Origin: Paeniglutamicibacter psychrophenolicus
Lineage (GTDB): Bacteria; Actinomycetota; Actinomycetes; Actinomycetales; Micrococcaceae
NCBI RefSeq assembly: GCF_030812255.1
Contig: NZ_JAUSSH010000008.1
Location: forward strand, 62,001 to 126,000
Length of the DNA stretch: 64,000 nt
Reading direction: 5' to 3'
The notes under the pieces were generated by a model that was not told where the DNA came from, ran no database searches, and saw only the letters and a program-made list of their open reading frames with translations. The position numbers and the translations under genes were made by a program. This document shows positions 1 to 64,000 of the stretch, piece after piece (the stretch's first letter is position 1; every line of letters starts with the position of its first letter).

Positions 1-775
1 ACAACACCACGATGTCCACCCGCCGGTTCAAGGACAGGTCCTTGTTGCCCGGCACCGGGCGCGCGTCCCCGTAGCCGACCGAGGATATCCGTGTGGCCTT
101 CACTCCCCCGTCCTCGACCAGGGCGCGCAATACACCGGTGGCCCTGGAGGCGGACAGTTCCCAGTTGGTGGGATACGGATCAACCGGCCGGCGCACGTCG
201 GCAAAGCCCTCCACCTCGAAGTAGCGCTTGGTGGGGGCGAGCACCGGGGCGATGGCGTCGATGATCTCGCGGGCGTTGTCGGTGAGCTCGGCGCTATTGG
301 GCACGAAGAAGGTCTCGGCGCTGACCAGCCGAACGGTCAAGCCGCGGTTGTCGATGGAGAATTCGGCAGCTCCCGCATGCCCCGAGTCCTTTAGCCGCTT
401 CTGGATGCGTGCCTTGAGCTCCAGCAGGTCCGCCTGTTCCTCCTGGGCCAGGGCGAGCAGGGCTTCCTTGGTCTGCCCGTCGATCTGGGTGCTGGCCAGC
501 AAGCCCTCGGTGCCGACCAGTTCGGGCGGGACCACGATGCCCTCGGCGGTGTCGGCGGCGGTGCTTGCCTCCACCCCGAACCCTGTCGCCAGGGAATTCT
601 TCAGCGCCTCAAACTTGTCCTGGTCCACCGTGGACATGGCAAAGAGCACGATGAACAGGCACATCAGCACGGTGACCATGTCCATGTAGGAGGCCATCCA
701 GCGCTCGTCCGGGCCCTGGTGGCCTGAATCGGCGCCCCCGCGGCCCTTCCTGCCCCCGCGCCGGGACCTGCTCAT
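1..775 (-). CDS. motB: Flagellar motor stator protein MotB (3' end outside window)
   Basis: MotB is the peptidoglycan-anchored half of the ion-driven flagellar stator and works with MotA. The start codon at 775 forms an ATGA overlap with the motA stop, so the two are translationally coupled. A basic, glycine-rich cytoplasmic tail of about 25 residues is followed by one membrane segment at roughly residues 27-50. The segment DERWMASYMDMVTVLMCLF holds the Asp expected to bind the coupling ion. At the left edge the frame still reads an OmpA-like peptidoglycan-binding domain (NRRVDIVVL), so the gene runs out of the window. The reading frame is open throughout. Confidence 0.95.
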   Translation of the reverse strand, partial: MSRSRRGGRKGRGGADSGHQGPDERWMASYMDMVTVLMCLFIVLFAMSTVDQDKFEALKNSLATGFGVEASTAADTAEGIVVPPELVGTEGLLASTQIDGQTKEALLALAQEEQADLLELKARIQKRLKDSGHAGAAEFSIDNRGLTVRLVSAETFFVPNSAELTDNAREIIDAIAPVLAPTKRYFEVEGFADVRRPVDPYPTNWELSASRATGVLRALVEDGGVKATRISSVGYGDARPVPGNKDLSLNRRVDIVVL

Positions 776-1587
776 GCGGCTTCCTTGAAGTCATCGAGCA
801 AGGCCCCGGGTCCCGAGTCCTTCGCCTTGCCCTTGCCCAGCGCGTGGGCCGGGACCATGGCCTGGAGCTTCTCCTCGAGCAAGATCGGCTGGCTGCCGCC
901 CTGGATGGCCAGCACGCCCTCCATGACCAGGGTCATCGAGTCGATTTCCAGCTCGGAGAGCCGGCGCAGCCGCGAACCGATGGGCAGCCAGATGAAGTTG
1001 GCCGAGACCAGGCCCCAGAGCGTCGCCACGAAGGCCGCGGCGATCATGTGGCCCAGCTCGTCGGGCTTGGAGAGGTTTTCCAGCACGTGGGTCAGCGAGA
1101 CCACGGTGCCGATGATGCCCACGGTGGGCGCGTAGCCGCCCAGGGTGGAGAACCACTTGTGCGCGATCGCGTTGGTGGTCTCGCGCGTGGTGATCTCGTC
1201 CTCGAGGGTCTCGCGCAGTTCGTCACCGTCCATGCCGTCGGCCAGGGATTGCAGTGCGCGGCCCAGGAAGGGGTCCTTGGCGTCGCGGGCCTCCGATTCC
1301 AGGGCCAGCAGTCCGTCCTTGCGGGCAACCTCGGCGAGTTCGACCAGCTTGGCGATGGTGGCGCGGGCCTCGGGGAGCTTGCCGCGGAAGGCCGAGGGCA
1401 GTGCCCTGACGGCCAGGACCGTGTCCGCGATGGTGCCGCTGGCGATGCCCACGGCGATGGTTCCGAAGAACACGATGATCATGGGGGCCGGCAGCAGGAT
1501 GGAGGAGACCGATGCGCCCTCCATGTACAGCATGGTGAACATGGCGCCGAAGGCCAGCAGCAGGCCTATGAGTGTTGCGGGATCCAA
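772..1587 (-). CDS. motA: Flagellar motor stator protein MotA
   Basis: Inner-membrane stator subunit that forms the ion channel with MotB and transmits torque to FliG. The 271-residue length is normal. The N-terminus MDPATLIGLLLAFGAMFTML is the first membrane helix, with a second at about residues 33-52. The large cytoplasmic loop (about 60-150) is acidic and basic as in the family, and two further helices lie at about 150-200 (GGYAPTVGIIGTVVSL). Translation starts at TTG 1587 with GAGGAC upstream. It follows flbD by 12 bp and overlaps motB by 4 bp. Confidence 0.95.
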   Translation of the reverse strand: MDPATLIGLLLAFGAMFTMLYMEGASVSSILLPAPMIIVFFGTIAVGIASGTIADTVLAVRALPSAFRGKLPEARATIAKLVELAEVARKDGLLALESEARDAKDPFLGRALQSLADGMDGDELRETLEDEITTRETTNAIAHKWFSTLGGYAPTVGIIGTVVSLTHVLENLSKPDELGHMIAAAFVATLWGLVSANFIWLPIGSRLRRLSELEIDSMTLVMEGVLAIQGGSQPILLEEKLQAMVPAHALGKGKAKDSGPGALLDDFKEAA

Positions 1588-1599
1588 TGTGGCGTCCTC

Positions 1600-1824
1600 T
1601 TATCGGTGCGGCGGCGGGTCGGACGGCACGGCCTGGCGGGCCAGGGAAACCACGCGGGCGCGGTGTCCCGCGACCAGGGAGATGACCTCTTCCATGGTTT
1701 CGCGCACCACGTACTTGGCACCGGTGGCCATGAACACGACGGTGTCGGGGTTTTCCTGGATCCGCTCGATGAGGTCGGCATTGATCGCAAAGCGTGTGGC
1801 ATTGAGCCTGGTAACTACGATCAT
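1600..1824 (-). CDS. flbD: FlbD family flagellar protein
   Basis: Small 74-residue protein of the FlbD/YlzI family found beside motA or flgE in many Gram-positive flagellar operons. Its molecular role is not settled. The sequence MIVVTRLNATRFAINADLIE and the later segment TVVFMATGAKYVVRETMEEV match the family pattern. It sits between flgE (79 bp upstream in the transcript) and motA (12 bp downstream), which is the conserved position. The C-terminal 15 residues are basic and proline-rich and look dispensable. Confidence 0.88.
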   Translation of the reverse strand: MIVVTRLNATRFAINADLIERIQENPDTVVFMATGAKYVVRETMEEVISLVAGHRARVVSLARQAVPSDPPPHR

Positions 1825-1903
1825 GAATGCGCCCGTCCTTTCACAGGTGCACTCTCGGCAGGAAAGGCGGCACCGTTAGCCAACGGTGCCGCCCACTCGT
1901 CGG

Positions 1904-3082
1904 CTAGCGCTTGAGGTTGGCCAGTTCCTGCAGGACCTCGTCGCTGGTGGTGATGATCCGGGCGTTGGCCTGGAAGCCGCGCTGGGCGACGATCAGGTTG
2001 GTGAATTCCTGGGACAGGTCGACGTTGGACATTTCCAGCATGCCGCCGGAAATCGATCCGACGCCGGGGTCCCCGGGTGCAGCGAATTCGATGGCGCCGG
2101 AGTTCGCGGTGGTGGTGTAGCCCGAGCTGCCGGTCTTCTGCAGGCCCGCGGCATTCGCCACGGTCCCCAACACGATCTGGGCGATGGCCTGCTGCGCGCC
2201 GTTGGAGAACGTGCCGGTCAGCGTGCCGTCCGAGCCCAGGGTGTAGGACTCCAGGGTGCCGGCCGCGTTGCCATCCGCCGTGGCGATGGAAACGGTCTTC
2301 AGCCCGGCGTAGCCGGTGACATTGGAGATGTCGATGGCGATCCCGTTCAGGTCCGGGAGGGTGCCGGTGAGCGTGCCGTCGGCGGCCAGGGTCAGGTTGG
2401 TTGCCGGCATCGTGGCTCCGGCGCCGTCGTTGCCCGTGACGGACCAGCCGCCGGCGGTGCGGGTGAAGGTCAGGGACATGGTGCGGCTGGTGCCGTCAGG
2501 TGCGAAGATTTCCTTGTCCTGCACGATGGGGGCATCGCCTACCTTGGCCTCGCTGGGCAGGTTGCCGGCGAGCGCCACTGCGGTGGTGCCGGTGCCCGGC
2601 GAGACCAGGTCGCGGGGCAGGACGATGTCGCCCAGTGCGCCGCCGGTGGGCAGGGCGCCGTTGACTGCCATGCGGCCCTGCACGATGCCGCCGTCGGGGC
2701 TGGTGAGCCTTCCGTTGGCGTCGAAGTCGAAGGCCCCGGCGCGGGTCAGGGTGGTGGCGTTGCCCGAGCGGGTGATGAAGAACCCGTCCCCGGAGATCAT
2801 CATGTCCGAGGCACGCCCGGTGCTCTGGGACGAGCCCTGGCCGAAGTTGGTGGCGATGCCGGCTACCTGCACGCCCAGGCCCACCTGCGCGGGGTTGCGT
2901 CCACCGGCGTTGGCACCGGGGGTGGTGGCGCCCTGCGTCATCTGCGAGAGGGTGTCCTGGAACTGGACGGAAGAAGACTTGAAGCCCGCGGTGTTGACGT
3001 TGGCGATGTTGTTGCCGGTGGTGTCGAGCATGGTCTGGTGCGCGCGAAGACCGGAAATTCCTGAATACAGTGAACGAAGCAT
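1904..3082 (-). CDS. flgE: Flagellar hook protein FlgE
   Basis: Main subunit of the hook, the universal joint between rod and filament. It is exported by the flagellar type III system. The 392 residues begin MLRSLYSGISGLRAHQTMLD, followed by the rod/hook N-terminal motif NIANVNTAGFKSS at about 28-40. The C-terminus SNVDLSQEFTNLIVAQRGFQ plus the ANARIITTSDEVLQ helix forms the matching coiled D0 segment. The central part is beta-rich and Gly/Thr-rich. It lies 66 bp after flgD in the same operon. Confidence 0.95.
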   Translation of the reverse strand: MLRSLYSGISGLRAHQTMLDTTGNNIANVNTAGFKSSSVQFQDTLSQMTQGATTPGANAGGRNPAQVGLGVQVAGIATNFGQGSSQSTGRASDMMISGDGFFITRSGNATTLTRAGAFDFDANGRLTSPDGGIVQGRMAVNGALPTGGALGDIVLPRDLVSPGTGTTAVALAGNLPSEAKVGDAPIVQDKEIFAPDGTSRTMSLTFTRTAGGWSVTGNDGAGATMPATNLTLAADGTLTGTLPDLNGIAIDISNVTGYAGLKTVSIATADGNAAGTLESYTLGSDGTLTGTFSNGAQQAIAQIVLGTVANAAGLQKTGSSGYTTTANSGAIEFAAPGDPGVGSISGGMLEMSNVDLSQEFTNLIVAQRGFQANARIITTSDEVLQELANLKR

Positions 3083-3148
3083 GGGGGTGGGGTCACTTTC
3101 TGCGTTGAAGGAAATGGCAAGGGGTCAAGAAAATCTGCTGGCCGGAAG

Positions 3149-3628
3149 CTAGGCTCCGACGGGATCCGGTTCCGTGGTCTCCGGTTCGGGGTCCTCGGCC
3201 GGCGTCTCCGCCGCGGGTGGATCATCCGGCCTCCCCACGGTGATGATCTGTCCATAGGGGATCTGCTTGTCCCCCACCGTGAGAACCGGGTTGGTCCCGG
3301 CGAAGGAAACGGCCGTGACCACCCCCGTGACGGGGTCATCGCCGCCGGTGGTGATTTGCTGTCCGATCAGCGCCGAGACGGCCAGGCGCTGCTGGATGGC
3401 CAGGGACACGTCCTGGGTGGCGCTGAGTTGGTTCAGCCGCTCCATGGACGCCAGCTGCGTGGTCTGGGAGATCATCTCGTTGGTGTCCATGGGCGAGCTG
3501 GGGTCCTGGTTGGCCAACTGGGTGACCAGCAGGTGCAGGAACATTTCCCCGTCCATGGTCTGCTTGGGAACGCGGGCAGGGGCTGCCCCGGTCCCGAATT
3601 GGGTGGCCTCGATGGGTGGCACGGTCAT
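3149..3628 (-). CDS. flgD: Flagellar hook capping protein FlgD
   Basis: Scaffold that caps the growing hook and is needed for FlgE assembly. The 159 residues are short for the family and mainly cover the conserved N-terminal region: FLHLLVTQLANQDPSSPMDT at about 30-49 and the segment NEMISQTTQLASMERLNQL. A short beta-rich region (about 90-135) corresponds to the tudor-like part. The tail is a Pro/Glu/Thr-rich stretch probably without fixed structure. It lies between fliK (15 bp upstream) and flgE. Confidence 0.93.
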   Translation of the reverse strand: MTVPPIEATQFGTGAAPARVPKQTMDGEMFLHLLVTQLANQDPSSPMDTNEMISQTTQLASMERLNQLSATQDVSLAIQQRLAVSALIGQQITTGGDDPVTGVVTAVSFAGTNPVLTVGDKQIPYGQIITVGRPDDPPAAETPAEDPEPETTEPDPVGA

Positions 3629-3643
3629 GGGCGTATTTCCTTC

Positions 3644-5233
3644 CTAGGCCATCACGTCGAGATGGGATGCGGCGCGGTGGGTCGAGAGTTCTGGCTGGGC
3701 CTGGAATTCGGGCGGATGTCCGGTGCCGCCGGGCAACACCGTGGCTCGGGGGCCGGGAGCTGCGCGTTGCTCTCCCCCGCCGCCGAACGCTTCGCCTCTG
3801 GGGCTCCCCCCGGTGGAGGAGCCGTCCGCGGTGGTATTCAGGGTGATGTTGCCCCCTCCGCCGGCCGCCAGTTCGCGGCGCAGTTCCGGCAGCATGGCCC
3901 GCAGCGCCTCGCGCCCGGCTTCCGTGGGGGCGGAAATCTCCATGCGGATGCCTTCGGATCCCAGGTGGGCCTTGACAGTGATGGGCCCCAGCGCCTCCGG
4001 GGCAATGTTCACGCTCAGCGTGCGTTCCCCATGGGGTCCGGCGGCCAGCGTGGCGATGGGCCCGAGCAATTGCCGGTGCAGCGGCAGCGGGGGTTGGGTC
4101 CGTACCGGTGCGGCCGTGGCAGAGGGCACCTCGATCGAGTCGACGGCTGCTACACCCGCATCGGCTGTCGGACCGGAGTTCAGGGCCTGGCCAACGGCGT
4201 GAGCCGGAATTGTTGGTTGCGGCACCGGTGCAAGAGGCACTGCGGGCGGCGTGGCTTGGAGCGGGATGACGCCGGCGGCTGCGGGTGCCGGAACGCTTTC
4301 GGCCACGGCTCCCTCGGCCGCGGATATGGGAAGTCCAGCCGTGTCGGCCCCGGTCCCGGGGACTTCCGGGCGGATCGATGCAGCTGCTACACCCTGCACC
4401 GGTGCCATCCCGGAGGCTGCGGCCGTCAACATGGCACCGGGCGGGGTTTGGCTCGCATCTTGGGAAGCCGCCACGGAGTCGGCCGGTTCCGGCATCCCGA
4501 TGACCAGCAACGGGGCCTGGGCCACGGGCAGTGGTGGAATCCGTGGCGGCTCAGCCGTCTGAGAGGTCGGCACGCCAGGAAGCGGCACATTGAGCAGCGG
4601 GGCCTGGGCCACGGGCGGCGGCGGGTCCAATGTCGGCGCAGCTGTCTGGGGCGCCGGCACTCCTGGCAGCGGCAAGATAAGCAACGGGGCAACGGCAACC
4701 GGGAAGGACGTCCGGGCCGCGGAACCGGTTGGCAGCGGATCGCTGTCCGCGGCAATACCTGGAGCCTGTGGCGTTGGGCTTTCCGACGGGTGCGGCGAAG
4801 CGGGCTCGGTCATAGCAGGGACCGTGCCCGTCATACCGGGCACGGCCGGCTCCGGTGTGGTTGCCGCCGGTGCCAAGGTCGGATAGTGGGCCCGCTGCGA
4901 AAGCAGCGAACCCTCCTGCTTGGCTTCCGTCGTCTCGGTTACTGCGGTCGCGGGGTCAGCGGCCTCGGCGGAGGAGTGCCCGGCCACTGTGCCACCCTCG
5001 GTCTCAGCCGGATACGTAGCCCCTGGGGCAGGTGCTTCTGTGTCCTGCCGTGGTGAGGAGCCAGGGAGCATGGAAGCAAAGAGCTCGGCGAACAGGCCAG
5101 GCGCAGTTGCCCCGGGGAGGTCGCTGGCACCGGCGCGGGCAGAGGCACCGGCGCGGGCAGAGGCACCGGTGGCCGTAGTCGAAGTCCCGGCTGATGCAGG
5201 GGATGCGGGGGTTGTTGGCAGCAGGGGCATCAT
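3644..5233 (-). CDS. fliK: Flagellar hook-length control protein FliK
   Basis: Predicted molecular ruler that sets hook length and switches export specificity. The 529 residues split into a long Ala/Pro/Thr-rich unstructured N-terminal ruler (about 1-380), which includes short repeats such as ASARAGASARAGAS near residue 25, and a conserved C-terminal domain at about 390-490 (LSVNIAPEALGPITVKAHLG, then MRIEIS-like and LREALRAMLPELRREL-like helices). The low-complexity N-terminus is typical and explains why only the C-terminus is recognisable. Its ATG overlaps the stop of the NlpC/P60 gene by 4 bp. Confidence 0.88.
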   Translation of the reverse strand: MMPLLPTTPASPASAGTSTTATGASARAGASARAGASDLPGATAPGLFAELFASMLPGSSPRQDTEAPAPGATYPAETEGGTVAGHSSAEAADPATAVTETTEAKQEGSLLSQRAHYPTLAPAATTPEPAVPGMTGTVPAMTEPASPHPSESPTPQAPGIAADSDPLPTGSAARTSFPVAVAPLLILPLPGVPAPQTAAPTLDPPPPVAQAPLLNVPLPGVPTSQTAEPPRIPPLPVAQAPLLVIGMPEPADSVAASQDASQTPPGAMLTAAASGMAPVQGVAAASIRPEVPGTGADTAGLPISAAEGAVAESVPAPAAAGVIPLQATPPAVPLAPVPQPTIPAHAVGQALNSGPTADAGVAAVDSIEVPSATAAPVRTQPPLPLHRQLLGPIATLAAGPHGERTLSVNIAPEALGPITVKAHLGSEGIRMEISAPTEAGREALRAMLPELRRELAAGGGGNITLNTTADGSSTGGSPRGEAFGGGGEQRAAPGPRATVLPGGTGHPPEFQAQPELSTHRAASHLDVMA

Positions 5234-6060
5234 GCGCCGTTCACCGCCGTCGAGAAGTGGGCGCGCTGCAGTGCGGCCGTCAGTTCGGCCTGCACGCTGA
5301 CAGTATCCTGGATCGCGCCGGCAGCCGGCTTCGCCGCGCCCGGGACCGAGGTTTCAGAGGGAACGATCCGGCGGATGGTCATGATCGTGGCATCCGTTTC
5401 AAAGAGCTTGCGGATGCTCACGCTTTCGCCGGGTCGCGGGGCATGGATCATTTTGTTGTCCCCCAGGTAGATGCCGATATGCCCACCGCCCCGGGTGACG
5501 ATCAGGTCCCCCGGCTTGGCCTGGGACAGCGAAGGCACCTCGGTGCCTTCCTTGGCCTGCTGGCGTGCCACGCGGGGAACTTCAACCCCCAGGTCCCTGA
5601 AGGTGTGCTGGACGAAGGACGAGCAGTCAAGGCCGATCTTGGGGTTGTTGCCACCCCACACATACGGGACGCCAAGGTACATCTTGGCGGCCGCCACGAC
5701 GTCCGATCCGTCCACGCCGCCCTTGGTTGCCTGCGGTTCGCTGCGCACCGCATCCGGTTTGGCCGCGGCGGCACCGGTGCCCGGAGCAACCGAGGCGGCA
5801 GGTGCCGGGGTTGTGGCCTTGGGGGCGAGCACCGCCGGGGCGGCCATGGCTTCCTGCAGGGCCTGGGTGAAGGCCGCCGGTGTTGACGGGGCTGCGGGCA
5901 GCGCGGAAGAAGCACCCGCAACTCCCCCTGCGTACATGGAGGCCGCCGCAGCGGTGCCGGACGGCAACGGTTCGGGGCGCATGCTGGCCGTGGTGCCGCT
6001 GACACGGGCCAGGGTTCCCTGGATCGCACCGATGCGCGAGGCCATGTCGGTGAAGCTCAC
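5230..6060 (-). CDS. NlpC/P60 peptidoglycan hydrolase embedded in the flagellar operon
   Basis: Predicted cysteine endopeptidase that cuts peptidoglycan stem peptides. The C-terminal half (about 120-240) carries the NlpC/P60 core: GLDCSSFVQHTFRDLGVEVP with the catalytic Cys, and GGGHIGIYLGDNKMIHAPRP with the catalytic His. The N-terminal 115 residues are Ala/Pro/Thr-rich and begin like a rod/hook-associated segment (SFTDMASRIGAIQGTLARVS). There is no signal peptide, so export through the flagellar apparatus is a reasonable inference. ATGA overlaps on both sides (fliJ before, fliK after) put it firmly in the operon, where it could open the wall for rod assembly in place of a FlgJ-type muramidase. 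Confidence 0.9.
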   Translation of the reverse strand: MSFTDMASRIGAIQGTLARVSGTTASMRPEPLPSGTAAAASMYAGGVAGASSALPAAPSTPAAFTQALQEAMAAPAVLAPKATTPAPAASVAPGTGAAAAKPDAVRSEPQATKGGVDGSDVVAAAKMYLGVPYVWGGNNPKIGLDCSSFVQHTFRDLGVEVPRVARQQAKEGTEVPSLSQAKPGDLIVTRGGGHIGIYLGDNKMIHAPRPGESVSIRKLFETDATIMTIRRIVPSETSVPGAAKPAAGAIQDTVSVQAELTAALQRAHFSTAVNGA

Positions 6061-6482
6061 GGTGTCTTCCCTTCGAAGGCGTTGGTGGCACCCAGGTCGT
6101 CAAGCAAGATCTGCTCGCGGGCCAGGGCCTGGTTGCGGATGGTGATCTCGTGGCGGTCGGCCATTTTTTCCAGCGACTTAAGCTCGGCCCGGGCCTGCCG
6201 GTGTTGTTCGCGGGCGCGGTCCGCGTCCGCGTCCAGGGTCGCGACCACGGCATCCAGCTCCAGCAGCATGCCGCGTGTGGAAGCCCGGGCGGCCATGAGG
6301 GCCATCAGCGTTTCGCTGTCCACCGGGGCGTCCTCGGTGGCGGCGAGGGATTCGCGCACGGAATTGCGCTCGCCGGTGCGCCGGCGCAGGGCGTGGTTGG
6401 CCGCGGCAAGTTCGCCGGCGGCCTTGGTTTCCTGCAGGCCGCGCAGCCGCAGCAGGCCGGACAGTGCAAATCCCCTGGACAT
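6057..6482 (-). CDS. fliJ: Flagellar export protein FliJ
   Basis: Soluble export-apparatus protein that links the FliI ATPase to the export gate and recycles chaperones. The 141 residues are almost entirely heptad-like coiled coil (LRGLQETKAAGELAAANHAL near the start, then LKSLEKMADRHEITIRNQAL). This length and structure, and the position directly after fliI, are diagnostic, since FliJ diverges strongly in sequence. It abuts fliI at 6482 and overlaps the NlpC/P60 gene by 4 bp. Confidence 0.88.
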   Translation of the reverse strand: MSRGFALSGLLRLRGLQETKAAGELAAANHALRRRTGERNSVRESLAATEDAPVDSETLMALMAARASTRGMLLELDAVVATLDADADRAREQHRQARAELKSLEKMADRHEITIRNQALAREQILLDDLGATNAFEGKTP

Positions 6483-7801
6483 CAGGACACCCCCATGGTT
6501 CGCAGCAATGAATCAAGTTGTGCCCACGATTGGGCGGCGGGCACCGGATCTTCCAGGCGTTGCTGCAGGAAGTTGTTGATGGCCCCCTGGTGGTCGACCG
6601 CCGCATCAGCCAGCGGGTTGCTGCCGCGCTGGTAGGCACCGACATCCAACAGGTCCTGCACGCTTTTGCGTGCGGCCATGACCTTGCGCAGGGTGCCCGC
6701 GGCGTTGGCCTGTTCCCTGGTGGTCACCCTCGAGGCGACACGCGATATCGAAGCCAGCGCATCGATGGAAGGGAAATGTCCGGAGACCGCCAATTTCCTG
6801 TCCAGGACGATGTGTCCGTCAAGCAAGGACCGGGTGGCGTCGGCGATGGGTTCGTTGTGGTCGTCCCCGTCCACCAACACCGTGTAGATCCCGGTGATCG
6901 AGCCTTCGGCTGAGGTTCCTGCCCGCTCGAGCAACCGGGCAAGCAGCGAGAACGTGGAGGGCGGGTAGCCGCGCGTGGCCGGGGGTTCCCCGGCGGAGAG
7001 ACCGATTTCGCGCTGGGCCATGGCCACACGTGTCAGGGAATCCATCATGAGCAGCACCTGTGCACCCGACTCGCGGAAGGATTCGGCAATGCGCGTGGCG
7101 ACAAAGGCGGCCCTCAGGCGCATCCGTGCGGGTTCGTCCGCGGTGGAGACCACCACGATGGAGCGGGCCAGTCCCTCGGGTCCGAGGTCTTCCTCGAGGA
7201 ATTCGCGGACCTCGCGCCCGCGCTCCCCCACCAGGGCGATGACATTGACCTGCGCGTTGGTTCCGCGGGCAATCATGGACAGCAGCGAGGACTTCCCGAC
7301 GCCGGATCCGGCAAAGAGCCCGATGCGTTGCCCGGCACCCACCGCGGTGAGCGTGTCCATGACACGAACGCCAAGTTGCAGCGGGACGGTGATACGGCTG
7401 CGCTCCAGTGCTGCGGGGGCCTGGCGCTCCATGGCAACCATGGTGTGCTCCCCCAGCGCGCCCAAGCCGTCAATGGGGTTTCCCAGCCCGTCCAGGACCC
7501 GGCCGAGCAGGCCCAGGCCGGCAGGAATGTAGGCGGAGGTTCCGCTGCTGTGAACGAAGTCGCCCACCCGGATGTTTTCCAGGGCCCCGAGCGGCATGCA
7601 GTGAAGTGTCTCGCGACGCGCAGCGACCACCTCGGCGGGAATCTTCCCCTCGCCGATCAGCACCACCGTTCCCAGGGGTGCGTTGAGTCCCGAAACCTCG
7701 AGTCCCAGGCCCACCACGGAGCTGACCACACCCATCCTCACCGGTTCGGCCGCCGAGAGCGCGGCACCCAGCCCGTCCCAGGTCCGTGCGTCAAGGGTCA
7801 T
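6482..7801 (-). CDS. fliI: Flagellum-specific ATPase FliI
   Basis: Hexameric ATPase that energises and orders substrate entry into the flagellar type III export gate. The 439 residues are the usual length. The Walker A motif GLFAGSGVGKSS lies at about 161-172, Walker B is in QVLLMMDSLTRVAMAQREIG near 240-260, and the F1-ATPase beta-like segment SAGEPPATRGYPPSTFSLLA follows. The neighbours FliH and FliJ are its known partners. Start and stop overlap both neighbouring genes. Confidence 0.97.
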   Translation of the reverse strand: MTLDARTWDGLGAALSAAEPVRMGVVSSVVGLGLEVSGLNAPLGTVVLIGEGKIPAEVVAARRETLHCMPLGALENIRVGDFVHSSGTSAYIPAGLGLLGRVLDGLGNPIDGLGALGEHTMVAMERQAPAALERSRITVPLQLGVRVMDTLTAVGAGQRIGLFAGSGVGKSSLLSMIARGTNAQVNVIALVGERGREVREFLEEDLGPEGLARSIVVVSTADEPARMRLRAAFVATRIAESFRESGAQVLLMMDSLTRVAMAQREIGLSAGEPPATRGYPPSTFSLLARLLERAGTSAEGSITGIYTVLVDGDDHNEPIADATRSLLDGHIVLDRKLAVSGHFPSIDALASISRVASRVTTREQANAAGTLRKVMAARKSVQDLLDVGAYQRGSNPLADAAVDHQGAINNFLQQRLEDPVPAAQSWAQLDSLLRTMGVS

Positions 7802-8412
7802 GATCCTGCACCACGCAGGGCCGCGGCGGCTCGTTCGAAGGCAGTGGCGATGCGGGCGTCAAGGAATCCCTCGTCAAAGGCGGTGAGGGCGTCCCCGCGT
7901 GCCAGCGACGGATCTGGCACCAGCTCGATGTCGGTCTCCGGCACGGTGTCCAGGCCCAGCAGTTCCAGGTCCTGGGGATTCATGCGGACCTGGCGCACGG
8001 TGCCCGCCTCGATGCCGTGCAGGGCGCGGTCCAGCGCCGCTTTTGCGCCAAGGCGGTGGTTGGACAGTTCGCTGCCCACGATTCTCTCCGCCAGCATCAG
8101 TGCGGATTCCACCAGCGCGGTGGAGGCGGCGTCCAGTACCGGGACGGTGCGTGCGTGCAGGGCCGCAGCGGCACCGGCCAGGGCGCGCAGCGCCTCGGCG
8201 TGCACCGCGGCCCGCGAAGCCTCGGCCTGGGCCGCGGCGCGTGCCAAGTCCTCGCGCTGGGTCCGGGCCACGGCCTCGGCGGCCCGGATGCCGTGTGCGT
8301 ATCCGGTGGCATAACCGTGTGCCTGCGAGGAGTCCTGGGCCTGGTCGCCGGATCCTGCCGGGGCAAGCAGGCCGAAGTGCGCGGGTTTGAAAGCCGCCGG
8401 CTCAGAGGACAT
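7798..8412 (-). CDS. fliH: Flagellar assembly protein FliH
   Basis: Regulator and stator-like partner of the FliI ATPase. I place the start at ATG 8412 (MSSEPAAFKPAHFGLL), which overlaps the last bases of fliG and gives 204 residues. The frame is open further upstream, but that part lies inside fliG and reads as arginine-rich antisense-type sequence. An Ala-rich helical region (about 45-110) resembles the FliH coiled coil. The C-terminal part (LVESALMLAERIVGSELSNH and PQDLELLGLD) matches the V-ATPase E/FliH-like domain. There is no clear ribosome site, so coupling to fliG is likely. Confidence 0.87.
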   Translation of the reverse strand: MSSEPAAFKPAHFGLLAPAGSGDQAQDSSQAHGYATGYAHGIRAAEAVARTQREDLARAAAQAEASRAAVHAEALRALAGAAAALHARTVPVLDAASTALVESALMLAERIVGSELSNHRLGAKAALDRALHGIEAGTVRQVRMNPQDLELLGLDTVPETDIELVPDPSLARGDALTAFDEGFLDARIATAFERAAAALRGAGS

Positions 8413-9433
8413 AGTCGTCATCGTCGCCGCGCTTGATGGTGATCTCGCCGCTGGCTTCCAGCGCCCTGATCGACTGGACGACATCGGCGCGGGCCTCCTC
8501 GACCTGCGAGACGCGCACCCGGCCCATGGAGGAAATTTCCGCATCAAGGATTTCCTTGGTGCGATCCGAGAGGTTGGTCCGGATGATTTCCTCCAGCTCG
8601 GGGGCAGCGCCCTTGAGGGCAAAGGCAAGGGTCGTGGCATCGACGCCGCGCAGCACGCGCTGCACGTCGCGGCGGTCGAACTTGACCAGGTCCGTGAAGG
8701 ACAGCATGCGCGAGCGCACCTCTTCGGCCAGTTCCGGGTCGCGCTCGTCCAGTGCGGAGAGCACGTCCTTTTCGACGTTGACGTCCGAGCGGTTCAGGAT
8801 GTCGACCAGGGGCTGGATGCCGCCGATCGCATCGACGGGTTCCTGCGTACGGGCGTTGCCGCCGATGCGCTTCTTCAGTTCCTCCGCGACCACGCGCACG
8901 GCTTCCGGGACCGCGGTGCCCATGGCGGCAAGGGCCCGGGCGCTGTCGGTGCGCAGCGGCTCCTGGAAGAAGGACAGCACAGCCGACGCGGTGCCGGGCC
9001 GAAGGTGGGCAAGCACCAAGGCGATGGTCTGCGGAAGTTCTCCGTCAAGCAGCGCACCGATGTGGGAGGGATCGGCACCGTCCATGAAATCAAAGTTCAT
9101 CCCGGCCATCGAGGTGGCCAGCCGATCCATGACCGTGGTCGCCTTGTCTGCACCAAACGACGCCTCGAGCAGGCTCGAGGCGATTTCCCGGCCCCCGTGG
9201 GCGTTGAGCCGCCCGGAGGTGGCCAAATCATGGATCTCGTTGATGGTGGATTCCACGGTCGCCGAATCCACGCGACGCAGGCGCATGAGCTCCGCGGCAA
9301 TCTCGTCCGCCTCGGTCTCGGTGAACTGGCGCATGACCTCGGCGGCATGGGCCTGGTCCAGCTGCATCAAGATGATGGCGACCTTTTGCGTCCCGGTCAA
9401 TTTCACCGCGGCATATGGTTCGATCTGCTTCAC
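8402..9433 (-). CDS. fliG: Flagellar motor switch protein FliG
   Basis: Rotor protein that sits on the FliF ring, receives torque from MotA and helps set rotation direction. The 343 residues are the full family length. The start EPYAAVKLTGTQKVAIILMQ is the FliF-binding domain. The middle has the typical armadillo-like helices, and the C-terminal torque helix carries alternating charges (DLVKFDRRDVQRVLRGVDAT). The C-terminus ends in an acidic DDDDYVL tail. It overlaps fliF by 4 bp. Confidence 0.96.
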   Translation of the reverse strand: MKQIEPYAAVKLTGTQKVAIILMQLDQAHAAEVMRQFTETEADEIAAELMRLRRVDSATVESTINEIHDLATSGRLNAHGGREIASSLLEASFGADKATTVMDRLATSMAGMNFDFMDGADPSHIGALLDGELPQTIALVLAHLRPGTASAVLSFFQEPLRTDSARALAAMGTAVPEAVRVVAEELKKRIGGNARTQEPVDAIGGIQPLVDILNRSDVNVEKDVLSALDERDPELAEEVRSRMLSFTDLVKFDRRDVQRVLRGVDATTLAFALKGAAPELEEIIRTNLSDRTKEILDAEISSMGRVRVSQVEEARADVVQSIRALEASGEITIKRGDDDDYVL

Positions 9434-11022
9434 TGGACCTTCCGATCATCCATCACGGTACGCAGGTAGTCGGCCATCTTTGCCGGGTCGCTTGCCGCCA
9501 GGGCCGAGAGCTCATCGCGCTTGATGTGCTGCGGGGTCACCAGCGCGGCGACCGGCTCGGGCAACGGCACCTTGGTGATGGCCGTCGTTTCCGGGTGGAC
9601 GACCGGCGCGGGAGCCGGCGGAAGCGGGGCGAAGTCACGGAACTCGCCCAGGTCGACCGGTTCGCGGTTTTGCTTGTTGCGCCGGATGTACAGCGCGTAG
9701 ACAGTCAGCAGGACCAGGGCCAGGCCAATGACCCCGCCGATGATCAGGTTCTTCTGCAGTTCGGCGTTGCGGGCAGCCAATTCCGCCGCGGCGGCGGCGT
9801 CCAGCGCCTGTTGCGCGGCGGCGGCTCCATCGGCGTTGAACGGCACCACGGAGACGGAGACGGTGTCGTTGCGGGCCTCGTCGATGCCGGCCGCTGTGCC
9901 GACCATCTCGGTGATGTCTGCGATGTTCAATTCCTGGGTGGCGGCGGAGTCCAGGGCCACGGAGACGCTCTGGCGGTTGAGCGTGCCGGAGGGGATCAAC
10001 CGGTTTTCTGTCACCTTGTTCACGGCGTTGGTGCGTTGGCTGTCCGTGGAGGTGAAGGTGCCTTCACCGCCGTTTCCACCGGGCACCGCAATGTTGTCCG
10101 GCCCAAGCACGCCGGCGCCGGCGCCGCCGGTGCCCTCGTATTCCTCTTCCTTGCTGGATTCGGTCAGCGCGGGGTTTCCCTCGGGGTTGGTGAAGGATTC
10201 CTCGGTGCGTTCGGCCGATTCCAGGCTCAGGTCCGCTGCGACCGCCACGGTGGCATTTCCGGGTCCGACCACGCGGTCGAGCATGGCCTGGATAACGCCT
10301 GCCACGCGGGTCTCATAGTCGGTGGTCTGTTTCTCGGCACCGCCGGTCACCCCGACGCCGGCGGCGGAAAGCAGCTTGCCCGTGGAATCAACCACCGAGA
10401 CGTTTTCCGCCTTGAGCCCGTCGACCGCGGCCGAGGTCAGGTGGACGATGGACTGGACCTGGTCGCTGCCCAGGGCGGCATTCGGCTTGGTCTCGACAAA
10501 GATCGAGGCGGTGGGGTCGGTCTTTGAATCCACGAAAACCGTTTCCTCGGGAATGGCCAGCTTGACCGAGGCAAGGTTGATGCCGTCCATGGCCTGGATG
10601 GTGGTGGCCAGTTCCCCTTCGAGGGCACGCTTGTAGGTGATGGACTGCTGGAATTCGCTGGAGGTGACGCCCATATCGTCGAGCAGCGAATAGCCGCTGG
10701 TGCCGGCGCTGGGCAGGCCCGCCGAAGCGGCCTTGAGCCGGGACTCGTAGACGTTCGCCTCGGGCACCAGGATGGTCCCGCCTCCCCCGGTGAGCTCGTA
10801 CGGGATTGAATCCGTCTTGAGCTGCTCCACGATCCCCGCGGCGTCCTCGGGTGCCAGACCCGTGTACAGCGGAGTCAGCTTGGGTTGGCTCATGAAGGCA
10901 GCCAACGCGATGATTCCCAGGACCAGCACGGCGACGCCAATCAAGGCAATGGTGCGTTGGGCCAGGGAAAAGCCGCGCACGGCGTCCATGGCTTTCGTCA
11001 GTGGTGCTGGAACGTTGGCCAC
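9430..11022 (-). CDS. fliF: Flagellar MS-ring protein FliF
   Basis: Forms the membrane/supramembrane ring on which the rotor and export gate assemble. The 530 residues contain an N-terminal membrane helix at about 25-47 (IALIGVAVLVLGIIALAAFM), ring-building motifs (YTGLAPEDAAGIVEQLKTDS) and a second helix at about 436-460 (LIIGGVIGLALVLLTVYALY). The C-terminal cytoplasmic tail binds FliG, whose gene follows with a 4-bp overlap. The fliE stop abuts its start. Confidence 0.96.
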   Translation of the reverse strand: MANVPAPLTKAMDAVRGFSLAQRTIALIGVAVLVLGIIALAAFMSQPKLTPLYTGLAPEDAAGIVEQLKTDSIPYELTGGGGTILVPEANVYESRLKAASAGLPSAGTSGYSLLDDMGVTSSEFQQSITYKRALEGELATTIQAMDGINLASVKLAIPEETVFVDSKTDPTASIFVETKPNAALGSDQVQSIVHLTSAAVDGLKAENVSVVDSTGKLLSAAGVGVTGGAEKQTTDYETRVAGVIQAMLDRVVGPGNATVAVAADLSLESAERTEESFTNPEGNPALTESSKEEEYEGTGGAGAGVLGPDNIAVPGGNGGEGTFTSTDSQRTNAVNKVTENRLIPSGTLNRQSVSVALDSAATQELNIADITEMVGTAAGIDEARNDTVSVSVVPFNADGAAAAQQALDAAAAAELAARNAELQKNLIIGGVIGLALVLLTVYALYIRRNKQNREPVDLGEFRDFAPLPPAPAPVVHPETTAITKVPLPEPVAALVTPQHIKRDELSALAASDPAKMADYLRTVMDDRKVQ

Positions 11023-11330
11023 TAGGCTTGCATCCTCATGATTTCGTTGAATGCCTCAACGCCGCGGTTGCGGAAGGTGGAAACCATTTCCAGGGCCACC
11101 GCGGAGCGCGTCGAAGCCAGCGTGGCGGCATGGATATCAGTCAGGTCCCCGGTCACGGCCTTGATCGAAAGATCGTTGGAAGCGGCCTGCAGGGACTGGA
11201 CCTGGTCCACGGCCCCTCCCAGGGCGCTGGCAAAGGCCGACCCGTCGGTGGCCGGTGTCCCGGCAGGTTTCAGGTAACCGGTGGGCAGCGTGGGGGCAAC
11301 GCCCGCGACGGGGACAATTTCAAAGGCCAT
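11022..11330 (-). CDS. fliE: Flagellar hook-basal body complex protein FliE
   Basis: Small 102-residue adaptor that joins the MS ring to the rod and is the first rod protein exported. The C-terminal half carries the family pattern (ALGGAVDQVQSLQAASNDLS, then DLTDIHAATLASTRSAVALE and the closing AFNEIMRMQA). It touches flgC at one end and fliF at the other by one base, in the canonical order flgB-flgC-fliE-fliF. Confidence 0.93.
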   Translation of the reverse strand: MAFEIVPVAGVAPTLPTGYLKPAGTPATDGSAFASALGGAVDQVQSLQAASNDLSIKAVTGDLTDIHAATLASTRSAVALEMVSTFRNRGVEAFNEIMRMQA

Positions 11331-11722
11331 TATTGGTTGCGTCCGATCTGGAGTGCTGCCTGGTACGTTTCCTTGGCGCGGTCCACGACCGCCGCGTTGA
11401 CCTGGTAGCCGCGCTGGGCCATGATCAGGGACCCCATCTGCTCGGACATGTCGATGTCCGGGTAGCGGACATTGCCCTCGGCATCGGCGAGCGGGTGGTT
11501 CGGTTCATGCACGATGCGTCCCTCGGGATCCCCGAACTCCGCCCCGGCGACGTGCACGCCTCCGTTTTCCGCACCGGCCCTGGCCAGGATGTAGCGGGCG
11601 CGGAAGGCCTCGCCGTCGGTGGCAGTGGCGGTATTGGCGTTGGCCAGGTTGTCTGCCACGGCGTCAAGCCACTTGCGGTGGACGTTTAGTGCCGAACCGG
11701 CGATTCCGATTGCGTCAAGCAT
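11330..11722 (-). CDS. flgC: Flagellar basal-body rod protein FlgC
   Basis: Proximal rod subunit. The 130 residues have the paired terminal coiled coils of axial proteins: the N-terminal segment LDAIGIAGSALNVHRKWLDA with VADNLANANTATATDGEAF, and the C-terminal PDIDMSEQMGSLIMAQRGYQ with VNAAVVDRAKETYQAALQIG. The second base pair block DIDMSEQM matches the FlgC-specific consensus. Start and stop overlap flgB and fliE by one base each. Confidence 0.94.
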   Translation of the reverse strand: MLDAIGIAGSALNVHRKWLDAVADNLANANTATATDGEAFRARYILARAGAENGGVHVAGAEFGDPEGRIVHEPNHPLADAEGNVRYPDIDMSEQMGSLIMAQRGYQVNAAVVDRAKETYQAALQIGRNQ

Positions 11723-12063
11723 TAGTTGCTCCGAAGTGCGGTGCGGATGGAGTTGAACGGGCCCGAGGCCGCCTGGGTGGCAAATTGGTAGCGCAGCACG
11801 GTATCGATGTTCGACAGCGTCTCGGTGTCCAGGTTGACGTTGGATCCGTCAAGACGCGTGGGCTCCAATGATGTTGAGGTCGTGGCAGCTGCCTGGCCGT
11901 TGCCGTTGGCCACGGACTTGGCCAGCGCGGACTCGAACTCAACCCGGCGGGCGTGGTAGCCGGGGGTGTTGACGTTTGCGATGTTGTTTGCGATGGCACG
12001 CTGGCGCAGTGCCAAACCGTCCAAGGCACTTTCGAGCGCCAAGGACGTGACGGAATCGAACAC
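11722..12063 (-). CDS. flgB: Flagellar basal-body rod protein FlgB
   Basis: Innermost rod subunit. I choose GTG 12063 (VFDSVTSLALESALDGLALR), preceded by GGAG nine bases upstream, giving 113 residues. An ATG at 12096 (MGHATTLEQF) is the alternative and adds 11 residues. The axial-protein motif AIANNIANVNTPGYHARRVE lies at about 25-45, and the C-terminal helix NLDTETLSNIDTVLRYQFAT closes the fold. It is the first gene of the rod/hook/export operon, and a sigma-28-type promoter sits about 76 bp upstream of the GTG. Confidence 0.93.
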   Translation of the reverse strand: MFDSVTSLALESALDGLALRQRAIANNIANVNTPGYHARRVEFESALAKSVANGNGQAAATTSTSLEPTRLDGSNVNLDTETLSNIDTVLRYQFATQAASGPFNSIRTALRSN

Positions 12064-12138
12064 GACGAATTGCTCCAGGGTCGTTGCGTGGCCCATCCGT
12101 GGGCGCAAGGGAAATGAGCTATCCGTGCTCTTCCTAGA

Positions 12139-12165
12139 CAATCGGCAAATAGCCACTTGCCGTTA
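12139..12165 (-). promoter_or_regulatory. Sigma-28-type promoter before flgB
   Basis: On the minus strand the sequence reads TAAC, 15 bases, then GCCGATTG. The WhiG/FliA consensus in actinobacteria is TAAA-N15-GCCGATAA, so eight to ten of the twelve fixed bases agree and the spacing is exact. It lies between the preceding gene (stop at 12177) and flgB, in the right place to drive the flgB-to-motB operon. Two near-identical boxes stand before flagellin and flgN. Confidence 0.72.
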
Positions 12166-12176
12166 GCTGTTTTGGG

Positions 12177-12506
12177 TTATCCCACCGAATCCAGGTACAC
12201 GGATGTCAATCGGTCTTCGCGAGGTACGGATTCGACGGCGCGAAGCTGTCGTGCCGTCTCGTCGCGGCGTTGCCGAATCTCGGGAACCAGCGCTTCCATT
12301 GCAGCGTTCAGTGCCGTTGCCCGTGGTGCCAAGGCGGCAGGCAGCTGGCCGATGTTGGCAGGCGGCCGCCACAGCGCACTTCGCATCTCCAGCAGCCGCT
12401 CGTCATCGTTTCCGCAGTCCCGCAGCCTGGCAAGATGCTCCTCGAGCTCATCCAGGACACGTACCCAATCACTGGATACGGGCGTCGATTCCAACTGCTC
12501 AGCCAA
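12177..12506 (-). CDS. Small helical protein in the FliT position
   Basis: A 109-residue protein if translation starts at TTG 12506, which overlaps the end of fliS by 8 bp. No ATG or GTG is available near fliS's end, and the next upstream ATG (12593) is deep inside fliS. The sequence is mostly helical and charged (SDWVRVLDELEEHLARLRDC, then ALVPEIRQRRDETARQLRAV). The position right after fliD-fliS is where fliT, the FliD export chaperone, sits in many bacteria. FliT is poorly conserved, so the role is inferred from size, helicity and position only. Confidence 0.6.
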   Translation of the reverse strand: MAEQLESTPVSSDWVRVLDELEEHLARLRDCGNDDERLLEMRSALWRPPANIGQLPAALAPRATALNAAMEALVPEIRQRRDETARQLRAVESVPREDRLTSVYLDSVG

Positions 12507-12915
12507 TGTGTATGCCGCCGTTGTCGGCGCTGGCCGCGACAGGCGCGGCCGCGGCCGTGTGCCAGGTTTGCCGCAGCGGTTCCATGAGGTCAATCGCCTG
12601 CCGGGTCAGTGCCGGGTCTCGTTTGATGTTGGCATCGATCAGCAGTTGGGTCGCGAAGGCGTAGAGGCTGTGCAGGCCCGTGGCACCGGACCAGACGTCG
12701 CTGTTCAGGCTGGAGATGAGCTCGGAAATGATGGACTGGGCGTGAACCAGGTTTTCCGACGCCACGGACCAATCTCCGGCAAGCTGCGCCGTTTCGGCAC
12801 GGTTCAGGTCCACCAGGAGACGGTCGTAGAGCATGGTGAGCAGACGTGCGGGGCTGGCCGAAAGGATGGCCTCGCGGTTGAGTTGCGCGCGTTTCAGTGC
12901 CGGATTCATGATCAC
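12499..12915 (-). CDS. fliS: Flagellin export chaperone FliS
   Basis: Cytoplasmic chaperone that binds the disordered C-terminus of flagellin and prevents early polymerisation. The 138 residues form the typical four-helix bundle. ILSASPARLLTMLYDRLLVD at about 17-36 is the family signature, and NLVHAQSIISELISSLNSDV matches the second conserved helix. It overlaps fliD by 4 bp and is followed by the FliT-position gene. Confidence 0.95.
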   Translation of the reverse strand: MIMNPALKRAQLNREAILSASPARLLTMLYDRLLVDLNRAETAQLAGDWSVASENLVHAQSIISELISSLNSDVWSGATGLHSLYAFATQLLIDANIKRDPALTRQAIDLMEPLRQTWHTAAAAPVAASADNGGIHIG

Positions 12916-14237
12916 TTCGATTGGTTGTTGGTCGGGAGCGAGGCCAGTTGAGAGGCGAGGTAGGCCTGTTGGGAATTGAGGTTACTCAGCTCCACCTCAA
13001 GGGCGGAGTAGGTCCGCTTGAGCGTTGCTTCCCTGGTGCTAAGCCGCCGGTCCCAATCCTCGATCTGCGAATCCAAACGAGTGACCAGGGATTCCTGGCC
13101 CTTGATCCGGGAAGTGATGGCACCGTCATACTTGTCGGACAGGGCCGAGGCGACCGTGGAAATCCGCGAGGAAATGGTTTGCAGCACCGTCTCGACCTTG
13201 GCAGGATCCTCTGCCAGGGCCTTCGAGAATTTCTCGGCGTCAAACTCGAGCTTGCCGTCCTTGGTGATCGAAATACCGATGTCCGAGGGAGACTTGGAAT
13301 CGACGGGCATGATGGCCGCATCCATGATGCGTTGCTTGACGTCACGGGCCGTGCTGTCGCCGGTGAAGATCATGCCCTTGGTGCCACCCCCGGTGCCCGC
13401 CGTGACCGACGAGTTCGTGGCAATGAAATTGAAAAGTCCATTGAGGGAATCCACAAGGTCCGAGGCAGTCTTGGACGTAGCCTCTGCATCGCGCTGGACC
13501 GAGACGGTGACGGGTTCGGCAGACACCTTTGAAACTGTGACATCGACGCCAGGCAGCAGGGATGTGAAGGTGTTGGTCGCCGAGCTGACGGTCTGCTCGG
13601 CCCCGCTACCTGCCCAGAGCATTAGCTCGGCGTCCTGCGCCTCGCGGATTGGTGCGGCCGAAACCCCGGCTCCGGAAATCTCGAATGAGTTCGCGGCACC
13701 GGTTTCGCTGGAGGTGAATTGCACCCTGAATTGGTCAATGCCGTCCAGGTCCTTGCCGGCGGAAACCTTTACGGCTTTAACCCCGGTTTCCGAGGCGTTG
13801 ACTGCTGCGACGATGTCATCCAGGGAATTGGATTGTGCCGTGATATCCGTTGCGGTCCCGTCGGCTGCGGTTATGGTCAAACCGGGTCCGCCCCATTCCG
13901 CGGCGGCCTCCGAAACCCACACCTCGCTCGTAGCGAGCTGTTTGACGGTGAGCTCCAGGGACCCGGCTGCGGCTCCGGTGCCGGTGGTGACGGCAAGGCC
14001 CTCCGAGCTGCCTGCAGTGCTGAAAAGTTGCAGCGATTCGGGCTTGGAAAGTTTCGTGGTCAGCGTAGCGAGATCAGCGACGCGGGTGTTCAACGCCTGC
14101 AAGGCGGACACCATGGTCTGGGTCGCATTGACTTTGTTCTTCAAGAGGTTCTGCGGGATCGCCTCAACCTGCATGAGGGATCTAATTAGCGTGGTGGTGT
14201 CCAGCCCGCTGGCGAGTCCATCAAGTGACAGTGCCAT
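12912..14237 (-). CDS. fliD: Flagellar filament capping protein FliD
   Basis: Pentameric cap at the filament tip that folds incoming flagellin. The 441 residues start MALSLDGLASGLDTTTLIRS, the typical FliD N-terminus, and QVEAIPQNLLKNKVNATQTM follows as in the FliD_N domain. The C-terminal domain (about 240-420) contains DLVDSLNGLFNFIATNSSVT and IMDAAIMPVDSKSPSDIGIS and ends in a coiled coil. Promoter evidence is weak; it is separated from flagellin by 161 bp that hold a strong hairpin. Confidence 0.95.
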   Translation of the reverse strand: MALSLDGLASGLDTTTLIRSLMQVEAIPQNLLKNKVNATQTMVSALQALNTRVADLATLTTKLSKPESLQLFSTAGSSEGLAVTTGTGAAAGSLELTVKQLATSEVWVSEAAAEWGGPGLTITAADGTATDITAQSNSLDDIVAAVNASETGVKAVKVSAGKDLDGIDQFRVQFTSSETGAANSFEISGAGVSAAPIREAQDAELMLWAGSGAEQTVSSATNTFTSLLPGVDVTVSKVSAEPVTVSVQRDAEATSKTASDLVDSLNGLFNFIATNSSVTAGTGGGTKGMIFTGDSTARDVKQRIMDAAIMPVDSKSPSDIGISITKDGKLEFDAEKFSKALAEDPAKVETVLQTISSRISTVASALSDKYDGAITSRIKGQESLVTRLDSQIEDWDRRLSTREATLKRTYSALEVELSNLNSQQAYLASQLASLPTNNQSK

Positions 14238-14274
14238 GTTGTCTCCGCTTCTACCTCTAGTGTGGATACCGCGA

Positions 14275-14327
14275 ATCTCCCGCGGCGGGTGCCCGACTCA
14301 ATGAATCGGGCATCGGCCACGGGAGAT
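14275..14327 (-). terminator. Hairpin between flagellin and fliD
   Basis: A long interrupted stem: ATCTCCCG pairs with CGGGAGAT on the outside and GCCCGA with TCGGGC on the inside, around a short loop. It is downstream of flagellin on the minus strand, 72 bases past its stop. No U-run follows, as is common in high-GC actinobacteria. It probably ends or weakens read-through from flagellin into fliD, so FliD would be made in smaller amounts. Confidence 0.6.
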
Positions 14328-14398
14328 CGTTGGATTCTTAGCGCGATCCCGAAACTGTTCGAGGTTCGGAACCGCTAGTTGCTAACGGCTTTGGCTGC

Positions 14399-15283
14399 TT
14401 AGCCGAGGAGCTGCAGCACACCCTGGTTGGACTGGTTGGCCTGCGCGAGCATGGCGGTACCGGCCTGGGACAGGATGTTCGAGCGGGTGAAGTTGACCAT
14501 TTCGGCGGCCATGTCAACGTCGCGGATGCGGGACTCTGCGGCCTGCAGGTTCTCGCGGGAGACGTTGAGGGTGTTGATGGCGGACTCGAAGCGGTTCTGC
14601 GAAGCACCCAGTTCTGATCGAGTGGTCGAGATGTTCTTGATGGCAGCGTCAATATCCGTTACTGCCTTTGCAGCCTCCGTGGCGTCAGAGAATTTCACGA
14701 TCATGTCTGCCTTTGCCGCGGTCGGCGTGGCACCTCCCACGGAGTAATCCAGGTCCACGACCCCGGTGAGAGCCGTCTTCAAATCGGCGACCTTGACTGT
14801 GATCTGCGATGAGGCATCTCCGTTGGCTCCCACCTGGAAGCTCATGGGATCGGAGGTGGGAGTGCCCTGCAGGAGCTTGATGCCGTTGAAGTTCGTCGAT
14901 TCAGTAATGCGGCCCAGCTCTGCGCTGAGGGCCTTGGCTTCCGTATCGATCGCCGTGCGTGAATCATCGCTGTTCGAGTCATTGCCTGCCTGAACAGCTA
15001 GGTCACGCATGCGCTGCAGGATCGAGTGGACTTCGTTCAGTGCGCCTTCGGCGGTCTGGACAACCGAGATGCCATCCTGGGCGTTGCGAGTCGCAACTGT
15101 CATGCCGTTGACTTGCGAGCGCAGGCCCTCGGAGATGGACAGGCCAGCCGCGTCATCGGCTGCACGGTTGATGCGCAGACCGGAGGAGAGCTTCTCCAGC
15201 GACTTGGAGAGGTCGTTCTGCGTGTTGGAAAGGTTGCGGTGAGCGTTAAGCGCCGCGAGGTTGGTGTTGACTGCCATACCCAT
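14399..15283 (-). CDS. fliC: Flagellin
   Basis: Filament subunit. The start at 15283 (MGMAVNTNLAALNAHRNLSN) follows a GGAGGA ribosome site by seven bases, giving 294 residues. The frame is open further upstream, but that part is leader. The N-terminal D0/D1 domain (about 1-140) has the flagellin signature SSGLRINRAADDAAGLSISE. The C-terminal domain (about 210-294) contains AESRIRDVDMAAEMVNFTRS and ends AMLAQANQSNQGVLQLLG. The central variable domain is very short, about 70 residues, so this is a near-minimal flagellin. Confidence 0.97.
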   Translation of the reverse strand: MGMAVNTNLAALNAHRNLSNTQNDLSKSLEKLSSGLRINRAADDAAGLSISEGLRSQVNGMTVATRNAQDGISVVQTAEGALNEVHSILQRMRDLAVQAGNDSNSDDSRTAIDTEAKALSAELGRITESTNFNGIKLLQGTPTSDPMSFQVGANGDASSQITVKVADLKTALTGVVDLDYSVGGATPTAAKADMIVKFSDATEAAKAVTDIDAAIKNISTTRSELGASQNRFESAINTLNVSRENLQAAESRIRDVDMAAEMVNFTRSNILSQAGTAMLAQANQSNQGVLQLLG

Positions 15284-15346
15284 GATGAATTCCTCCGTGA
15301 ATCGGGTGTACCTACTAAAGGTCCGTCCGTGGACCTCAATCACCGA

Positions 15347-15373
15347 CTATCGACCATCACCCAAGGTCCGTTA
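15347..15373 (-). promoter_or_regulatory. Sigma-28-type promoter before flagellin
   Basis: Minus-strand TAAC, 15 bases, GTCGATAG. It differs from the flgN box at a single fixed position. The start of transcription would fall near 15340, leaving a leader of about 55 bases before the flagellin ATG. The leader contains a small GGTCC/GGACC hairpin and the GGAGGA ribosome site. Confidence 0.72.
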
Positions 15374-15401
15374 GCAGTCACCGAAAATAAGTGCCGGGAC
15401 G

Positions 15402-16214
15402 CTACGCAGATGGCCAGGCCGGCTGTCCGGCCAACCGGACGATGCCCCCGGCAACGCGCTCCCCGAAGCCTTTCAGGTACTGCTCGCGCCGCTGCGTGGC
15501 CGCCTTGGTGAGACTAGATTCGGGCAAAGGCGCAAGGTCCGGGACGTAGCGCGTTTGCAAACCTTCATGGAGCAGCCTCATGGCAGTGGTTCGCCGTTGG
15601 GACACCGCCGAGTGGGTGACCCCCATTTCGGCTGCGAGTTCCTTCACGGTGGAGCCCCCGAAGTAGATGCGTTCGATGACCACGCGCAGGTTCTCCGGCA
15701 GCGCCGCGACGGCGTCGCGGATGACCTTGGTGCGTTCCACTTCGAGCAATGACTCTTCCGGTGTCTCGATGCCGGAAGCGAGGTAGTCGTTCATGGTGTC
15801 ATCGATCGCCACCACAGTGCGTGCCGAGTCGCTCAAGATCGCCAAGGTAGCCGTCTGGTCAAGGCCCAGTGCTTCGGACAGCTCGGACACCGTGGGGGTT
15901 CGCCCCAACGCGGCCGTCAGAGAGTCTTGGACGCTGCGTGTTTCGGTAATCTTTTTGCGTGCGCCGCGCGTCGCCCAATCGTTCGAGCGCATGTCATCGG
16001 CGAAGGCGCCCAAGATGCGCCGCCGGGCGTAGGCCCCGAACGGAACTCCGAGGGTGTCGTCAAAGGAATCCGCCGCGGTGATCAGGGCAATAGCCCCCAC
16101 CGACGCCAAATCTTCACGCGAGAGATGCGTCGCCTTCGCGCATAGTTCCGCCGCGAGGTAACCTACCAGTGGAAGGTTTTCCAATACCATCTGGTTGCGT
16201 ACTTGTCGCTCCAA
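15402..16214 (-). CDS. fliA: Flagellar sigma factor of the FliA/WhiG family
   Basis: Predicted alternative sigma factor for late flagellar genes. The 270 residues carry region 2 (SVGAIALITAADSFDDTLGV with FGAYARRRILGAFADDMRSN), region 3 (VQDSLTAALGRTPTVSELSE) and region 4 with its helix-turn-helix (STVKELAAEMGVTHSAVSQR). The DMRSNDWATRGARK stretch resembles the FliA-specific region 2.4. Translation probably begins at TTG 16214 behind AAGGA; ATG 16190 is the alternative. The matching TAAC-N15-GCCGATAG boxes before three flagellar transcripts support its role. No anti-sigma FlgM was identified in the window. Confidence 0.87.
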   Translation of the reverse strand: MERQVRNQMVLENLPLVGYLAAELCAKATHLSREDLASVGAIALITAADSFDDTLGVPFGAYARRRILGAFADDMRSNDWATRGARKKITETRSVQDSLTAALGRTPTVSELSEALGLDQTATLAILSDSARTVVAIDDTMNDYLASGIETPEESLLEVERTKVIRDAVAALPENLRVVIERIYFGGSTVKELAAEMGVTHSAVSQRRTTAMRLLHEGLQTRYVPDLAPLPESSLTKAATQRREQYLKGFGERVAGGIVRLAGQPAWPSA

Positions 16215-16352
16215 CCGGATCGTCCTTGTCCATTTGAGTGATCAAAAGTCCAGAAGCTATCGCCTCTGGCCAACTAGCCATTTTCCCCAAATGCGTATTT
16301 CCCCAAGAACAGATGTTAGCCGCATTTCGGCCTAAATGGCTCGTTGGTTAAC

Positions 16353-16379
16353 TAACGTTCACTTTGTGTCGGCCGATAG
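16353..16379 (+). promoter_or_regulatory. Sigma-28-type promoter before flgN-flgK-flgL-fliW
   Basis: Plus-strand TAAC, 15 bases, GCCGATAG, the best match of the three boxes. It lies 57 bp upstream of the flgN start in the 221-bp divergent region between the sigma gene and flgN. I saw no equally good box facing the sigma gene itself; GCGATAG near 16260 on the minus strand lacks the matching -35. Confidence 0.78.
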
Positions 16380-16435
16380 ACTCCTATGACTGGGGAAATT
16401 ATTGGGGGCACAACAGTTTTGGAGAGATAAAAATC

Positions 16436-16921
16436 ATGGGTACCAATGAGCTTTCGGCCCTGTTGTGGAAAGAACGGGAACTACTTGAGCTGCTGCACTT
16501 CAAGTTGGAGGAACAGCATCTTTTGCTCGTTGCCGGCAAGTCCCAATGGATTCAGTTGGCCACACGCGAGATCGAGAACGTCTTGGAGAAGGTCAACGCG
16601 GCGGGCCTGAACCGTGCGGTCGAGGCGGCAAGGGTTGCCTTGTCCTGGGGACTTGACGCAGCAGCGCCCCTGTCAGAGATCATCGAAGCCGCGCCCGAGG
16701 GCCCGTGGAATGAAATCCTGGGCGCACATCTGGCGGCACTTCGACATACCGGCGCCGAGATCGGCCAGCTAAAAGATGCCAACGAACAATACCTGCGGGC
16801 CGCCCACCGCTCCACCCAAGAAACCCTGGCAAACCTGGGTGACGACCCCTCGCTGTATGGTCCGGCCGGAGCATCTGCATCGCGCAGCGCCGGCGCCCAC
16901 ATCATTGACACCAACCTTTAA
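16436..16921 (+). CDS. flgN: Flagellar export chaperone FlgN
   Basis: Export chaperone for the hook-junction proteins FlgK and FlgL, whose genes follow directly. The start ATG 16436 (MGTNELSALLWKERELLELL) has GGAGAG nine bases before it, giving 161 residues. The first 60 residues are a charged helical bundle typical of FlgN (HFKLEEQHLLLVAGKSQWIQ). The C-terminal region is Ser/Ala-rich and probably flexible. It precedes flgK by 9 bp. Confidence 0.88.
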   Translation: MGTNELSALLWKERELLELLHFKLEEQHLLLVAGKSQWIQLATREIENVLEKVNAAGLNRAVEAARVALSWGLDAAAPLSEIIEAAPEGPWNEILGAHLAALRHTGAEIGQLKDANEQYLRAAHRSTQETLANLGDDPSLYGPAGASASRSAGAHIIDTNL

Positions 16922-16930
16922 GGAACCGAC

Positions 16931-18370
16931 GTGAGTACATTCAGTGGCCTGAACACGGCCATGTCCGGCCTGAATGCCGCGCGACTGGCCATGGAGACGG
17001 CCGGAAACAACCTTGCCAACGTCGGCACCCCCGGCTACACCCGGCAGCGCGCAGAGTTCGCCTCGGTTGGTCCCGTGTCTTCGACCGGCCTGCTCGCCTC
17101 CCGTCCCGGCGTTGGCCAGGGAGTGGTGCTCACCGGCATCGCCCGGCTGGCGGATGCCCACCTCGATGCGCGCGTCCGCGGAACCCTGGCCCTTGCTGCG
17201 CAGTCAGACACCCGCGCCGAAGCCCTGTCAAACCTCGAGGGAGTCCTGCGGGAACCGGGCGAGAACGGGCTCTCTGCCTTGCTCAACAACTTCTGGGCCG
17301 GGTGGGAAGACGTGGCCAACCAGCCCGGCGAGAATGCCCCCGCTGCCGTCCTGCTGAAAAGCGCCAAGGCCGTGGTGAACCGCATCGCCCAGTCCCGTAC
17401 GGAGATCTCGGACCAGTGGGCCACCCAACGCCAATCCCTGGACACCATGGTCACCGATGTCAACGCCGCGGCCGGTGCGGTGGCCGGGCTCAACGCCCAG
17501 ATCCGCTCCTCGATCGCAGCCGGCGGTGCTCCCAATGCCCTGCTGGACCAGCGCGCCCAGTTGACGCAGAGCATCGCCGAACTCTCCGGAGCCACCATCC
17601 GGGAATTGCCCGACGGCACCGTGGATGTGCTGATTGACGGCAATGCGCTGGTCACCGGATCAACCGCCCGCCCGCTCCAAGTCACGGGTTCCCCCACCAT
17701 GGACGGCTCCGAGGCACCGGCCGTGCAGTGGGCCCACCGCCCAGGCGCCGTCGCGCTGCAGGGTGGCCGCCTGGCAGGTGCGGTTTCCCTTCTCGCGCCG
17801 GCCGCCGACGACGACACAGGCACCGGCGGGTCCTTGGCCGAAGCCGCGAAGTCACTGGACAAGATCGCCTTGGAGCTGGCCGGCAGCGTTAATGAAGTGC
17901 ATCGCAACGGCAAGACCGTGACGGGCGAGACCGGCATGGATTTCTTTGAGATCAACGAGAACGATCCGGCACTCTCTCTGAGGGTGCTGGCGACCGGAGC
18001 CATGGATTTGGCCACTCGATCCGTGAATTCGACCCCCGACGGCATGGACGGCGGCGAACTGGACGGTTCCAACGCCACGAAAATGTCGCAGCTGGGCACC
18101 TCCGCGGACGGACCGGATGCCCTGTGGTCCAGCATGGTCATCCAGATCGGCACCGCCACCAAGACAGAGGCCCAGCAGTCGGTATCGACCGCCGTCGCCG
18201 CCGCCAGCGCCGCGAGCGCGCAACTGTCGGTCTCGGCGGTGTCCCTCGACGAGGAAAACGTTGCCCTCATTGCCAACCAGCACGCCTTCCAGGGCGCGGC
18301 ACGGGTTATGACGGCCATCGATGAAATGCTCGACACCCTGATCAACCGCACCGGACTAGTCGGACGCTAG
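16931..18370 (+). CDS. flgK: Flagellar hook-associated protein FlgK
   Basis: First hook-filament junction protein. It starts at GTG 16931 with AAGGAA upstream and has 479 residues. The N-terminal axial motif is NTAMSGLNAARLAMETAGNN with LANVGTPGYTRQRAEF, and the FlgK-specific segment LSALLNNFWAGWEDVANQPG lies at about 115-135. The C-terminus SLDEENVALIANQHAFQGAA is the typical closing coiled coil. It lies between its chaperone flgN and flgL. Confidence 0.96.
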   Translation: MSTFSGLNTAMSGLNAARLAMETAGNNLANVGTPGYTRQRAEFASVGPVSSTGLLASRPGVGQGVVLTGIARLADAHLDARVRGTLALAAQSDTRAEALSNLEGVLREPGENGLSALLNNFWAGWEDVANQPGENAPAAVLLKSAKAVVNRIAQSRTEISDQWATQRQSLDTMVTDVNAAAGAVAGLNAQIRSSIAAGGAPNALLDQRAQLTQSIAELSGATIRELPDGTVDVLIDGNALVTGSTARPLQVTGSPTMDGSEAPAVQWAHRPGAVALQGGRLAGAVSLLAPAADDDTGTGGSLAEAAKSLDKIALELAGSVNEVHRNGKTVTGETGMDFFEINENDPALSLRVLATGAMDLATRSVNSTPDGMDGGELDGSNATKMSQLGTSADGPDALWSSMVIQIGTATKTEAQQSVSTAVAAASAASAQLSVSAVSLDEENVALIANQHAFQGAARVMTAIDEMLDTLINRTGLVGR

Positions 18371-18386
18371 GCAAGGAAACAGGCTC

Positions 18387-19271
18387 ATGACTCGAATCAC
18401 CACCGCATCGCTCAGCCTCAACACCGAGCGCAACCTGCAGGCCGCCATGACGCGGCTGGCCAGCATCCAGAACAAGGCCGGTACGCAACAGGAAATCGGC
18501 CGGCCCAGCGACGACCCGGCCGGTACCGCCAACGCCATGGCAGTGCGCGCGGAGCAGCGCCAAAACGAACAGTTCTCCCGCAACGTACAGGACGCCAACG
18601 GCTGGCTCTCCACCACCGACAACGCGCTGACCACGGCGACAGATTTGCTGCAACAGGCGCGAGACCTCGCGGTCAAGGGAGCCAACGACGGTGCCCTGAC
18701 CCCCCAGGCCAAGGAAGCCCTTGCCCTGGAACTCGACCAGCTGCACGACGCCCTGCTCAGCACTGCCAACACCAAATTCATGGGGCGCCACGTTTTTGCA
18801 GGAACCTCAAATGGTTCCACGGCGGTGGATACGGAGAATGGCGCCTACGCGTTCTCCGGAACCAGCGGCGTGGAACGCCGCATCGGCCAGAACTCGACGG
18901 TTCGGGTCGATGCGAATGGCGCAGACGTATTCGGCCAGGGCGCCACCAGCGTTTTTCAACTCGTGAAGGATATTGCCATGAACCTCCGTGACGGGACAAA
19001 CATTTCCTCGCGGATCGGCGACATCGATGAACGTCTGCAAGACGTGCTCGGTGCCCAGGCCGCCATCGGCGCCAGCCATGCGTCGGTGCTTGCCGCCGAT
19101 GGAGCGCTGCTCTCGGACGCCGTTTCCCTCGAAGCCCGCCGCAGCGGCATCGAGGACATTGATCTGGGTTCGGTCATCCTGGAGCTCAAGACCCAGGAGG
19201 TCGCCTACCAGGCGGCCCTGTCCGCCGCCGCCCGCACCCTGCAGCCCTCGCTGATGGACTTCCTGCGATGA
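18387..19271 (+). CDS. flgL: Flagellar hook-associated protein FlgL
   Basis: Second hook-filament junction protein, related to flagellin. The 294 residues begin with TRITTASLSLNTERNLQAAM, and the motif GRPSDDPAGTANAMAVRAEQ at about 37-56 is typical. DALLSTANTKFMGRHVFAGT marks the domain shared with flagellin. The C-terminus DLGSVILELKTQEVAYQAAL forms the D0 helix. It overlaps fliW by 4 bp. Confidence 0.95.
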   Translation: MTRITTASLSLNTERNLQAAMTRLASIQNKAGTQQEIGRPSDDPAGTANAMAVRAEQRQNEQFSRNVQDANGWLSTTDNALTTATDLLQQARDLAVKGANDGALTPQAKEALALELDQLHDALLSTANTKFMGRHVFAGTSNGSTAVDTENGAYAFSGTSGVERRIGQNSTVRVDANGADVFGQGATSVFQLVKDIAMNLRDGTNISSRIGDIDERLQDVLGAQAAIGASHASVLAADGALLSDAVSLEARRSGIEDIDLGSVILELKTQEVAYQAALSAAARTLQPSLMDFLR

Positions 19272-19642
19272 GCCGGGTACTGGTTCCCGCCACTCCCCTG
19301 CCGGGATTCCCCGAGGCCACCACGCTGTCCCTCGAGCCCGTCGAGGGTGCGATGGGTCTCTACTCCTTGGCTTCCCCCCAAGCCGCAGGGCTGCGCCTCT
19401 ACGTACTGGATGCGGGATTGCACCTGGCCGACTACAAGCCGGTGTTCACCAACGAACAAATGGCGCTGCTCGGTGACCCGGAGCCCGCGTCGCGGGGCGT
19501 CCTGGTCATTGTGAACACCTCCGACAGCCAAGCGAGCGTCAACCTGCTCGCCCCGCTGGTGTTCAACTCCGACACCGGCACGTGCGCCCAGATCATCCTC
19601 GAGGGCCAGGACTGGCCCATCCGCTCGGCCCTGCCGCTCTGA
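19268..19642 (+). CDS. fliW: Flagellar assembly factor FliW
   Basis: FliW binds flagellin and, in other bacteria, the translational repressor CsrA, which couples flagellin synthesis to secretion. The 124 residues match the family (LSLEPVEGAMGLYSLASPQA, YKPVFTNEQMALLGDPEPAS and VNLLAPLVFNSDTGTCAQII). The last segment is the conserved C-terminal FliW motif. It is the final gene of the flgN operon. The usual neighbour csrA is not found within the next 370 bp. Confidence 0.93.
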   Translation: MSRVLVPATPLPGFPEATTLSLEPVEGAMGLYSLASPQAAGLRLYVLDAGLHLADYKPVFTNEQMALLGDPEPASRGVLVIVNTSDSQASVNLLAPLVFNSDTGTCAQIILEGQDWPIRSALPL

Positions 19643-20011
19643 TTCCATGGCCTGAGTGCCTCCCCGCAGTGCCGGAGCCGCTCCGGCCGGCCTGGCACCA
19701 GCAGCGGCAGCACGCTGCTCCCCGGCACCGCAGCTCAGTGACGTGCCACATTTCCCCCATCCCAAACCTGTCTTATGGCCAGGGTGCGCCCTAGGATTGG
19801 CAATACGTGCGGGCCGAGAGCCTCGGTCCCGCACTCTGGCACACCGGCAGAGCCTCGCGCCCGGCCGGACGGTGGTTCGCTTCCTTGGGGATTCGAACCA
19901 CGGGGCACCTTCTGGCAACGGCCCGGCGCCCCACACGGCCACCCGACCTTTCGGGAAACCGGCGGCGCGTCACCGACGCCCCGCCATGTTGAAAGCAGGG
20001 GGAACTTTCCC
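19643..20011 (+). promoter_or_regulatory. Intergenic region and structured leader of the SGNH hydrolase gene
   Basis: There is no convincing gene here. A GCCGGAGC/GCTCCGGC hairpin at about 19670 may end the flgN operon. A TAGGAT element at 19792-19797 could be a -10 box, giving a leader of about 200 bases. The leader holds a strong stem at 19807-19834 (GTGCGGG plus CCGAG paired with CTCGG plus CCCGCAC) and a second at 19872-19901 (GTGGTTCG with CGAACCAC). A ribosome site GGGGG sits at about 19998. I could not match this leader to a known riboswitch. Confidence 0.4.
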
Positions 20012-20881
20012 ATGGCTCGCATCGCACCACCTCGTCTTTTCGCCCTCCTCGCCGCCGGCATTGCCGCATTCGCACTGACCCTCACCGGGATGGGCCCGGC
20101 CAGCGCGCTGGCCCCGCCGACGGAAACCAGCACCTCGGGGACAGTGAACTACGTCAACCTCGGCGACTCGTACTCCGCCGGATTCGGTTCCGGGGCCCTG
20201 GTGCCCGGCCCGTTCCCGGGTTGTTTCCAAGGCAACGGACCAACACACGTCACCAAGATCGCGGCCATGGACAACATGAACCTGACCATGGACGCGGCCT
20301 GTGCCGGCATGACCACCACCCAGATCGCCGCAGTGATCCCCGCGATCGCGCCATACCTATCCACCGCCGACCTGACTACCCTCACGCTCGGTGGCAATAA
20401 CCTCGGCTTCGGCCAGATCGTCTTTGCCTGCAGCACCATGGGCTCCGATGCCGCCTGCGAAAACGCGTTGGAGGTCGCCACGGCGATACTCCCGGCCGTT
20501 ACCTCCTCGGCCCACAAGACCCTGCAGCTGCTGGACGCCGCAACGCCCGGCGAGATCCTGGTACTGGGCTACCCAAGGCTGTTCACCACCTCCAACGGCG
20601 ACCAGCCGCTTGTCACCGCACGCAATGCCCGGGAGATGAACAAGGTGGGGGATGCGCTTGACCGCGCCATCCGCTCGGCCGTCAAGGGAACCAGCGCCAC
20701 GTTCGTTCCGGTCCTCGGGCCATTCAACGACCATGGAGTGGGAGCTACCGACACCTGGATGTACTTCAACCTGGCCAACCCCGCGGACCCGTTCAACCTG
20801 CACCCCACCACCACCGGCTACCTCAATGGTTACTACCCGGCGGTGAGCAACCGCATCCATATGAACCAGTTGGTGCGCTGA
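20012..20881 (+). CDS. Secreted SGNH/GDSL-family hydrolase
   Basis: Predicted exported esterase or lipase. The start ATG 20012 gives 289 residues and an N-terminal signal peptide: the basic MARIAPPR, a hydrophobic core LFALLAAGIAAFALTLT, and a likely cut after PASALA. The SGNH blocks are visible: VNLGDSYSAGFGSG with the nucleophile Ser near residue 55, LTLGGNNLGFGQIV for the oxyanion Gly/Asn, and NLHPTTTGYLNGYY with the catalytic His. Such enzymes act on lipids or acylated polysaccharides; the substrate cannot be read from the sequence. It stands alone with its own structured leader. Confidence 0.9.
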   Translation: MARIAPPRLFALLAAGIAAFALTLTGMGPASALAPPTETSTSGTVNYVNLGDSYSAGFGSGALVPGPFPGCFQGNGPTHVTKIAAMDNMNLTMDAACAGMTTTQIAAVIPAIAPYLSTADLTTLTLGGNNLGFGQIVFACSTMGSDAACENALEVATAILPAVTSSAHKTLQLLDAATPGEILVLGYPRLFTTSNGDQPLVTARNAREMNKVGDALDRAIRSAVKGTSATFVPVLGPFNDHGVGATDTWMYFNLANPADPFNLHPTTTGYLNGYYPAVSNRIHMNQLVR

Positions 20882-20948
20882 TCGACGACCGTGCCCGTCG
20901 CATGGCGGATCCAGTCGAGCTCCGGGTCCAGGTCTTGGGAATCCGGAT

Positions 20949-20991
20949 TCACCTACGAAGAACTTCACGTAGGTGACTTGGCTCAGCCAAG
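20949..20991 (+). terminator. Tandem hairpins after the SGNH hydrolase gene
   Basis: TCACCTACG pairs perfectly with CGTAGGTGA (20949-20976) around a ten-base loop, immediately followed by a CTTGGCTCAGCCAAG hairpin. They lie 68 bases past the hydrolase stop and just before a stronger terminator. Confidence 0.55.
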
Positions 20992-21008
20992 TCTCTTTGA
21001 AGAAGCAG

Positions 21009-21053
21009 AAAACCACCCGTACCGGCCGCATGCGACCGGTACGGGTGGTTTTT
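21009..21053. terminator. Bidirectional rho-independent terminator
   Basis: A perfect 17-bp stem (AAAACCACCCGTACCGG with its complement) around a ten-base loop. It has A-runs on the left and T-runs on the right, so it works in both directions. It separates the plus-strand hydrolase gene from the minus-strand kinase gene, whose stop is at 21067. Confidence 0.9.
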
Positions 21054-21066
21054 GAGCTGCGATCAG

Positions 21067-22704
21067 CTACTGCCTCAGGTGGCGCATCCCTGCTCGCGTG
21101 GTCAAGACATCGTCAAATTCAGCATCCACGGGAATCTGGGTGGTGTCCGCACCCGCTTCGTGCCCGTAGTCATAGTCCATGCGCTGTTCCGTTGCACGGC
21201 GCATCGGCGCCACCACCGGAACAGCATTCTTCAGGCGACGGCTCAGCTTGGCCTTCTTCGCCTTGCCCTTTTCTGGCACCTCGGAAGCGTAGTAGTACTG
21301 TCCGTAGTAGCCGTAGTTCGCGGCGCCGGCACCCTTGGTTGGAACCTGATTCAGGACGAAGCCCAGCACGTTGGCACCAACCTTGTGCAAGTTGCCCAAC
21401 GACTTGGCAACCTCATCCGTGGACGTCGAGTCCGCCTTCACCGCAACCAGTACACCGTCAACGAAGTTGCTCAACACAGCGGCATCGGTGACCGGAAGAA
21501 GCGGTGGTGCATCGATGAGAACCAGTGCATCGCGGCTCATATCCTCGAGCAAGGAAAGCATTGCCTGGGATCCCAAGAGTTCCGACGGGTTCGGCGGGAT
21601 CCGGCCGGCCGCGAGAATCGACAACGTTGGAATGGGTCCGTAGGGCTGCAGGACGTCGTCCAGCGTCGCCTGGTGGCTGAGCACATCGGTGAGTCCGGCG
21701 CCACCGGGAAGGCCAAAGACGTCGGTCACCACCGGGCGGCGCAAGTCTGCATCAATAAGAATTGTTGGTCGGCCGGTGGATGCAATGGCGATGGCAAGGT
21801 TTGCAGCGACGGAAGACTTTCCTTCGCCTGGGACCGAGGAAGTGACGAGAATCACCCGTGCCGGCTTGTCGACATCAACATAAGTGAGGTTGGTACGCAG
21901 CTCGCGCAATGCCTCTGCATAAGGGTGCGAGGCACGGTCGTCGTGGTCCAGGGCACCGGTTTCAACCGCCGAACGGTTGTTCACCAGTCGCGGGTCCAAC
22001 GGGATGGTACCGATCACCGAGGTGCCCAGCTTCTCAAGATCCTCCACGGAGCGAACTCGACGGTCCAAGTGCTGCCGAAGCAATGCGTACCCAATTCCCA
22101 GGGCGAGGCCAAGCACGCCACCAAGCGCGATGGCGAGCTTTGTGTTTGGCGATACTGGGGACGTCGGAACCTCGGCATCCACCAGCGGAACCAGGCGAAC
22201 GATCGAATCGTCCTTCGATGCCCCCTTGGCAAAGCCGGATTCAATTTCCGTGACCTGTTCCGCCAGGGCATCCACCCAGGCATTCGCGGTCTTCTGCGCC
22301 AGAACGGGATCGGCATTGGTGATGCTCAAACGCACCTCGGCCGTGCCAGTAGGTAGCTCGACTTCAAGCTGTTCGAGAAGCTGCTCGGGGCTTACCTCGA
22401 GTTTCAGATCATTCCGTACTCGTTCGGCGACAGCACGAGTGGCCGCAATGCTCTTGTAACTAATGGCACGCGACTTGGCCAGGCTGTCACCAGAAAGTGC
22501 CAATGCGGCGGTATCCGCACCACTGGCGATGACAAGTCCGGAAGCCGACGCTGCGTAAAGTGATTGCTGCGTGAGCGTCCAGCCGAATGCGCAGATGACG
22601 GCGACTAAGACAACGCTGCAGATGCTCCGCCAAAATGTGCGCAGCACTCGCAGGTATTGCCTTAAATCCGGGCCGTCCGCCACGTTTTCTTCAAGTTGTT
22701 CCAC
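21067..22704 (-). CDS. Polysaccharide chain-length protein / BY-type tyrosine autokinase (Wzc/CapAB-like)
   Basis: Membrane co-polymerase that controls polymer length and autophosphorylates on tyrosine. I choose GTG 22704 (VEQLEENVADGPDLRQYLRV) with GGGAG eight bases upstream, giving 545 residues; the frame is open another 73 codons but without a ribosome site. Domains: Wzz-type N-terminus with a helix at about 25-45 and another at about 240-260 (LAIALGGVLGLALGIGYALL), then a kinase domain with Walker A SSVPGEGKSSVAANL, Walker A' TILIDADLRRP and Walker B LVLIDAPPLL. The C-terminus has the tyrosine cluster NYGYYGQYYYAS expected to be phosphorylated. The divergent phosphatase gene is the likely antagonist. 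Confidence 0.93.
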   Translation of the reverse strand: MEQLEENVADGPDLRQYLRVLRTFWRSICSVVLVAVICAFGWTLTQQSLYAASASGLVIASGADTAALALSGDSLAKSRAISYKSIAATRAVAERVRNDLKLEVSPEQLLEQLEVELPTGTAEVRLSITNADPVLAQKTANAWVDALAEQVTEIESGFAKGASKDDSIVRLVPLVDAEVPTSPVSPNTKLAIALGGVLGLALGIGYALLRQHLDRRVRSVEDLEKLGTSVIGTIPLDPRLVNNRSAVETGALDHDDRASHPYAEALRELRTNLTYVDVDKPARVILVTSSVPGEGKSSVAANLAIAIASTGRPTILIDADLRRPVVTDVFGLPGGAGLTDVLSHQATLDDVLQPYGPIPTLSILAAGRIPPNPSELLGSQAMLSLLEDMSRDALVLIDAPPLLPVTDAAVLSNFVDGVLVAVKADSTSTDEVAKSLGNLHKVGANVLGFVLNQVPTKGAGAANYGYYGQYYYASEVPEKGKAKKAKLSRRLKNAVPVVAPMRRATEQRMDYDYGHEAGADTTQIPVDAEFDDVLTTRAGMRHLRQ

Positions 22705-22934
22705 TGATAGTGCTCCCGGTAAATTTACGCGCGTTCGAAAGGCCTGAAGGGGGTTTACCTCAATCTTAGCTGGAATTGATGCACACTCTGGACATTCGGT
22801 CCCTGACTGCGCAAGATGCACATTACATGAGGTAGCTGAGGTTACAGCCCGCACGATTTCAAGACCGGAACACCCAAGTAATTTTGTGGCGACGGCTCTC
22901 CCGTTGAATTCGATGGAAGACACACCGGATTGAC

Positions 22935-22940
22935 TATGAT
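22935..22940 (+). promoter_or_regulatory. -10 element TATGAT giving a possible leaderless phosphatase mRNA
   Basis: TATGAT ends six bases before the phosphatase ATG at 22947, so transcription would begin at or next to the start codon. No Shine-Dalgarno sequence is present upstream. A convincing -35 box is not seen at 17 bases. The 242-bp region 22705-22946 also has to hold the promoter for the divergent kinase gene. Confidence 0.45.
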
Positions 22941-22946
22941 CAAGTC

Positions 22947-23549
22947 ATGATCAGGATCCTCACAGTCTGCACCGGCAACATTTGCCGTTCTCCTTTTGCC
23001 GAGCTGTTTCTTCAAAGCGAGCTGGACCGCCTCTCCCCCGGATCATTCATGATTCGCAGCGCTGGATCCCACGCGTTGGTCGGACATCAAATGGATGAGC
23101 GTTCCTCGATGAAGCTCCACGAAGTCGGTGTGGCCAGCGATGGATTCATAGCGAGGCAGCTTAACGAAGGCAACGCCAGCGGCAACGACCTAATACTTGC
23201 CTTGACCGACGAGCATCGAAGCAGCATTGTGGCAATGAGTCCAAGGCTGCTCAAGCGCACATATACCGTTCGAGAATTTGCTGCCGTGCTTGAAGAGTTG
23301 GCGGCCATGCCGGACGGAACGTTACCTAGGGGAAGCGATACGACGACTGTGGAGACACGTTGGGCGGCTTTGCTCAAGGCAGCTCCACTAGCGCGGCCCT
23401 CGGCGCGCAGTAAGTTGGCAGGAAATCTGGATGTCGTTGATCCCTATCGTCAAAGCGATTCGGTGTACGACCAGATGGTCGAAGACTTGCTCCCTGCGTT
23501 GAAAACAATCGTTGAATTTGAACTCATTCACGCAGCCGAGCAGGGCTGA
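22947..23549 (+). CDS. Low-molecular-weight protein-tyrosine phosphatase (Wzb-like)
   Basis: Predicted to dephosphorylate the Wzc-like kinase and so cycle polymer assembly. The P-loop CTGNICRSPF at 8-17 contains the nucleophile Cys8 and Arg14. The general acid lies in VVDPYRQSDSVYDQMVEDLL at about 168-187. The 200 residues are longer than typical (about 150) because of an insertion between these motifs. The 3' end is altered by an ISAs1-type insertion: the reading now ends Glu-Gln-Gly-stop inside the element, while the uninterrupted gene would have ended Glu-Gln-stop, using CAG TAA now at 27919-27924. Function is probably intact. Confidence 0.9.
   Translation: MIRILTVCTGNICRSPFAELFLQSELDRLSPGSFMIRSAGSHALVGHQMDERSSMKLHEVGVASDGFIARQLNEGNASGNDLILALTDEHRSSIVAMSPRLLKRTYTVREFAAVLEELAAMPDGTLPRGSDTTTVETRWAALLKAAPLARPSARSKLAGNLDVVDPYRQSDSVYDQMVEDLLPALKTIVEFELIHAAEQG
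23531..23540. repeat. Left 10-bp target duplication (CGCAGCCGAG)
   Basis: CGCAGCCGAG directly before the left terminal repeat of the outer element. An identical copy stands at 27909-27918 directly after the right terminal repeat. The length fits the 8-10 bp duplications of ISAs1-family elements. Confidence 0.92.
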
Positions 23550-23623
23550 TGCAAAGTCGTGAATGACTGCCCACGAACTATTCTCCCGACTCGGCCGGTC
23601 GGTGCTTTTAATGACGAATGTGA

Positions 23624-25199
23624 TGTCTCGGCACATCGGTGACAGTTCTCAGGACATTGGTGACACTCGATGTCTCAGGACATCAGTGACAATTGCCTTG
23701 AAGACCGCTCCTTGCGGAAGCGCGTGAGCGACCTGCTGATCCCGACGTATCCCGTCCCTTCCGGCGGCCAGGCGAATTCGGCGATGACTTCCCCTTCGGT
23801 ATTGGCAAATACGACGCCGTCGGTGTCCCAGGCAGCGATGACGATGCGTCCGGCCATTCGTTTCGTCAGGGAGAACAGGGTCTTGCGGATCTTGACGACG
23901 CCGTTGGAATAGACCTGCAGCTTCTGGATGCCGGTATCTGCCGGGTGGGCGATGGTGCCGCTGATTCTGCCGAATACGCTGGTCTCGAGTGCGGCTTCCG
24001 GTTCCGGGCCGACGGCATCGTGGCCCGGTGTTTCTGTCTCTGTCTCGGTTTCGGCCACGGGTTCGGGAACGCCCACCACCAATGGTGCGTGTTCGTTGAT
24101 GCCAGGGAGAACCGGAATGGGGCTTGGCCTGGGTTCTTCGGCAACGGCCGTCGCGTCCCACGACTGCTGCGGGGTGATGCGTCCGGGCAGTCCCTGGTGG
24201 GGACGTTCGGTGTTGTAGATGTGGTCGAATTGGTCAACCTGGGCTTGGAGCTCCGCATGGGAATGGGCCATGGGCTGCTTGTCCAGCCAGCGAAACAGGG
24301 TCTGGTGAAACCGCTCATTTTTGCCTTGGGTCGTCGGCTTGTATGGCTTGCCGGTGATCGCCTTGACCCCGAGGGAGGTCACGTAGGCGACCAGTTGCCC
24401 TTCGACGCCGCGCCGTGAGGGGTTGAGCGCCGCACCGTTGTCGGTGAGCATCCGCTGTGGCACCCCGCGGGCGGCGATGCCCTTCTTGACGACGGCTATG
24501 GCGGCCTCGCTGGTTTCCCCGCCCGCCACGTGGGTGGCGACCGCGAGGCGAGAGTGGTCGTCCTGCAGCTGGAAGATCACGCACTTGCGACCGCCGGCGA
24601 GCACGTACTCGGTGGCGTCCAGCTGCCAGCAGGCGTTCGGGGCGGGGTAGACGAACCTGCGGTACGAGGCCCGGGGTTTCTTGTTTGGTTCGGACCGGGC
24701 CACGTTCTTCTCGCGGAAGATCCGTGCCAGGGAGGCCACGGAGGGTGCCCGCATCCCCAGGGACAGCATCTTGTCGTGCACGCTGATTGGTCCGTGGTCC
24801 AGCCCGGAGGACTCCAGGGCGGCCCTCACCTGCAGCGCTTCCTGCTTGAGTTCCTCGGTGAGTTTCCTCGGCGAGGTCTTCGGCCGGCGTGAACGTGGTT
24901 CCAGGGCCGCGGCCTGGCCCTCGTCGCGTGCCCTGGCCCGGATCGCGTAGAACGTCTTGCGGGTGATCTCGTGTTCGTCACAAAACGTGGTGACGGAGCC
25001 GCGTGGTGCGTCATCGGGCCACTGGGCGATGGCAAGGCGGATACGGGCGTCGACAGGCTCATTCTTATTCACCAGTCATTCTTCATGCCCTGCACCCTGG
25101 CGGTCAAAGCCGTGTTAACCCTCGGGAAGTGTCACCACCAAAACCGCCTGAAGTGTCACCGATGTGTTGAGGCAGAACTGTCACCGATCTCCTGCGACG
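23624..25199 (-). mobile_element. IS481-type element nested in the ISAs1 element
   Basis: One transposase gene flanked by imperfect inverted repeats of about 26 bp: the left begins TGTCTCGGCACATCGG at 23624 and the right ends near 25199. About 21 of 26 positions match, including a 15-base identical core (ATCGGTGACAGTTCT at 23635-23649 and its complement at 25174-25188). Further GGTGACA repeats lie inside both ends, as usual for transposase-binding sites. I could not see a clear short target duplication. Confidence 0.8.
23675..25072 (-). CDS. IS481-family transposase (DDE integrase core)
   Basis: Catalyses movement of the surrounding element. The 465 residues start with a helix-turn-helix region (TTFCDEHEITRKTFYAIRAR at about 28-47). 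The integrase core follows with the DDE residues in WQLDATEYVLAGG (about 150), RMLTDNGAAL (about 210) and QGKNERFHQTLFRWLD (about 250). The tail after residue 310 is a Pro/Glu/Thr linker followed by a beta-rich domain. The start is GTG 25072. The gene is intact. Confidence 0.92.
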   Translation of the reverse strand: MNKNEPVDARIRLAIAQWPDDAPRGSVTTFCDEHEITRKTFYAIRARARDEGQAAALEPRSRRPKTSPRKLTEELKQEALQVRAALESSGLDHGPISVHDKMLSLGMRAPSVASLARIFREKNVARSEPNKKPRASYRRFVYPAPNACWQLDATEYVLAGGRKCVIFQLQDDHSRLAVATHVAGGETSEAAIAVVKKGIAARGVPQRMLTDNGAALNPSRRGVEGQLVAYVTSLGVKAITGKPYKPTTQGKNERFHQTLFRWLDKQPMAHSHAELQAQVDQFDHIYNTERPHQGLPGRITPQQSWDATAVAEEPRPSPIPVLPGINEHAPLVVGVPEPVAETETETETPGHDAVGPEPEAALETSVFGRISGTIAHPADTGIQKLQVYSNGVVKIRKTLFSLTKRMAGRIVIAAWDTDGVVFANTEGEVIAEFAWPPEGTGYVGISRSLTRFRKERSSRQLSLMS

Positions 25200-25249
25200 G
25201 CGATGATGGTAGTAGGCCATCAGCCCGGCGTGACCCTTCCTGCGACTGA

Positions 25250-25434
25250 CACCTCCAGAGGTTGTCCTGATAATGATCAGTCCGCCGGCTGGTGGCCAGC
25301 ACCAAACGTGTTGCCCAGCCGGACATGACTTAATAGGAGCCTGATCCAGAGGTCCCATCGCCGTCTTGTCTGCCCGACCGGTCAACACGAGCCCACCCTG
25401 TTGCTTTATCAGTTTCAGAGGAGCTCCATCCATC
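25250..25434 (+). ncRNA. Candidate bridge-RNA region of the IS110 element
   Basis: In IS110-family elements the non-coding left end can encode a structured bridge RNA that pairs with target and donor DNA. Here the region contains a long imperfect stem-loop at 25285-25322 (CCGGCTGG with CCAGCCGG on the outside, CAGCAC with GTGTTG within) and the 15-base segment at 25332-25346 that matches the right end. That match could be a donor-binding guide or an element-end repeat. Exact RNA ends cannot be read from sequence alone. Confidence 0.45.
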
Positions 25435-26658
25435 ATGACAAACGCGCAGTTCAAAGTCATCGCCGGCATCGATACTCATGCCGACACCCACCATGTTGCC
25501 CTCGTCACCGATTACGGGAAACGGCTCGGAGACCGCAAGTTCCTGGCCGTCGGATCCGGGTATCAGGAGATCGCCGCCTACCTGACCAGTTTCGGTCCCG
25601 TGACCGCCGTCGGCGTCGAGGGAACCGGCTCCTACGGAGCCGAACTGACACGCGTCCTGACCGGCCGCGGTTTCACTGTCAGGGAAGTGAACCGGCCCAA
25701 CCGTGCCGAGCGTCGCTTGCACGGAAAGTCAGATCCCTTGGACGCCTACCAAGCTGCAGAATCCGTGCTGGCGGAGCGCGGCACTTCCACGCCCAAGACA
25801 CGTGACGGACACGTCGAGGCGCTGCGCGTGTTGCGCACTGCCCGCACCAGTGCCATGAAGGCCCGCACCGCCTTGCTGAACCAGATCAGCGGAGTCCTCA
25901 CTTCCGCAGCGGAGGAGGTCAGGGCCAAATACCGGGGCATGAGCAGCGTGGCACGGGCCAAGGCCATGGCCACAAGCCGGCCTGGCGGGGACGCCGCGGA
26001 CCCGGTCGTGGCGACCCTGGTGACGCTCAAGCGGTTGGGGACCCGGCACCGGTTTCTCAGCGAGGAAATCGCCGAGACGGATGCCGAGTTGGCTGCCATC
26101 GTTTCTTCCCGTGCCCCGGAGCTTCTGGAGGTCAACGGCGTGGGTACCGTGGTCGCTTCCCAACTGTTGGTGACGTTCGGGGACAACCCCGAACGCATGG
26201 GCAGCGAGGCCGCATTCGCTGCGCTGGCTGGCGTCGCGCCGGTCCCGGCCTCCTCCGGGAAAACGAACCGCCACAGGCTCTCCCGCGGCGGTGACAGGCA
26301 AGCGAATGCATCGCTTTACCGCATCGTGTTGGTGCGCATGGCCAAGGATGCAAGGACGCGCGAATACGTGGCCAAGCGCACCGAGGACGGCATGGGCAAG
26401 AAGGAAATTATTCGCTGCCTCAAACGCTATGTTGCCCGGGAAATCTTCCGTGTCATGAAGAACCCCAGGCCTGCGCCGTTGGTCAATGACCTGCGTCCGC
26501 TGCGTCTGGGGCTGGGCCTCACCCAGGTGGTGGCAGCGAACGCCTTGGGTTGCTGGACCAGCACTATTTCAAGGATCGAGCGAGGCGAATGCCGTGACCA
26601 CGAGGCGATTGAACGTTATCGATCGTGGCTGGAAAAACAGGGCTCTGAAAGCAGTTGA
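25435..26658 (+). CDS. IS110-family transposase with C-terminal XRE-like helix-turn-helix
   Basis: RNA-guided-type recombinase in known members of the family. The start ATG 25435 follows AGAGGAG and gives 407 residues. The RuvC-like DEDD domain has GIDTHADTHHVALV (about 10-23), the acidic residue in GVEGTGSYGAEL (about 60) and GKSDPLDAYQAAES (about 98). The Tnp domain carries the region of the catalytic serine, APVPASSGKTNRHRLSRGG (about 275). Residues about 355-400 (LRLGLGLTQVVAANALGCWT and STISRIERGECRDHE) read as an XRE-type helix-turn-helix, not part of the minimal IS110 protein. The gene is intact. Confidence 0.9.
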   Translation: MTNAQFKVIAGIDTHADTHHVALVTDYGKRLGDRKFLAVGSGYQEIAAYLTSFGPVTAVGVEGTGSYGAELTRVLTGRGFTVREVNRPNRAERRLHGKSDPLDAYQAAESVLAERGTSTPKTRDGHVEALRVLRTARTSAMKARTALLNQISGVLTSAAEEVRAKYRGMSSVARAKAMATSRPGGDAADPVVATLVTLKRLGTRHRFLSEEIAETDAELAAIVSSRAPELLEVNGVGTVVASQLLVTFGDNPERMGSEAAFAALAGVAPVPASSGKTNRHRLSRGGDRQANASLYRIVLVRMAKDARTREYVAKRTEDGMGKKEIIRCLKRYVAREIFRVMKNPRPAPLVNDLRPLRLGLGLTQVVAANALGCWTSTISRIERGECRDHEAIERYRSWLEKQGSESS

Positions 26659-26735
26659 CAACAATAGGAGCCTCATCACAACTCCTGTTAAAACTGGTGA
26701 TTGTCTAAGATCCTCGTTCCAACCGGAGTTCTTCC

Positions 26736-27903
26736 ATGCCATCTTCCCCCATCAGCATCCTCCATGGCCAACTGGACGACATCCCCGAAAACCTCATCAG
26801 CTTCATGACTCCCGAATCGATCTTCCAGGCACTCGCCTCGTTCCCCGACCACCGCAAACCTCGCGGCATCCGCCACCAGCTGGGCTGGATCCTGGCCGTT
26901 GCCCTCTGCGCGGTGCTGTCCGGCGCCAAGCCCTTCACCGCCATCGCCGACTGGTCAACCTACGCCGCCTCCACCTCGCTGCGCACCACCGGATTCGCGG
27001 CACCGCACGTCACCACCTTCCAACGCGTCCTGGCCCGATTGGATGCAGAGGCCTTCGACCAAGCCATGGGCGCGTGGGTGCAAACCCAAGTCGAGGCGCG
27101 GATCATCGCCATCCGCGTCTTGGAAGTACGCGGAGCCAAAAACGGTGGCGCGGATCGCGTGCACCTCATGGCAGCGCTGGACCACGACACCGGCACCGTC
27201 CTCGGACAGGTCGACGTCGGAGTCAAGACCAACGAGATCACCCGGCTCGACTCGCTCTTGGAAACCCTCGGTGACCTGGACGGCAGGATCATTACCATCG
27301 ATGCCCTGCACACTATGGGTCGCCATGTGCGAGTTCCTGCATGCCCGTGGCGCCCATTTCCTGATGAGGATGAAAGGCAACCAACCCAAGCTGCTCAAAC
27401 AACTCAAGGCCCTGCCATAGAAGGAAGTCCCGTGGGGGAACCAGCAACAAGACACCGGGCACGGGCGCAGGAGCATCCGCAAGATCAAGGTCGCCACGCT
27501 CACTGGCGGCATCAAGTTCCCGCACGCGTTGCAGGCAGCGCAACTGGCCCGAAAGACACGGCCACTGAAGGGGAAGAAGTGGTCCATCGAGGTCGTGTAT
27601 CTCATCACTTCGTTGCCGGCCCACCAGGCAAGCCCGCGGCAGCTGAACACCTGGATCCGGGGCCACTGGAAAATAGAGAATTCCCTCCATTGGTGCCGGG
27701 ACGTGACGTACCAGGAGGACGCGAGCCAGACCCGGACGGGTGTCGCGCCGCGGGTGATGGCGAGCCTGCGAAACCTGGTCCTCAGCCTGCGTCGGCTCAA
27801 CCACAGCACCAACATCGCCAAGGCCAGCCGCTACATGGCCAAACACCCCGCACGCCCGCTGGAACGCATCGGGTTCACGACCCGGTCAGCGACTTTGCAT
27901 TAG
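26736..27903 (+). pseudogene. ISAs1-family transposase, frameshifted and with an internal stop
   Basis: Starts at ATG 26736 with the typical N-terminus (IFQALASFPDHRKPRGIRHQ and WILAVALCAVLSGAKPFTAI). It reads the DDE-type core ALDHDTGTVLGQVDVGVKTN and IITIDALHT up to about 27326. One extra base near 27327-27330 shifts the frame to CEFLHARGAHFLMRMKGNQP. A TAG stop follows at 27418-27420. Beyond it the same frame continues with the conserved C-terminus (GHWKIENSLHWCRDVTYQED) to a stop at 27901-27903 in the right terminal repeat. The enzyme is therefore inactive unless recoded. Confidence 0.9.
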
Positions 27904-27908
27904 CCCTG

Positions 27909-27918
27909 CGCAGCCGAG
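27909..27918. repeat. Right 10-bp target duplication (CGCAGCCGAG)
   Basis: Identical to 23531-23540. It is followed by CAGTAA, the presumed original last codon and stop of the phosphatase gene. Confidence 0.92.
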
Positions 27919-28003
27919 CAGTAATCTGTCGATTTCTCTAGGCACAGTCCAGGGCATTGAACCCTTAGCAAAGCCGGAAGAACTTGGCTCGTATGTTTGT
28001 CAA

Positions 28004-29236
28004 TTACTTTCTCGGACCTGTTTTTCGATCCAGCTGACGATTTACCTGAGTTTCGCTTTGGAGTCGTTCCTTCGGGCAATTACTCAGATATTGGTTTGTT
28101 CTCGCTGCCGTCAAGATTGCAAGGACAACTGGAATCATAATGTACGGACTGTTGAATCCGCTTACAGAGAACCCATTGGAAATAGCGATGAGCACCAATG
28201 CAATCGCCCCCGTGCGTTGGACACGTGATTTTCTAAGCGCGAACCAAACAACCCAAATAACAAGCAGAAAACCGAAGATCCCTGCGTCGAAGATTACGCG
28301 CAGCGTAAAGGCATGGAAGATGACCGAGTAACAACTACCATCGCCAGTCGTTGAGAACAGTGCTTGGTAAAAGGACAGGCGATCACAGCCCTCGCGACTA
28401 ACGGGAGAAATCGGCACAGTTCCGAACAGCCATTCGATACTGGTCCATTTTTGGGTCTCACTGAGGAAAACATCGAAAAAATTCAGCCGATCGATCTGCC
28501 CGCCTTCTGGGTTCCTTGAAGCGAATATCTGGAGAGGGATCAACACCAACAACGGGATCAAACAAGCGAGCAAGTACTTGACAAGAAGACTTGCCTTTTG
28601 AGCCTGTGAAATGGCGAACAAGCAGAGAATGAGGAACGCGACTGCGCCGCTACGTGAACCTGACAAAAGTGTCAAGGTTCCTAGGGTGAAGATAATCAGA
28701 AACTTATGTCTGATATGGCGATACAGCGCCACTACCAGTCCGGAGAAAAGTGCTAACTCAAAATTGTTCTCGGTGAGCAGTCCGGGCCGCTCGTTTGGTC
28801 CCAAAACTGCCGAAGTTAGTATGGATTTGAGCGTAGCCATCCCAATGAGGAGCCACGTGACGATAACTAAAGGACGAACAGGGCCCCACTTTTTCCGAAT
28901 CGCGAACGCTAAGACCATCAGGTAGAACATCCACCGATAGGCCTGCAAAAAGTCTTCCAATGGGGAATTTGTCACGAATGCAGGTACCACTCGAGTTACT
29001 AGGTATCCCGCTAGGAAGAACAATAGTCCGGGTGCAGCGATTCGGCCCCGGCTTATCATGATCAATACGAAAAGGATGAGCCACGCATCGAAAAGTGACG
29101 TCATTGGAAGGACGCCAAACTCACCTAGCCGAGGAACACTGAGGATTCCTGCCACGAGTAGCATCACATAGAGCGCACTGCGGAGGACCTGAGGGACAGC
29201 CCCACTGTCATGTATTCGTCGAGACAAGTCCGTCAT
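28004..29236 (-). CDS. O-antigen ligase/polymerase-like membrane protein (probable Wzy)
   Basis: Predicted to polymerise lipid-linked repeat units outside the membrane. The 410 residues hold about ten hydrophobic segments (YVMLLVAGILSV, SLFDAWLILFVLIMI, FLIIFTLGTLTLLSGSRSG, YLLACLIPLLVLIPLQIF, FLLVIWVVWFAL and others) with a larger loop at about 235-300. The SGSRSGAV segment is typical of the Wzy/O-antigen ligase family. Start ATG 29236 lies after an AGGGGGG ribosome site. GC is clearly lower than in the flanks. It is separated from the upstream wzx operon by 2.6 kb of mobile-DNA debris. Confidence 0.8.
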   Translation of the reverse strand: MTDLSRRIHDSGAVPQVLRSALYVMLLVAGILSVPRLGEFGVLPMTSLFDAWLILFVLIMISRGRIAAPGLLFFLAGYLVTRVVPAFVTNSPLEDFLQAYRWMFYLMVLAFAIRKKWGPVRPLVIVTWLLIGMATLKSILTSAVLGPNERPGLLTENNFELALFSGLVVALYRHIRHKFLIIFTLGTLTLLSGSRSGAVAFLILCLFAISQAQKASLLVKYLLACLIPLLVLIPLQIFASRNPEGGQIDRLNFFDVFLSETQKWTSIEWLFGTVPISPVSREGCDRLSFYQALFSTTGDGSCYSVIFHAFTLRVIFDAGIFGFLLVIWVVWFALRKSRVQRTGAIALVLIAISNGFSVSGFNSPYIMIPVVLAILTAARTNQYLSNCPKERLQSETQVNRQLDRKTGPRK

Positions 29237-29852
29237 ATTGATACCCCCCTGTCGGGCCTGCTGAAGTGCTCCAAAAGCGTAAAGTCCACAACGCCAATTT
29301 GAGTGCTGCTGAGTTGAGTGGAGAGTTCACTCAATCCTAACTTTCGAAATTGCATAAGAACCCATCGACGTATTAACATCCTGTCTTTTGTCTACCCCTA
29401 CCCTGAAAACCAACGTATCCAGTCTACCGGCACCTGAAATATGTTCGGAGTGTCCTCGGTTGATTGCAAGACGCATCACTGAGTTGATATGGGCTTTGGC
29501 GCTCCTTGGCGGCATGGGACCTAATCCCCGGCGACTCTAACTGACTAAATTTACGGCCACCGTCTCGATCGGACCATGAATGCATATTCGACGCTTTGAG
29601 GACCACCATTATTGCCGTTGGGGGCCACTGATATTGACGTTGGGACCAGTACCTCCCCGCGTGGGAGCCACAGGCCCCCAGCGGGTTCCACCTGGTTCTG
29701 GACGGCGCCGACCTTCTCGCGTCACATGTGCCTTCCCGCTCCGGGCAGGATGGCGTGGTGGACGTCCCGGTCCATGACCATCCTCTGCGTTGACGCCGGA
29801 GCCGGGCCGCCGGTGCCGGCCCTTCTGCAGACACCGCGTGCAGGACACGCAG

Positions 29853-29858
29853 GGCCGG
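29853..29858. repeat. 6-bp target duplication (GGCCGG), left copy
   Basis: GGCCGG directly before the left terminal repeat at 29859. The same six bases follow the right terminal repeat at 30311-30316. Confidence 0.6.
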
Positions 29859-30310
29859 TGTTAGCGGCCATGAAGAAATGCCCACTGGTGGCCATTCGCC
29901 CATGGCCGTATGCGGGCTCTGCCGTGGCCGTCTGCGGGCATCCACTTCGCAGCTGCAGGGCGGGCAAGCGCCCGGACAAGGCATTCCCTGCCCGGAAGGG
30001 AATCGCCATCACCGAATACGTGGACGGTGATGCGAGGCGCGGCGGAGCACGGGTCCACCATCGCCGGGATTCGTTGCCATGCCGGGGAACGGCAGGTGTT
30101 GCGGGGCGTCCCGGCATCGTCGATCCAGGATTGGCCCACCGTACGACATGGTGTGCCGACAGGTCTGCGAGCCGAGTGGAGCAAAATCGCCGAGAACCCT
30201 GGATTGGTGCTTTTTGTTTGGCCGACGGCGGGCAGCCCTCATGGGCATTCCGCGCTGATCCAATGGTTTCTTGCTGGCCGCCAGTGGGCACTTTTCCCAG
30301 GCCGCCAACA
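29859..30310. mobile_element. 452-bp non-autonomous inverted-repeat element (IS21-like ends)
   Basis: The 36-bp ends at 29859-29894 and 30275-30310 are imperfect inverted repeats with 29 of 36 positions matching. Both begin TGTT(A/G)GCGGCC and share TGCCCACTGG(T/C)GGCCA. They start 5'-TG and end CA-3', and are flanked by GGCCGG on both sides. Just inside the left end, TGGCCGTATGCGGGC (29903-29917) recurs as TGGCCGTCTGCGGGC (29925-29939), 22 bases apart, like the multiple terminal repeats of IS21 elements. No open frame resembling a transposase is inside. Confidence 0.62.
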
Positions 30311-30316
30311 GGCCGG
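30311..30316. repeat. 6-bp target duplication (GGCCGG), right copy
   Basis: Matches 29853-29858, completing the flanks of the 452-bp element. Confidence 0.6.
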
Positions 30317-31506
30317 GCCGCATGTGTGTGTGAGCGCTAAACTTCAGGCCGTTTCATCCATGGAGACGGGCCAAGTTGACAGTGCCAAATAGCCTCAGGA
30401 GGTAGTGATGTTCCGGCTTGTTGGCTTGTTGGTAGTGTCGTTCCGACTACGCGGTAATGTCCGTGGCCCGTCGCGACCACCCGATCCGATCGTCTCGCAA
30501 CCCGGCGTGGCGATCATAAGAGGGACGGGATGTCTTGGTGGCGCGCGCGGAGGCCGTGTCCCGCTCTTCACGGGGCCGGGCCGACACGGCAACCATCGCT
30601 CCGGAGCGGACCGACTCCTGCTTTCTCAGTCGCAAGAACGCCCTCGCCGCCGCAGGCAGTGCTGCCAACCGCAGAACGGCACTGGATGCACCGACGTCGA
30701 GGAGCCATTACCTGGCGGGACCATGACCGACCGCCGGGACCGCGCATGTGCAGGTTACAACGGGCCCGAGTCAAGGCTCAAAGTACTACCACTTCCCCCG
30801 AATTCGATTACCACCTGCCCGGAGAACTCACTACCCGGTCGCCAGAACAGCACTACCATCAGACGCTATTTGGCAGACAGCTCATTTCAGGCCAAATGAG
30901 CGCCAAGCGCCAGCCCCTTGGCAGCGGCTCGAGATTGCCCACATGCGGTCCCCGCCAGCAACAAGTGCGAACGGTTCCCGCCGGGTGTTTCGAGCGGCAG
31001 CCGACGATCTTGAGCGGCCCTGCGTCCCCCGCGGATAGCCGCATCCCCGCGTCTCTCGTGCCGGATGGGCCCGGCCTGTCAGTGCCCGGTTCGGCGCCGT
31101 CCTGGCTGGTGTGCGCAATGATGCCGGGGGCTGCCGGTGGGGGCCCGTGTCCACAATCGGCGGTGGCATCAATGACGAAGTCGACATACTTTGTGCGCGG
31201 CCAAGACCTCGGGCGGTCAACATGTTGGAGCCCCAACGGTCTGCCAGGGATTCAACGATGGCCGCGACCGTCCTGATGCGTAACGCGTCCTGTCAGGATA
31301 TGGTTATAGATGAGTCCTGATGCAAATCATCCCACCGCCATTGACCGGTTCGATGGCCCGTGTGAGGCCGGCACGGGATCGAGATTTCTGTGGGTAAAAC
31401 GAAGATCTTCGGCGGGTTCCATCGAGGCTGCCGAAATGGTCTGGGAGCTTGCTGACATGGCCTGCTTCTTAGCGCCGATATGGCCTACTTCTAATCGACG
31501 AAACAC

Positions 31507-31811
31507 AACTTCGCCACCTACCAGACCCCGGCAATCAACGATTGGCTGTCAGTCCATCCGCACTTCTTCATGTATTTCAGGCCAACAGCGTCGTCCTAGA
31601 TTACCCAGGTCGAGCACTGGTTCGGGTTCCTCGCCAATAAGCTGCTGCGCCACGGGGTTCATAAAAGCGTCCAAGCCCTGGAACGAGACATGAAGAACTG
31701 GATCGAAACTGGGAACCAGGACTACGAGCCATTTATGCGGAAAAGTCCGTCGAGGGCTTCCCAGACGCCCTCACCAAATCTACCGACCGGATTTCAGGAG
31801 CCAAACCTTAA
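31507..31811 (+). pseudogene. 3' remnant of an IS630-type transposase
   Basis: Translation gives NFATYQTPAINDWLSVHPHF, then ITQVEHWFGFLANKLLRHGV and HKSVQALERDMKNWIETGNQ, which is the C-terminal third of IS630-type DDE transposases (the stretch around the last acidic residue). A TAG stop interrupts it at about 31594. A second frame change near 31740 leads to a final SGAKP-stop at 31809-31811. The N-terminal two thirds are missing or beyond recognition. It ends 12 bp before the wzx stop on the other strand. Confidence 0.75.
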
Positions 31812-31822
31812 TTGGAGAGTTC

Positions 31823-33082
31823 TCATCGTTCCTGAAGAATTCTCTGCGTTCGCCCAACAAAGTATCCGAGTATCGATACTTGTATACCGAACGAAGCTGC
31901 CAAACCCCACGATGCTCCAACTGCACCAGCGACTATTGCCCCAATGGCACATAAAGCCAGACAGAGGATGGTGCAGGTGATAGAAACAGCTGCCACAATT
32001 CGTTGACGATTCCAGCCCTGCAAAACTGCGCTCATTAGCGAGGCTGCTGACGCGAATATCAGACCCATGAGCGCAATTCTAACAGGCCATTCTGCCTCGA
32101 CATATTCAGAACCAAGAAGCGTGGGCACCAGCGGAGGCAGGGTCCACGCCAGCCCCGTATATAGAACAGCAAATCCAGCAATCGAGATCCAAAGCATACG
32201 TAACGTATGCGTGATTCTTCCGAATTGCCTAGAAGCAACAGCTGGCATGAGTACGGTGGCAAGAGCTGAAGAGACCATCCCCAGCGGACCGGTCAAGCGG
32301 CTTGCTGCACCATAGAATCCGCCGACGGACGGGCCTCCGATTGAAGTAACGACAATCGCATCCAAATTCCTCAACTGCGCTCCGATAGAGTTCGCCCAAT
32401 AAGACCTAGAACTGACGAGCACAGTTCTAAACGCCTCAAATCCAAAGTTAACTCCGGCGTTCTTAGCTGACTGATACCAAGCTAGACAAAGTGCCCCAAT
32501 TGCGGCCACAGCGTAGGAAATCGCGAAAGCGAACAGAGCTGGAAATGAATCCAAAGCCACTAAAACGATGAAAAGCACAAGTGCCATCGTCCTCCGAAAT
32601 ACTTGATTCACAGCGTTCACGCGAGCTCTTCCGTCAGCTAGTGGTATTCCAAGCCACGCTTCCGTATTCTTTTCGGCAGCGCACCACACAGCTAGTGGTA
32701 GTAATTGCAAGTACTCGGAGTCATTTGTCACCTGATTCGCGAATAAGAGAGCCACTGCAGACAGGATCATGACCCCTGCGCCGGACAAACTCACCAACCC
32801 CAGTGCATAAGGCAGAAGCGAAGATCCAGGATTTAGAGCCCGCTCTTTAACGATAAAAGTTGACACTCCCAAGTCTGCAATCGTCTGCATGACGATAGCA
32901 GCCCCCCATATGGCCACTAGGATTCCGAAGCTCTTGGGCTCAATATTTCGTGCTAGGACTACTAACGCTAGGGCCTGAAAAACTGCACCGATGAAACGGG
33001 AACCAGTCACCCACGCGAATTGCCCCAAGATTCGTTTCCCCAAGAGTGTCGACTTTGGTGAGGTATTTTCAGTTAGGTTCAC
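31823..33082 (-). CDS. Polysaccharide flippase (Wzx-like)
   Basis: Predicted to flip undecaprenyl-linked repeat units across the membrane. The 419 residues carry about twelve hydrophobic segments ([80 protein letters not shown] and others), as in the MATE/MOP superfamily. The conserved early pattern [18 protein letters not shown] matches Wzx proteins. It overlaps the upstream acetyltransferase by 4 bp and is the last gene of a five-gene minus-strand operon. Confidence 0.85.
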
Positions 33083-33654
33083 TTGAGTTGTTCCAGATGT
33101 CGCTGGCGCTCTTCTTCTGATTCGAATCGATATCGGACGACTCGTGCCGGATTTCCCGCAACAATGGCGAATGCGGGGACAGACTTCGATACAACCGCTC
33201 CGGCAGCCACGATGGCACCATCACCGATCTCTACGCCGCTCAGGACTACAGACGATGCCCCTATCCAAACGTCACGCCCAAACTTGACCAAATCTGATGG
33301 TTCTGACTGACGCTCTGAAACGCGTGTCGAGTGACTCATTGGAGTGCCAATTTCATTGGAGGCATGATCGTTCTTACCAACGATTTGAACACCCATTCCG
33401 ATAATCACGTAGTCACCGATCTCGCCGGAAACTTGGACTACACTGTGCGGCCCGATAGAAACGTCATGGCCGATCCGTAGACCATGTGGCGAACTTACGA
33501 CGACCCCCCGGCCCACCCTGAAGTTCGCCCCGTAAGTGACATTCTCATGAACGGCCAAAGATCTGAGGATATGGCGAGCTACTCTAACCAGGGGCCTCGG
33601 GACGCCAGTCGCGAACGCGTGATTGGTACTTCGTATTCTAGACATATGTCTCAT
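33079..33654 (-). CDS. Left-handed beta-helix acyltransferase
   Basis: Probable O- or N-acetyltransferase that decorates a sugar of the repeat unit. The 191 residues contain hexapeptide repeats from about residue 55 to 165 ([40 protein letters not shown] and [20 protein letters not shown]), typical of the maltose/serine acetyltransferase fold. The closing [12 protein letters not shown] is the usual end. It overlaps the downstream flippase by 4 bp and the upstream glycosyltransferase by 17 bp. Confidence 0.85.
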
Positions 33655-34720
33655 CTCTCCCTGTTAAGGCAGCAGCCAGGCCTTTTGACATTGCATCGGC
33701 TGAATAGCGATTGCGCACAAAAGCTGATGCTTCTTCAATTGGAACGTTTCCTCGGCTCTGCCATCGGACCACGATCTTATCTGCCATTTGGGCCGGATTA
33801 TCAGAAGCGAACCAGCTTACACGGCCGTCAGTCCCCAACTCGATTTCGGGCGAATGTTCTTCGTCCTCGGCCACAATCATGGGTATACCAAAACCGAGCG
33901 ACTGAGTCAGCCCGAGTCCGGCGAAGCCTGGAGAGGCACTTGCAAAGCTCCTGGAGTAGTACGTTCGGAGGTCTTCGACGTCGTCGATCCAACCCACGAA
34001 CTCCACCAAATCGACGCCCAGCCCCAGTTCCGAACAAATCTCGCGGAGCCGCTCTTCCATGGACCCCCCGCCAATAAGCAGAAGCTTGGCCCCTTCCATA
34101 CGATCCGTGGCAAGCGCAAACGCTCGAATAACAAGGTCGAGCTTCTTGGCCTTCTCAAAACGGCCAACGTAAATAAGACAGTGCCTATCGCCGTCCGCAA
34201 CAGACGGACGGATCACGTTCTGGCGGTACAAAGAATTGGGTGCCACCCAAACAGGTTTGTCTGGAAGTTCTTGGACCCCTCGGTCTCGATCACGATAGGT
34301 ATAAGACACAGTTCCATCAGCGAGCCACCGCAAAAGCCTTCTCAGCCATGCTGTATTTGCAGATCCCCCAGCTTGAGGATGCAAGTGTCCCCAAACGAGA
34401 GTGCGTCGACGGAGAATTTTGCGTATCAGCAACAATGGCCAAACAGAAAGGCTACGGGGGTTAAGATCCACGACAAGATTCGCCACACGTAAGGTCATAA
34501 ATGTCCGGGGAATCTGGATGAACGCTTTTCCGCCTATTCGCAACATCGGAGTCTCACGATATAAGTCCCTTCGAATACCCGTCTTAACGCTCATGTCAAG
34601 GTGGGCTTTGGATACCTCAATCTCCAGATCACCCTTCAGCTCCGTGCGCAGGAGCTCAATGCACTCCTCTCGGTATTTGGGCAAGACAGCCAAGAAGAGG
34701 CCGTACTCGGGAGTCTTCAT
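33638..34720 (-). CDS. Glycosyltransferase family 4-type enzyme
   Basis: Predicted GT-B fold retaining glycosyltransferase that adds a sugar to the lipid-linked unit. The 360 residues include the nucleotide-binding C-terminal domain, starting near [20 protein letters not shown] (about 180-200), and the segment [20 protein letters not shown]. The EX7E-like region is [20 protein letters not shown] at about 265-285, but the first Glu of the motif is not obvious. Donor and acceptor cannot be told. ATGA overlap couples it to the upstream family 2 enzyme. Confidence 0.82.
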
Positions 34721-35598
34721 CGCCGCGAACCTTCTGTCTCCGACGGCCGCTCCGTAGCCGGGCGCGACTCCTGCAGTTCAATCTCACGAACCTTGATGCC
34801 GATCTGCCAGTAGTAGAAGCTCAGCGCCAATGCATAATGCAAGCCCTCCCGACCGTCCAGGAATCCAGCCTTCACCATGTACGAATAAACAAAGAACACG
34901 AGTCCCTTGAACGGCAATCTAGTCGCTATTCGTCCGAGGCGCGAGCGCGCTTGTCGAGATGCGTTGTCTCCGTCGTACAGCATCTGAGCTTCCCAGTCGC
35001 TATACCTGTTATGCCGCTGAAAGTAGTCAAATAGGCCATCTCGGTCGTCGTGACCAAGAGGAGAAGTGAGTAGTTCAACCGTTCCAGTGCTAATCTGCGG
35101 CTGATAGTGTCCCTCAACTTCCCACATGTTCTTGACATGTAGGTCATCCGGCCGTGGCCAGTAACCGCAGCTTCGACGCATACCGATCCTTTTCGAAACC
35201 CGATGCCCATGTCTTAGCTCTTTGCCGAGCCAAAAATATCTTAAGGGGACTTGAATCGCTGAGGCATTAGCTCGAACTATGACCTGTCGAATCTCAGTGA
35301 CAATGTCTTCGGTAAAGTATTCATCGGCATCCAAATAAATGACCCAATCGTTGGTGCATTGGGGCAAAGACCACTCTTTCTTTTTTGGATACTTACCATC
35401 CCAAGTGAACTGCACGACTCGAGCCCCGGCTGCTTCAGCAAGTTCAACAGTCCTATCGGTGCTGTTAGAATCGATGACTAGAATTTCGTCAAAATCCTTA
35501 GCCGACATAACAGCCCGCTCTACATGCTTCTCCTCGTTCTTGGTGAGGATGACCACGGAAGCTTTCAGCTTTCCGCCACTTACTTTGCCTAGACTCAT
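34717..35598 (-). CDS. Glycosyltransferase family 2 (WaaE/KdtX-like)
   Basis: GT-A fold inverting glycosyltransferase. The 293 residues begin with the nucleotide-binding strand ASVVILTKNEEKHVERAVMS at about 13-32. The DxD-type motif is in NDWVIYLDADEYFTEDIV near 90. The overall pattern (ILVIDSNSTDRTVELAEAAG, then KKKEWSLPQC) is that of the WaaE/KdtX beta-1,4-glucosyltransferase group. The C-terminus carries a hydrophobic stretch (LPFKGLVFFVYSYMVKAGFL) that may bind the membrane. It overlaps the next two genes by 4 bp each. Confidence 0.85.
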   Translation of the reverse strand: MSLGKVSGGKLKASVVILTKNEEKHVERAVMSAKDFDEILVIDSNSTDRTVELAEAAGARVVQFTWDGKYPKKKEWSLPQCTNDWVIYLDADEYFTEDIVTEIRQVIVRANASAIQVPLRYFWLGKELRHGHRVSKRIGMRRSCGYWPRPDDLHVKNMWEVEGHYQPQISTGTVELLTSPLGHDDRDGLFDYFQRHNRYSDWEAQMLYDGDNASRQARSRLGRIATRLPFKGLVFFVYSYMVKAGFLDGREGLHYALALSFYYWQIGIKVREIELQESRPATERPSETEGSRR

Positions 35599-36227
35599 TT
35601 GCTGTAATACCTCTCGCCATAATCAGTCGTTTTGTTCGATGTCCCGACGATTCGATTAGCAGGTATTGAAGCATTCGGACCAAGGACACTACCGGGCTTG
35701 ACAACGCTACTTCGGCCGATCGTTGTCCCACCCAGAATCATAGATCTCGAAGTTATCCAGACGCCGTCCTCAATTTTCACCGGTCGCGTCAACAACGCCA
35801 TGTCGCGCCGCAAAGCATGGCTTCCCGTAGTAATAAAGGCTTCCTGGGATACGACAACGTCCGTTCCAATCCAGACTTCGTCTTGGTTATGGATCCACAC
35901 TCCTTCTCCGATCCAACAACGATCGCCAATCGAGAGCTTCCAAGGGAACTTAACACGAGTCCGTGGCCGAAACACGACGCCGTTACCGATCTCTGCACCG
36001 AAAGTTCGCAGCGCCCAAACTCTGAGTTTTGAGCTGATCTGGAGCGGATTCGTGACAATGAAAAACTCGACGATTCCCCATAAATACACCACCGATGCCG
36101 GACGTCCCCAAACCGACTTTTCGCCGGGAGCCTGCGCCAAGTTGATTACCCGTACATCTGGCTTGACCTTATCCAATGCCGCCCCTGTTCTAAACATTGA
36201 CCACACAACGGATTGTTCGTGGTGCAA
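35595..36227 (-). CDS. WcaF-type acetyltransferase
   Basis: Hexapeptide acetyltransferase similar to the colanic-acid WcaF group. The 210 residues have WGRPASVVYLWGIVEFFIVT near 40, the family's N-terminal hydrophobic region. LRTFGAEIGNGVVFRPRTRV, WIHNQDEVWIGTDVVVSQEA and GGTTIGRSSVVKPGSVLGPN form the beta-helix, with the likely catalytic His in TTGSHALRRDM. It is the first gene of the minus-strand operon and starts 51 bp from the divergent glycosyltransferase gene. Confidence 0.85.
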   Translation of the reverse strand: MHHEQSVVWSMFRTGAALDKVKPDVRVINLAQAPGEKSVWGRPASVVYLWGIVEFFIVTNPLQISSKLRVWALRTFGAEIGNGVVFRPRTRVKFPWKLSIGDRCWIGEGVWIHNQDEVWIGTDVVVSQEAFITTGSHALRRDMALLTRPVKIEDGVWITSRSMILGGTTIGRSSVVKPGSVLGPNASIPANRIVGTSNKTTDYGERYYSK

Positions 36228-36277
36228 ATTAACTTCTCGAATCGTGGTTCACCCACCGACTAGCATAATATGGACGA

Positions 36278-37534
36278 GTGAGCCTCCCTAACATCGTGAC
36301 ACCGCCGCAAGATTTTGCAGCACTCCTTACAAGCCTCAACTACGCACCAGAGCAAACCGGGATTGCCCCCTACGCCACGAAATTGGCTGAGGGCCTCCAC
36401 CTCCAAGGAATTGACATTCAAGTCCTGGCGGGCTATCCGCACTACCCCCAATGGGAGGCGCACTCAGGTTACACGGGGATGACGATGGAACAACACGTCA
36501 ACGGCGTTAGCATCAGGCGACTGCGCCACCGCATTCCTTCTGTTCCGAAGTTCCTGCCCCGAATCCACATGGAGTTGTCATACGGCCTCCGTATTTTACT
36601 CACCAAATGGCACGCATCCGATGTGGCTCTGACTATCTCACCGGCACTATTTGCATCAGGAATGACGGTCTTGAAGGCACGTAGCACGGGAACGCCGGTC
36701 GGCATATGGGTCCAAGACCTCTACAGCCGTGGGTTGGAGGAAACGACGGGCAGCTCCCTTTTGGTATCACGCGCCGTTAAGTTCATCGAAGGCAAGATCC
36801 TGCGATCTGCTACTGGGGTCACTGTGATACACGAACGTTTCCGCCAGTACGTTGTGGATGAACTCGGCGTATCGGCCGATAAGGTTCACGTCATTCGAAA
36901 CTGGTCCCACATCGAGGTTCCAGAAAAAATCGATCGCGAATCCGTCCGTGAGAGCTTGGGTTGGAAGGTGGACGAAATTATCGCACTCCATGCTGGGAAC
37001 ATGGGCGTCAAACAAGATTTGGGAAATATCATCGAAGCTGCTCGAGTGGCTTTCTCCAGCGGTTCCAAGGTTCGTTTCGTCCTGCTCGGCGACGGCAATC
37101 AGCGACCGGCACTGGAGGCAAGCGCCGAAGGCGTTGGCAATCTATCATTTCTTGCGCCACTCTCTGATGCAAACTTCGTACCTGCTCTGCAAGCCGCTGA
37201 CGTTCTCCTTGTAAATGAGCTCCCTGGGGTCAAGGAGATGTCGGTTCCAAGCAAGCTGACCTCATATTTTGCGACAGGACAACCCATCATTGCAGCGACT
37301 GAACCCGATAGTGCCACTGCCGACGAAATAAGGGCTTCGGGCTCTGGCCTTCATGTTCAATCAGGCAAACCCTCAGAGTTACTGGCCGCCATCGAAGAGT
37401 TAGCCTCCAACCCGGATCTGGCCACCAAATGCAGCGTGTCGGGCACCATATATGCGCAAACGATACTAAGCGAGAAACGCGCCATCGACGAATTCGCCAT
37501 TTGGCTTAGCTCGCTGAAAAATTCTGTCAATTAG
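36278..37534 (+). CDS. Glycosyltransferase family 4 (WcaI/WbuB-like)
   Basis: Predicted GT-B enzyme of the group containing WcaI and the fucosamine transferase WbuB. It starts at GTG 36278 and has 418 residues. The N-terminal domain shows LTSLNYAPEQTGIAPYATKL (about 17-36) and VLAGYPHYPQWE, both typical of the group. The C-terminal donor domain starts near IIALHAGNMGVKQDLGNIIE. The neighbouring gmd and fcl make GDP-fucose, so a fucosyl donor is plausible but not shown. It lies in the divergent promoter region with the WcaF-type gene. Confidence 0.85.
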   Translation: MSLPNIVTPPQDFAALLTSLNYAPEQTGIAPYATKLAEGLHLQGIDIQVLAGYPHYPQWEAHSGYTGMTMEQHVNGVSIRRLRHRIPSVPKFLPRIHMELSYGLRILLTKWHASDVALTISPALFASGMTVLKARSTGTPVGIWVQDLYSRGLEETTGSSLLVSRAVKFIEGKILRSATGVTVIHERFRQYVVDELGVSADKVHVIRNWSHIEVPEKIDRESVRESLGWKVDEIIALHAGNMGVKQDLGNIIEAARVAFSSGSKVRFVLLGDGNQRPALEASAEGVGNLSFLAPLSDANFVPALQAADVLLVNELPGVKEMSVPSKLTSYFATGQPIIAATEPDSATADEIRASGSGLHVQSGKPSELLAAIEELASNPDLATKCSVSGTIYAQTILSEKRAIDEFAIWLSSLKNSVN

Positions 37535-37607
37535 ACGATTTCCGATATGATTAATTGCAAGTCTCGGCAAACATTCGATATTCATTTCAACCACTTGGGG
37601 GACCACA

Positions 37608-38642
37608 TTGGCTAAAAAAGCACTCATCACCGGCATCACAGGTCAGGACGGGTCGTATCTGGCCGAACTCCTCCTAAGCAAAGGCTATGAAGTACATGGC
37701 CTCATTCGCCGAGCCTCGACGTTTAATACTGCTCGCATCGATCATATGTACGTCGATCCGCATCAGTCTGATGCGAAGCTTTTCCTTCACTACGGCGACC
37801 TTTCCGACGGGGCTCGGCTGGTGACACTACTTTCCGAAATCAGTCCTGACGAGGTATACAATCTCGCAGCCCAATCACATGTCCGTGTCTCCTTCGATGA
37901 ACCTGAGCACACTGGCAACACCACGGGAATCGGTACCGTCCGCCTTCTTGAAGCTCTGCGCATGGCTCACGTTGATGCCCGCTTCTATCAGGCGTCATCC
38001 TCAGAGATGTTCGGTGCCACTCCTCCGCCGCAGAACGAAGACACTCCGTTCTACCCTCGGTCCCCTTACGGGGCGGCGAAGGTATACAGCTACTGGATCA
38101 CCAAGAACTACCGCGAGGCTTACGGGATGTTTGCCGTCAACGGCATTCTCTTTAACCATGAGTCGCCTCGCCGTGGCGAAACGTTTGTCACGCGCAAAAT
38201 CACACGCGCCGTAGCCGCCATCAAGACTGGCAAACAAAACGAGCTTTACATGGGTAACCTCGACGCGGTTCGTGACTGGGGTTACGCCGCCGAGTACGTC
38301 GAAGGCATGTGGCGCATGCTTCAGGTAGACGAGCCTGAAGACTTCGTGTTGGCTACCAACGCCGGATATTCAGTTCGTGACTTCCTTCAGTACTCGTTCG
38401 AGCACGTCGGCCTCAATTGGGAGAACTACGTGCGGTTCGATGAGCGCTATTTGCGCCCAACCGAAGTAGATGCTCTCATCGGTGACTACTCAAAGGCTGA
38501 AAAGAAACTCGGCTGGGTCCCGACCGTGAGAACACCGGAGTTGGCACGCATCATGGTAGATGCGGATCTCGAGGCACTCAAGAATGCCGGCAACCCCTGG
38601 ATTGACAATGTAAACCTCGAAAGCTGGAAGGTCTGCGTTTAG
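37608..38642 (+). CDS. gmd: GDP-mannose 4,6-dehydratase
   Basis: First step from GDP-mannose to GDP-fucose or related deoxysugars; short-chain dehydrogenase fold with bound NADP. It starts at TTG 37608 behind a GGGGGA ribosome site. The 344 residues open with the Rossmann motif [20 protein letters not shown]. The catalytic set is visible in [20 protein letters not shown] (Thr/Ser and Glu) and [20 protein letters not shown] (Tyr and Lys). [20 protein letters not shown] is the family signature. It directly precedes fcl with no gap. Confidence 0.96.
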
Positions 38643-39614
38643 GTGGGAAGCAGTGAATATGTCGCTCGTCCACTAAACCGAACAGCAAAGATCTATGTCG
38701 CTGGGCACCGTGGACTTGTAGGGTCCGCGATTTGGCGAAAGTTAGAGTCCGAGGGATTCACCAACATCATTGGACGAACCTCGGCCGAGCTGGATTTGAA
38801 AGACCGCGGCGCGGTTTTCGAATTCTTCGCTTCTGAAAAGCCTAATTATGTAGTCTTGGCGGCTGCCAAAGTCGGTGGCATTTTAGCCAACAATACTTTC
38901 CCAGCTGACTTCTTGAGCGAGAACATGCAGATCCAAGTGAACACCATGGATGCGGCGCTTGAGCATAATGTCGAACGTCTCCTTTTTCTTGGTTCTTCAT
39001 GTATCTACCCAAAGATGGCTCCGCAGCCGTTGAAGGAAGAATACCTGCTCACAGGGCAGTTGGAACCGACGAACGACGCCTACGCCATTGCCAAGATCGC
39101 TGGGATCCTACAAATTCAGTCGATTCGCCGCCAGCATGGGAAAGCATGGATTTCTGCGATGCCGACAAATCTATACGGACCAGGCGACAATTTCTCCCCG
39201 ATGGGCTCGCACGTAATGCCGGCTTTGATTCGACGCTACGACGAGGCCGTCCAAAATGGCGCCACGACAGTCGTCAATTGGGGCAGTGGAACGCCGCTTC
39301 GGGAGTTCCTTCACGTTGATGATATGGCTTCAGCTTGTCTCTTCCTCCTAGAACACTATGACGGTCCTGAACATGTCAATGTTGGGGTGGGTTCAGATGT
39401 CACCATCAAGGAGCTTTCCGAGACGGTCGCCCAAGCCGTTGGCTATGAAGGTTCCATGGAATGGGATGCGAGTAAGCCTGATGGAACGCATCGCAAGCTC
39501 ATGGACGTTTCCAAGCTAACAGCGGCTGGTTGGACTGCAAAGATCGGTCTTCATGAGGGAATCCAACAAACCGTAGATTGGTTCCGCAACAATCGTGAGT
39601 CATTCCGCGGATAG
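38643..39614 (+). CDS. fcl: GDP-L-fucose synthase
   Basis: Epimerase/reductase that turns the gmd product into GDP-L-fucose. The 323 residues include the Rossmann motif VAGHRGLVGSAIWRKLESEG (about 19-38), the catalytic Ser in FLGSSCIYPKMAPQPLKEEY, and the Tyr/Lys pair in TNDAYAIAKIAGILQIQSIR. VGVGSDVTIKELSETVAQAV matches the C-terminal part. GTG 38643 lies right after the gmd stop; the first 15 residues before the Rossmann strand are not conserved, so the start could be later. The two genes are clearly co-transcribed. Confidence 0.95.
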   Translation: MGSSEYVARPLNRTAKIYVAGHRGLVGSAIWRKLESEGFTNIIGRTSAELDLKDRGAVFEFFASEKPNYVVLAAAKVGGILANNTFPADFLSENMQIQVNTMDAALEHNVERLLFLGSSCIYPKMAPQPLKEEYLLTGQLEPTNDAYAIAKIAGILQIQSIRRQHGKAWISAMPTNLYGPGDNFSPMGSHVMPALIRRYDEAVQNGATTVVNWGSGTPLREFLHVDDMASACLFLLEHYDGPEHVNVGVGSDVTIKELSETVAQAVGYEGSMEWDASKPDGTHRKLMDVSKLTAAGWTAKIGLHEGIQQTVDWFRNNRESFRG

Positions 39615-39623
39615 ATTCATCGT

Positions 39624-39645
39624 GGAGGCGCTATCAAGCGCCTCC
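39624..39645 (+). terminator. Hairpin after fcl
   Basis: GGAGGCGC pairs perfectly with GCGCCTCC around the loop TATCAA, ten bases after the fcl stop. No T-run follows. It may separate gmd-fcl from the UDP-glucose dehydrogenase gene. Confidence 0.6.
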
Positions 39646-39740
39646 GCCTCTCCGCACAAAATTCGTTAGAAGTACCGTCATCTGCATGCCCGGGCGATTT
39701 CGCGATGGCTAGAAGTTGGCGTCATTTTCAGGGGGAAACA

Positions 39741-41099
39741 GTGTCACCACGTATTTCAGTCATCGGAACAGGCTATTTGGGTGCCACCCATGCTGCTTGC
39801 ATGGCAGAACTGGGTTTTGAAGTCATTGGGCTGGATATTGATCAAAACAAGATTAATAGCTTGTCCCGAGGTGAACTTCCATTTCACGAACCTGAGCTAC
39901 CGGAGCTATTGCTAAAGCACATCTCAACCGGGCGCCTGCGTTTTACGACTTCCTATAAGGAAATCGGTGCATGGGCTGATGTGCACTTCATTGGTGTCGG
40001 AACACCACAGAAATCTGGCGAGTACGCGGCAGATATGACCTACGTGGATGCTGCCACATTGTCCTTGGCCCAGCACATTACCAAGGATTCCGTGATCGTA
40101 GGTAAGTCGACAGTGCCAGTGGGCACTGCCCGTCGACTCAGAAATCTCGTTGCGGAGAATAAACAAGCTGATGTATCCATCGGCTTTGCCTGGAATCCAG
40201 AATTCTTGCGTGAAGGATTCGCGGTCAAGGATACTCTACAGCCCGATCGCTTGGTCGTCGGAGTTGAGGAGACGGCCACCGAACAGGTCCTGAGGACTGT
40301 ATATGCGGCAGCGATTGCTGATAATACGCCGTTCATCAGCACTGACTTCGAAACCTCCGAACTTGTGAAAGTGGCAGCCAACGCTTTCCTCGCCACGAAG
40401 ATCTCGTTCATCAACGCCTTCTCCGAGATCACCGAATCTGTCGGTGGAGACATTCGCACCTTGGCTGACGCCCTCGGACACGATCTAAGAATTGGACGAC
40501 GGTTTCTCAACGCGGGCGTTGGGTTTGGAGGCGGGTGCCTTCCCAAAGACATCCGGGCACTTCAGGCACGCGTCAGCGAGTTGGGCTTGGAACGGACGAT
40601 GCGATTCTTGTCAGAAGTCGACGAGATCAATCTTCGGCGTCGAGATCGAGTTGTTCATCTCGCTGAAGAAATGGCGGGACCATTGGGAGGCAAGAAGATT
40701 GCCATTCTTGGTGTAACTTTCAAGCCCAACAGCGATGACGTGCGTGATTCCCCTGCGTTGGACGTAGCCGCGCGATTGTTCAGTGCCGGAGCCGACGTCA
40801 ACGTTTATGATCCCAAGGGCAATGCAAACGCTTCAAAGCGCTTTCCACGCCTAAATTACGTTGGTTCGGCTCTCGAATCCGTTAGCGATGCCGATCTTGT
40901 GATATTGCTTACTGAGTGGTCTGAGTTCAGCGATCTTCTGCCAATCGACCTCGACCATTTAGTGAAAGCAAAGAATTTTATCGACGCCCGAAACGTCTTG
41001 GACCTCGCTACCTGGCGAGCCGCTGGGTGGCAGATAGCTGCACTTGGTCACAAGTTCGAATCAGAGCCCGCGTTTGCTTCTGAAATGGCCCTTTCCTAG
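39741..41099 (+). CDS. ugd: UDP-glucose 6-dehydrogenase
   Basis: Oxidises UDP-glucose twice to UDP-glucuronate, a common acidic sugar donor for exopolysaccharide. I place the start at GTG 39741, four bases after GGGGGAA, giving 452 residues; an ATG 36 bases upstream lacks a ribosome site. Domains: the NAD-binding ISVIGTGYLGATHAACMAEL, the central helical dimerisation region with WNPEFLREGFAVKDTLQPDR, and the catalytic Cys in NAGVGFGGGCLPKDIRALQA at about 255-275. The C-terminal domain has GVTFKPNSDDVRDSPALDVA. Confidence 0.95.
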   Translation: MSPRISVIGTGYLGATHAACMAELGFEVIGLDIDQNKINSLSRGELPFHEPELPELLLKHISTGRLRFTTSYKEIGAWADVHFIGVGTPQKSGEYAADMTYVDAATLSLAQHITKDSVIVGKSTVPVGTARRLRNLVAENKQADVSIGFAWNPEFLREGFAVKDTLQPDRLVVGVEETATEQVLRTVYAAAIADNTPFISTDFETSELVKVAANAFLATKISFINAFSEITESVGGDIRTLADALGHDLRIGRRFLNAGVGFGGGCLPKDIRALQARVSELGLERTMRFLSEVDEINLRRRDRVVHLAEEMAGPLGGKKIAILGVTFKPNSDDVRDSPALDVAARLFSAGADVNVYDPKGNANASKRFPRLNYVGSALESVSDADLVILLTEWSEFSDLLPIDLDHLVKAKNFIDARNVLDLATWRAAGWQIAALGHKFESEPAFASEMALS

Positions 41100-41150
41100 G
41101 CTTCGCCGCAGCGTTAGTCATTCAAATATTTTCCTCGGGGGATCAACATA

Positions 41151-42593
41151 TTGCGCAATAATAACCACGAATGGAGAACCGGGATCCCCCGGGTCCTCAG
41201 TATGATCGACGGAGTTTCCATCGTTATCGCAATGGTTACTGCTCAGTTGTCACGCTTCGGAACTGGTACTGACCAGTCCTTGGGCGGGGTCGTCGTCACA
41301 AGTTATTGGCTCGTAACAGCCCTGCTGGGGATAGTGTGGTGGTTCTTTCTCCGAATCTGGGGCTCCAGCGATATCAAAGTCCTTGGTGCCGGTCCTGAAG
41401 AGTACAAACGCGTGGCTGTTTCGTCCCTCTACCTATTTGGCTCCGTGGCTATCGTGTCTTACTCGTTCAGCATTCACACAGCCCGTGGATATATAGGTGT
41501 GGCGATGCCGCTTGGCATCGTACTTTTGCTGATCTCACGATGGATCTGTCGAAAGATTCTGGTTCGGCATCGAAATAGCGGCCGCTTTACACGCCGGATC
41601 ATGCTTGTGGGCAGCCCCGCGGCGGTCGATCATCTTCACCGCAGACTGGGCAGTGTGCCTGGCGCCGGGTATCTACCTGTCGCAGTAATCTTGCCCGGAT
41701 ACCAACTCAACTCACCCTCCGGCAAAGAACTCAATCTACCTGTTGCGAGTGTTGGCAGCGAAATACGCCAAATCCTTGAAGCCGTCGAGTCATATAAGGT
41801 CGATGCCATTGCAATTTCAGCGGGCACGGTTCTAAAGCCTCGGGTCATTCGACAGCTGGGCTGGGAACTTCAGGAACGACGCATCAGCATGATCATGGCT
41901 CCAGCACTTACCGACATTGCCGGACCCCGCATCCACACCCAACCCGTAGCCGGGTTGCCCTTGATCCATGTTTCAACGCCAGAACTTGAAGGTTCACAGG
42001 CTTTCGTGAAGCGGGCATTCGACTGCATTGGTGCAGTGCTCGGATTGATCATTCTCTCACCGTTATTTCTCTTCGTTGCATTGCTAATCAAGAAGGACAG
42101 TCCTGGCCCGATTTTCTTCCACCAGGAACGGATAGGCCGAAAGGGAGTTCCGTTCAAGATGCACAAGTTCCGCTCAATGGTCGTTGACGCCGAGGACCTC
42201 CTAGCCGATTTGCAAACAGTCGACGAGGGCAACGGCGTCCTATTCAAGATGAAAACCGATCCGCGGATCACCAAGATTGGCGCGTTCATTCGCCGCTATA
42301 GCATCGACGAGCTCCCCCAATTATGGAATGTCTTGACCGGCGAGATGAGCATGGTGGGTCCTCGGCCTCCACTCCAGAGTGAGGTCGAGACCTACGAGGA
42401 GTACGTCCTTCGTAGGCTCAAAGTCAAGCCCGGAGTGACAGGACTTTGGCAGGTCAGCGGTCGCTCAGATTTGTCGTGGGACGATAGCGTGCGTCTGGAC
42501 CTTTACTACGTCGAGAACTGGTCGCTCACTCAAGACCTGATCATCCTTTTCCGCACAGCCAAGGCAGTGTTCGGCAAGGACGGCGCCTACTAA
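41151..42593 (+). CDS. Polyprenyl glycosylphosphotransferase (initiating sugar-phosphate transferase)
   Basis: Starts repeat-unit synthesis by moving a hexose-1-phosphate to undecaprenyl phosphate. It begins at TTG 41151 behind GGGGGATC and has 480 residues. The N-terminal half has four to five membrane helices (VSIVIAMVTAQL, WLVTALLGIVWWFFL, LYLFGSVAIVSYSFS, MPLGIVLLLISRWI) and a soluble CoA-binding-like domain. The catalytic C-terminus begins RAFDCIGAVLGLIILSPLFL and contains FHQERIGRKGVPFKMHKFRS and YSIDELPQLWNVLTGEMSMV with GPRPP. The sugar (glucose, galactose or other) is not decidable. Confidence 0.93.
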   Translation: MRNNNHEWRTGIPRVLSMIDGVSIVIAMVTAQLSRFGTGTDQSLGGVVVTSYWLVTALLGIVWWFFLRIWGSSDIKVLGAGPEEYKRVAVSSLYLFGSVAIVSYSFSIHTARGYIGVAMPLGIVLLLISRWICRKILVRHRNSGRFTRRIMLVGSPAAVDHLHRRLGSVPGAGYLPVAVILPGYQLNSPSGKELNLPVASVGSEIRQILEAVESYKVDAIAISAGTVLKPRVIRQLGWELQERRISMIMAPALTDIAGPRIHTQPVAGLPLIHVSTPELEGSQAFVKRAFDCIGAVLGLIILSPLFLFVALLIKKDSPGPIFFHQERIGRKGVPFKMHKFRSMVVDAEDLLADLQTVDEGNGVLFKMKTDPRITKIGAFIRRYSIDELPQLWNVLTGEMSMVGPRPPLQSEVETYEEYVLRRLKVKPGVTGLWQVSGRSDLSWDDSVRLDLYYVENWSLTQDLIILFRTAKAVFGKDGAY

Positions 42594-42718
42594 GGTTTCG
42601 GCCAGACTCACGCTCGCAGCAATGACGTCGGCTTCGATTCCCATGCTTTGGTCGGAATAGCGGCCGTATCATTCTGTAGCCGAACAAGTCTTTCACTCTT
42701 ACCGCTAGGCTTGATCCT

Positions 42719-43993
42719 ATGGCTTTTTCCTCTTCTGCTGACGGCAACACTGCAGCAATTTCCAACCTTGCTCAGATACTCACCCCCGAGGGCTGGACAC
42801 TGTTGAATACGGTGGACCCTTCCTCGGCGGGCACCAAAGAAGCCGCCTTCCAACTGAATTTGATTCTTCGAAAGGCCGGGCACCCCACCGAGTTGGTGAC
42901 AGCCGTGGTGCAGCAAAGCCAGCTGCGCTTTAAAGCCCGGGTTAAATTCGGCCCGTTTGCCGACACCATGGTGTTCACCCCCGCCGGCCTCGAACAGGCC
43001 ACGCGCCTAAAGCTTGCGGGCCTGCATGCCCAGCGTTTCACCCGTGCCGGGATCAAGAAGGTCGCCGACCTTGGATGCGGCATCGGCGCCGATTCTCTCG
43101 CCCTGGCCAGCGCCGAGATCGAGGTGACCGCCGTGGAGATGGACGAGACCACCGCGGCCGCGGCCACCTTGAACCTCATGCCGTGGCCCACCGCGACGGT
43201 CGTCAACGCGGACGCGACCGAGTTCGACCTCACCGGCTTCGACGGGGTCTGGCTGGACCCGGCCCGGCGCACCACCGACACCTCCGGAACCTCGCGGATC
43301 TTCGATCCCGAGGCGTTTTCCCCTCCGCTGTCCTTCGTCGAGTCGCTGGCCGACCGAGGGCTGGCCGTGGGCGTGAAGATGGGCCCCGGCCTGCCGCACG
43401 GTGCGGTTCCTGCCAATTGCGAGGTCCAGTGGGTCTCCATCAACGGGGATGTCACCGAGGCGGCCCTCTGGTTCGGCCCGCTGGCCCGCCCCGGCATCCG
43501 CCGCGCGGCTCTGGTGATCGGTGCGCACGGCGCCACGGAACTGACCAGCGGCGTGGACTTCGACCCCGATGCGGCGCTGCGCGGGGACGTGCCGGTCGGC
43601 GCAATCGACTCCTACATCTACGAACCCGACGGTGCGGTGATCCGCGCCGGGCTGATCGACCAGCTGCTCAAGGACACCGGCGGGCACCTACTCGACCCGC
43701 ACATTGCCTACTTCAGCACCGCCGAAGCCGTGGCGACCCCGCTGGCAAAGGCCTACAAGGTCCTGGCCGTCCACCCGTACCACGTGAAGAACCTGCGCGC
43801 GTGGGTCAAGGCCGAAAAGATCGGTGTGCTGGACATCAAGAAGCGCGGCATGGACGTCACCCCCGAGGAGCTGCGCAAGATCCTGCTGGCCGGCACCGGG
43901 CGCGACGCGAAAAACAAGGCGACCCTGGTGCTCACCCGCATCGGCGATACCCGCCTGGCCATCGAGGTCGAGCCGGTCGTTTTCCCCGTGTGA
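42719..43993 (+). CDS. SAM-dependent methyltransferase with THUMP-like domain
   Basis: Predicted methyltransferase, probably acting on RNA; the substrate is unknown. The 424 residues have an N-terminal helical part (about 1-90), then a Rossmann SAM-binding domain with IKKVADLGCGIGADSLALAS (about 105-125), the acidic VTAVEMDETTAAAATLNL and the catalytic-type GVWLDPARRTTD near 180. The C-terminal THUMP-like region spans about 330-424. A TAGGCT element seven bases before the ATG suggests a leaderless mRNA. GC rises here to the genome norm, marking the end of the polysaccharide locus. Confidence 0.85.
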   Translation: MAFSSSADGNTAAISNLAQILTPEGWTLLNTVDPSSAGTKEAAFQLNLILRKAGHPTELVTAVVQQSQLRFKARVKFGPFADTMVFTPAGLEQATRLKLAGLHAQRFTRAGIKKVADLGCGIGADSLALASAEIEVTAVEMDETTAAAATLNLMPWPTATVVNADATEFDLTGFDGVWLDPARRTTDTSGTSRIFDPEAFSPPLSFVESLADRGLAVGVKMGPGLPHGAVPANCEVQWVSINGDVTEAALWFGPLARPGIRRAALVIGAHGATELTSGVDFDPDAALRGDVPVGAIDSYIYEPDGAVIRAGLIDQLLKDTGGHLLDPHIAYFSTAEAVATPLAKAYKVLAVHPYHVKNLRAWVKAEKIGVLDIKKRGMDVTPEELRKILLAGTGRDAKNKATLVLTRIGDTRLAIEVEPVVFPV

Positions 43994-44127
43994 GCGCAAT
44001 GACACGACCGTTGGACCGCCAAACCCCACCGAACCTCCATTGGTGGCATCAACTGTGCGGTTTCCCTCGATAGACTGAAGGGCAAGAACATATTGGGGTG
44101 GATCGCCTCATGGATCATGGAGGTTCG

Positions 44128-45270
44128 ATGCAAATAGATTTCGCATCATCACGCCAGTCCACGCTCGGTGTGGAATGGGAAGTTGCGTTGGTGGATCGTC
44201 ATACTTCCGACCTGCGTTCGGTCGCCGAGGAAGTGCTTGCCGAATTGAACGTGCGGCACGGGAACCTTGGGATCGATGATGAACACCCCCATGTGAAGCA
44301 GGAGCTGCTGCTGAACACCGTGGAAATCGTGACGGGCGTGTGCGAAACCGTGGCCCAGGCCAAGGCACAACTGCACGAGAACCTGGTGGCTGTCCGCGAG
44401 GTCACCGACCCCATGGACGTGGACCTGTACTGCGCCGGTTCCCACCCCTTCGCCCCGCCGAAGCTGCAGCCGGTCACCGACAAGGACCGCTACGCGAAGA
44501 TGATCGACCGCACCCAATGGTGGGGCCAGCAAATGGTCATCTACGGCGTGCACGTGCACGTGGGCCTGGACTCGCGGGCCAAGGCCCTGCCGATCGTCGA
44601 CGGGCTGATCAACTACCAGGCGCACTTCCAGGCGCTCTCGGCCTCCAGCCCCTTCTGGGGAGGGGAAGACACCGGCTATGCCTCGCACCGCGCCCTGATG
44701 TTCCAGCAGCTCCCCACCGCCGGAATCCCGTATCACTTCCCGGCCTGGGAACAATACGAGGCCTACGTCGCGGACATGCTGCACACCGGCGTCATCGACG
44801 ACATCTCCGAGATCCGCTGGGATGTGCGCCCGGTCCCCCGCTTCGGGACCGTCGAAATGCGCATCCCCGACGGGCTGTCCTCGCTGCAGGACATCGGCGC
44901 CATTGCCGCATTGACCCAATGCCTGGTCGATGACATGTCCACCACCCTGGATGCCGGCGGAACTATTCCCGTCATGCCGCCCTGGTACCGCGTCGAGAAC
45001 AAGTGGCGCGCCGCCCGCTACGGCATGGAAGCGATCATCATCCTGAATGCCGCCGGGGACGAAATGCTCGTCACCGACCACCTGCGCCTGGAGCTCGAGC
45101 GGCTGGCCCCGGTCGCCGAAAAGCTGGGCTGCAGCGCCGAGCTGGCCGACGTGGAACGCATCATCACCGGAGGCGCCGGTTACCAGTGGCAGCACAAGAT
45201 CGCCACGGCGCACAACGGCGACCTCCACGAGGTCGTCAAGGACAATGTCCGCAGGATGCACCTGGCCTGA
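44128..45270 (+). CDS. Carboxylate-amine ligase of the YbdK family (glutamate-cysteine ligase-like)
   Basis: Weak gamma-glutamyl ligase fold, family GCS2. I take ATG 44128, right after GGAGG, giving 380 residues; ATG 44110 adds six. The family N-terminus is RQSTLGVEWEVALVDRHTSD. Active-site segments include MDVDLYCAGSHPFAPPKLQP, QMVIYGVHVHVGLDSRAKAL and RPVPRFGTVEMRIPDGLSSL. A TAGACT box about 50 bases upstream may be the -10. The physiological substrate is not established for most members. Confidence 0.88.
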   Translation: MQIDFASSRQSTLGVEWEVALVDRHTSDLRSVAEEVLAELNVRHGNLGIDDEHPHVKQELLLNTVEIVTGVCETVAQAKAQLHENLVAVREVTDPMDVDLYCAGSHPFAPPKLQPVTDKDRYAKMIDRTQWWGQQMVIYGVHVHVGLDSRAKALPIVDGLINYQAHFQALSASSPFWGGEDTGYASHRALMFQQLPTAGIPYHFPAWEQYEAYVADMLHTGVIDDISEIRWDVRPVPRFGTVEMRIPDGLSSLQDIGAIAALTQCLVDDMSTTLDAGGTIPVMPPWYRVENKWRAARYGMEAIIILNAAGDEMLVTDHLRLELERLAPVAEKLGCSAELADVERIITGGAGYQWQHKIATAHNGDLHEVVKDNVRRMHLA

Positions 45271-45285
45271 GCCAAGGCTCGAAGG

Positions 45286-45333
45286 ACGCAACAAGGGGTG
45301 GACGGGTAGTTTCCCGTCCACCCCTTGTTGCGT
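45286..45333. terminator. Bidirectional terminator between the YbdK-like gene and tsaD
   Basis: A perfect 21-bp stem around the loop TAGTTT, starting 15 bases after the YbdK-like stop and ending 17 bases before the tsaD stop. It serves the convergent transcripts from both sides. Confidence 0.88.
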
Positions 45334-45350
45334 TCAAGGCTATTTTGGCC

Positions 45351-46424
45351 CTATGCCACCAACGAAACCAGGCTCACCGGTTGCCCGGAATCGGTGGAGA
45401 ACTTCAGCCCGGTCGGGGAAACACCGCCGGCCACCAGCTGGGCTCCCAGGGCCGCAACCATCGCGCCGTTGTCGGTGCACAGGTTCCGCGGCGGCACCCG
45501 CAGGGTGATCCCTGCCGAGGCGCAGCGCGCGGCCAGCAGTTCGCGCAGCCGCGAGTTCGCAGCCACCCCTCCCCCGAGCATCAGGTTGGTCAGCCCGTGT
45601 TCCTGGCAGGCGCGCACGGCCTTGGAGGTGATCACGTCGACCACGGCCTCCTGGAAGCCGGCGGCGATGTCGGCCACCGGAACCTCCTCGCCGCGATTCT
45701 GGTACTGCTCCACGCAGCGAGCAACCGCGGTCTTGAGCCCGGAGAATGAAAAGTCATGGCGGTGCTTGCCCGGTTCCTCGGCGGTGCCGATGAACTTGGG
45801 CAGGGTCAGCCCGCGCGGGAACCGGATGGCCTTTGGATCGCCTTCCTTGGCGATTCGGTCAATGACAGGTCCGCCGGGGTAGCCCAGGCCCAGCAGCCGT
45901 GCGACCTTGTCGTAAGCCTCCCCCGCGGCGTCGTCGATCGTGGCCCCGAGCAGGCGCACGTCGTCGGTCAGCGAGTTGACCTGCAGGATTTCGGTGTGGC
46001 CGCCGGAAACCAACAGCGCCCCAAGGTTCTCGGGCAGCTCTCCCCCGTCCAGGATGCCCACGCCGACGTGGGCAACCAGGTGGTTGATCGCGTACAGCGG
46101 CTTGCCCGTGGCCAGGGCCAGGGCCTTCGCGGCGGAGCCCCCCACCATCAGGGCGCCGGAGAGCCCGGGGCCGCTGGTCACCGCGATCGCGTCGATCTCA
46201 TCCAGCGACACCCCCGCGTCCTTCAGCGCGGCGGACAGCGTCGGCACGAAGGCGTCCAGGTGGGCACGGGAGGCAATCTCGGGGATGACCCCGCCGAAGC
46301 GCACATGCTCTTCCATGGAGGAGGCCACGGCGTTGACCAGGAGCTCGGTTCCACGCACGATACCCACCCCGGTTTCGTCACAGGAGGATTCAATGCCAAG
46401 AACGAGCGGTGCAGTAAGGGACAT
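45351..46424 (-). CDS. tsaD: tRNA N6-adenosine threonylcarbamoyltransferase TsaD
   Basis: Transfers threonylcarbamoyl to A37 of ANN-decoding tRNAs, with TsaB and TsaE. I place the start at ATG 46424 ([20 protein letters not shown]), giving 357 residues; upstream open sequence in the same frame is antisense-like. The metal-binding histidines His115 and His119 are in [26 protein letters not shown] and [20 protein letters not shown] are family motifs. It is the last gene of the alr-tsaE-tsaB-rimI-tsaD operon. Confidence 0.96.
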
Positions 46425-46528
46425 GGTTCCAATTTTAGGGCCGGGGCCCCGCTTTGGGCGAAGCGGATGCGTTCGCCCTTGTGTTCCGGGCCAGCCAGGG
46501 ACCACCCGTGCACATGGACACGGCCGGA

Positions 46529-47014
46529 TCAACCGGCTGTGAAAAGCACCTTGCGCATGATGATGGCATCGACGCCGTCGCGGTAGTACCCCTTGCGGCG
46601 GTGGATGGCCTCGAAGTCGTGGCGCCCATACAGGCCCTGGGCCCGGGGGTTGTCCTCGCGGACCTCCAGCAACAGGTCGGTGGCACCGAGCTTCACGGCG
46701 GTGTCGATCATCAGGCGCAACAGGTGCGTCCCGATCCCCCGGCCCTCGTAGTGCGGGTCCACGGCGATGGTCTGCACATCCGCCAACGGCAGCACGCACA
46801 TCAGCCCGCAGTACGCGATTGTTTTCCCGGCGTCCTGCACCACCCAATAGTTCCGGGTGTCCACCAGATCCAGCTCGCCCATGAACATCTCCCGAGGCCA
46901 GGCATCCGCCGGGAAAAGCGCCTTTTCCATCTCCCAGACTTCGTCCACGTCCGCGTGGAGCATGGGCCTGGTATCCAGGCCCGCCGGCACGGGGTTGGGC
47001 TCCTGTTCGGTCAC
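46529..47014 (-). CDS. rimI: Ribosomal protein S18-alanine N-acetyltransferase
   Basis: GNAT acetyltransferase; the family modifies the N-terminus of ribosomal protein S18. The 161 residues show the acetyl-CoA-binding motif [20 protein letters not shown] at about 90-110 and the C-terminal [40 protein letters not shown] matches the N-terminal motif. A 4-bp overlap with tsaB and the neighbouring tsaD give the conserved tsaB-rimI-tsaD order. Confidence 0.92.
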
Positions 47015-47682
47015 AGCAGCTTGCCCTTCATCACCGCGGGCACCTTCGCGTCGGATTCGCGCAGGTACAGCGGCTCGGTGCCCAGCAGGGCATCGCCGGC
47101 GGCCAGGGTGCGCAGCGCGCGGGTGCCCAGCGAGACGGCTCCGGGATGGAAGTCCTCGAAGCCTTCCACGGCGTTGGCACCCACCGCCGCCAGGCGATCG
47201 GCGTAGAGGCCGGCCCCGGCCCCGTACACCGGGCCTGCGGGCAGTTCCTCGGCCACGGTGACGTGCGGGCCGTCGAGCAGCGCCCCGGCCTTGTCGTAGC
47301 GTGCCCAGTACAGCTCCTTGCGCCGCGCGTCGATGGCTACGGTGAAGTCCCCGGCCGGTTGCCGGGCCACCGCATCCAGGGCGATGGCATCCAGGCTCAT
47401 CACCCCGTGGACCGGCACTCCCCAGACAAAGCCGAGGGTCCGGGCGGTGGCCAGCCCCACGCGCAGCCCGGTAAAGGGCCCGGGGCCTACCCCGACCGCG
47501 ATCGCCTCGGGAACCACCGAGCCGGCGGCGGCGAGCAGGGACTCGATGGCCGGGGCCAGGACCTCGGAGTGGTCGTTGCTCTCGTTCGAGGTGAAGGCGC
47601 CGAGCACCTCGATGGCAGAGCCCTCGGAACGCAGCAGTGCCGCCGAGGCGTTGGCGGAAGTGTCAATGGCCAATAAGAGCAT
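47011..47682 (-). CDS. tsaB: tRNA threonylcarbamoyladenosine biosynthesis protein TsaB
   Basis: Scaffold partner of TsaD in t6A synthesis. The start ATG 47682 ([20 protein letters not shown]), with AAGGGAAAAG upstream, gives 223 residues. The ASKHA-fold motifs are clear: [15 protein letters not shown], then [20 protein letters not shown] near 75-95. TsaB lacks the metal site of TsaD, as here. Lies 14 bp after tsaE. Confidence 0.93.
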
Positions 47683-47696
47683 CTCTATCTTTTCCC

Positions 47697-48245
47697 TTAG
47701 CTCGTGAAGTCGTTCAGCAGGGCCGCAAGCGCCGGGTCGTTGTCCCAGCGCGGTCCGATGGCCGTGAGCTTGATGGTGCGCGGTTCGTCGTCCTCGCCCT
47801 CGTGGAAGTCGAAGACCAGGTCCTCGTGGTTCTGCACCGAGCCGGGGCGCAGCAGCACGATCTCCAAGCGGGAGTCGCTGAGCTGCTCGACCTTGCCCGC
47901 GCCCCACTCCACGACGGTGACGGATTGGGCCATGGTCGCTTCCAGGTCCAGATCGTCGAGCTCGGCGGCACTGGCCAGCCGGTAGGCGTCAACGTGCACC
48001 AGGTCGGGCCCGGTGCCAAGGGTCGGGTGGGTCCGGGAGATCACGAAGGTGGGGGAAATGATGCCCTCACGCACCCCCATCCCCAGCCCCAGGCCCTGGG
48101 TGAAGGTGGTCTTGCCGGCACCGAGCACACCGGTGAGCACCAGCAGGTCCCCGGGTTCCAGGATCGCCCCGAGCCGGTGCGCGAAGTCCTTGGTCTGGGC
48201 AATGTCGTGGACCGCGAGCTCAACGGCCGCCGAAGCCTCACTCAC
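47697..48245 (-). CDS. tsaE: tRNA threonylcarbamoyladenosine biosynthesis ATPase TsaE
   Basis: P-loop ATPase needed for turnover of the TsaB-TsaD complex. The start is GTG 48245 (VSEASAAVELAVHDIAQTKD), overlapping the alr stop, giving 182 residues. Walker A is GVLGAGKTTFTQGLGLGMGV at about 40-59. SPTFVISRTHPTLG and HVDAYRLASAAELDDLDLE are TsaE signatures, followed by VVEWGAGKVEQL (usually VEWPE). Confidence 0.94.
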   Translation of the reverse strand: MSEASAAVELAVHDIAQTKDFAHRLGAILEPGDLLVLTGVLGAGKTTFTQGLGLGMGVREGIISPTFVISRTHPTLGTGPDLVHVDAYRLASAAELDDLDLEATMAQSVTVVEWGAGKVEQLSDSRLEIVLLRPGSVQNHEDLVFDFHEGEDDEPRTIKLTAIGPRWDNDPALAALLNDFTS

Positions 48246-49440
48246 CGGATTCACCCCAGGTGCCTTCCACCAGCCGGCGCGGGACCCGCGGGGAAATGCG
48301 GGTGACGATCTCGTAGTTGATGGTGCCGGCGGCGTCGGCCCACTCGGTAACCGAGGGGCCGCCCTCGCCAAAGAGGATGACCTCGGAACCCAGCATTGCC
48401 TCGACGTCGACATCCGGGCCCAGGTCCACGACGAACTGGTCCATGGCGATGGTGCCGCGGACCCGGTAGATCGTGCCGTTGATGCTCACCGGTGCGTTCA
48501 GCGCAACGCGCGGCACCCCGTCGGCGTAGCCCATCGGAACCAGCCCCAGGTAGGTTTCGGATTCCGTGTGGTAGCGCAGTCCGTAGCCCATGCCCTGCCC
48601 GGCCGGGACCTTCTTGACGTTGGCGATCCTGCTGACCAGCGTCATCGCCGGGCGCAGGCCGTAGCGTGCCGGGTCTTCCCCGGCAAATGGGCTCAGTCCG
48701 TACAGGCCCAGGCCCAGGCGGACCATGTCGTAGTGGGCGTCCGGGCGGGTGAGAATCGCCGGGGTGTTGGCGATGTGCCGCACCTCGAGGTCGAAGCCCG
48801 CGTCCTCGGCCAGGGCCACGGCCTGGTTGAAGGCCTCGAGCTGGCCGTCGGTTTCCGGGCGTTCGGGTTCGTCGGCGACAGCCAGGTGGGAAAAGACGCC
48901 CACCACGCGCATCAATCCCTCTTCCTGGTAGCTGGCCGCCCGGCCCAGCAACAGTTCCCATTCCGCAGGGGTGCAGCCGTTGCGGCCCAGCCCGGTGTCG
49001 ATCTTCAGGTGCACGCGTGCCGGTTGGGCCGCCGCTTCGGCGGCGCGTGCCACGTACTCAAGTTCCCAGCCGGACACGGCCAGGTCGATGTTTGCGGCGA
49101 TGGCCTCGGCGAAGGGGGTCCCCTTGGTGTGCAGCCAGGCCAGCATCGGGACCTCGAGTCCCGCCTCACGCACCTTCAGGGCCTCGGTGACGTGGGCACA
49201 GCCCAGCCAGGTGGCCCCGGCCTGCACCGCGGCTCGTCCCACGGCCACGGCTCCGTGGCCGTAGCCGTCGGCCTTGACCACGCCCATGATGGCGGCCGGA
49301 GCCACCAACTCGGCCACCCGCTTCACGTTTTCGCGGACATTGGCCAGATCGATGATGGCGCGCCGCTCCCAGTCCGACGTCATTGTCGGGTCCTGGGTGT
49401 GGGTTGGATTTTCGGTCTGATCGGTAGATTGTGCACTCAC
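48238..49440 (-). CDS. alr: Alanine racemase
   Basis: PLP enzyme that makes D-alanine for peptidoglycan. It starts at GTG 49440 and has 400 residues; ATG 49383 (MTSDWERRAIID) is an alternative. The PLP lysine is Lys56 in AIMGVVKADGYGHGAVAVGR. Other family motifs are LKIDTGLGRNGCTP, VRLGLGLYGLSPF and the C-terminal catalytic-type MGYADGVPR. First gene of the tsa operon, a common actinobacterial arrangement. Confidence 0.95.
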   Translation of the reverse strand: MSAQSTDQTENPTHTQDPTMTSDWERRAIIDLANVRENVKRVAELVAPAAIMGVVKADGYGHGAVAVGRAAVQAGATWLGCAHVTEALKVREAGLEVPMLAWLHTKGTPFAEAIAANIDLAVSGWELEYVARAAEAAAQPARVHLKIDTGLGRNGCTPAEWELLLGRAASYQEEGLMRVVGVFSHLAVADEPERPETDGQLEAFNQAVALAEDAGFDLEVRHIANTPAILTRPDAHYDMVRLGLGLYGLSPFAGEDPARYGLRPAMTLVSRIANVKKVPAGQGMGYGLRYHTESETYLGLVPMGYADGVPRVALNAPVSINGTIYRVRGTIAMDQFVVDLGPDVDVEAMLGSEVILFGEGGPSVTEWADAAGTINYEIVTRISPRVPRRLVEGTWGESGE

Positions 49441-49606
49441 CGCTCCATCATCCCACTATCGATGCGGTGCGTGCTTCAGGGGCACACCGCCTGCCCGGGC
49501 CCGTGCGGCGCCTGGCCTTGGACATGAGAATGCCCCGGCAGCCGGATCGCAAGGATCATAGCCACCGGGGCATCATCGGTCGTGGCACCCGAAGGTGCGC
49601 AGTTGA

Positions 49607-50005
49607 TCAGACGGTTCGATTGCGCAGTTCGTCGCGGATCTCGGCCAGCAGGGCAACCTGCGGATCGATTTCCTCGGCGGGCTCCTCGACGCCCAGGCGG
49701 GCCTGGCGCATCTCGGCGAGGTGCTTCATCGGCACAACGACGATGAAGTAAATGGCGGCAGCAATCAGGATGAAGTTCACCAAGACGGTCAGGAAGACGC
49801 CGAACTTGACCTCCACACCGTCACCGATCGTGACAATGAGGAAGTTGTCGAAGTTCGGCGAACCGACCAATGCTGCGATCAGTGGCATGATGATGTTTTC
49901 CACCAATGAGTTGACCACGGCACCAAAAGCGGCACCAATGACAACGGCAACTGCAAGGTCAACAACGTTGCCCTGCATAATGAAATCTCTGAATCCTTTG
50001 AGCAT
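49607..50005 (-). CDS. mscL: Large-conductance mechanosensitive channel
   Basis: Pentameric emergency release valve for turgor. The start ATG 50005 (MLKGFRDFIMQGNVVDLAVA) gives 132 residues; an upstream ATG at 50038 adds unrelated residues. TM1 is NVVDLAVAVVIGAAFGAVVN at about 13-32 and TM2 is VLVNFILIAAAIYFIVVVPM at about 70-90. The C-terminal helix (EIDPQVALLAEIRDELRNRT) is the bundle that filters solutes. It stands alone. Confidence 0.95.
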   Translation of the reverse strand: MLKGFRDFIMQGNVVDLAVAVVIGAAFGAVVNSLVENIIMPLIAALVGSPNFDNFLIVTIGDGVEVKFGVFLTVLVNFILIAAAIYFIVVVPMKHLAEMRQARLGVEEPAEEIDPQVALLAEIRDELRNRTV

Positions 50006-50100
50006 GTGCCCAGCTTTGCACACATTGCCAGTGGTCAATAGGTGGTGTCGGGGTGTTTTTTCGAAAAGTTTACGAACCGTTCATCGAACACAGTGCGGTT

Positions 50101-51060
50101 CTAGATCTTGCGCAGCAGCATCCGGCGGATCGAATGGTCCGCCGATTTGCTTAAAACGAGCTGTGCGCGGCCGCGCGTCGGGATGACGTTTTCCCGCAGG
50201 TTCGGCTCGTTGATGCGCTTCCAGATGCCGTGCGCCGTTTCCCTCGCTTCGTCGTCGCTGAGCGATGCGTAGCGGTGGAAATAGGACGCTGGATCCGAGA
50301 AGGCACCCGAACGCAGCTTCATGAATCGGCGGATATACCACTCCTCGATGTCCGCCGTCCGCGCGTCGACATAGACGGAGAAGTCAAAGAAATCGCTCAG
50401 CGCCAGGCCCGCGGTGCCGTCCATCCGGGCCCGGGCCGGCTGCAGGACGTTGAGCCCCTCCACGATCAGCACCTGCGGGGAGCGGACCACCACCTCCTTG
50501 CCGGGGACGATGTCGTAGCTCAGGTGTGAATACCAGGGGGCGCGCACCTCGGGGGCCCCGGATTTCACTTCCGAGACAAAACGCAACAGGCGGCGGCGGT
50601 CGTAGGACTCGGGGAAGCCCTTGCGGTGCATGATGCCGCGTTTTTCCAGATCCGCGTTCGGGTACAGGAAGCCATCGGTCGTGATCAATTGCACGTCGGG
50701 GGTGTCGGGCCAGCGGCGCAGCAATTCCTGCAGCACGCGGGCGGTCGTGGACTTGCCCACGGCCACCGAACCTGCCACGCCGATGACGAAGGGGGTGCGT
50801 CGGGTTTTTTCCCCGAGGAACGTGTTGGTGGCCTGGTGCAGGGAGGCCGCGCCCTGGACATAGAGGTTAAGCAGGCGCGACAAGGGCAGGTACACCTCGC
50901 GCACCTCGGCGAGGTTGAGCTGTTCACCCAGGCCGCTGAGGCGGCGTAGATCCGCTTCGTCCAGTGGCTGCTTCAGTTCATTGGACAGTCTTGCCCAGGT
51001 CTGGCGGTCCAATTCGACAAAGGGTGTTGCACTGTAGTCGACCGCGCGCTGTCCATTCAC
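50101..51060 (-). CDS. coaA: Pantothenate kinase, type I
   Basis: First enzyme of coenzyme A synthesis. I take GTG 51060 ([20 protein letters not shown]) giving 319 residues, the normal length; the frame is open to 51210 but that part overlaps the divergent glmS start and is not conserved. The P-loop is [20 protein letters not shown] at about 92-111. [20 protein letters not shown] and [20 protein letters not shown] are family signatures. C-terminal [20 protein letters not shown] closes the fold. Confidence 0.94.
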
Positions 51061-51208
51061 GCCTTGAATTGTGCCAACAACCCACCTGTATTCCCAAACT
51101 TCGCCATTTGGCCATACTTCCCGGCTATGTTCATGACCACAAAATATTATGCCCACCCGACATGGCAAATGTATCTGCGGCCTTGTGCGGCACGGTACTC
51201 TTTTTTTC

Positions 51209-53080
51209 ATGTGTGGAATTGTTGGATACGTAGGTAATGCTGGACGCGCGGCCGATCACGGCGCGCTCGATGTGATTCTCGAGGGCCTGCGGCGCCTCGA
51301 ATATCGCGGTTACGACTCGGCCGGCCTGGCCGTTGTCACCGACGCGGGCATCGACTCGCGCAAGAAGGCCGGGAAGCTCGCCAACCTCGTCCAGTCGCTG
51401 GAAGACGCACCGCTGCCGGCGGCCCTGACCGGCATCGGGCACACCCGCTGGGCGACCCACGGCGGCCCGACCGACGCCAACGCCCACCCGCACCTTGCCG
51501 ACGAAGGCAACCTCGCAATGATCCACAACGGCATCATCGAGAACTTCGCCGAGCTGAAGGCCAAGCTGCGCGCCGAGGGCGTCGAGTTCATCTCCGACAC
51601 CGACACCGAAGTCGCAGCGGCCCTGCTCGGCTCCGTCTACCGCGGCGCCGGCGAGGGGAACCTGACCCGTTCCATGGAGCTGACCGCCCGCCAGCTCGAG
51701 GGCGCCTTCACCCTGCTGGCCGTGCACGCCGAACACCCCGGTGTCGTCGTGGCCGCCCGCCGCAACTCCCCGCTGGTGCTGGGACTCGGCGACGGGGAAA
51801 ACTTCCTGGGTTCGGATGTCTCGGGCTTCATCGACTTCACCCGCCGCGCCGTCGAGCTGGGCCAGGACCAGATCGTCACCATCACCCCCGAAACCCACAG
51901 CATCACCGACTTCGAGGGCAACTCCGCCGAGGGCAAGGAATTCCACGTCGATTGGGACGCCGCCAGCGCCGAAAAGGGCGGCTTCGCCTCCTTCATGGAA
52001 AAGGAAATCTTTGACCAGCCCGCGGCTGTCGCAGACACCCTGCTCGGCCGCTCCGACGCCTTTGGCCGCCTGACCCTCGACGAACTGCGCATCTCCCCAG
52101 AGGAACTTGCCTCCGTCACCAAGATCGTCGTGCTGGCCTGCGGCACCTCCGCCTACGGCGGATCGGTTGCCAAGTACGCCATCGAGAACTGGTGCCGCAT
52201 CCCGGTCGAGGTCGAGCTGAGCCACGAGTTCCGCTACCGCGACCCGATCGTTGACTCGAACACCCTGGTCGTCTCCATCTCGCAGTCCGGCGAAACCATG
52301 GATACGCTCATGGCCGTTCGCTACGCCAAGGAGCAGGGCGCCAAGACCCTGTCGATCTGCAACACCAACGGTTCGACCATCCCGCGCGAGTCCGACGCCG
52401 TGCTCTACACGCACGCCGGACCGGAAATCGCTGTGGCCTCCACCAAGGCCTTCCTGGCGCAGATCACCGCAACCTACCTGCTGGGCCTGTACCTGGGCCA
52501 GCTGCGCGGGAACCTGTTCAGCGGCCAGATCAAGGACATCCTGGCCGATTTGGGCAAGATCCCGGCGAAGATCCAGGACATCCTGGACCGCGCCGAGGAA
52601 ATCAAGACGCTGGCACGCTCGATGAAGGACACCGAATCGGTGCTCTTCCTGGGCCGCCACGTGGGCTACCCGGTCGCCATGGAGGGTGCCCTGAAGCTCA
52701 AGGAAATCGCCTACATCCACGCCGAGGGCTTTGCCGCCGGCGAGCTCAAGCACGGCCCGATCGCACTGATCGAGCAGGACAAGGCCGTCTTCGTGGTGGT
52801 CCCCTCCCCGCGCGGCCGCGACTCGCTGCACTCCAAGGTGGTCTCCAACATCCAGGAGGTCCGCGCCCGCGGCGCCAAGACCCTGGTCATCGCCGAGGAA
52901 GGCGACGAGGCGGTGCGCGACTACGCCGAGTTCATCTTCTACGTCCCGGAGACCCCGACGCTGCTGATGCCGCTGCTGGCCACCGTCCCGCTGCAGCTCT
53001 TCGCCTGCGAACTGGCCACGGCCAAGGGCCTGGACGTCGACCAGCCACGCAACCTGGCCAAGTCGGTCACGGTCGAGTAG
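51209..53080 (+). CDS. glmS: Glutamine-fructose-6-phosphate aminotransferase
   Basis: Makes glucosamine-6-phosphate for UDP-GlcNAc and cell wall. The start ATG 51209 ([20 protein letters not shown]) exposes the nucleophile Cys2 after Met removal; 623 residues. The glutaminase domain runs to about 230. Two SIS isomerase domains follow, with [20 protein letters not shown] and [20 protein letters not shown] in the first. The C-terminus ends NLAKSVTVE as in the family. A possible -10 (TACTCT) lies eight bases before the ATG, and no glmS ribozyme is evident. Confidence 0.97.
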
Positions 53081-53111
53081 GTCTTAGACGCAAAGACGTT
53101 CCACCGTCGTG

Positions 53112-53154
53112 CGGTGCCGGTGCCTTACCCCTTGGGGAGAAGGCACCGGCACCG
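53112..53154 (+). terminator. Hairpin between glmS and the DinB-like gene
   Basis: A perfect 15-bp GC-rich stem (CGGTGCCGGTGCCTT and its complement) around a 13-base loop, 31 bases after the glmS stop and 14 before the convergent DinB-like stop. No clear T-run. Confidence 0.72.
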
Positions 53155-53168
53155 TTCGGCGTTAAGCC

Positions 53169-53744
53169 CTATGGGCGCTTGGCGTGGTTCATGTCCTTGT
53201 AGATGCCGCGCACGAACTGCGCCTGGGCCAGGTGCGCGGTGGTCTCTCCCAGGATGCTCACCAGCCGGGCCGCCGCGGTGACCGGCGGGTCCCAGCGCCG
53301 GTCGATCACCGTGCCCAGGTCCGGCTCGCGCAGCGTGCCCAGGATTTCCAGGGACTGCCGGTGGACATCCAGGTGGTAGCCGCGCAGGTATTGGCCGTCG
53401 TACATCCCGAAGTCGGCCACCTGTTCACTGCTGTGCCCGAATCCGGTGTCCAGCCGCCGGTAGGGCAGGTTGAAGCGGGACACCCAGTCGTTGGCAATCC
53501 ACCGCTGCTCCGCCTCCGAGGCTGGATCCAGTGCCCTGGCCAGGAACGTGAAATGGTCATCCTGCACCCGGCTCAGGTGCCAGATGAGCCACGCGACGGG
53601 GTTCGCGGAGTTGCTGGCCCGAAAACGCAGCATCCGCGGCTCGGCGCTCTCGAGCACCGTCTCGATCCCCTCGCTCACCCGCGTGAAGCCGTCGCGCAGC
53701 AGCAAGACCGCGCTTGGTCCCGGGTCGTTCCCGTTCGCTCCCAT
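53169..53744 (-). CDS. DinB/DUF664 family protein
   Basis: Member of the DinB four-helix-bundle superfamily, in which some enzymes are thiol- or metal-dependent transferases and many are unassigned. The start ATG 53744 (MGANGNDPGPSAVLLLRDGF) follows AAGGAGA and gives 191 residues. Likely metal ligands are His in VAWLIWHLSRVQDDHFTF (about 50-68) and in GETTAHLAQAQFVRGI near the end. Convergent with glmS, divergent from acpS. Confidence 0.82.
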   Translation of the reverse strand: MGANGNDPGPSAVLLLRDGFTRVSEGIETVLESAEPRMLRFRASNSANPVAWLIWHLSRVQDDHFTFLARALDPASEAEQRWIANDWVSRFNLPYRRLDTGFGHSSEQVADFGMYDGQYLRGYHLDVHRQSLEILGTLREPDLGTVIDRRWDPPVTAAARLVSILGETTAHLAQAQFVRGIYKDMNHAKRP

Positions 53745-53847
53745 AGCTATTCTCCTTCCCCGTTTGCACCCTGCAGGCGGTAACTGGAAGCCTACGCCCG
53801 TGCGCCCCGGGACGGGACGGGAGCGCTGAGCCGATAAACTCGAGGGC

Positions 53848-54198
53848 ATGATCGTGGGAATTGGTGTTGACGTGGTCCAGGTGTCTCGTTTCAAGGCACA
53901 GCTTGAGCGGACCCCCGCACTGCTCGAACGCCTCTTCGTCCCCGAGGAACGTGAACTGCATGTCCGTTCCCTGGCCGCGCGCTTTGCCGCCAAGGAGGCC
54001 ATTGCCAAGGCGCTCGGTGCCCCGGCCGGGATGAACTGGCAGCATTGCCGGATCGAGAAGGACCAGGCGGGCGATCCCTACGTGGTGCTCGACGGTTCGG
54101 TGGCCGAGGCCGCGTCAAAGAAGGGCGTGGTGCACTGGCACCTGTCCATGAGCCATGACGGGGACCTGGCCACGGCCATGGTCGTGGCCGAACGCTGA
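53848..54198 (+). CDS. acpS: Holo-[acyl-carrier-protein] synthase
   Basis: Transfers phosphopantetheine from CoA to acyl carrier protein. The 116 residues are the standard length: [15 protein letters not shown] with the Mg-binding Asp8, and [15 protein letters not shown] with the Glu of the active site. [18 protein letters not shown] is the usual C-terminus. A TAAACT box seven bases upstream suggests a leaderless or very short leader. The next gene is 84 bp downstream. Confidence 0.95.
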
Positions 54199-54282
54199 GA
54201 CCCGTCCCCCGCACCGGGCGCGCCCGCGCCCGCCAGCCGAAACCTGCGGCAAATACCAGCCGCGGTTGGGTATTCTGAACAC

Positions 54283-55818
54283 ATGATCCCCGTCTATGCA
54301 GGTTCCAGTGTTCGAGATGCCGAAAAGCCGCTGCTTCGCGATGCCAACGACCTGAGACTGATGCGCTGGGCCGCGGACGCGCTGGCACACCAGGCGGTGC
54401 TGATGCTCAAGGAATACACCGGCCGCCTCTACGGTTCCCGCGTGGTGGCACTGGTCGGACCGGGCAACAACGGCGGGGACGGACTCTTTGCCCTGGCCGC
54501 CCTGGCCAGGCGCGGAGTCGCCGTCACCGCGGTGCTGCTGGCCTCCCAGGCCCACCAGGAGGGCCTGGCCGCGCTGGCGCGCGCAGGCGGCCGCACCGCC
54601 TCCGCCGAGGCCCTGGAGGCGCTAATCGAGGAATGCGACCTGTTCATCGACGCCGCCTACGGCACCGGGCTGCGCCCCGGTGTCCAACTGCCGGCCATCC
54701 CCCGCCACATCCCGGTGCTCGCGTGCGACGTACCCAGCGGCGTCGATGCCGACACCGGCGCGGCTGCCCAGAGCGTGATCCCGGCCGAGCGGACCGTGAC
54801 CTTTGGTGCGCTGAAGACCGGCCTCGTGGTGGGATCCGGGCACCTGGTCTCCGGACGCATCCGCGTCACCGACATCGGGCTCACCCCGACCCTGGGCAAG
54901 CCGGAGGCCTGGGTCGTGCAGGGAGACGACCTGGAATTGTTGCTCGACCGCGACCGCGGCTGGTCGGCGGCGGGCAGGCACAAGTACCAGCGCGGAGTGC
55001 TGGGATTGCTGGCCGGTTCCGTCCGTTACCCCGGCGCCGCAGTGCTCAGCGCCCGTGCTGCCGTCGCCAGCGGGCTGGGGCTGCTGCGCACCATCGTCCC
55101 CGAGAACGTGGCCGCGGCCCTGACCAGCCAGGTCCCCGAGGCCGTTCCGCTGGGCACCGACGAGCTCACCGCCCTGCTGGCGCAAAACCGCCGCAACGGG
55201 CGCGAGGGCGCCACCCGCATCGGAGCCTGGGCCATCGGCCCCGGACTGGAAGACACGCCCGAGACGCGCCAGCACCTGCAACAGATCCTCTCGGCCAACA
55301 ATCCGTGCGTCATCGACGCCAGCGCGCTGGCGATGCTGGAACCGGGCGAACACCGCCAGCTGCGCATCCTCACCCCGCACGCCGGGGAACTGAATGCCCT
55401 GCTGGCCAAGGCCGGGGTGCGCGTCAGCGCCCGGGACATCGCCGCTGACCCGATCCGCTGGGCCCGCTGGGCCGCGGTCGCCTACGACTGCGTGATCCTG
55501 CTCAAGGGTTCGGCAACCATCTGCACGGCCCCGGACGGCTACGCACTGATCGTGCACGCCTCAACCCCGGACCTGGCCACCGCGGGCAGCGGGGATGTGC
55601 TCACCGGCATCCTGGGCACGTTGCTGGCGGCCGCCGATTTCCCGGCCACGCCCACCACCGGCGACGCCACCGCGCTGACCCACCGGCTGACCGATCTGGC
55701 CGCGGCCGGCGCGTTGATTCATGCCCATGCCGGTGCATTGGCGGCACGCGAAGGCACGGTCAGTGCCGTGGACCTGCTGGTGGAGCTGCCACGAGCGGCC
55801 AGGGACCTGGGGCTCTAG
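54283..55818 (+). CDS. nnr: Bifunctional NAD(P)H-hydrate epimerase / dehydratase
   Basis: Repairs damaged NAD(P)H hydrates. The 511 residues hold two domains. The N-terminal YjeF_N epimerase domain (about 1-215) has VVALVGPGNNGGDGLFALAA and IDAAYGTGLRPG. The C-terminal ribokinase-like dehydratase (about 225-511) has HKYQRGVLGLLAGSVRYPGA, WAIGPGLED, LTPHAGELNALLAKAG and the phosphate-binding ATAGSGDVLTGILGTLLAAA. The acpS-nnr pairing is common in bacteria. Confidence 0.95.
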   Translation: MIPVYAGSSVRDAEKPLLRDANDLRLMRWAADALAHQAVLMLKEYTGRLYGSRVVALVGPGNNGGDGLFALAALARRGVAVTAVLLASQAHQEGLAALARAGGRTASAEALEALIEECDLFIDAAYGTGLRPGVQLPAIPRHIPVLACDVPSGVDADTGAAAQSVIPAERTVTFGALKTGLVVGSGHLVSGRIRVTDIGLTPTLGKPEAWVVQGDDLELLLDRDRGWSAAGRHKYQRGVLGLLAGSVRYPGAAVLSARAAVASGLGLLRTIVPENVAAALTSQVPEAVPLGTDELTALLAQNRRNGREGATRIGAWAIGPGLEDTPETRQHLQQILSANNPCVIDASALAMLEPGEHRQLRILTPHAGELNALLAKAGVRVSARDIAADPIRWARWAAVAYDCVILLKGSATICTAPDGYALIVHASTPDLATAGSGDVLTGILGTLLAAADFPATPTTGDATALTHRLTDLAAAGALIHAHAGALAAREGTVSAVDLLVELPRAARDLGL

Positions 55819-56281
55819 AAACGCCGACGTAGTCAAACGAATACGATTTGTACGGTTCGACGATCATTTGATGTTCGGATCATTTTTGGCAAGCCCCCTG
55901 CCCACAACCTTATTAGCGCACTGATCGTTCCGGACTGCGATTTTCGCTAGCTCCTATCCGGCAAATTCGACTGCCGATTCGATCCGGAAAGACTTGGTTC
56001 GTCGGGCAATGTTCACATGCATCCGGTGAACCGCAATCTGCAACCTCATCGCGGAATCACTGACCGGCAAACTACGTCGATAGTCCGTTATTCAAGTTAC
56101 ATTGATCCACACGGTCGTTTTCTAGAAATTGGTTGAATGAAAAATTTTCAACGTTAGAATTCTCGTCTTGTTCGGTCCACTGAGCGTTGAGCAGGGAGCG
56201 AAGCTGAACGTGAGACAGTCTAAGGAGTAGAAAATTTCCTTCCCTAAAAATAAATGTTATCCAATTAAGTCAAAAGTGCAT
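55819..56281. other. AT-richer intergenic region with no recognised gene
   Basis: About 460 bases with visibly lower GC than both flanks. Frames are short and broken. I see no tRNA or terminator of note directly after nnr. The stretch AACGTTAGAATTCTCGTCTT near 56149 might hold promoter elements for the next gene, but this is weak. Confidence 0.5.
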
Positions 56282-56338
56282 ATGTTGAACCTAGAAGAGG
56301 TCGATTTTGTTTTTCCAAAGCCGGTGAAAGATGATTAA
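56282..56338 (+). CDS. Possible 18-residue leader peptide
   Basis: ATG 56282 to TAA 56338 encodes MLNLEEVDFVFPKPVKDD; an in-frame GTG at 56276 would add two residues. It ends three bases before the start of the membrane protein gene, which lacks a ribosome site of its own, so re-initiation after this short frame would solve its translation. No Shine-Dalgarno is seen for the small frame either. It could also be chance. Confidence 0.25.
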   Translation: MLNLEEVDFVFPKPVKDD

Positions 56339-56341
56339 CTT

Positions 56342-56971
56342 ATGATCAACTTCTGGAAGTCCCTGATGCCCGGCGAAAAGCGCGCATTCATTGTATTTAG
56401 TGTCGGCACAGTCGCCTACCTGATCGTCATCTACGGTGATCATTCCATGGACACGTGGATGACCCGAACTGGAACCTACTTGTCGTTCGCTGGCGTCCTG
56501 ATTGCGTTGGTTATCTATTTGCGCCAGGGTAGAGACGCGAAGGGCTCGGAACAGCGCATCCGATCCGAAATCGCGAAAAGCACTTCAAGCCTTCCCGAGC
56601 TGCTGGAGCGCGTAATGGAATCTTCGTCGGTCTCGGATGAAGCGCCGGTTGAGGAAGAGGACATGTATGCGGCCGCCACGGCAATCGCATATCTTGCTGA
56701 CATCAACCTCAGCGATGGAGTGGTGACGGTGGGTCGCGACGACATACCACTCTCTATACTGGCTGACATTGTAGAGCACTGGAACGAAACTGAGGCTGCT
56801 GGGAAATGGACTGTGCGCGACGCCAGCTATGGATTCCGAAAAAAGGGCAAGGGCAACCATCCTTGGTTTATCGCGTTCCGCGCCGAAACCGACTCGCCGA
56901 GGCTGTGGAAAGTTAGTCGCGGCGGTCGAGCGAACCCCAATGCGACCGTCGCCGAATTGCTCCTCGACTAA
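56342..56971 (+). CDS. Unknown membrane protein with soluble C-terminal domain
   Basis: I do not recognise this 209-residue protein. Two hydrophobic segments lie at about 14-31 (FIVFSVGTVAYLIVIYG) and 44-61 (TYLSFAGVLIALVIYLR). A charged linker with KGSEQRIRSEIAKSTSSLPE follows, then an acidic stretch (SDEAPVEEEDMYAAATAIAY) and a beta-rich end (WTVRDASYGFRKKGKGNHPW, then FRAETDSPRLWKVSRGGRAN). The soluble part would face the cytoplasm. Lower GC and isolation suggest acquisition. Coding likelihood is good because frame, composition and length are consistent. Confidence 0.65.
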   Translation: MINFWKSLMPGEKRAFIVFSVGTVAYLIVIYGDHSMDTWMTRTGTYLSFAGVLIALVIYLRQGRDAKGSEQRIRSEIAKSTSSLPELLERVMESSSVSDEAPVEEEDMYAAATAIAYLADINLSDGVVTVGRDDIPLSILADIVEHWNETEAAGKWTVRDASYGFRKKGKGNHPWFIAFRAETDSPRLWKVSRGGRANPNATVAELLLD

Positions 56972-56981
56972 CGGGAGCCCC

Positions 56982-57044
56982 ATGACTGGATTAGGAATTC
57001 TGGGAATTTTGGCTTACCCGGGGATCAAGCAGGTCCCCCGCTAG
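56982..57044 (+). CDS. Possible 20-residue small protein
   Basis: ATG 56982 to TAG 57044 encodes a hydrophobic peptide MTGLGILGILAYPGIKQVPR. A GGGAG ribosome site lies five bases before the ATG, right after the stop of the membrane protein gene, so co-translation is possible. Nothing else supports it. Confidence 0.25.
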   Translation: MTGLGILGILAYPGIKQVPR

Positions 57045-57943
57045 CCATTACTCTTACGCTTGCCCAAAGTCCCGGTGAGCGACGGCCACCTTGTAGATAG
57101 CCCCGTGCTTCAGCTCAACCGCCTAGTTGTCCTTGAGCTGCTCGGTCAATTGCTACCCCCCTTAAGCATCAACAGCTTAAGACGTGCCATCGCATCTGAG
57201 CGTTCATTGATTGCCAACCCATTGATCGACTTTTATGACTTGATGGCGTAGGTTGTGGCGGCCTCATCCTTCCCCAACATAGAGGTCATCTGCTCAACAA
57301 TCGCCTCGGGTAGTGCAGTCGGACTTTCGCTTTGGTGGATGGTGCGGCGCCCGTTGCCCTACGATCGACTTTGCCGAACAGGCTTCCAGGACGAGTCTCC
57401 GCAGATCGGGGACTGCACAATCGCGGCGGATAGTTCATTACTCAACTGCATCGCCAATGTTCAGTTGGACTCCCTGAAAAATTGCGGTAAATAATCCTGC
57501 CGAACTTCTTCTGATTGTTACAGCCGCGAATTTTCCCCACATTGAATCGTGAGTGACAACCGCTGAAGTCACTTCGATAGAACGTGGGTGAAACTCTAGA
57601 ACAGCGTGTTCTGCAGCCAGGAAATTGGATGTTCAAGTACAGCGACGCCGGAGGTCGAAGCCAGGTGTCCCCCGGTGAGTACCCCCGCTCTTGCCACGGA
57701 GAAGGAAGGTTCAAGTACGAGATCATGGGCTGCATCTTCCAACTTTCGAGCCGTTCGGTCGTGGCCAGAAATCTACCCGGCAATGCAGAGGACAACAACT
57801 GTCATTACGTACCGTCTCATGGCCGCCACAGGGTGCTCCATGCCATTGCCCACAACCTGCGAACGCGGCCATACCAGGCTTCGCATGCAGGAAGCTCACC
57901 CCGGCGAAACCAGGCCGAGCACTGTCCGCTGGCGGGACGAAAC
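57045..57943. other. Intergenic region with a possible decayed minus-strand gene
   Basis: No intact gene is supported. On the minus strand, about 57395 to 57060 reads protein-like pieces broken by stops: GNGRRTIHQSESPTALPEAI, EQMTSMLGKDEAATTYAIKS, NGLAINERSDAMARLKLLML, and after a stop LTEQLKDN and AVELKHGAIYKVAVAHRDFG. The pieces have natural amino-acid composition but I cannot name a family. The remainder up to 57943 shows nothing. Confidence 0.35.
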
Positions 57944-58897
57944 CTACAGGCAGAGAGGATCGCCGAGATCCACCCTGCCACCGTCGACTGTCAGGGTCGC
58001 CTCGACACAGAACTGCCGCGTTTTCTCGGCCACATTGACCATCGCGGTCAGCGCCGTGGCACTGTCCTGAACCTCGACCCGTTGGGCCAACTCGGAGCGT
58101 GGGTCACCTTTCGGATAGAACACGGCCTCCATTCCGTTGCCGAAGGCCCGTCCGTCATTGCGCAGCACGCGGCCCCACAGTGCCTGGCAGTCGTGCGAGA
58201 AAACAATCTCCATCCGGGTATCCCGGGCACGGTTTTCCGAGGCGACGACGATCCCGTCCTTGGTGCAGGGCATGTCCAACACGTTGCTGCCTGTCGTTGC
58301 TGCACGGATGTCACCGCTGTCGCCGGCGGCAAGGGTTGCGGTCGCGAAGTGTCCTGCAACGATGCCGGCGAAAAGGACGCAGGCCAGCACAAACGCCATC
58401 TTCCCGAACGGGGTCCGGTGCGGCCGGCTGTGCACGACGGCCGGGATCGGGCCGTCGACTAAGTTGCGTGCCTGGATATGAGCACCTCCACGGCTTGTGT
58501 CCACCGCATGATCATGAGCGTGCCCGACAGCCACACCGGATACGTGGTTGGGTTCCGGGATCCCCTGCTGCTGCGCCGGATCCTGATCCGCGGAGCCAAC
58601 GGGCGCCCGTTCATCAGTGGCATCCAGCCGCAACAATCGTTCGCGTTCGGACATCATCAGCTCCGGATCGCGGTCCAGTCCTGTCATGATTCCCAACACC
58701 GTGCGGGCGCTGGGAATCCGTAGCCCCCTCATGGCGTCGCTGACCGCGCTCTTGGAGATTCCACCTCGGTTGGCGATGGTTTGGTAGGTCGGCATGCCTG
58801 CGGCTTCGAGCTCCTCGCGCAAGAGCCCACCGAGGATTTCTGCCCCCGAGCGTTCGCTTGCGCCCGCAGCCGCTGCGGTGTTCCCCAAATCACCCAT
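57944..58897 (-). CDS. HTH-TM-DUF2690 protein
   Basis: Predicted membrane-tethered regulator of unknown signal. The 317 residues begin with a XRE-type helix-turn-helix region (LLREELEAAGMPTYQTIANR and GGISKSAVSDAMRGLRIPSA, about 24-65). A His/Asp-rich linker follows, then one membrane helix at about 167-190 (MAFVLACVLFAGIVAGHFAT). The outside domain (about 205-317) matches DUF2690 with its paired cysteines in DMPCTKDGIVVASENRARDT and FSHDCQALWGRVLRNDGRAF. Similar three-part proteins are frequent in Streptomyces and relatives. GGGGGAA lies 18 bases before the ATG. Confidence 0.82.
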   Translation of the reverse strand: MGDLGNTAAAAGASERSGAEILGGLLREELEAAGMPTYQTIANRGGISKSAVSDAMRGLRIPSARTVLGIMTGLDRDPELMMSERERLLRLDATDERAPVGSADQDPAQQQGIPEPNHVSGVAVGHAHDHAVDTSRGGAHIQARNLVDGPIPAVVHSRPHRTPFGKMAFVLACVLFAGIVAGHFATATLAAGDSGDIRAATTGSNVLDMPCTKDGIVVASENRARDTRMEIVFSHDCQALWGRVLRNDGRAFGNGMEAVFYPKGDPRSELAQRVEVQDSATALTAMVNVAEKTRQFCVEATLTVDGGRVDLGDPLCL

Positions 58898-58996
58898 GAT
58901 TTCTGAAATTCCCCCCTGTCATGGGAAGCATCATCCCGTGACGATCAAAACCCTATACGTCCGAAGCCCTTTTTAGGTAAATCGGTGTGGAAAATG

Positions 58997-59039
58997 AAGG
59001 GGCGGGGCGGCCACCCTCAGGATGACCGTCCCGCCCTTT
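58997..59039 (-). terminator. Terminator after the giant surface protein gene
   Basis: A 14-bp GC-rich stem with two wobble pairs (AAAGGGCGGGACGG on the minus strand with CCGCCCCGCCCCTT) around a 15-base loop, followed on that strand by TTCATTTTCC. Begins 13 bases beyond the stop at 59052. Confidence 0.72.
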
Positions 59040-59051
59040 GTGAGCCGCGGT

Positions 59052-62000
59052 TTAGTTTCGGTGCGAGCCCACGTACGCCTTCCGGCGATAGAGCACGAAC
59101 CCACCGAGGATCAGTCCGATCGCCACAGCCCCGAGTGGAATGAATTCCGTTCCGGTGCGCGCCAGCGAATCGTCCTTGTCCCCTGACGCAGCCGGATCGG
59201 TTGGGGAACCTGTCGGTGCCGAGGACTCGGTACCGCTTGGCGCCGCGGATTCAGTCGCGTCCGTCGTTGCGGTTCCCTCCGGAGTTTCTCCCGCAGGAGG
59301 CGTTGCTGCGGAGTCCGCGATCGTGATGCGGTCCCAGCCCACCAGGGTCCCGTCCTGCAGGTAGACGGCAATGCGGTGCTCACCCACGAGCCCGGCAGGC
59401 AGGGAAACAGAGACGAGGCCGCCCGTGCCCACTGTTTCGGTGCCAAGATGGACCGGCTTGGAGAACGCGTACACGTTCACCTTCTGCCCTTCTTCGACAC
59501 CGGTCACCACGATCTCGATCCGGGCGCCCGCCTTGGCCTTCGACGGCACCTTGACGCTGTCGCTGGCTTCCCCGACGAGATCGGATTCACGCGGTTCCCG
59601 CGGAGGATGGTTTCCACCGGGTGTCGGCCTCGGAGCCGTAGACGGTTCCTCGGTCGGCGTCTGAGTCACTGTCGGCTCCTCAGTCGGAGTCTTGCTCGGC
59701 TCCTGAGTCGGTTCCGGCGTCGTGCTCGGCTCCGGAGACGTGCTCGGCTCCTCAGTCGGAGTTGGCGTCACCGTCGGCTCCTCAGTCGGAGTTGGCGTCA
59801 CCGTCGGCTCCTCAGTCGGAGTTGGCGTCACCGTCGGCTCCTCAGTCGGTACCGGCGTCGTGCTCGGCTCCTCGGTCGGAGTTGGTGTCACCGTCGGCCC
59901 CTCGGTCGGCTCCGGAGTCGTGCTCGGTTCCTCAGTCGGCGTTGGCGTCACAGTCGGCTCCTCGGTCGGCTCCGGAGTCGTGCTCGGCCCCACAGTCGGA
60001 GTCGGTGTCGGCTCTTCGGACGGTTCCGCGGTCGGAGTTGGCGTTGGTTCCGCTGTTGGTGCCGGCATCGTCATGATCCGCTTGCCTCCGGACTCCGTGG
60101 AGCCCACGGCGTTGTGCGCGGTGACCACCAGGCCGTACTCGTCCAGCGGAGCCAGGCCGTCGACCACCACCGAGGTTTCGGTGATGTTCTCGAAGGTCCG
60201 GAACGGCGTGCCGGCATGCCACACCTGAACCGTGTAGCCGGTGATCGGCGAACCGCCGTCGTCCGGGGCATCCCAGGAAACCACGGCACTCTCGTGGGTG
60301 GCCCTGATGATGACATACAGGATCTTCGCCGGTGCCGTGGCCGCTGCCGGCTTGGTCTCGGTGGTGAAGGCGACGGCCGCCGAAACCGGACCGGTCCCGG
60401 CCGCGTTGTGGGCGGTGAGCGTGGCCGTGTACGGAGTCTCGGCCTCGAGGCCGCCTACGGTGAGGGAAAGGACATTGCCCGGGTTGAGCGTGCGGATCAG
60501 TTCCCCTCCCTGGTGCAGGTGGACCGTGTAGCCCTGGATCGGCGATCCGCCGTCGTTGGGGGCCTCCCACTGCAGCGTGGCCGCGGTGTCCGTCATCGCA
60601 GTGATCTCGATGCTTTCCACGGCGGCAGGTGCCACGGCGGGCGCTTTGACCACCAGCTTCGACGCATTCGAAACGAGTTCCACGCCGGACTGGGTGAACA
60701 CCGCACGGAACTGCGCCGAATTATCGGCTAGCTTGGCCGTGAAGCCGAAGGTCTCGGAGACCTCGCCCGCGACGTCTGCCCAGGTGGTGCCTTCGTCGTT
60801 GCTGCGTTGCCAGCGCACGGTGGGTAGTGGATCGCCCGCCGCCCACGCCGCCAGTTTGACCGTGTCGCCGTCTTGGGCCGCGGCCTGCGCCACCGGTTGC
60901 ACGGTGATGCGGAACGCCGTGGTCAGCGACTGCTCCGGGGTGCGGATGATGCCGTCCGCCGGAATCGAGGCCGTGAACGCCAGGTTCCGCGTGGAGCCCG
61001 GGGCAATGTCCAGCAGCTCGGAGCCGGTGAAGGTGCCGGATTCCGGGTACCAGGTGGTGCCCAGGTCTGCGCGGTAGGCGAACAGCGCATACTGCCCCGG
61101 GTCCACCGGCGGAAGCGTGTACTCGCCGTTGGCGTTGGTCAGGGTGGTCTCCCCCACCAACTGCCCGTTGTCTCCCGCGACGGGAGCCGCGAAGAGCGAG
61201 ACGAACTTGCGGGAAAGGCCCGCGACACCGCCCGGCGCCGGTTCCCTTGGCTTCGCAAGGCCGACCGTCACGCCTTCCAGCGGGGTGCCGGAGGCATCCT
61301 GGATGACTCCCTTGATCTGGCCACCCAGGGTCAGGCGGATGGTGGTCTCCAGGCCCTCGGGGCCCACCGTGACGAGCTGGCCGGTGGCCGGATCATGCTC
61401 GTCGCACTGGCCCACATACAGACCCGCGTCGGGGACGCAGACGAAGTACTGGCCCGGGGAGAGCACGAACTCGGCGCGACCGTCATGGCCGGTCCATTCG
61501 CTGTCAGAGTCCCACGACTCGGTGCCGTCGGACAGGCTCTGCACCCACACGTTGCGCAACGGCAGGGAGTTGTTGTCCGCCAGGACCGTTACGCCGAGCT
61601 TCGCGCCCTTGTCCATGTGCAGGTCGTAGGTGTGGGCGCCCTTGGTAGGCACAGCCACCTTGGCCGCCGTATCAACATAGCCGGCGCTGCGGGCAAGAAT
61701 TTCCACTTCCCCGGTTTGGAGCAGCTTCAACGTCGCCACGTTCCCGTACGCCGTCGAACTCGAGATCCCACCGGTCGTATGGAGATAGGGCTCGCCCTCC
61801 ACCGCGGTGTTGGTCGCGGCGTCGAACGTGCGCACCGTCAATGACACGGGGTAGGCCAGCGCGATGTCCGCGCTCTTTGCTTCGGTGCCGTTGTGCACCA
61901 GCGGTGAGACCTTTTCCAGTGATGCGGACCCGTCGTGCCATGCGTTCTGGTAACCCCCCGAAGGATCCACCTGCACCAGGTATTCCCCGGGCTCGCTGAC

Positions 62001-64000
62001 CCCGAAAGAATAGCGACCATCGGGGCTCCACACCGAGGCCACATATTCATCCCAGGAACCCCACTCGTCACTGACGCGGCGGGACAGGGTGAGGTAGGCT
62101 CCTACATCTTTCTTGCCGTCGATGCTCACGCTTCCCGAGATGCTGCCCTGGCTTCCCTCCCAAGCCGAGAAGTCCACCTTGGTGGTTTCGCCTTCAACGA
62201 TTGATATAAGGTCCGAGGATTCCATGTCTGCGGCACCATCCCACCAATACGTCTCGCTGCCGCATTCAATGCCAAGGCGATACTCGCCGGGCTGCAGAAC
62301 GCCGTCTTCGTTGAACGACACGTAGTCCCCGTCCGCAGTGTGCCAGCGAACCGTTGTGCTCGTGCACGCGTCGTAGGCTTCGGGCCAGGTGATATCCAGT
62401 TTTCCGCCCTGCTCCGCCAGAACGACATCGGCGGTGATCTGCTGCTCCGGTTCCGAAACAATCACCGGGCTGGGCTCCCCGCTGGCCTGCGTCGTGTGCC
62501 AGCGGTCGAAGTAGTACGAGTCGCCGGCACCCGCGCGCACTGCGTAGTTGCCCACTGACAGGCGCGAGAATTCGTAGCGGCCTTCGGCGTCGGAGGTGAT
62601 GGTGCGTTCTGCGTCCCAGGTTTCCAGCGATTGGGCGGGGTGCAGGTAGACCTTGGCACCTGCAACAGATTGGCCCTCGGGGCCGGTGACGGTCCCTGAG
62701 ATGCTCGAACCGAAGCTGGTGTTGAACCGCAGGTCCAACAGGTCACTGGAAACCTCGAACGGTTCTTGCAGTTCTTGGTCCGCAACGCCTGGGTAGTACA
62801 GCGTGTCCCCATCTATGGAGAGTGTCATGGTGTATTTTCCTGCAACGACGTCCCGGAATTCGAAGGTGCTTTGGCCTGGCTCGATATTGAGCCACTGACG
62901 GCCGCCATTCTCGTCCTCGAGCACTAGTTCGCTCCACTGGTCCTCTGGGATGGGAGCCGGGTCGCCTTGTGAATCGACTAGGCTGCCCGAGACGGTGTTG
63001 GATCGGGGAACCACGAATTCGATCCCGGTGGCATTGGCCCCGGCGACAACCGCGACCTGCTTCCTCTGGACGCTGTCCCCGCCGCGGTCAAGGTAATTGA
63101 AGCTCACCTCGTACTCGCCGGGGGCCAGGAAACCGAACAAGAATCCGGACTCACCTTCACTGATCCACTTCGTTGCGGAGGTCATGCCGTTCTGGGCAAT
63201 TTCTGCTTCCCCATACCCCCCGTTCGGAATGCGGGCCGGGGCGCCGTTTTCATCGACGAAGATGCTGCCGATGCTGCTGCCCCGGTCCACGGGGAATTCA
63301 ATGGTTTTCGGTTCCCCGCCGACGACTGCTTCAAGAAGGACTGCGTCTTCCTCGGAGACCACGCCCGGGTAATAGTTATCCAGCGACCCTCCGGACGAAT
63401 CAACGCGCGCGCTCAGCCGGTACGAACCAGCGGGTGCGTTGAAGATAACGGAGTTCTCGCCCGCGGCAAGGTCGCGAGTCTGGCCATACTCTCCGTCGAG
63501 GGAAAGATGGGCACTTTCGCCCTCTTCCAGCGTGAAGTCGCTGCCCTTCGGATCGGTGAGCCGAACCGTGAGCTGCTGTGCTCCGGCGGGTTGTTCCACC
63601 GTCAAAACCGTTCCCATGGTGCTGGTCACGTTCTGCGAGGTGTCGTCGATAACCAACCCAAACGAGGCCGGTTGCCCAACGATGAATTGGTAGCGCCCTT
63701 CGGCATTGGTCTCAATCGGCCGCGGCTCGAAGGGATACCCTGCCAGGGCCTCGACCCGCACTCCGGCGCGGGGTGCGCCCGCGGAGTCCTTGAGCGTGCC
63801 GGTGACAATTCCGGCGCCGCCCAGGTCCAAGTCCATCGAGTCGGTTCTGTTGTAGACATCGATGAGCATTTCCGTATCGGGATTCGTGATCCTATAGTTC
63901 ACCCCCGTACCTTCGGGAAGCTGACCTTCCCAGGTGTGGGATTCACCCCGCGCCAGTGTGAATTTCGCGGAGAAGTCGCCTGAGTCATTATCTTGGACCA
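59052..64000 (-). CDS. Giant wall-anchored repeat protein (5' end outside window)
   Basis: At least 1649 residues; the frame is still open at the right edge, so the signal peptide is not seen. A GTG at 63902 is internal. The N-terminal two thirds are repeated carboxypeptidase-regulatory/Cna-B-like beta domains (for example GIVTGTLKDSAGAPRAGVRV and SISGTVTGPEGQSVAGAKVY). An Ig-like domain (VRWQRSNDEGTTW) and two fibronectin type III domains (DTAATLQWEAPNDGGSPIQG and ESAVVSWDAPDDGGSPITGY) follow. Next is a Pro/Thr/Glu-rich stalk and a short beta domain. The end is DSLARTGTEF, a hydrophobic helix and YRRKAYVGSHRN: an LAxTG sorting signal for class E-type sortase. Probable adhesin or matrix-binding protein. 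Confidence 0.88.
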   Translation of the reverse strand, partial: VQDNDSGDFSAKFTLARGESHTWEGQLPEGTGVNYRITNPDTEMLIDVYNRTDSMDLDLGGAGIVTGTLKDSAGAPRAGVRVEALAGYPFEPRPIETNAEGRYQFIVGQPASFGLVIDDTSQNVTSTMGTVLTVEQPAGAQQLTVRLTDPKGSDFTLEEGESAHLSLDGEYGQTRDLAAGENSVIFNAPAGSYRLSARVDSSGGSLDNYYPGVVSEEDAVLLEAVVGGEPKTIEFPVDRGSSIGSIFVDENGAPARIPNGGYGEAEIAQNGMTSATKWISEGESGFLFGFLAPGEYEVSFNYLDRGGDSVQRKQVAVVAGANATGIEFVVPRSNTVSGSLVDSQGDPAPIPEDQWSELVLEDENGGRQWLNIEPGQSTFEFRDVVAGKYTMTLSIDGDTLYYPGVADQELQEPFEVSSDLLDLRFNTSFGSSISGTVTGPEGQSVAGAKVYLHPAQSLETWDAERTITSDAEGRYEFSRLSVGNYAVRAGAGDSYYFDRWHTTQASGEPSPVIVSEPEQQITADVVLAEQGGKLDITWPEAYDACTSTTVRWHTADGDYVSFNEDGVLQPGEYRLGIECGSETYWWDGAADMESSDLISIVEGETTKVDFSAWEGSQGSISGSVSIDGKKDVGAYLTLSRRVSDEWGSWDEYVASVWSPDGRYSFGVSEPGEYLVQVDPSGGYQNAWHDGSASLEKVSPLVHNGTEAKSADIALAYPVSLTVRTFDAATNTAVEGEPYLHTTGGISSSTAYGNVATLKLLQTGEVEILARSAGYVDTAAKVAVPTKGAHTYDLHMDKGAKLGVTVLADNNSLPLRNVWVQSLSDGTESWDSDSEWTGHDGRAEFVLSPGQYFVCVPDAGLYVGQCDEHDPATGQLVTVGPEGLETTIRLTLGGQIKGVIQDASGTPLEGVTVGLAKPREPAPGGVAGLSRKFVSLFAAPVAGDNGQLVGETTLTNANGEYTLPPVDPGQYALFAYRADLGTTWYPESGTFTGSELLDIAPGSTRNLAFTASIPADGIIRTPEQSLTTAFRITVQPVAQAAAQDGDTVKLAAWAAGDPLPTVRWQRSNDEGTTWADVAGEVSETFGFTAKLADNSAQFRAVFTQSGVELVSNASKLVVKAPAVAPAAVESIEITAMTDTAATLQWEAPNDGGSPIQGYTVHLHQGGELIRTLNPGNVLSLTVGGLEAETPYTATLTAHNAAGTGPVSAAVAFTTETKPAAATAPAKILYVIIRATHESAVVSWDAPDDGGSPITGYTVQVWHAGTPFRTFENITETSVVVDGLAPLDEYGLVVTAHNAVGSTESGGKRIMTMPAPTAEPTPTPTAEPSEEPTPTPTVGPSTTPEPTEEPTVTPTPTEEPSTTPEPTEGPTVTPTPTEEPSTTPVPTEEPTVTPTPTEEPTVTPTPTEEPTVTPTPTEEPSTSPEPSTTPEPTQEPSKTPTEEPTVTQTPTEEPSTAPRPTPGGNHPPREPRESDLVGEASDSVKVPSKAKAGARIEIVVTGVEEGQKVNVYAFSKPVHLGTETVGTGGLVSVSLPAGLVGEHRIAVYLQDGTLVGWDRITIADSAATPPAGETPEGTATTDATESAAPSGTESSAPTGSPTDPAASGDKDDSLARTGTEFIPLGAVAIGLILGGFVLYRRKAYVGSHRN
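59641..60060 (-). repeat. Tandem 30-bp repeats coding the Pro/Thr/Glu stalk
   Basis: The DNA unit GTTGGCGTCACCGTCGGCTC followed by CTCAGTCGGA (30 bp) occurs four times in near-perfect tandem around 59761-59850, with further degenerate copies on both sides. Each codes ten residues of the type PTPTEEPTVT. Because 30 is a multiple of 3, gain or loss of units would only change stalk length. Confidence 0.9.

What the first reader, a model, noticed from the sequence alone, without database searches (positions are those of the whole stretch)
23531..27924. Three nested insertion sequences whose order can be read, with the interrupted gene's original end still visible
A 19-bp inverted repeat (18 matches) at 23541-23559 and 27890-27908 is flanked by a perfect 10-bp duplication CGCAGCCGAG. 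An ISAs1-type element therefore entered the last codons of the tyrosine phosphatase gene. Removing 23541-27918 joins GCAGCCGAG to CAGTAA and restores a natural stop; the insertion changed the protein by one added glycine only. Later an IS481-type and an IS110-type element landed between the left repeat and the ISAs1 transposase. Today the ISAs1 transposase is frameshifted and has a stop, while the two inner transposases are intact. This gives a relative dating: outer element oldest, inner two younger.
Basis: partly seen in the sequence, partly recalled or inferred. Interest (0 to 1): 0.7.

Follow-up and report, generated by a model that had tools for sequence, protein, structure and literature searches.

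The report
RNA-guided element inside nested insertion sequences
Three jumping genes sit one inside the other at the end of a bacterial phosphatase gene, and the innermost appears to carry a guide RNA whose guide sequence matches the end of the element it landed in, which would explain how it got there.

Summary
An ISAs1 copy (23541-27908; 18/19 terminal repeat; 10-bp duplication CGCAGCCGAG) sits in the last codons of a low-molecular-weight tyrosine phosphatase gene. A congener (G013) has the gene end without insert; an intact ISAs1 in G009 has matching ends and its own 10-bp duplication. An IS481-type element (23619-26680) sits in the ISAs1 leader. The IS110 (25199-26674) sits inside the IS481 right terminal repeat, 6 bp from its tip.

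The IS110 left end has the features of a bridge RNA. Its left-target guide TCCTGCGAC (25238-25246) equals the IS481 bases at 25190-25198. In relatives the guide changes together with the target (mean shared run 7.11 versus 3.84 permuted, 54 unique pairs, 0 of 20,000). In G005 three identical IS110 copies sit in three IS481 ends, while those two IS481s differ at 8 of 1565 positions, which points to repeated targeted insertion.

Bridge-RNA IS110s, and IS1111-group elements that target transposon ends, are published. New here is an IS110 addressed to IS481 ends. Loose ends: the IS481 lacks a target duplication here, and the right-target guide fits only 3 of 6.

The parts
22947..23549 (+). low-molecular-weight tyrosine phosphatase gene, now ending HAAEQG*
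   Evidence: PF01451 E 3.7e-23; homologue without insert in G013
23531..23540 (.). left copy of the ISAs1 target duplication CGCAGCCGAG
23541..27908 (+). ISAs1 element, interrupted between 23618 and 26681
   Evidence: 18/19 terminal repeats; intact 1307-bp relative in G009 joins the two parts
23619..26680 (-). IS481-type element (TGTGATG...ATCACA), interrupted by the IS110; 1586 bp without it
   Evidence: 206 bits, below the NCBIfam cut-off of 224; related termini in the genus
23675..25072 (-). IS481-type transposase, 465 aa, open
25190..25198 (+). left target TCCTGCGAC in the IS481 right terminal repeat
25199..26674 (+). IS110 element, 1476 bp
   Evidence: ends fixed by comparison with other copies
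25202..25207 (+). GATGAT, candidate -10 box, 17 nt from TTGACA if the element ends are joined
25215..25296 (+). target-binding loop of the predicted bridge RNA: stem 25215-25234/25280-25296, apical hairpin 25248-25254/25259-25266
25238..25246 (+). left target guide TCCTGCGAC
25269..25274 (+). right target guide GATAAT (3 of 6 fit to ATCACA)
25332..25342 (+). left donor guide AATAGGAGCCT, same as the element's right end 26663-26673
   Evidence: repeat D12
25357..25362 (+). right donor guide ATCGCC, reverse complement of the element's first six bases
25435..26658 (+). IS110 recombinase, 407 aa, with a C-terminal HTH_31 domain
   Evidence: NF033542 188 bits, cut-off 140; PF01548, PF02371, PF13560
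26655..26660 (+). TTGACA, candidate -35 box of the circle-junction promoter
26675..26680 (+). right target ATCACA, tip of the IS481 terminal repeat
26736..27903 (+). ISAs1 transposase remnant (frameshift, in-frame stop)
27909..27918 (.). right copy of the ISAs1 target duplication

Best explanation
This is a strictly nested ISAs1[IS481[IS110]] composite. ISAs1 inserted by DDE transposition with a 10-bp duplication. An IS481-type element entered its leader. The IS110 then recombined, as a circle, into the IS481 right terminal repeat because its bridge RNA carries a left-target guide identical to nine bases of that repeat. Shown from sequence: the nesting, the ends, the guide-target identity, its change together with the target across relatives, the conserved fold of the target-binding part, and repeated occurrence in IS481 ends in a second species. 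Inferred: that the RNA is made, from the circle junction; that the recombinase is active; and loss of IS481 mobility at that end.
For: Ends and empty sites. IS110 position inside the IS481 terminal repeat. Guide versus own left target: mean longest shared run 7.41 in 49 unique pairs against 3.94 when permuted (maximum 4.76; 0 of 20,000), 7.16 versus 3.87 with one pair per distinct guide, n=37; with six further left ends added, 7.11 versus 3.84 in 54 unique pairs, 0 of 20,000. Right donor guide exactly complementary to the first six bases of the element in 42 of the 49 loci where it was found, over six sequence classes; the other 7 (three of them the G005 copies) differ at one base; in 4 of 53 none was found. 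Right target guide as a set: 4.40 versus 2.79 over 20 unique pairs, 0 of 20,000. RNA fold: z -2.97, 2 of 200 shuffles as good; in the target-binding part 15 of 23 pairs change on both sides, 95.5% of cells paired, slid controls at most 43.8%. In the 25 of 54 loci whose right end matched the search pattern with at most one mismatch, the joined ends give a TTGACA-like box, 17 nt, then [AG]ATNNT. G005: three IS110 copies with 0 differences in 1476 bp, all at the same place in IS481 ends, while the two IS481s differ at 8 of 1565 positions and have different 15-bp duplications.
Against: The right target guide fits only 3 of 6 in the window and G005 copies, no better than guides of other loci. The nine-base guide match occurs 51 times in the genome, guide and target included, against 43 for the reversed control pattern, so the left guide alone does not single out IS481 ends. 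The IS481 has no target duplication in the window. 8 of the 53 loci share five bases or fewer with their target (L105, L110, L118, L131, L136, L137, L144, L169), as do 5 of the 6 left ends added. G005 also has two diverged or partial relatives (78-79%); the left end of one (L099) is not in an IS481 end. The donor hairpin has no pair that changes on both sides. Identity of the three G005 copies could also come from gene conversion.
Confidence: 0.87

Rival explanations
1. The IS110 landed in the IS481 end by chance or simple preference, and the guide match is coincidence.
For: One copy of this guide type in this genome; nine-base matches are common (51 in the genome); the right guide fits poorly.
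Against: Guide and target change together across lineages; three identical copies in G005 are all at the same base of IS481 ends; the second copy in the same genome (C19) has a different guide that matches its different target.
Confidence: 0.04
2. IS481 and IS110 travel as one composite unit, so that co-occurrence reflects hitch-hiking and not targeting.
For: G005 has two IS481+IS110 units flanked by different 15-bp duplications; the window has the same arrangement.
Against: In G005 the IS110 copies are identical while their IS481 hosts differ at 8 of 1565 positions, and one IS481 carries the IS110 at both ends; an IS110 6 bp from the tip should damage the terminal repeat (inference).
Confidence: 0.12
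3. The whole nest was assembled elsewhere and jumped into the phosphatase gene as one 4.4-kb ISAs1 composite.
For: ISAs1 ends and the 10-bp duplication are intact; nothing in the sequence dates the arrival at this locus.
Against: The ISAs1 transposase is broken, so transposase in trans would be needed; among the 10 matches in this genome (40 of 156 candidates scored) there was no intact ISAs1 of this kind.
Confidence: 0.2

Closest known systems
IS621 and the IS110 family with bridge RNA (Durrant et al. 2024, PMC11208160; passages and one section read)
   Same: IS110-type recombinase, long non-coding left end with two internal loops, guides for target and donor, promoter formed across the joined ends, target guides agreeing with natural target sites
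   Different: Different sequence and guides; the base shared by both junctions is C here, not the CT core; the target is an IS481 terminal repeat; the recombinase has a C-terminal HTH domain
seekRNA of IS1111/IS110 elements (Siddiquee et al. 2024, PMC11187229; abstract and passages read)
   Different: Other elements and targets
IS4321/IS5075 of the IS1111 group, which target Tn21-family terminal repeats (Partridge and Hall 2003; title seen in reference lists)
   Same: An element of the IS110/IS1111 kind that lands in the terminal repeat of another mobile element
   Different: IS1111 group with subterminal repeats; here an IS110-type element in an IS481 end
ISKrh6 of Kocuria (PMC12500396; passages read)
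   Same: IS110-family element of an actinobacterium, size given there as 1,476 bp, with a seekRNA region named by its authors
   Different: Sequence not compared here; its target is not given in the passages read
ISAs1 relative in G009 (C41)
   Same: Matching ends, 10-bp duplication, 93% identity
   Different: Uninterrupted, with an open transposase frame

Membership tests
IS110 family with bridge RNA | IS110 recombinase with N-terminal DEDD and C-terminal Transposase_20 domains | tested here: met
   NF033542 188.1 bits (cut-off 140), PF01548, PF02371; single catalytic residues not tested
IS110 family with bridge RNA | left non-coding end folds into a conserved structure with a target-binding loop | tested here: met
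IS110 family with bridge RNA | conserved donor-binding hairpin | tested here: inconclusive
   present in the single-sequence fold; no pair changed on both sides in the alignment
IS110 family with bridge RNA | guides match own target and donor | tested here: met
   left target and right donor guides; right target guide as a set, but only 3 of 6 for the window copy
IS110 family with bridge RNA | circle junction makes a promoter | tested here: inconclusive
   boxes and 17-nt spacing in 25 of 25 loci with a recognised right end, of 54 examined; the search pattern itself contained the TTGACA box; no transcription data
IS110 family with bridge RNA | RNA-dependent recombination | not testable with these tools
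   needs an assay
ISAs1 family | family transposase | tested here: met
   NF033564 86.9 and 70.6 bits, cut-off 70
ISAs1 family | terminal repeats beginning CAGGG and 8-10 bp duplication (recalled) | tested here: met
IS481 family | family transposase model | tested here: inconclusive
   NF033577 is the best model, 206.2 bits, below its cut-off of 224
IS481 family | terminal repeats beginning TGT and a target duplication (recalled) | tested here: inconclusive
   TGT ends present; 15-bp duplications in G005 and at the same ISAs1 site in G002 (read); none in the window

The most novel reading that the evidence does not exclude
This IS110 lineage is a dedicated, RNA-programmed parasite of IS481 terminal repeats. 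Its guide has followed sequence variants of those repeats (TCCTGCGAC in the window species, TCTTGAGAC in G005), it can occupy both ends of one IS481, and each landing splits the terminal repeat and so caps the host element.
Probability: 0.45. Interest if true: 0.65.

Novelty: new member of a known kind. Interest (0 to 1): 0.45.

Why it matters
It gives a natural case in which nested insertion sequences can be explained mechanistically: the innermost insertion is written in an RNA guide. Relatives with different guides and targets form a natural retargeting series, with two differently guided copies in the window's own genome, and the three identical copies in G005 make RNA-guided attack on another insertion sequence directly testable. 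It also offers IS110 recombinases from soil actinobacteria with predicted guides.

Tried and rejected
An IS110 left boundary at 25202, suggested by blastn, was rejected for 25199, because the right donor guide pairs with the first six bases from 25199 and the IS481 match ends at 25198. A core 'AT' further inside was considered and dropped because it would leave extra bases in the restored IS481 end. An Rfam scan of 22900-28100 gave one sub-threshold match, at 25768-25809 to a human lncRNA region, taken as chance. A pattern scan of 295 family genomes for the IS481::IS110 junction found the window and three places in G005 and nothing else (up to 3 mismatches). The plasmid collection gave 83 records, only one of them with a single place covering at least 80% of the IS110, and was not pursued. 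Papers: seven searches; nothing in the listings or passages seen describes an IS110 aimed at IS481 ends, and most of the listed papers were not opened. The second query was read in a wrong frame and is not used. In scripts and notes I used 'LDG' for the guide that Durrant et al. call the right donor guide; the report follows their naming.

Rows dropped: of 74 loci, 55 were used (19 more distant or short ones left out); with 5 copies from the session this made 60 records, 53 of which had a recognisable left end and enough flank. Six more left ends seen (L090-L094, L099; several are fragments) were left out there and added; 5 of these 6 share only 3-4 bases with their flank and one shares 7. One search aligned 28 of the 41 left ends. 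One search counted 23 of the 33 pairs; left out were five that are donor-guide complementarity and five in the second half, none of the latter with a change on both sides. The right-guide test used 20 unique pairs; one search found a right-end candidate in 27 of 54 loci, two of which (L138, L148) were dropped for more than one mismatch. The place of the right guide was chosen by eye from these same sequences, and one guide (L112) was set by hand because the script had picked the wrong place.
Full report
What is there. The window lies at G000:C8:62001-126000, a 4.57-Mb genome in 35 contigs; the named relatives of its IS110 are mostly Arthrobacter-like actinobacteria. A low-molecular-weight tyrosine phosphatase gene (22947-23549; PF01451) ends in a 10-bp repeat, CGCAGCCGAG, which reappears at 27909-27918, and between the copies lies a 4368-bp element with 18/19 terminal repeats. 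Two coding pieces in its right part score as ISAs1 transposase. An intact relative in G009 is 93% identical to the window's ISAs1 parts read as one, starts with CAGGGCT, is flanked by its own 10-bp repeat, and has an open frame where the window copy has a frameshift and an in-frame stop. The nearest phosphatase homologue among 15 congeneric genomes (G013, 81%) shows the gene end without an insert.

The nest is strict. Compared with intact ISAs1 copies, the window's ISAs1 is interrupted between 23618 and 26681. The insert begins TGTGATG and ends ATCACA, the termini of an IS481-type element. The IS110 does not lie beside the IS481 but in its right terminal repeat...TCTCCTGCGAC | IS110 | ATCACA. 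IS481 ends without an IS110 occur in the genus: 14 pattern matches in 7 of 15 genomes at up to 2 mismatches, left and right ends together, one of them the window's own left end and one (G005) reading GACGGCACA. The order of nesting is therefore ISAs1, then IS481, then IS110.

How the innermost insertion was chosen. The IS110 left end holds a stretch, TCCTGCGAC at 25238-25246, identical to the nine bases left of the insertion point (positions). In G005 the same stretch reads TCTTGAGAC, as does the IS481 end in which that IS110 sits; in the second copy of the window genome (C19) it reads TAAGTAAAC, again equal to its own flank. I collected 74 relatives from one genome scan and used 55 of them plus five copies from the session; 53 of these 60 could be scored. 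The mean longest run shared by guide and own left target was 7.41 bases in 49 unique pairs, against 3.94 (sd 0.20, maximum 4.76) in 20,000 permutations; with one pair per distinct guide (37) it was 7.16 against 3.87, never reached. Eight of the 53 share five bases or fewer. Adding six left ends first left out, mostly fragments, five of which fit poorly, gives 7.11 against 3.84 in 54 unique pairs, 0 of 20,000. The right donor guide is the exact complement of the element's first six bases in 42 of the 49 loci where it could be found, across six different sequences; the other seven, among them the three G005 copies, differ at one base. The right target guide also follows its target as a set (4.40 versus 2.79 in 20 pairs, 0 of 20,000), though its place was chosen by eye on the same data, and in the window and in G005 it fits only 3 of 6.

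The RNA. The left end of the window copy folds into a stem with an internal loop that holds the two target guides, followed by a second hairpin with the donor guides (MFE -62.2 kcal/mol, z -2.97, 2 of 200 shuffles as good). On 28 aligned relatives, 15 of 23 pairs of the target-loop stems change on both sides and 95.5% of cells are paired; sliding the partner by one to three columns gives at most 43.8%, and no shuffle of 500 reaches any of the five measures. Ten further pairs proposed by RNAalifold were left out of that count: five are the donor-guide complementarity between the first and last columns, not part of the fold, and five lie in the second half, none with a change on both sides, so the donor hairpin is not supported by covariation here. 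Joining right and left ends, as in an excised circle, places a TTGACA-like box 17 nt from [AG]ATNNT in the 25 of 54 loci whose right end was recognised with at most one mismatch; the search pattern contained TTGACA, so the box is partly built in, the spacing less so. This agrees with the published description of IS110 bridge RNAs, in which a promoter forms across the joined ends and loops pair with target and donor (PMC11208160, passages and section 7; PMC11187229, passages). No Rfam family matched 25199-25370.

Independent insertions. G005 carries three IS110 copies in IS481 ends; one IS481 has them at both ends, with a 15-bp duplication ACGTAGTGGGCCAAC outside, the other at its right end only, with duplication AGACGGGTCCCGGAA. 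The three IS110 copies have no difference in 1476 bp, whereas the two IS481s differ at 8 of 1565 positions. The simplest reading is that the IS110 spread after the IS481s had diverged and hit IS481 ends three times; gene conversion among the copies cannot be excluded. G005 also has two diverged or partial relatives (78-79%), and the left end of one is not in an IS481 end (L099). Of 54 left ends examined, the four with an IS481-like flank are the window copy and the three in G005. A scan of 295 genomes of the family for this junction found these four and no others.

What does not fit. The IS481 in the window lacks a target duplication: intact ISAs1 reads CTTTTAATGACGAAAAACTCCTG, the window has CTTTTAATGACGAA on the left and ACTCCTG on the right, so the second copy and two A's are missing. 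Another IS481 lineage sits at the same ISAs1 spot in G002 with the 15-bp duplication CTTTTGATGACGAAG (read), so the site may be a preferred one. A later small deletion or recombination between IS481 copies could explain the window; I could not decide. The nine-base guide match occurs 51 times in the genome, guide and target included, against 43 for the reversed control, so further bases must matter.

Dating. Nesting orders the events within the composite. It does not show that ISAs1 reached the phosphatase gene before the others entered it; a strain with a bare ISAs1 at this site would settle that.

Known and new. Bridge-RNA IS110 elements and IS1111-group elements that target transposon ends are published; the second is known to me here from a title in reference lists. 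Seven literature searches showed no report of an IS110 directed at IS481 ends; the library holds open-licence papers only, and most of the listed papers were not opened. I file this as a new member of a known kind, with an unusual natural target.

Noticed in passing
window 27986-28032 (minus strand): 47 nt, 77% identical to the IS110 right end (E 6e-7 against a 300-nt stretch chosen after the match was seen), with TTGACAAACATACGAGC: probably a relic of another IS110, whose frame, read by eye, still gives WIEKQVRESN*. It now forms, in another frame, the last codons of an open frame 28004-29236 that looks by eye like a membrane polymerase.
   Followed up: partly
L097 (G005:C1), left end of the IS481: This IS481 end reads GAGACGGCACA where others read GAGACATCACA; the changed bases lie exactly where an IS110 beginning GGC would join. 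It may be the footprint of a lost IS110 insertion.
   Followed up: no
L100 (G002:C2) and L011 (G000:C19:74107): A different IS481 lineage sits at the same spot of the ISAs1 leader as in the window; in G002 with a 15-bp duplication. The leader may be a preferred IS481 target.
   Followed up: partly
window 25366-26655: The IS110 recombinase has a C-terminal helix-turn-helix (HTH_31) beyond the stretch matched by the NCBIfam IS110 model; the region aligns in the five relatives compared.
   Followed up: no
L131, L142: Two contigs labelled Vibrio cholerae strain 35D carry this actinobacterial IS110 group; probably contamination or a mislabel.
   Followed up: no
L112, L122, L129: IS110 relatives whose left target lies near a sequence resembling a tRNA 3' end (GGGACTCGAAC, judged by eye); the guides CTTGAAAAC and CTTGCAAAC differ with the local sequence.
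   Followed up: no
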